Of a DNA stretch of 20,376 nucleotides, positions 1 through 20,376 are shown piece after piece. The DNA comes from Spirogloea muscicola (taxonomy: Eukaryota; Streptophyta; Zygnematophyceae; Spirogloeales; Spirogloeaceae): positions 4,397 through 24,772 of the forward strand of contig WELB01000197.1 in assembly GCA_009602725.1 (NCBI GenBank). The letters are read 5' to 3'. A model generated the notes under the pieces. It had not been told where the DNA came from. It saw only the letters and a program-made list of their open reading frames with translations, and did not search any database. The position numbers were made by a program, and so were the translations under genes. The number at the start of each line of letters is the position of its first letter. The first letter of the stretch is position 1.

Positions 1-200
1 TCCAGGACCCTAGCCTCTCTGATTTGCGGCTGCTTAGCAGGGGTTACTGAGTAATTTGTAGCTGCTTTCTTTCTTTGTGTGCTTTGGTTTCTTAGCGCTT
101 CCTCTGGCTTCCTCTGGCCCCCTTCTCGTTCTTTGTTCATTCTTTTTTGGGCTGGCTTGTCCAGCCCCTATCCTCAATGGGCGAGCCCTTTCTTTTCTTA
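1..200 (+). mobile_element. 3' end of a 5'-truncated LINE-like element (copy 1)
   Basis: The window opens inside the C-terminal codons of the dispersed family described at 10529-11030. The frame reads SDLRLLSRGY and stops at TGA 48-50. The 3' untranslated part follows and holds a perfect 7-bp stem (GGGCTGG/CCAGCCC, 149-167), then the family's post-hairpin motif CAATGGGCGAGC and a T-rich stretch. The same tail occurs on the minus strand at 8165-8330 and 11045-11165 and on the plus strand at 11345-11465. The left end is cut by the window. It lies in sense orientation just upstream of ELP2. Retroelement identity is inferred from the longer copies. Confidence 0.7.
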
Positions 201-414
201 GGCCGGCTGGGCGCTGATGCAGGTGGTGCCGTCGACGCTGGCCTTCACAGCGTTCGAGCTGCCGCCAGAGAAGGCAGTCGGCACGCGCGTGCTCGAGTTC
301 CTCTTCCACGCCCGCCCAAACTTGGTCTGCGCTCCCTGCCGTCCCTTCTCCCTCCGTGGCCGCGGGGCTTGGGGGCCGCCCCGGGGCTGGCCGTCGGGGC
401 CGCGGCCCGGCGCC
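200..414 (+). other. 5' leader/promoter region of ELP2
   Basis: GC-rich stretch between the LINE tail and the ELP2 ATG. It stays open in the ELP2 frame back to an in-frame ATG at 217, which would add 66 residues of low-complexity sequence. I saw no TATA box. It probably contains the transcription start and 5' UTR. Confidence 0.4.
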
Positions 415-3400
415 ATGGACGTGGCGCTGGCGTTCCTGGGCGTCGGCTGCAACCGCACCGCGCGCGCGCTCGCCTGGGGGCCCCACGGCCTCGCCGCCTT
501 CGCCGCCCACCACGCCGTCGCCATCTACCTTCCCCAGGTCCCTCCTTGCCCCGCGCCCCGCTCTCCCATCGCCCTCGCCCTGGGCGCCCCCCTGACTGCG
601 CCCTGGCGGCGGGCGCCTGCAGGCGGCGAGGCTGCTGCTGACGCTGCGCGGCCACACGGCGCGCGTCAACTGCGTCGAGTGGCTGCCGAGCCACCGCCGC
701 CTCCCACCACGTACTTGCAGCCAGCACCCTTAATCCTGAACCCTCAACCCTTCACCCTAAGCCTTCAACCCTGGAGAAGGACCCAACATGTCAACTGTGC
801 GCTGCACGTTCGGACAGCTCATGCTCTCGCGCCTGGCTCGCAAAGCCCCGCCACTGGACTCCCATGAGACGTGGGGCGTCGGCTGCTGTAGTCGGATTCC
901 AACCATTACTGTGCCATTCACGGGATAGCCATTCAGTCTTGAGGGCATCGACTTTGACTTTGAAGCCCTCCCGCATTATCAAATGTGGATGTCTTGGCAG
1001 AATGCGAGAAGCCTAGCAGTGAGCTGCTGCTGTCTGGAGATGCGAGCGGCAGCATCATTCTCTGGAGCTATGATAGTACCAGTTGCAAGGCATGACCTCG
1101 ACTCCACTGTTGCCCAATGGCCCTATTCTCTGTGAGTCCCGGTGCTTCAGGTCGTGCATCCTCGGCGGAACCATCCCAGAGCCTACACTTCGCCAGCTAT
1201 GTGTGTGACGTCTTCCCAAGTGGTGTGGCCTCCCAGTCCTAGGGTTTAGGGCTAGGGCTTAATGGTTGAGGGGTTTAGGGTTTAGGGTCCAGGATCATAT
1301 CCCTTGGCTCTCCTTCGTGAACTGGAATTGCAACCCTGTCTCCTGAACCCGCTGGTGCTCCTGAGTCATCCTCCGCAAGCAGTAGTATATCTCTCGAGTG
1401 CAAAGACCACACTGTGCTTGCGAGACTGCCAGCCATTTGCGCTTTTGGGAAGAGTCGAAGTGCAAGCCACCATATCACCTTGTCGGCTTCTTTGTCATAC
1501 TATTCATGATTAGACAGTCTTCAGGTCTATTGTCACAACATGCCAACCTGACAGTTATGGAGTGCTTGGTGTACGTAGCGCACTTTCAGTGGGCGCAGCT
1601 TCAGCTTCTCCTCAACGCACATCAAGATGCTGTCACTTGCATAGCTGGCCAGCTGCTGCCGGGTGGCATTGCACTGGTTGCAACAACAGCATCCGACATG
1701 AACACCAAAATCTGGAGTGGCTCATATCAGCAGCCACAGGGTACTTGTCCTTTCTCATGTGCAGCCAAACTTGGCGTGATGTGGAGAGAATGCCTCTGAT
1801 TACAAGGATCTGGGCTCCACGGTAGATTCTTTTGCCTGCTCATATAGGACAGTGCACATAGAACACAGTACAAGCACAACAGGCTCCTTGCCTAAAAGGC
1901 CCTCACTATCTCCTCCGCGCAGGCCTGCAGCTCGAGTGCCTGCAGACGATCCAGACAGGTGCACGAATGATGAGCGCGGTGACATTGAGTTCCCCGTTTG
2001 GAGGCAATCGTATTATCATGGCAGTGGGAGGCGTTGACAGCAGCATCTACTTGTACCTCGGAGGCCAGCATGCTGAGGTGAGGGGCCACCATTGAGATCC
2101 TGCGTGTCACTTCATGCAGGCGCTCTGCTTGTCAGGCCCACCTTGATTGACTCTCTTGCCAAAGCGTCAAGAACTTCAGTGAAAAGCGTCTGCTGGGCTT
2201 GTGCACTGCAGCTTTTCAAGGGTGCAGCATTGATGAGCTTCTAAGCAGCTCAGTAGTGTCGGTGCGCGTGCATAAGGGCAACCAACCTTCAAGGCGCATC
2301 TGTTGACTTGAAGTAGTGGTATGCGGTTGTTGCAGTTCAAGATCCTGTGCAACCTCCGAGGACATCAGGATTGGGTGCGCTCTTTGGACTTCTCAGCATT
2401 GTGTCAAGGTGGACCTGGAGGGCACGAGGGCGCCATATATCTTGCTTCGGCATCACAGGACAAGAATGTGCGGGTTTGGAAGCTGGGCCCAAAGAAGGGT
2501 GCTCTGAATGGTCCAGAGTCAAAGGGTGGGGCAGCAGAGACTGCACTGCCTGGAGCAGAGCCACTTGTAGAGCTAGAGGCTTACTCAACTGGGCCAACTT
2601 TTCTTGTTGACGGGGTAAGCTGGCAAGCATCGCTGGAGTCCCTGCTCGTCGGCCATGAGGACTGGGTCCACTCGGTCCAGTGGCAGCCCTCAGGGAGTGC
2701 AGAGGCAGAATCCACTGAGCAGGAACCTCAAAAGAGGAACCGCGCAGGGCAGCCCACATGCCTTTTGTCCGCGTCCATGGACAGGAGCATGCTCCTGTGG
2801 CGACCTGATCCTAAGACGGGTCTGTGGATATGCGAGGTCAGTGTCGGAGAGTTTGGCCACACTGCTCTCGGATTCTGGGGAGGCTTGTGGTCACCTGAAG
2901 GGGATGCTATACTTGCGCACGGTTTTGGAGGATCCCTGCATCTCTGGAGGAAGTCTGCCTCTCCAGACTCTGGCGAGCAGTGGACTCCGCAGCTTGTCCC
3001 CTCTGGACATTCTGGGCCGGTGTCGGATGTGAGCTGGGACCGGACTGGCAGCTTCGTGTTGTCAGCCAGTCATGATCAGGTAGGCCAGTACTGTGGCTCT
3101 CCTCCCAGCAGCGCACATACTTCTGACCCTTTAACTGCTCGGTGCAATTGCTTGCCCTATTAGCGTGCATACGATGAGGTCTTCGTGGTTCGGTCAAAAT
3201 CAATGCCAATGACGTGCACATGCAGACTAGCAGGATCGTGGCATGCTGGAAATGGCCTCCCGATCATCATGCAGTGGACCACCAATCTTGGCATGAGATT
3301 GCTCGCCCTCAGGTGCTTGTTCGTATTGACGCCCTACGCTCTCTTTGGGTAATCGTAGAAGAGAGACCTCAGCATTTCACATCTGTGAGCCAGCCAGCTG

Positions 3401-5484
3401 CAAGCTTCATCCAGGACACTTGCCCGTATGCAGGTTCACGGTCATAAATTACAATGTGCAGCCCAAACAAGTGGCAGCAGGACTTTCACATATGTCAGTG
3501 GGGCTGAGGAGAAGGTGGCTCGCGTCTTTGAGGCGCCCCTGGCGTTCCTGAACACTTTGCGGCACACCACAGCTGGCGGTCAAGCTGTGGAGGAAGTCCA
3601 CGTCCTCGGCGCTAATATGTCAGCTTTGGGCCTCTCGCAGAGGCCCATCTATGCTGGTGAGCTTGTCCCACTCGGCAATGCATTGCGGAAGACAAGCGCT
3701 GCTGACAAGAGCAGGATTCCGTTGTATGGCGCAGCCCAACCCCTTGCAATCTGACAATGAGAAGGGCAGACGTTCAGTTGTCCAGGGTGTTACTTTCTCG
3801 TGCAAGTGAGCGCTAGTGTGGGGCCATGCCAAAGCCTGTTCTTGTATGCAGAGGAAGGCTGCTGCAATTCTCAGCTTTGAGACAAACTCAGGGTACGTGG
3901 AGTTTGCTATGGACTGCAGGTTCTCAAGCGGCATCAGACTCGCGACCAGCCAAGGCAAAGCTAGATATCACAGAAGACCTCCCTGATGCGCGCCCCTTGG
4001 CACTCTCTGAGCCCCCACTGGAGGAGCATCTGGCGCAGAACACATTGTGGCCGGAGACGCACAAGCTGTACGGCCACGGGAATGAACTCTTCTGCATGGC
4101 TGCTGACCATCACGGCATATATCTCGCCACAGCTTGCAAGGCAAGTACGCGTGTGACAGATCGAAGAGCACACACTCCATTGTGGCAGTTGCAGATACAG
4201 ATGTGCATTCGCCACTGTCTGAGTGGTTGGTGGATTGGTTGCGTCAGGCACAATCTGCGCGAGAAGCTGATGTTCTTCTCTGGGAGATGGAGTCCTGGCG
4301 AGTCGTCGGCAAGCTGGCAGGACACACCCTGACAGTCACACAGATTGAATTTTCCTGGGACGACCGCTTCATTCTGTGTGTTTCCAGGGACCGTCAGTTG
4401 TCTGTATTCCAAGCTGCCACCGAGAGCAGGGATGTTGAGCAACCAGGTGAATAAGTGCTGCTCATTCTTCTAAGCCAAGACATCCCAAGGATCAGCCATA
4501 GGAGCTCAAGGTTGGCACCGGTGCTTGCAGGCAACCGCAGAACCGTGAGCCATGCTTGCATTTGTGAAACCCAACTGTGACATCGGCAGTCACGAGACTG
4601 ATATGCCTCTGTCTCTTCCATTCTTGCTGTCAGGACAGGCGAACATGGACAATAGCCCATATGTACTCCTCGATCATGTTGCCGCTCACAAACGGATAGT
4701 ATGGACCGGGTCATGGGCACCAGCCAGTTACATGTTTGCTACAGGCTCCAGGGACAAGCTGGTGAGTAACAGCATGCAGGCAGCTAGATTGGAAGTTGCC
4801 CAAAGTACCTCCTGATGCACCGTGTGCTTCGTTGCTTAGACTACCTTCTGATGCCACCCTTGCTTCGTCAAGCCACAATACGACACAAGGTGCGGTTGTT
4901 CATCAGAAGGCAACCAGGAGAGCAACTCTGGTACTTGGCAAGCAGAGCAGTATTTGGGATGCTGACGCATTATTGAGCACGTATGTACATTTGTGCTTTC
5001 ATTGCAGGTCAAATTTTGGGAAATTGCAACCAGTGAAGACGGCTCGCCTGTTAACAGGCACTTGATGACACTTCCTGTCTTCCGCAGCAGCGTGACTGCA
5101 ACTGCGTGCAGTCCGAGCCGTTTCTCGGACGGATCACTTGTCTTGGCTGTTGGCACGGAGGAGGGATCCATTGAGGTCTGGAAGATGACTTTGGACGAGC
5201 AGGACAGAGAAGGCCCGACCTCAACAGCGTCGAGACCTGAAGCAGCTGCGCTGACTGACTCAATCCGAGCACATGGTCAGCAGGTCCAAGCCATCGTGCA
5301 TTGCACGAGGCTTGTCAGCTTTGATGTGCATATGTGTCATGTTGCTGCCGTGCTTCGCCTGCGCTGGCAGAAAGTTGGGGACTCCAGGACCTTGGAAGAA
5401 CGTCCAGAGGCAGATCCTATAAAGCTCGCGTCGTCGGGAGCAGACCACTCTGTCCGCATTTTTGAGGTTTCTGTGAGAGTCTGA
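415..5484 (+). CDS. ELP2: Elongator complex protein 2 (WD40 scaffold), 12 exons
   Basis: ELP2 pairs with ELP1 and ELP3 in the Elongator core, which modifies the wobble uridine of tRNAs (cm5U family), mainly in the cytosol. Predicted exons: 415-537, 623-710, 1001-1089, 1590-1740, 1923-2077, 2336-3079, 3226-3312, 3434-3656, 3920-4140, 4248-4446, 4634-4761, 5008-5484. All phases agree, giving about 894 residues; known ELP2 proteins are about 800-840. Diagnostic segments run in family order: GCNRTARALAW at the N-terminus, GHTARVNCVEWLP, GHQDWVRSLDF, GHEDWVHSVQW, GGLWSPEGDAILAHG, GHSGPVSDVSWD, SWHEIARPQ, FTYVSGAEEKVARVFEAP, GHTLTVTQIEFS, AHKRIVWTGSW, FATGSRDK and the terminal SSGADHSVRIFE. They build the two WD40 propellers. 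ATG 415 is chosen because it begins right at the conserved N-terminus; an in-frame ATG at 217 is possible. Introns 3 and 9 use GC donors. The last exon may hide a small intron near 5284-5345, where the reading is less family-like. The longer introns (711-1000, 1090-1589) hold telomere-like repeats and no other gene. Confidence 0.9.
727..773 (-). repeat. degenerate telomere-like repeat in ELP2 intron 2
   Basis: Runs of CCCTTAA, CCCTCAA, CCCTAAG and related units, the complement of TTTAGGG-type telomeric sequence. It lies inside intron 2, opposite in orientation to the block at 1237-1291. It is short and diverged, so it is an interstitial relic and not a telomere. Confidence 0.6.
1090..1589 (+). 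other. GC-AG intron 3 of ELP2 (about 500 bp)
   Basis: Exon 3 ends TGCAAG and is followed by GCATGA; exon 4 begins after CACTTTCAG. This join keeps phase 0 and links the WD strand ending in SYDSTSCK to the next unit at WAQLQLLLNAHQD, as expected for ELP2. No GT donor nearby gives a matching phase. The intron contains a telomere-like block and otherwise nothing I recognise. Confidence 0.6.
1237..1291 (+). repeat. TTTAGGG telomere-like repeat in ELP2 intron 3
   Basis: Contains GGGTTTAGGGCTAGGG and then GGGTTTAGGGTTTAGGG, the plant/Chlorella-type telomeric unit with minor variants. It sits in intron 3, about 460 bp from the oppositely oriented block in intron 2, so the two flank exon 3. Confidence 0.75.
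4141..4247 (+). other. GC-AG intron 9 of ELP2
   Basis: Exon 9 ends TGCAAG and the intron starts GCAAGTAC, the canonical GC-donor context; the acceptor is TTGCGTCAG. The join gives ACKAQSAREADVLLWEMESW, which matches the conserved ELP2 region where a Cys-Lys-Ala precedes a strand ending in I/V-L-L-W. This is the better supported of the two GC-AG introns. Confidence 0.8.
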
Positions 5485-6068
5485 TTGAGCATGCTCGGCC
5501 CCAAATCAGGCCTCCACTGGCACGAAGAAAGCCTTGAAGCAAACACGTATGGCAGAAATGCAGATTGCTGTGGTTCCTACAAGGGCACTGGATCTGCATG
5601 CCGCCCAACCATCTGTTCCACTGAGGCTCCTCGCAAGTGGAAAGATAGCGGTGTTTAAGTTGATGAGGCCATACTGCTCCTATTCTTCCAACGTAGTTGT
5701 CGGTGTGACTGACCTACTTCAGCCTCTTGCAAAGAGCAACTCATGCAATTTGACAGGGCGCGGAGGCCACGAGGCTGCATGCTTAGGTGGCTTGCTCCTG
5801 GCACCATCTGCGCAACCTGGCAACCTCTCCAGAGCAGAACTGGCCAGCAATGCCAATAGTTGGCTTCCTCGTCCAAGCTTACGCCGTTGCTTGCCCCTGC
5901 AACCTGCCGGGAAGATGGGGCTGCTTCACAGAGCAATCAGGTGCCTCTTATAAAAGAGCCAGGGGGTTGAGCGCAGCCCCATTCATGGTCGCCATGACAA
6001 TGCTGGTCATAGTGACAGGGTTATGTGGCAGTCCAAAGATGCGAGCGGCTGGCGTCATAGCCCAATGC
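5485..6068. other. convergent intergenic gap, no gene seen
   Basis: Holds the 3' UTRs of ELP2 (+) and the TMEM115-like gene (-). Short open frames here show no family resemblance. A TATAAAAG string at 5949-5956 has no plus-strand gene after it. I found no TGTAA polyadenylation motif on the plus strand. Confidence 0.6.
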
Positions 6069-7642
6069 TCAGACACTCTCCACCCCACTCGGCACAGAGG
6101 ACAGTGGCAAGGAGGCTGGCGACTTCTCCTCCGTGGGCTCCTTGCCAGCTGGCTTGACATCCACCACAGCCAAGCGCTCCTCAAGAGCCCGTGCACCACG
6201 CTCCCTGCGGATATCGATGACAATTTCGTCACAATGGCTGATGTATTGTGCCCCATTGAGCTAGCCAGATCGCAAAGAGATGCCCATTCTCGATGCTTGA
6301 TTGCGACTAAGAGGAACAGGAACATCCATAACCAGCTCCTAGGGGCAACCCAGGCTTTGCGGCCCCAGACCTTCTCCGTGAGGCTTCAATGGGGTCCGAG
6401 CCAGGGAGGGGCTTGGAAGCAACATCGTCGCCCTGATCTGCAGCAGCCGCGGCTAGCCTCCGGCCGCAGAAGACCGCCTCAGCCGCGTTGGCAATTGGTC
6501 GGATGACGGGCCAGCAGAACTCGGGGAAGAACGTCACAAATGCAAACTCCTCGTTCGGGTCGCCCTTGAGCGCGCCATCCGACTTGGGCTGGAAGTAGCG
6601 GAGGTACAGCCAGCTGCCGTACATGCCATAGAGGATGAATGGGAGGCCCAGGACGACGTCCCCCACCGCCGCACACGTGACGATGGAGATCACCGCCACC
6701 AGCGAGGGTACCCACTGCCCATCGAGTCGCCAGACTGTAAGTCAGCGGCAGTCCGTGATGCTCCTGGCCACCTGAGATCGTCTCCACAATTTCCTGCCCA
6801 GCCAGGCGTGGGGCTCCGGCAAGCACTGGATCAGACTTGTGGCCCTCACCTTGGCTCGAAATTTGAAGACGAAGAACGCCGTGATCTCCTGATCGGGCAT
6901 GAGCTGCTTGACGGCGACCAGCAGTCCGGCCACGACCCCGTGGAAGCCTGATATCCGCGCATAACTGCCAGGTAGGGTGGCCCACGGCTCATGGGCGATG
7001 CATGGTGTTGCAAAGGTGACGGTGGCACGTGATACTACATGGAACGGGGCAGCGAGGGTGTGCGGCTGTCCGAAAAACGGGGGGCAGGCGGGGGGGTTTG
7101 CGGGCCGCCGGCCGGGCCCAGAGGCTCACAGGAAGTTCTCGGAGTAGGTGGCGTAGAAGAGGGCAATCATGGTGGCGAAGGTGGCGGCGGCGAGGGCGGT
7201 GTTGACAACGACGATGAAGCGCAGGAACTCCTTGGAGCCCCAGATGGGCTCCACGAGGCGGCCGACGAAGAGCAGCGCAAGGACGTCCACGACCAGGCTG
7301 ACGGGGGACTGCTCCAGGTAGCCCGCCGTCACGACATTCCACCCGAACGGAATGGTCCTAGTGGACAGGGGCGGGCGAGGATATTGAGTGTGTGTTGGTC
7401 GATGGAGGGCCTGAGTGGCCGAGTACAAGGCAAGCACGTTGGCAGGGGAGCGGAGGTGAGGCAGGCAGCGGAGGGGGTCTCTGGAGCGGTGTCGGGCTTG
7501 GGGCTTAGTGGGGCCCGAAAGCGCACTTAGCGGGCACGAGGGCGAGGTAGTCGACCGCAGGCGGCGCGAGGAGGGAGAGGGCGTAGCCGAGGGCCAGGAG
7601 CGCCGCCAGCGCCTTGGACAGGCGCGTGAAGCCGGAGAGCAG

Positions 7643-7674
<32 letters not shown>

Positions 7675-7684
7675 GCGGCACCAT
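6069..7684 (-). CDS. TMEM115: TMEM115-like / rhomboid-like Golgi membrane protein, 5 exons
   Basis: TMEM115 proteins are multi-pass, catalytically dead rhomboid relatives of the Golgi, linked to COG-dependent retrograde traffic. Exons on the minus strand: 7684-7527, 7357-7130, 6964-6850, 6714-6371, 6204-6069; phases match and give about 326 residues. Family landmarks in order: first membrane helix (about residues 24-41), TIPFGWNVVTAGY (54 on), GRLVEPIWGSKEF, a second hydrophobic stretch, SGFHGVVAGLLVAVKQ with PDQEITAF, a hydrophobic pair around VGDVVLGLPFILYGMYGSW, then the cytosolic tail PLPGSDPIEASRR joined by the last intron to RERGARALEERLA. That join restores the conserved tail. The ATG at 7684 opens just before a run of ten glycines; no better in-frame start is visible. 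No catalytic Ser-His rhomboid dyad is evident, as expected for the family. Intron 1 carries a LINE 3'-UTR fragment, and a LINE tail lies about 200 bp upstream of the start. Confidence 0.87.
7385..7440 (-). mobile_element. short LINE 3'-UTR fragment in TMEM115-like intron 1
   Basis: The minus strand reads GTGCTTGCCTTGTACTCGGCC and then AGGCCCTCCATC. This matches the 3'-UTR of the copies ending at about 9870 (-) and 10990 (+), both of which carry GTGCTTGCCTTTGTAC followed by a small GGCC/GGCC palindrome. Only about 55 bp is recognisable. Confidence 0.5.
7643..7673 (-). repeat. (GGC)n microsatellite encoding poly-glycine
   Basis: About ten CCG units on the plus strand, read as GGC on the minus strand, give ten glycines right after MVPP in the TMEM115-like protein. 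Confidence 0.85.
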
Positions 7685-7889
7685 GCCGGCGGCGCAGAGG
7701 GGCCGCCCTCCTCGGAGGCTGCGGCCGCCCTGGCGTACTTTGTGCAGCCCTGGCCGGCAGCGGAGAGAAAGCAAACAGTGGTTGCTGATGGTAACGGGCG
7801 GCTGTGACAGCCAGCCTGCATACGAAACGTGTACTACGTGAGCTCCGAAGCGGGAGCCGGGCGGACCCCCCGCCCTGGCCTCTCACCAT

Positions 7890-8150
7890 TGCAATTGCAC
7901 TTGCCTTGCACTGAAAAAGAGGTGGCTCTCCCAATGGCGGCAAGGGCTGTGAGAAGCCAGCCCGAATACAATAGACAAGGGCCGAAAAGGTATTCCGTGT
8001 ACAAGAAACAAATGTAGGCCAAATGGCCAAATGGCCGAAGGGGCCAAACGACGAACGGGCCAGAAGCGCAATTCTCAAAACTGGGGTAGGATGAATCACT
8101 CAATCGCAACGAGTGAGGAGACTCAAATCCGACAGACTAGCTTAGCGGGA
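7890..8150 (-). mobile_element. 5'-truncated LINE-like copy 4
   Basis: The minus strand reads SLSDLSLLTRCD and stops at TGA (8102-8100), a degenerate form of the family C-terminus. The long 3' UTR has both family hairpins: the GGCCATTTGGCC block near 8015-8040 and GGGCTG/CAGCCC at 7944-7963, then ATTGGGAGAGCCAC. It abuts copy 2 in the same orientation and ends about 200 bp upstream of the TMEM115-like ATG, in sense with that gene. Confidence 0.65.
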
Positions 8151-8164
8151 AACAATCAGAAGAA

Positions 8165-8561
8165 GGGCTCGCCCGTAGAGGATGAAGGCCACCCAAAATG
8201 GAGTGAACAAGGTGCGAGAAGGGGCCAGGGGAAGAGGAAGCGCGGCCAGAATGACTGGTGGCTAGGAAAGCACTAAGAAGAACAACGCGGCTAAGCAGCT
8301 ACCAAGCTCTCAGTAACCCCTGCTAAGCAGCCGCAAGTCAGAGAAACTTGACTCCTGGAAGATGGTCCCCAGGCCAGGGCCACAGGCGGCAGCGAGAGCA
8401 CGGCCAGCATGCAGGTGCAAAGCGTGGGCCATGGACTGCTGAAGGGATGTGGAGAGTCGCATGCATTGAAAGAGCTCTTTGGCCAGGCTTGCGTGGCGCG
8501 CTGTGTCCCGCAGGCGCGGGGTGAGCCGGCTGACTTCAACGCGGCTGGCTCGTGGGCTCAA
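8165..8561 (-). mobile_element. 5'-truncated LINE-like copy 2
   Basis: The minus strand encodes QQSMAHALHLHAGRALAAA and, after a short gap, FSDLRLLSRGY ending at TGA (8312-8310). The 3' UTR aligns with copy 1 (the GCGCTTCCTC and CTGGCCCCTTCTCG blocks), although its main hairpin is broken. It is head-to-head with copy 3 and tandem with copy 4. Confidence 0.7.
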
Positions 8562-8650
8562 GTGTATCGTATAAGATTGTCAGTACCCCTTCAGCGGTCC
8601 ATGGCCCACGCTCTGCATCTGCGTGCTGGCCGTGCTCTCGCTGCGGCCTC
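8384..8650. repeat. inverted repeat between LINE copies 2 and 3
   Basis: 8384-8446 (minus) and 8586-8649 (plus) agree at all but about six of roughly 63 positions, separated by about 140 bp. This follows from head-to-head insertion of two copies of one subfamily. Confidence 0.7.
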
Positions 8651-8900
8651 CGGCTTTCGTCAGGGGGATAGTATTGCGGCAGCTTAGTCTGTCGGATCTG
8701 AGGCTCCTCACTCGTGACTACTGAGTGATCCATCCTCCCCCTGTTCTGGCATAGCATCTTCAGGCCCCTTTGTAGCTGCTAAACGCTTCTAGGCCCCTCC
8801 GAACCTTTGTCAATTCTAATTGGGCTGGCTGTTCGCAGCCCTTGCCCCCATTGGGAGTGCCACTTCTTCTTCTTCTCTCCCAACGCTGATGTGGTGGGCA
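8575..8900 (+). mobile_element. 5'-truncated LINE-like copy 3, frameshifted
   Basis: QRSMAHALHLRAGRALAAA is read from about 8594. A frameshift follows, after which another frame gives LSLSDLRLLTRDY and TGA (8722-8724). The 3' hairpin is GGGCTG/CAGCCC (8822-8841), then CATTGGGAGTGCCAC and a CTT-rich stretch. Its first 65 bp are a near-perfect inverted repeat of copy 2. Confidence 0.65.
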
Positions 8901-9440
8901 CGAAGAAGAGGACAAGAAGGAAGTGTGCCGCTTTCAGGAGTATCGTCGAGGGCCTCCTCCCCTGCAATTACAAGGACCACCCCCAAGGAGACCACTGCTG
9001 ACCGTGCGTTATGGTACTTGCGGTGACTATGGCATGAAATGGTCCTCCCTCATCCGCACCTGACGGGCCCCGACTGATTGATGCGCGTCGTTGAAGTCGG
9101 GGGGGCAGCTTGGGCCACACTAGCATTCCGCCGGCATTGGTTGCATATCACAGAATAGGGCTTTCGCTTATTTTGCAGCGCTTGAAATCTCTGGCCATCA
9201 ACGTGCTGGGCGCACTCTTAAGTCGGCCCACCGGGTTCCGTGGCGGCGATCCGACTCCCCAAGTTAGCTTGCGGATTTGCATGTGCTCACCCCTAGGAAC
9301 TAACATCACGCTGTTACCTTAGCCACCTTAGCACAGCGCTTCGTTTCATGTAGCCCTATTTTGTTGCACTAGTCTATGCATGAACAACGTATTGCCTTGA
9401 ATTTGGCCTTCCCTTTCATTTCATGCGCACCGCGCGCCTT
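8900..9440. other. stretch without recognised gene
   Basis: About 540 bp between LINE copies. No open frame resembles a known family, and I could not fold a convincing tRNA or snRNA. It may be older, unrecognisable element sequence. Confidence 0.5.
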
Positions 9441-9495
9441 CTCTCCTGCTGCTATCACCCGACTTGTTGCTGCTGTCTATCAGGGGTTGCTGAGT
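9440..9495 (+). mobile_element. very short, degenerate LINE tail (copy 5)
   Basis: Reads DLLLLSIRGC then TGA (9491-9493), which lines up with SDLLLLTRGY of copy 8. Only the last codons are recognisable. Confidence 0.4.
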
Positions 9496-9539
9496 TGCTA
9501 TGCGCAGTAGCAACTTGTCTTGCCTAGTGGCTTGCAGGC

Positions 9540-9710
9540 AGAATGAAGCGGGATACCGCCAAGAGCAAGCGCGGCCACAGTAACTGGAGGCTGGGAGAGG
9601 CCAGCCCAAAGGAGTGGACAAGGTCTGAAGGAGCCGGAGTGCAAAGAAGGTGCAAAGGACTAAGAGCAAGGCGCCACCGCGGCACAGCGTTCGATCCGGC
9701 CCTCCCTCGG
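9540..9710 (-). mobile_element. LINE-like 3'-UTR fragment with hairpin
   Basis: The minus strand resembles the 3' UTR of copies 8 and 10: CTCTTAGTCCTTTGC, CTTGTCCACTCCTTTGGG, then a GGCTGG/CCAGCC stem (9589-9606). No coding tail is left. Confidence 0.5.
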
Positions 9711-9850
9711 CCTACTGCTGACACGGGGGTATTGAGGGCGCCCTGTCTGCCTAGCCTTTGGCTCCGTCATGACCACCTGTATGCATCTGGCTGGCAGTTT
9801 ACAGCCGATTTTTTAATAACAGCAGCCGCTTCCTGCCTAGGGGCTCAGGG
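9710..9850. other. short unassigned gap between element copies
   Basis: About 140 bp in which I recognise neither coding sequence nor the repeat family. Confidence 0.4.
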
Positions 9851-10216
9851 GATGCGTGTGTATTCAGAGATGGAGGGCCATGTGTGGCCAAGTACAAAGG
9901 CAAGCACATTGATAAATGTACGTCACCTGCTGCTAAGCTGACCCGCTCAGTAACCACGAGTGAGCACATAGAGGTCGCTATTTGATGCCCGAACACCGGA
10001 CGGCAATCGACAAGCTCTTGAGCTACCAGTTAAGGCTCGACCAGCTTTCTGATGCGACGCATGAGCCTGAGCTCGCTGCAGACAAGCTGACACTCGACGA
10101 CGCAAGAGTGACCAATAGGCTGCCGGCATGCTCATCTGAGCTGGAAGCATACCCTCATGTCGGGCGCATCCCAAGCTAGCAATACTCTGCAGTGATGTGT
10201 GGAAGCGAGGGCTCAT
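9850..10216 (-). mobile_element. 5'-truncated LINE-like copy 6 (subfamily with YVLTRGY tail)
   Basis: The minus-strand open frame runs from about 10216 to TGA (9949-9947). It contains SPRFHTSLQSIASLG, LLRRRVSACLQRAQA, HQKAGRAL and SNSDLYVLTRGY, matching copy 7 nearly residue for residue. The RRRVSxxLQRxQA block resembles the segment downstream of the reverse-transcriptase domain in LINE ORF2 proteins (family knowledge from memory). The 3' UTR carries GTGCTTGCCTTTGTAC and a GGCCA/TGGCC palindrome near 9875-9905. It is inverted relative to copy 7. Confidence 0.75.
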
Positions 10217-10490
10217 GCAGCCTAGAGTGTGGATTGCCGCCGGTAGGAGGTCAAGGCTGCGGGGGTAGTCGGAGTAGTGTCGGAGCTTTCTCTGTTGGTC
10301 CTCCGCTTTTCCCGCTTCGAGTTACTCTGATCTGCTGTTGCTCACACGTGGATACTGAGCATCCATCTGCATCTCCCTCCGCACCGTCTCGTGCTTTGTA
10401 GTGTAGTCCTTTTCCGGCACTACTCTCTTTGGCTTTGGACATTGTCCATTCTTTTTGGGTTGGCTTTGCCAGCCCCTCTTCTCCCTTGAC
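10217..10490 (+). mobile_element. 5'-truncated LINE-like copy 8 (subfamily with LLLLTRGY tail)
   Basis: Ends SDLLLLTRGY then TGA (10356-10358). The 3' UTR runs through TTTGGACATTGTCCATTC to the stem GGGTTGGC/GCCAGCCC (10457-10475) and CCTCTTCTCC. The upstream coding part is broken by stops. The 3' UTR is very close to copy 10. Confidence 0.65.
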
Positions 10491-10528
10491 CACGGGCCCT
10501 GGTCGACGTTGTTGTTACGGAGGCATAT

Positions 10529-11030
10529 AAAGGCCCAGCATCAACACACATTGCTGGGCACGCAGTGGGCGGAGCAGAGCAAGAAATCTGCGGCATTACT
10601 CCGATTACCCCCAATGCAATCAACTCCTGCCAGCTGCAATCGACATCTTTGGCTGTCTGGGTCCTCGCTTCCACACTCTGCTTCAGAACATTGCCAATCT
10701 AGGCTACACTCGACGTGCAGATGTGTTTCCGGCTGAGATGGGCTTGCCAGCTGCATATCTGTCGCTCTTGCGACGACGAGTTTCGGCCTGTTTGCAGCGT
10801 GCTCAGGCTAGTGCCTTGCACCAGAAAGCTGGGCGAGCTCTAGTAGGTGGCAGAAGGGCTCCGTTCCTGGCATCCAGTGTTCATGCATCGAGTAGTGACC
10901 TTTATGTTTTGACCCGTGGTTATTGAGCGGGTCAATCTGCTGTAGGTTATGTAGAGTTTTAGATGTGCTTGCCTTTGTACCTGGCCATTTGGCCTACATT
11001 TCTTTCTAATACACGAAATTCTCTCTTTTT
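10529..11030 (+). mobile_element. longest LINE-like ORF fragment (copy 7) with 3' UTR
   Basis: An open frame continues from about 10529 to TGA (10924-10926), about 131 residues with the 5' end missing. In order: THCWARSG, RHYSDYPQC, LLPAAIDIFGCLG, PRFHTLLQNIANLGYTRR, GLPAAYLSLLRRRVSACLQR, HQKAGRAL, SSSDLYVLTRGY. The FGCLxxxFxxxLxxxA and RRRVSxxLQRxQA arrangement fits the C-terminal region after the RT domain in many algal and plant LINE ORF2 proteins. No RT catalytic motif is present, so the class is inferred. The 3' UTR has GTGCTTGCCTTTGTAC and the palindrome GGCCATTTGGCC. It meets copy 9 tail-to-tail. Confidence 0.7.
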
Positions 11031-11044
11031 GGAGAAAGTGCTCG

Positions 11045-11350
11045 CCTTGAGGATAGGGGCTGGAAAAGAAGAAGAAAAAATAAGCTCGCCCATAGAAGAG
11101 GGGCTGGCAGAAGCCAGCCAAAAAAGAATGGACAAAATCCAAAGAGCTACAGGAGAATCACTCAGTAACCTCTGCTAAGCAGCCGCAGGTCGGAGATGCT
11201 AGGCTCGTTGAAGTGGGTCCCCTGGCCAGAGCTAGAAAGGAAGTGCTCGCCCATTGGAGCTCTTCTCTTTCTCTGCTCAGCACCGTCCCACTGCGTGGCC
11301 AGCAGTGTGCGTCGAAGCGGAGCTCTGGTACGCCTCCGTCACTCGCTGCA
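11045..11350 (-). mobile_element. 5'-truncated LINE-like copy 9, frameshifted
   Basis: The minus strand begins with DAHCWPRSG, equivalent to THCWARSG of copy 7. It loses most of the middle and, in another frame, ends SISDLRLLSRGY at TGA near 11163. The hairpin GGCTGGC/GCCAGCC (11102-11119) is followed by ATGGGCGAGC. Just beyond it, at 11038-11070, there is a second post-hairpin motif (CCAGCCCCTATCCTCAAGG), apparently an even shorter copy. Confidence 0.65.
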
Positions 11351-11465
11351 CCGTCTTGCACTCTGTGGTGCAGTCCTTTTTCGGCACCTCGTTCTTTGGC
11401 TTTGAACATTGTCCATGCTTTTTGGGCTGGCTTTGCCAGCCCCTCTTCTCAATGGGCGGGCACTT
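11345..11465 (+). mobile_element. LINE-like 3'-UTR copy 10, upstream of the DUF1995 gene
   Basis: Matches copy 8 from GCACCGTCTTGC through TTTGAACATTGTCCATGC to a perfect 8-bp stem GGGCTGGC/GCCAGCCC (11424-11442), then CTCTTCTCAATGGGCGGGC. No coding tail. It is in sense with the DUF1995 gene, whose ATG follows about 125 bp later. Confidence 0.65.
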
Positions 11466-11589
11466 GCCGTCACCACCACATCCGCCAAGGCGCGCGGGCC
11501 ACCGCCAGGCAGTACAGGGCTAGGGTGGCCGTGCTTGCGGCTCCCCGACCCCGCTCAGCCCCTCCCCGCGCCCGCCCGAGCCGCGCGCC

Positions 11590-13832
11590 ATGGCCGCCGC
11601 CGCGCCGGCTNCGACGCCCGCCCGCCGCTGCAGTGTGCTGCCGGACAGCCTGGAGGACGCGGTGCGGCAGGCCAGCCAGGCGACCGCCCTCTTCGTCAAG
11701 CAAGGCGGCGCTCGTGCGGCGGTGACACCCGGCCCTCCTCTCGTCCCCTTCCCCACCTTTGTCTTGCAACCGAGCAGCTGGCGGTAGTGGCTGCTGTCGG
11801 CTATTTCTCCTGCGAATCATGGTCGAGCTGTGCTGCTCAAGGCCTCTGCTGCCACGGCAAGGAACGGAACACGTCGCAGACATGGACGGGCCTCGCACAC
11901 CAGCCCTCTGCTGCGCGAGAGCACTGCTGCAGAGGTTGAGGAGGCCCGACATTGCAGCTCACTGGAACTGAGCCCCGTCCGTCCCCCTCGTCAGCACACC
12001 GGCTCTCACTGTCGGCTCCTGAATGACTCAAGTGACTGATCCGACTGAGCTCCCCTTTCTTGGTGGTGCGGCGGGGGAGCAGGTGGAGTTGCAAGCGCCC
12101 GAGCTGGAGAACTTGGATGAGGAGGGAGCGCAGGAGCTCGTGTGGCAGTGTGCGCGGGCGTTCATTGACTGCGTTCGAGATGAGATGGGGCCCGAGGTGG
12201 GTACCTTTGCATTTGAGCTGCCGGTGCAGCGGGGGGAGGCACTGAGATGCCTGGCCGGTCATGGCCCTGGTCAGCCCTCAGCTTGAACATCAATTGGCGG
12301 TTGGGCTGGGAGGATGCTCTGTTGTTGTAGCTGGCCCAGTCCCTCAGTCAGCGAGCCGACCAAGGCCATGCTTGCCAGGGTCGACTTGCCAATCACAGCC
12401 CTTTTGAGCGCATGGCAGCCATTAATATGGCCCTTGCAGGCTGCGGCAGTGGGTGCCGCGCACTGAGACAATGGGCTGTTTGGCCGTTGTCATCAGCAAC
12501 GCTTGAAGGCCATCTTTCCAGATACAGGCACGGCCGCCATGCTGCAAAACCAGTGGGCCGATGTGCCCTTCAAGATAGGCAGCCTCAGCGACCGCAGAGG
12601 CATCAGCGGCGAGGAGGACATTGTTGTCCTTGTCACGCCGGGCCACCAGGAGCTTGCGGAAGCACAGCGCGTCGCTGCCACGCTGGCAGAGATGGATGGA
12701 CCGGTATGCGCCACCACTTTGTGCATGCAACTTTGCTGGTCTTTGGCAGCACTGATGACAACTCAGTCAGTCCCTTCTGCCTTCAGCACTCACCTGCCCA
12801 TCAGTAAGGCCCCAGGCTTTGCATGCTTGGCAGGGGACCTGTGTGTGGGCAGGGGCACCATGGGGCCTGACAGCCGCCGCTGTGCTCCCAGATGGATAAG
12901 CTGCTTCAGTCAAATAGCCGCAAGGTTGTCTTTGCTGCTCACGCTTGGGGTCGCACGGTAGCCTTTTTGGGTCAGGGCCTTGGGCAGATTGAGGAGCCAT
13001 CATCTTTCTTGAGCTCCTCGCAGCCAAAATCGTTGATCTTGTGGAACCAGCGGTTGATCAGCGGGGATGTGGGCATTGGCCTAAATGTGCGGAGGCTGCG
13101 TGAGCGATTCTTGGCGTGAGTCCACAGCTTTTGCCAGCTCTTCCTTCCCACAGTTGTACTCACTTGCTCCAACAATTGTCTGTATCTTTTTAATGACTAC
13201 AGGCAGCAGGAGCACAATTTCAGAACACTGGCTTTCCGCTGCATGTGTATCACGCAATTAGCCAGGGGTGCAGTCATGACTCGGCTGATTCGATTGAGGT
13301 TCCATTTTGTGCATGTCTCAGTTCCTTCACGACCGTTTATCACTTGCGGCCGCTCTTCATCGGCGCAGTCTATCGCCGCTACCCTGGGTATGCCTTATTC
13401 TATGCCTGTACGCTCTCTGCAAATTTGCCAGGACTTTTCATGAGAGAAGCAGAGTCCAGTGATGCGTTCGGTTTGCCAAGCAAGGCTTCATTGTACTGGA
13501 CGCAGGCCTTGGAAGCTGTTCCTAGACGACAAAGAGAGGCCAGGTCGCTACCTCCTCTCGCATGAGCAGTGCGACCGGCCCACCTTGGAGGATCTGGATG
13601 TGAGACAGTCCCTTCCAAAGATATTTGAGGTGCCGGCGAAGCACTCGGCGCTTGATCTTGATCCGGTGCACATGTCTGAGCAATAACCTGGTGCTTGCGG
13701 TTGACGGTGTTGTTGCAGAACCTCATCATTACAGCTGAAAGCGGCAATTCACCTGGCGGTCCTTCTCCTGTTGCCAAGGCGGCAGGCCTCTTCAGTTCCA
13801 TATCTCGGTTTATGAAGGCATTGTCTCAGTAA
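11590..13832 (+). CDS. DUF1995-domain protein (LPA3-like family), 7 exons
   Basis: Predicted exons: 11590-11721, 12083-12196, 12497-12703, 13024-13115, 13322-13387, 13506-13599, 13719-13832. Phases agree; about 272 residues. The DUF1995 pattern is followed through: LPDSLEDAVRQASQAT near residue 18, KQGGARAAVELQAPEL across intron 1, AIFPDTGTAAMLQNQW, EEDIVVLVTPGHQELAEAQR, LILWNQRLISGDVGIGLNVR, RFLASFTTVYHLRPLFIG across intron 4, VYRRYPGPWKLFLDDKE across intron 5, GRYLLS. Family members such as Arabidopsis LPA3 are plastid proteins helping photosystem II assembly; others are uncharacterised. Only about 16 residues precede the domain, so a transit peptide may lie in an unrecognised upstream exon. 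Base 11611 is N (codon 8). Introns 1 to 3 (about 300-360 bp each) contain nothing I recognise; an extra small exon near 12891-12957 is possible but not needed for phase. Confidence 0.85.
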
Positions 13833-14001
13833 GGACAGAATGATGTTACAAGCAAGAAAGCAGCGAGCAAAACATCTTCTTCGCTGCACTGACAAATTTA
13901 CGTGGCAAGCACACCCTCAGGAGGTGGAAAATTTTCTACAAAGACCTTGAGCCGTATTCGCTCCATCTGAAGTTCTTGTGCTATCAGACGCTAAAGATAC
14001 G

Positions 14002-14006
14002 TTACA
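14002..14006 (-). terminator. TGTAA polyadenylation motif for the kinase gene
   Basis: The minus strand carries TGTAA, the usual green-algal polyadenylation signal, about 75 bp after the predicted stop at 14081. A second TGTAA lies at 13850-13846. Confidence 0.45.
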
Positions 14007-14080
14007 AAGCAGTCAGCAGGCTGCTCTCAAACGACACAAGAGTGCGTGTTTGAGCAAAAATATGCGTGTGACTTGCCCCT

Positions 14081-16491
14081 TCACCTGCGCCGCTTTCCTA
14101 CAACAAACACGTCTCCCAGCTTCTTCAGCTCTCTGCTCTTGATGGAGCCTGCGAGTTCCCACCAGAAGTCTCCCTGTCCATGCTCACCAGCATCCTCTGC
14201 AGATTGAAGCGGTGAGCGATCGGCCGAGGTACTAGCCTTGCCCAAGTCCTTGGTGACGAGCTCTTGGCATTCTGGAAGTCGCATCGCTGCCGGTGACCTC
14301 CCTGCTGAGCCCCTGCCCGTGGCACCTCTGCCCCTTCCCCTGCCCCTGGAGCAACCCCTCGCACCTCGCGCACCTCGCCCACCTCGCCCGCCTCGCGCAC
14401 CTCGCCCACCCCGCCCACCTCGCCCACCTCGCTGCCCAGCACCCCTCCTCCCAACAAGGTCATCTCCCTGCACCACGAGCTGCTGACGCCTGGGCCCTGT
14501 GCTGGACGCCTTTGGCAAAAGCTCAAGTGCTGTGGATGTCAAACAGCCTCTTCGTTTTGGGGGCCTTCCTCGCTTCTTGGCGGCAGGCGGAGCAGCAGCT
14601 TGTCCAGCAGGTGTCGTACAGGGCGTCCGAATGAAGGTCTCAGCAGCAGGAGCAGGAGCTGCAGGGCCATCCACCTCGCCGCCATCAGCACCATCGCACT
14701 CCTCCCTGTTCAAGAAATTCAAGGTACTCATGGTCAGCGTGGGGTAATGAGAGCCTCAAGCATGACAAGGTGTGCAGGTCTCAATGACGAGGTCACTGAG
14801 TCAGCGTTGTACACAAAGAGGCTGGAGAACGTCTCGCTGTCAGAGTCCGGCGCGCGTGGCGAGCCAGACTGGCGCGGTGGCTGAGGATCTCCAAGGCTGG
14901 CTGCGCTGTGGCCCATGGATGCCTGGGACGCGGCGTCCTCATCCTGCCTCATGGGCAAGCCCAGCTGCCGCCGTGCGCGCTGCGAGCGCTCCCGCTTATG
15001 CGACACCACATCTAGCGGGCCCGCCAGGGGGTGTACGCCCTTTTCACTCAGACCTCCAGCCTTGTCTCTCTGTTCTCCTCCTGAGGGTATCATCCCTGCC
15101 TTCTCGCGCCTCTGCGACTCCACTCCAGCCACGTCCTTCTCTGCACCTACCACATTCTGCTCTGCACTCACGATCGACTCTGCGTCGTGATCGTCCCGGG
15201 TCTTGGAGGCTGGCGTCCCCACACTCCTTCCTCCCTCCATCACATCTCCTTCAGGACACAGCGCCCTTTGGCCAGCCTTGTGGCAAGCACAAGCAGAAAT
15301 AAGAGCATCTGCTGCGTGGTCCCCCAGATCACATTGAGTACTCCTGCCAGTGGCTGTCACTGCTTGCAGCTTGTCGTGGCCTGCCAGTGACTCAGCCTCA
15401 AGTTTCACAACCGAGGTATCACAGTCTGCATCCTTGACTACTGGCGCCGCACAGCAACGATTGAGCATTGCATTGGTTGCAATTTGCCTAGGAGTACTAT
15501 CACCCTGATCGAGCGTGACATTGTCTGCAAGGAATCAAGGATAGACACATGATGGTTTAGTACTGGGAGTCATGTTTGGAGATAGAGAGGAGAAGATACG
15601 AGCAGCTGTGCAACAAACACTTCCAATTACTCTGTTTCTCTAGCTGCTCTAGAAGAAAGGCTGCAAGTATGATGTAAGCTGCTCTAAGAGTTCTCTTTGA
15701 AGCAGCTGAGAAATGCGCCGGATTCAACACACCTGCAGGTAATTGTTCACCCAATTGCTTGGTCGAGGTTGGTTCACCCTCTTGGCTGCTGGTGACAAGT
15801 TCCCCAGGAAACTGGCACAGAAGCAAAGCAGCATAGCCCCAGAGAACACTTGCTTCAGCAGTAATCTTGCCAGCTACCGCAAAGCTTATCATACAGCCGG
15901 CAAGCATGGGCCCATTAACATCCTGCAAGAGGAGAGATTGCTGTCCCTGACACGTGATTGCTGAGCGCGAGCCAGACCTGCTCAGAGCAGGCCTCAACAA
16001 TGTGCTGTGGCATGTGCCAGTTGCCAGTGGACCGCTTGTTGCCACTGCCAGGGTTTGCCACCGCTCCTGTCGTTGTTGCAGGGCTTGAATGGCGAACCTG
16101 GTAATTGGGCTTCTTATCCTTGTCAACTAGCGCAGGGCGCCCACCTGCAATGCTTTCCTGGCGTTCCACGTCATTTTGCTGGCACTCATGAGTGTCCATA
16201 CAGGCTGGGCTGCGACTGCGGCTGCGGCTTCGACTACGATGAGAAACGTGACGCTGACTTGCGCTCCGGCTGCGTCTACAGCTTCTACTTGTGCTTTGAT
16301 CTGGACTCCAACTCCGACTCCGGCTCTGGCTCCGACTCCTGCTCCCGCTCCGGCTCGGATTCTGGCTCCGACTTCGGCTATGGCTCCGGCTCCGGCTCCG
16401 TCTCCGGTTCCGGCTCCGGCTCCGGCTCCGGCTCTGGCTCCGGCTCCGGCTCCGTTTCCGGCTCCTGCTCAATCTCCGGCTCCTGCTCAAT

Positions 16492-16564
<73 letters not shown>

Positions 16565-19500
16565 TACAGCTGCGACTTCGGGTGTAACTCTGGCTTCGAC
16601 TTTGACTACGGCTGTGCCTTTCTGAGCTTGCAATCTGCCTCCGGTGATGATAATGCTGTCTCTTGGTTGCCACTTGGAGCTGGGGCCTGCTCCTACTGTG
16701 CTCGTGCTTTGTGCGGCCACCACCATCCCGACCCTCACTCACAATGTGCCGCTCACGGTCTCTGTTGCTCCAGCTTGCACCGTGAAGTGCGTCCCGAGGA
16801 AGTAGACCAGACAGCAAATACTCTTCTTCCTGCTCACACATCAATGCTGTCAGACTGAGGATTAAAATCTGTCAGTACGCCATCCTAAGTACATCAAGAG
16901 CTCACAGTGCATGGCTGTTTTGTTAGCCTACCCGTCAAAAGACACAAATGTCAACAAAAGCTGGACAAGCAGACAATGGCTTTTGGAACTAAGGCATTAC
17001 GTATTAAATAATGTTGCCTCGTCCTACCTCTTTTGCAGTCCAGTGATAGCATGGACATGCGGCTGAAGCATACGGACAGGTCCTCAGCAGCAGCTCGCGA
17101 CACAGTGAAGTAGCTCTCGTGGGCGGGGACCTGTTGTGTATAATTGTAATCAGTGAAGCCATGAAGCTTGCTGACCCTGACGGGGGGACCTGTTGTGTAT
17201 AATTTTAATCAGTGAAGCCATGAAGCTTGCAGACCCTGATGGTTGGATGGGTCAGGGGGTGATGGATTGCGGCTGAGCAAGTCCTACCTTGCTGGGTGGA
17301 GGTCAGGGCAGCCATTCCAACAGCAGCCGCCAGCAAATGCGGCCTCCACGCACACCTGCCGCTTTGTACCCCGCTGCCGCGTCGGGCTATTGATGCGGCT
17401 GCCTCCTGGTGAGTCCCTCCAGTCCCTTGACGCACTTCTTGCTAGCAGTGGCTGCTCCTCATGGTTGCTGCGGCCGCCGCCCTTCCAAGTGGGGGATCCA
17501 GAGTTCCTGCTTCGGTGCAAGTGCGCACACATGGGGCTCCCCAGTGGCCTACCAAACTGACCATCGCGAGCGTCAAACCGAGGACTGTGCACTGACCCGC
17601 ATGCAAGCGGCATCCGCCCTCTTGCTGCTATCCTTCCAAACGGGCGCAGCTCGCCTCGTCGGCCATCCGGCGAGCGGTCAGAGGAGTTGCTCCAACGAAA
17701 CTCACTTCGTCGGCCAACAGGGGAGTGAGCAGAGGGTTCCTGCCAGCGCCAGCTGCTGCGCAGCTCTGCACCCCCAGATTGTTGTGCCCTTCTGTCGTGA
17801 TGCGGAGAGAGTGTCTGCAGAAGTTCGCATCTACCCCCATCCTCCATGAGGTCTGGCGGTTTCTCCGCTGGTGTCACTGGAGCCGGTGCAGCAGGTGGAG
17901 GAGGGCGCTGCTGCTCGTGAGCGTCTGCGGAATGCTCCCTTGAGGCAGTCGTGCTCAAAGGCAGAAGGCTGCTCTCTGCTCCATCCAGCGGCATGCGCAT
18001 GTCGTTGTCAGCCGCCGAGGCCCGAAGCCCCTGCATTTGCCTGCGAGGAGATCTGATGCAAAGATGCTCATACATCATGGAGTGATCAGTGACCCTGTGC
18101 ATGAGTCTTAGACTGCCTCGCAAGCTGCAGCGCACGCATCAAAAGGCTCCTGAGGCTGTTTCCTTGCAATAGACCTGTCATGGAGAGCATCCCCTGCCTC
18201 GACTGCCATCTCCCAGTCATATGGGTCGGAGGCCTGCAGCATTGCGAGATCAAGCTGTCAGATGCAAACAGAGACTCCCCAGTGCATGCTGATTGCCATG
18301 ATTGGCAAGCCAAAGCTAGGCCATCGCTGCCGCCAAGTCGAAGCTACCTGAGGAAGCCAAGCAGCACAACATATCTGTGCAGCTTGGACTTCGTGAAATA
18401 CTGACATCTCACAAGATCCACACAGAAAATTTAGATGCTCGAAATACCTTACACCCCAGTCGCTGCTGCGCTTTGACGAGCAGCAGGTGCAAGTGCTGGT
18501 AATCTGGCTCGTCCTCGAATGCAAGCATTCTGAGGTGCTCAACGAAAGCCTGCCTCAACAAAAGGGGGTGAAGAAGCACACGTAAGCATTCCAAAATCCA
18601 CAGTGATGTGTGCTTTGCATGTTTCGTGAAGAGAGGCCACCACAGAGCCCGCTGCAAGAGCCACTGGGCTCTTGCGTGACGCTGTGCATGGACCTGCAAG
18701 TAGCTGCACAGCTGCTCATGACTGAACAAGCCACACAGCCCCAAAGGGGTAGGCGTGTGTCACGCCACTGCCCGGTGACTGATTGCACTCCTTGAAATGG
18801 GTGGGAAGAGCGCAACAGGCCATACCAGGAGCTCTTCGGGAAGCTTCGTGGAGCGCATCAGCATCTGAGGGTGCTTGTTGTAGTGCTCCTTGAGAGCACC
18901 CACCTTCGCCTGCAGGCGCCCGACCGGGACAGCACCCAATGGTCTCAGACAGCAATGCCCCAGAAGACACAGCGGCCAGCAATAGCTGGCAATGAAAGAC
19001 CAGTCGTAATCCCAGGGAGGCACCTTGTTGGCCATGTTCCGCCAGGGGAGGTCACCAACGAGGAGCTCTACAAGCACGTAGTAGAGAGACCACAGGTCGT
19101 CCCGCCGACCCAGGTCCTGCAGCCAAGACCGGAGCTAAGGGCCAGTAGTCAAGACGAGTATGGCCGCTTGATGCACCCTCACCGACTCACAGTGACCGTG
19201 AGGGTGGACCATGAACGTAGCAACACTCCATGCACAATGTGGGGCTGTGGGCGCAGGCACTGGTCGGGTGGACGCACAAGCACGTGGATGGAGCCTGCAG
19301 CGCGCACGTGCAGCGTGTGGGTGGGCTCGTGTACCTTGCCGGAATGGGCGTACACCGACGCGTAGGCAGAGGAGCCGCGGAAGGGCACGCCGTCCCGCTG
19401 CGGCTGCACGGCGCCTTGGGCTGAGCGGAAGCTCTTGCAGAGCCCAAAGTCGATGATGTAGCAGCGACCGGCCGCCTCGCCGCAGCCCATGGCGAAGTTG

Positions 19501-20376
19501 GACTGCAAGGACCCAGGCAGCTCGACCAGCCCCGCTGAAGGCATCGCAGCGCGGGAGCTAAACCTAAATCCAGCTGCGGCGCGCAGTGCCATCGGGTCCG
19601 GGACGGCAGGCGACGCTTGCGCGAGCGGCAGGTGCTCACCGGCTTGACGTCGCGATGCACGAACCCCAGCTCGTGCATGCCCCGCAGCGCCTCCAGGAGC
19701 TGCAGGACCACAGACGCAAGGCAGCCGTGACAGCTGTCGCTCCCACTGGAGACGAGTGCGAGTGCAGAGGCTGCTGGCAGAGCTCGCCGGCGCGCGGCGG
19801 TTGCGGCTGCAGCACCTGGACGGCGAGGCGGAGGGTGGTGCTCCAGGACAGGCAGCCGCCGGGCTGGCGGCGCCGCAGCGTGGAGAGGCTGTCGCCCAGC
19901 AGCTCCATGGCCACGTAGCTTCGGCCCTCGTGGACGCCCGTGTGGACGTGCCGGCAGACGTGCTCGCACGCTGGCCATAGTGGCGCCACACAGAGATAAG
20001 CGAACGACGCGACGGGTGCGGCCTCGGAGACGGGGCGGCGAGGCCGGGCAGCGGCGGCGGCGGCGGAGGGCTTGAGGGGGCGCACGCTGGAGCTTGGCGA
20101 GGATGGCGGCCTCCCAGCGCAGCACGCCGTCCAGCTTGCCCACCTTCACGGCCACCAGCTCGCCGTTGGTCACGTCCGCCACGCGGTAGATCTCGCCTGC
20201 GCGCCCTCAGTCAAGGACCACACCAGGCGGCAAGCGGCAAGCGGCGGAGGCGGGGAGAGCGCGCGCGGCGAGCATGGCGGATACTGAAGGTGCCCTCGCC
20301 GATCTTGCGGTCCACCACGAAGCGGCCGCCCAGCACGGCGGCGGCTCGCAGCAGCGGCGGCGGCGGCGGCGGCGGC
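14081..20376 (-). CDS. TTBK-like protein kinase with CCCH finger, RS domain and AT-hook/RGG tail (5' end outside window)
   Basis: Predicted minus-strand exons: 20376-20285 (partial), 20196-20086, 19970-19816, 19699-19640, 19502-19335, 19116-19024, 18909-18826, 18549-18448, 18233-18114, 18030-17288, 17176-17028, 16846-15978, 15922-15733, 15524-14813, 14705-14081. All join in phase, giving at least 1,423 residues. Numbering from the window edge: poly-Pro 1-7; kinase 18-300 with glycine loop GEGTFSE (26-32), Lys48 in VAVK, HRDVKPSNFAMG (134 on), DFG 157-159, [30 protein letters not shown] in part, and PYDWE near 292. This is the tau-tubulin-kinase branch of the CK1 group. A linker (about 329-550) is followed by a C-x8-C-x4-C-x3-H finger (Cys555, Cys564, Cys569, His573). 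A dense RS domain falls in about 650-830, an acidic low-complexity region in 980-1215, then an AT-hook core (KKRGRPPK) and RGG repeats. Kinase identity is firm. The one-gene reading is inferred from phase; the last join (14812-14706) has a weak donor, and the protein may instead stop at 14734. Confidence 0.7.
14340..14450 (-). repeat. 9-bp-type repeat encoding the RGG/RGA box
   Basis: The plus strand repeats CCTCGCCCA-like units; the minus strand reads Arg-Gly-Gly and Arg-Gly-Ala repeats, typical of RNA-binding or condensate-forming tails. The low-complexity DNA may vary in length. Confidence 0.7.
16370..16566 (-). repeat. (CCGGAG)n hexanucleotide repeat encoding Arg-Ser dipeptides
   Basis: The plus strand carries long runs of GGCTCC; 16495-16565 is almost pure, with about 12 units. 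The minus strand gives AGCCGG, that is Ser-Arg, repeated. It forms the core of the RS domain of the kinase fusion. The plus strand reads Ser-Gly across the same repeat as a by-product. Confidence 0.85.
17125..17242 (-). repeat. 59-bp tandem duplication containing a 3' splice acceptor
   Basis: 17125-17183 and 17184-17242 are near identical. Each carries, on the minus strand, an acceptor (CCGTCAG or CCATCAG) followed by an exon start reading KLHGFTD. In the downstream copy the next codon is TAC and the frame stays open ([14 protein letters not shown]). In the upstream copy it is TAA. The unit length is not a multiple of three, so only one acceptor gives the long protein. Confidence 0.8.
20355..20376 (-). 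repeat. (CCG)n run encoding poly-proline at the window edge
   Basis: GGC units on the plus strand are read in the kinase frame as at least seven prolines just before the kinase domain. The run continues past the window. Confidence 0.75.

Follow-up and report, generated by a model that had tools for sequence, protein, structure and literature searches.

A predicted TTBK-type kinase gene with CCCH-like finger, RS and RGG parts in Spirogloea muscicola

At one locus of Spirogloea muscicola (genome 153 Mb, 471 contigs), a kinase domain is followed on the same strand by stretches resembling CCCH zinc fingers, an RS domain and an RGG-rich end, which raises the question of whether these parts belong to one gene and one protein, and what such a protein might do. 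Claimed novel kinase architectures in chimpanzee have reportedly been argued to be gene-prediction artefacts. We analyzed a window of 20,376 nucleotides (C197:4397-24772; the window is the whole stretch of DNA that was analyzed, and positions below count from its first letter) together with contig C426 of the same genome, where the gene occurs a second time; the two copies are referred to as A (window) and B (C426). In alignment the copies are 87-90% identical (86.7% over window positions 11594-18661, 89.8% over 18594-20376), and since the similarity reaches into the adjoining stretch (620-7886, matching C426 at 89.2%), they represent either a duplicated region or a divergent haplotype. A third copy of the window's WD40 gene lies on C103, which also carries the DUF1751 region; the expected place of the kinase gene there (C103:420150-430886) reads N, so this contig is uninformative on the kinase gene. 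Searching the genome with the first 215 residues of the kinase returned 24 matches, five each on C197 and C426; of the 14 found elsewhere in the genome, the best are on C209, C244 and C325 (E 7e-7 to 1e-6). Pattern searches for relatives of the gene yielded 279 stretches in the collection of genome contigs, and 71 and 80 in viral contigs, none of which was confirmed. Separately, the chlorophyll a/b-binding family gave 68 exon matches in the genome, and a PDB search with one of these frames hit plant-type chlorophyll a-b binding proteins, with E down to about 1e-101 for single-domain chains.

Our gene model comprises 14 exons on the minus strand (20375-14081), one fewer than originally predicted, and its frame is open in both copies; up to the stop, and not counting the initial Met, A has 1,266 codons and B 1,244. 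The start codon of A falls just outside the window, beyond which its contig reads N; the start in B is the sole in-frame ATG downstream of the preceding in-frame stop. Both copies have GT-AG ends at all 13 introns, although the edges of the tail exons were picked with both copies in view, so this agreement shows consistency and is no independent test. The four exon indels between the copies (72, 6, 3 and 9 bases) are all multiples of three, as opposed to 6 of 26 intron indels. With this exon chain in frame in A and B, the predicted minus-strand order of TTBK-like kinase, CCCH-like finger, RS domain and RGG-rich tail held up.

The kinase occupies exons 1 to 9. Exon 1 (20285-20375), encoding the N-lobe, was placed by the TTBK alignment and the start of B, with 89/91 bases identical in B; exons 2 (20086-20196; 111/111), 3 (19816-19970; 148/155), 4 (19640-19699, with HRDVKP; 59/60), 5 (19335-19502, with SNFAMG and DFG; 163/168), 6 (19024-19116; 90/93), 7 (18826-18909; 75/84) and 8 (18448-18549; 99/102) follow, and exon 9 (18175-18233) closes the domain with DPYDWEMA, aligned with ...AFDWEKA of TTBK1. 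Joined with a slightly different exon 2/3 join and read-through at the end, these exons match Pfam PF00069 at 6.3e-27. A PDB search placed TTBK1 and TTBK2 chains at the top (E 1.6e-73 to 5.2e-73), TTBK1 scoring 1.6e-73 against 3.8e-42 for the best CK1, CK1 delta, which bears out the TTBK-like label of the original prediction. Of the 298 query residues, 5-289 are aligned, a stretch that takes in the glycine loop at one end and the closing DWE-A segment at the other. The catalytic Lys (VAVKV), the HRD Asp (HRDVKP) and the DFG Asp (DFGL) are kept in both copies. No kinase of the SRPK/CLK class appears among the best 60 of 1,332 PDB matches. By these alignments, the kinase is of TTBK type, within the CK1 superfamily.

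Exon 10 (17288-18040) encodes a linker and a first CCCH-like finger (17352-17296, C-x8-C-x4-C-x3-H), and exon 11 (17028-17130) a second (17102-17043, C-x7-C-x6-C-x3-H), so that the patterns, at residues 538 and 569, are 12 residues apart. Exon 11 was absent from the original prediction, which named the join 17288/16846; if these positions are taken as exon edges, the join reads SIDV-stop, with a stop after four codons, and the claimed chain free of phase breaks fails there. By contrast, exon 11 fits from phase 2 to phase 0, and its stretch is present on both contigs with 100/103 bases identical; the three differences amount to two synonymous changes and one amino-acid change in 34 codons. A frame-keeping skip of exon 11 needs an acceptor before 16854, which retains the RS frame and adds eight codons with one synonymous and no other change between copies; exon 11 may thus be a cassette exon.

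Both fingers fit the pattern C-x(7-9)-C-x(4-6)-C-x3-H, a range set after the sequence was seen. Under this post hoc range, among 20,000 shuffles of residues 306-665 a single one placed two patterns within 60 residues, and 76 had at least one pattern. B retains all eight presumed ligands, even next to a position where it has Arg in place of a Cys outside the ligand set; for the other aligned residues of exons 10-14, 14 of 21 Cys and 20 of 29 His are kept. Pfam searches with the fingers of both copies returned no family at E up to 10, a PDB search gave nothing significant (a C3H1 protein, 9y10, reached E=0.41), and AlphaFold models of the single fingers were poor (pLDDT 61.1 and 53.4). We regard two putative zinc fingers as probable from the pattern and its conservation, with "CCCH-like" as the limit of what the evidence carries, and we infer that they bind zinc and RNA.

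The RS domain (about 16616-16212) lies in exon 12 (16145-16829; dN/dS 0.44) and spans 135 residues, 80 RS/SR pairs and 79% R+S; it is present as predicted but shorter than the roughly 200 residues claimed. Here B is shorter by two in-frame deletions, one of 72 bases and one of 6. An extension of exon 12 past 16145 is open and indel-free to 15977, but it has a pN/pS of 0.81 and ends in a phase incompatible with exon 13, leaving at most a possible minor form. Exon 13 (14813-15524) encodes an acidic, disordered stretch, and exon 14 (14081-14705, including the stop) an AT-hook-like motif (about 14578-14547), the RGG stretch (about 14431-14297) and the C-terminal 30 residues (14173-14084). The AT-hook core is GRP in A and GRL in B (KRGRLPKRRG), and having lost its core in B it was rejected as a conserved feature; of the predicted AT-hook/RGG tail, the RGG-rich end is what stands, its stretch being kept in B. 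The RS and RGG parts differ in length between the copies, and the RS part contains GAGCCG repeats whose length may drift. No RRM, a domain of classical SR proteins, was found in the Pfam matches of window frames 18036-17287, 16835-15915, 15534-14734 and 14755-14081, or of joined finger and C-terminal pieces.

We determined dN/dS between A and B by the Nei-Gojobori method and compared the changes with a neutral expectation in which the observed differences were placed at random in 2,000 simulations. Overall dN/dS was 0.39, with 0.18 for the kinase and 0.44 for exons 10-14. The 216 differences in exons 10-14 cause 117 amino-acid changes against 145.0 +/- 6.1 under neutrality, a number that none of the 2,000 simulations matched, and 1,998 of them created a stop, whereas B has none. 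Exon by exon, 20, 13 and 11 of 2,000 simulations were as low for exons 12, 13 and 14, respectively; the single-exon test was not significant for exon 10 (203/2,000) or for exon 11 (694/2,000, three differences only). Constraint was patchy, being strong in the finger pair (dN/dS 0.10; 6 synonymous, 2 other changes) and the back half of exon 13 (0.20) and weak in the linker of exon 10 (0.72) and in the segment preceding the RS domain (0.73); the last 30 codons, which form a basic C-terminus, differ by three synonymous and no nonsynonymous changes. The tail frame is open in two copies and, as judged by this comparison, under selection.

These values bear on what the tail is for. The kinase might act on microtubules, basal bodies or cilia, like its animal relatives, with a mostly disordered tail in which the RS and RGG parts are incidental repeats. 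The TTBK-type domain and the differing RS and RGG lengths would suit this, as would the precedent of TTBK2, which acts in ciliogenesis and whose long non-catalytic segment is thought to serve localization and substrate recruitment (PMC4407412). However, constraint on the finger pair, the back half of exon 13 and the C-terminus (dN/dS 0 for the last) matches that on the kinase, so the tail is more than free filler, and we consider this account unlikely.

The original prediction raised the possibility of a self-targeting kinase tethered to RNA or nuclear speckles; in such a scheme, phosphorylation of its own RS domain would switch its binding to RNA or speckles. RS-bearing kinases such as CLK and PRP4K do phosphorylate RS domains, and here kinase and RS domain share one open frame. 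Against this, the kinase falls outside the SRPK/CLK class as far as the best 60 of 1,332 PDB matches go, and TTBK2 is reported to favor substrates with phosphotyrosine in the +2 position (PMC4407412), a feature missing from RS repeats. The kinase may phosphorylate its own RS domain, but the analogy with TTBK2 speaks against it, and the scheme built on this step appears improbable.

We next consider whether the kinase and its tail are joined at all; the junction between them is intron 9. We place this intron at 18041-18174 (CAG/GTCT ... GCAG/GCAA), with its donor (GACAG/GTCT) 60 bases upstream of the predicted one; both ends are phase 2 in both copies, and splicing joins ...ALHD-R-Q(M or K)QGLRAS.... 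The predicted intron, 18113-18031 (between exon edges 18114 and 18030), leaves the frame open in A, but B has AT in place of GT at its donor and a one-base deletion nearby, and we rejected it. Although they rest on small change counts, the pN/pS values switch at the chosen borders: 0.17 in exon 9 (3 synonymous, 2 other changes), 0.90 in the read-through past the donor (2 and 6) and 0.25 over the opening 40 codons of exon 10 (5 and 4). In A, the read-through of intron 9 stops at 18110-18108, and both the position of this stop and an ATG at 18036 are absent from B. Exon 8 of A contains the algal poly(A) signal TGTAA at 18453, and the next such site comes only at 14006, 75 bases past the stop; the latter is TGTAG in B, which has TGTAA within intron 12 (5565) and at 3431. 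This distribution points weakly to one transcript unit. The originally predicted union of kinase and CCCH/RS parts in one protein is favored by the shared phase-2 intron, the pN/pS switch and the loss in B of A's stop and ATG; as a reading of sequence, we infer that all exons are carried on one mRNA.

One mRNA could still yield two proteins, a kinase and a CCCH/RS protein, if the second frame were reached by leaky scanning as in other green algae, where bicistronic genes are frequent (PMC11291117). In A the read-through ends 72 bases before the ATG at 18036, and an in-frame ATG lies near 18001 in both copies. The first frames of green-algal bicistronic genes, however, have a median length of 357 or 291 nt, and the sequence ahead of the second frame is depleted of ATGs (medians 0.49 and 0.43 of expectation) (PMC11291117), whereas here the first frame runs to 923 coding bases at the end of exon 9 and contains 11 (A) or 12 (B) ATGs against 8.2 and 8.5 expected. 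The pN/pS of the read-through past exon 9 and the absence from B of its stop and of the 18036 ATG also count against this arrangement, which is possible but fits worse than a single protein and strikes us as quite improbable. Finally, that one gene makes alternative forms, a short kinase with intron 9 retained and the long protein with it spliced, exon 11 being a possible cassette, would accord with a read-through that stays open as far as 18108 in A and runs slightly longer in B and with a skip of exon 11 that keeps the RS frame, but the read-through ends differ in frame and length between the copies, unlike a conserved isoform, making this very improbable.

The reading we prefer, with a probability of roughly 0.5, is that one 14-exon gene encodes a protein of roughly 1,270 residues, in which a TTBK-type kinase domain precedes a pair of CCCH-like fingers, an RS domain, an RGG part and a basic C-terminus; this protein would be nuclear and held near RNA or splicing factors. 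The RS domain would be phosphorylated by resident SR-protein kinases and, together with the basic C-terminus, would bring about nuclear entry; the fingers and the RGG part would hold the protein on RNA or a ribonucleoprotein; and the kinase so held would act on neighboring RNA-processing proteins. Tethering to RNA or speckles through these parts is plausible given their sequence. The proposal of a nuclear, RNA-associated kinase draws on the nuclear MUT9-like kinases (PMC7084540), on the role of the TTBK2 tail and on phosphorylated RS domains as nuclear localization signals (PMC6381282). The same source links a Plasmodium CK1 to the splicing pathway (PMC6381282), and CK1-family kinases at large are tied to many processes.

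In the open-access PMC literature searched, we found no description of a TTBK/CK1 kinase with CCCH and RS parts, which is no proof of absence. Each part is already known; what we have not found elsewhere is the order of kinase, CCCH-like pair, RS and RGG on a TTBK kinase. TTBK kinases have been studied for tau, tubulin and cilia, and to our knowledge RS-tailed kinases come only from the CMGC group, namely CLK, PRP4K and CDK12/13, whose RS region is taken to recruit them to the splicing machinery. More tentatively than the reading above, we suggest that the RNA-processing machinery of this lineage may have captured a TTBK kinase, its tandem CCCH/RS/RGG tail making it a fourth kind of RS-tailed splicing kinase, of non-CMGC origin. 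If confirmed, the gene would tie the TTBK kinase family to RNA processing, and the design of an RS/RNA tether would have arisen a second time, on another kinase branch; it would also offer a compact system for asking whether kinases come to act on splicing by virtue of an RS tail.

Several known systems resemble this predicted protein in part. The bicistronic green-algal genes also have two close open frames on one strand, unlike which the first frame here is long and ATG-rich and a phase-matched intron lies between the parts (PMC11291117). TTBK1, TTBK2 and Drosophila Asator are alike in the kinase domain, in HRD-KPSNFAMG and DWE-A, and in having a long non-catalytic tail; the passages of that source on TTBK2 assign its tail an SxIP motif and roles in localization and substrate recruitment and describe no CCCH, RS or RGG part (PMC4407412). 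MUT9-like kinases (MLK/PPK) share membership of the CK1 superfamily, nuclear location and occurrence in plants and algae (PMC7084540). Of the similar matches on C209, C244 and C325, the analysis covered the gene on C209, which has a MUT9-like look: its catalytic loop is HGDVKPENFLLG where the kinase described here has HRDVKPSNFAMG, and in its 6-kb stretch the minus-strand frames of at least 70 residues are free of CCCH-like patterns and do not exceed 4 RS/SR pairs. We take the HGDVKPENFLLG-type loop to be the mark of the MUT9 type, and the present kinase does not have it. Tandem CCCH proteins such as TTP and MBNL have two close C-x7/8-C-x4/6-C-x3-H patterns as well, but the fingers here are without a Pfam match and are fused to a kinase. 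CLK, PRP4K and CDK12/13 also combine kinase and RS region in one polypeptide, whereas here the kinase is of TTBK/CK1 type, the RS domain follows it, and the CCCH-like fingers lie between the two.

Across the final 30 residues of the predicted kinase-tail protein (14173-14084), the gene in the window (copy A) and its diverged second copy on contig C426 (copy B) differed by 3 synonymous changes and 0 others; on sequence comparison, this end is a conserved C-terminal motif without a name. The two copies also differed in their introns. Intron 10 of copy A carried a tandem duplication of ~58 bases (17235-17131), creating a second occurrence of the exon 11 acceptor CACAACAG/GTCC, whereas intron 10 of copy B contained a single unit. 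In intron 7, copy B had a 79-base insertion, which itself looks like a tandem duplication.

Elsewhere in the window, the neighbours of the kinase gene are a plus-strand WD40 gene (2312-2950; Pfam WD40, 7.8e-11), presumably Elongator subunit 2-like, and a minus-strand DUF1751 membrane-protein gene (7126-7357; Pfam DUF1751, 2.7e-18), which we take to be TMEM115-like. Between neighbouring genes, 7917-9548 was dense in repeats in both orientations, pieces of which were also present on C426 and C103, the contig with a third copy of the WD40 and DUF1751 region, in differing order. Several genes occurred as three diverged copies, on the contig sets C197 (containing the window)/C426/C103 and C209/C244/C325 (the next-best kinase matches in this genome), a pattern that the assembly of a triploid or a hybrid would show, or one in which haplotypes are resolved.
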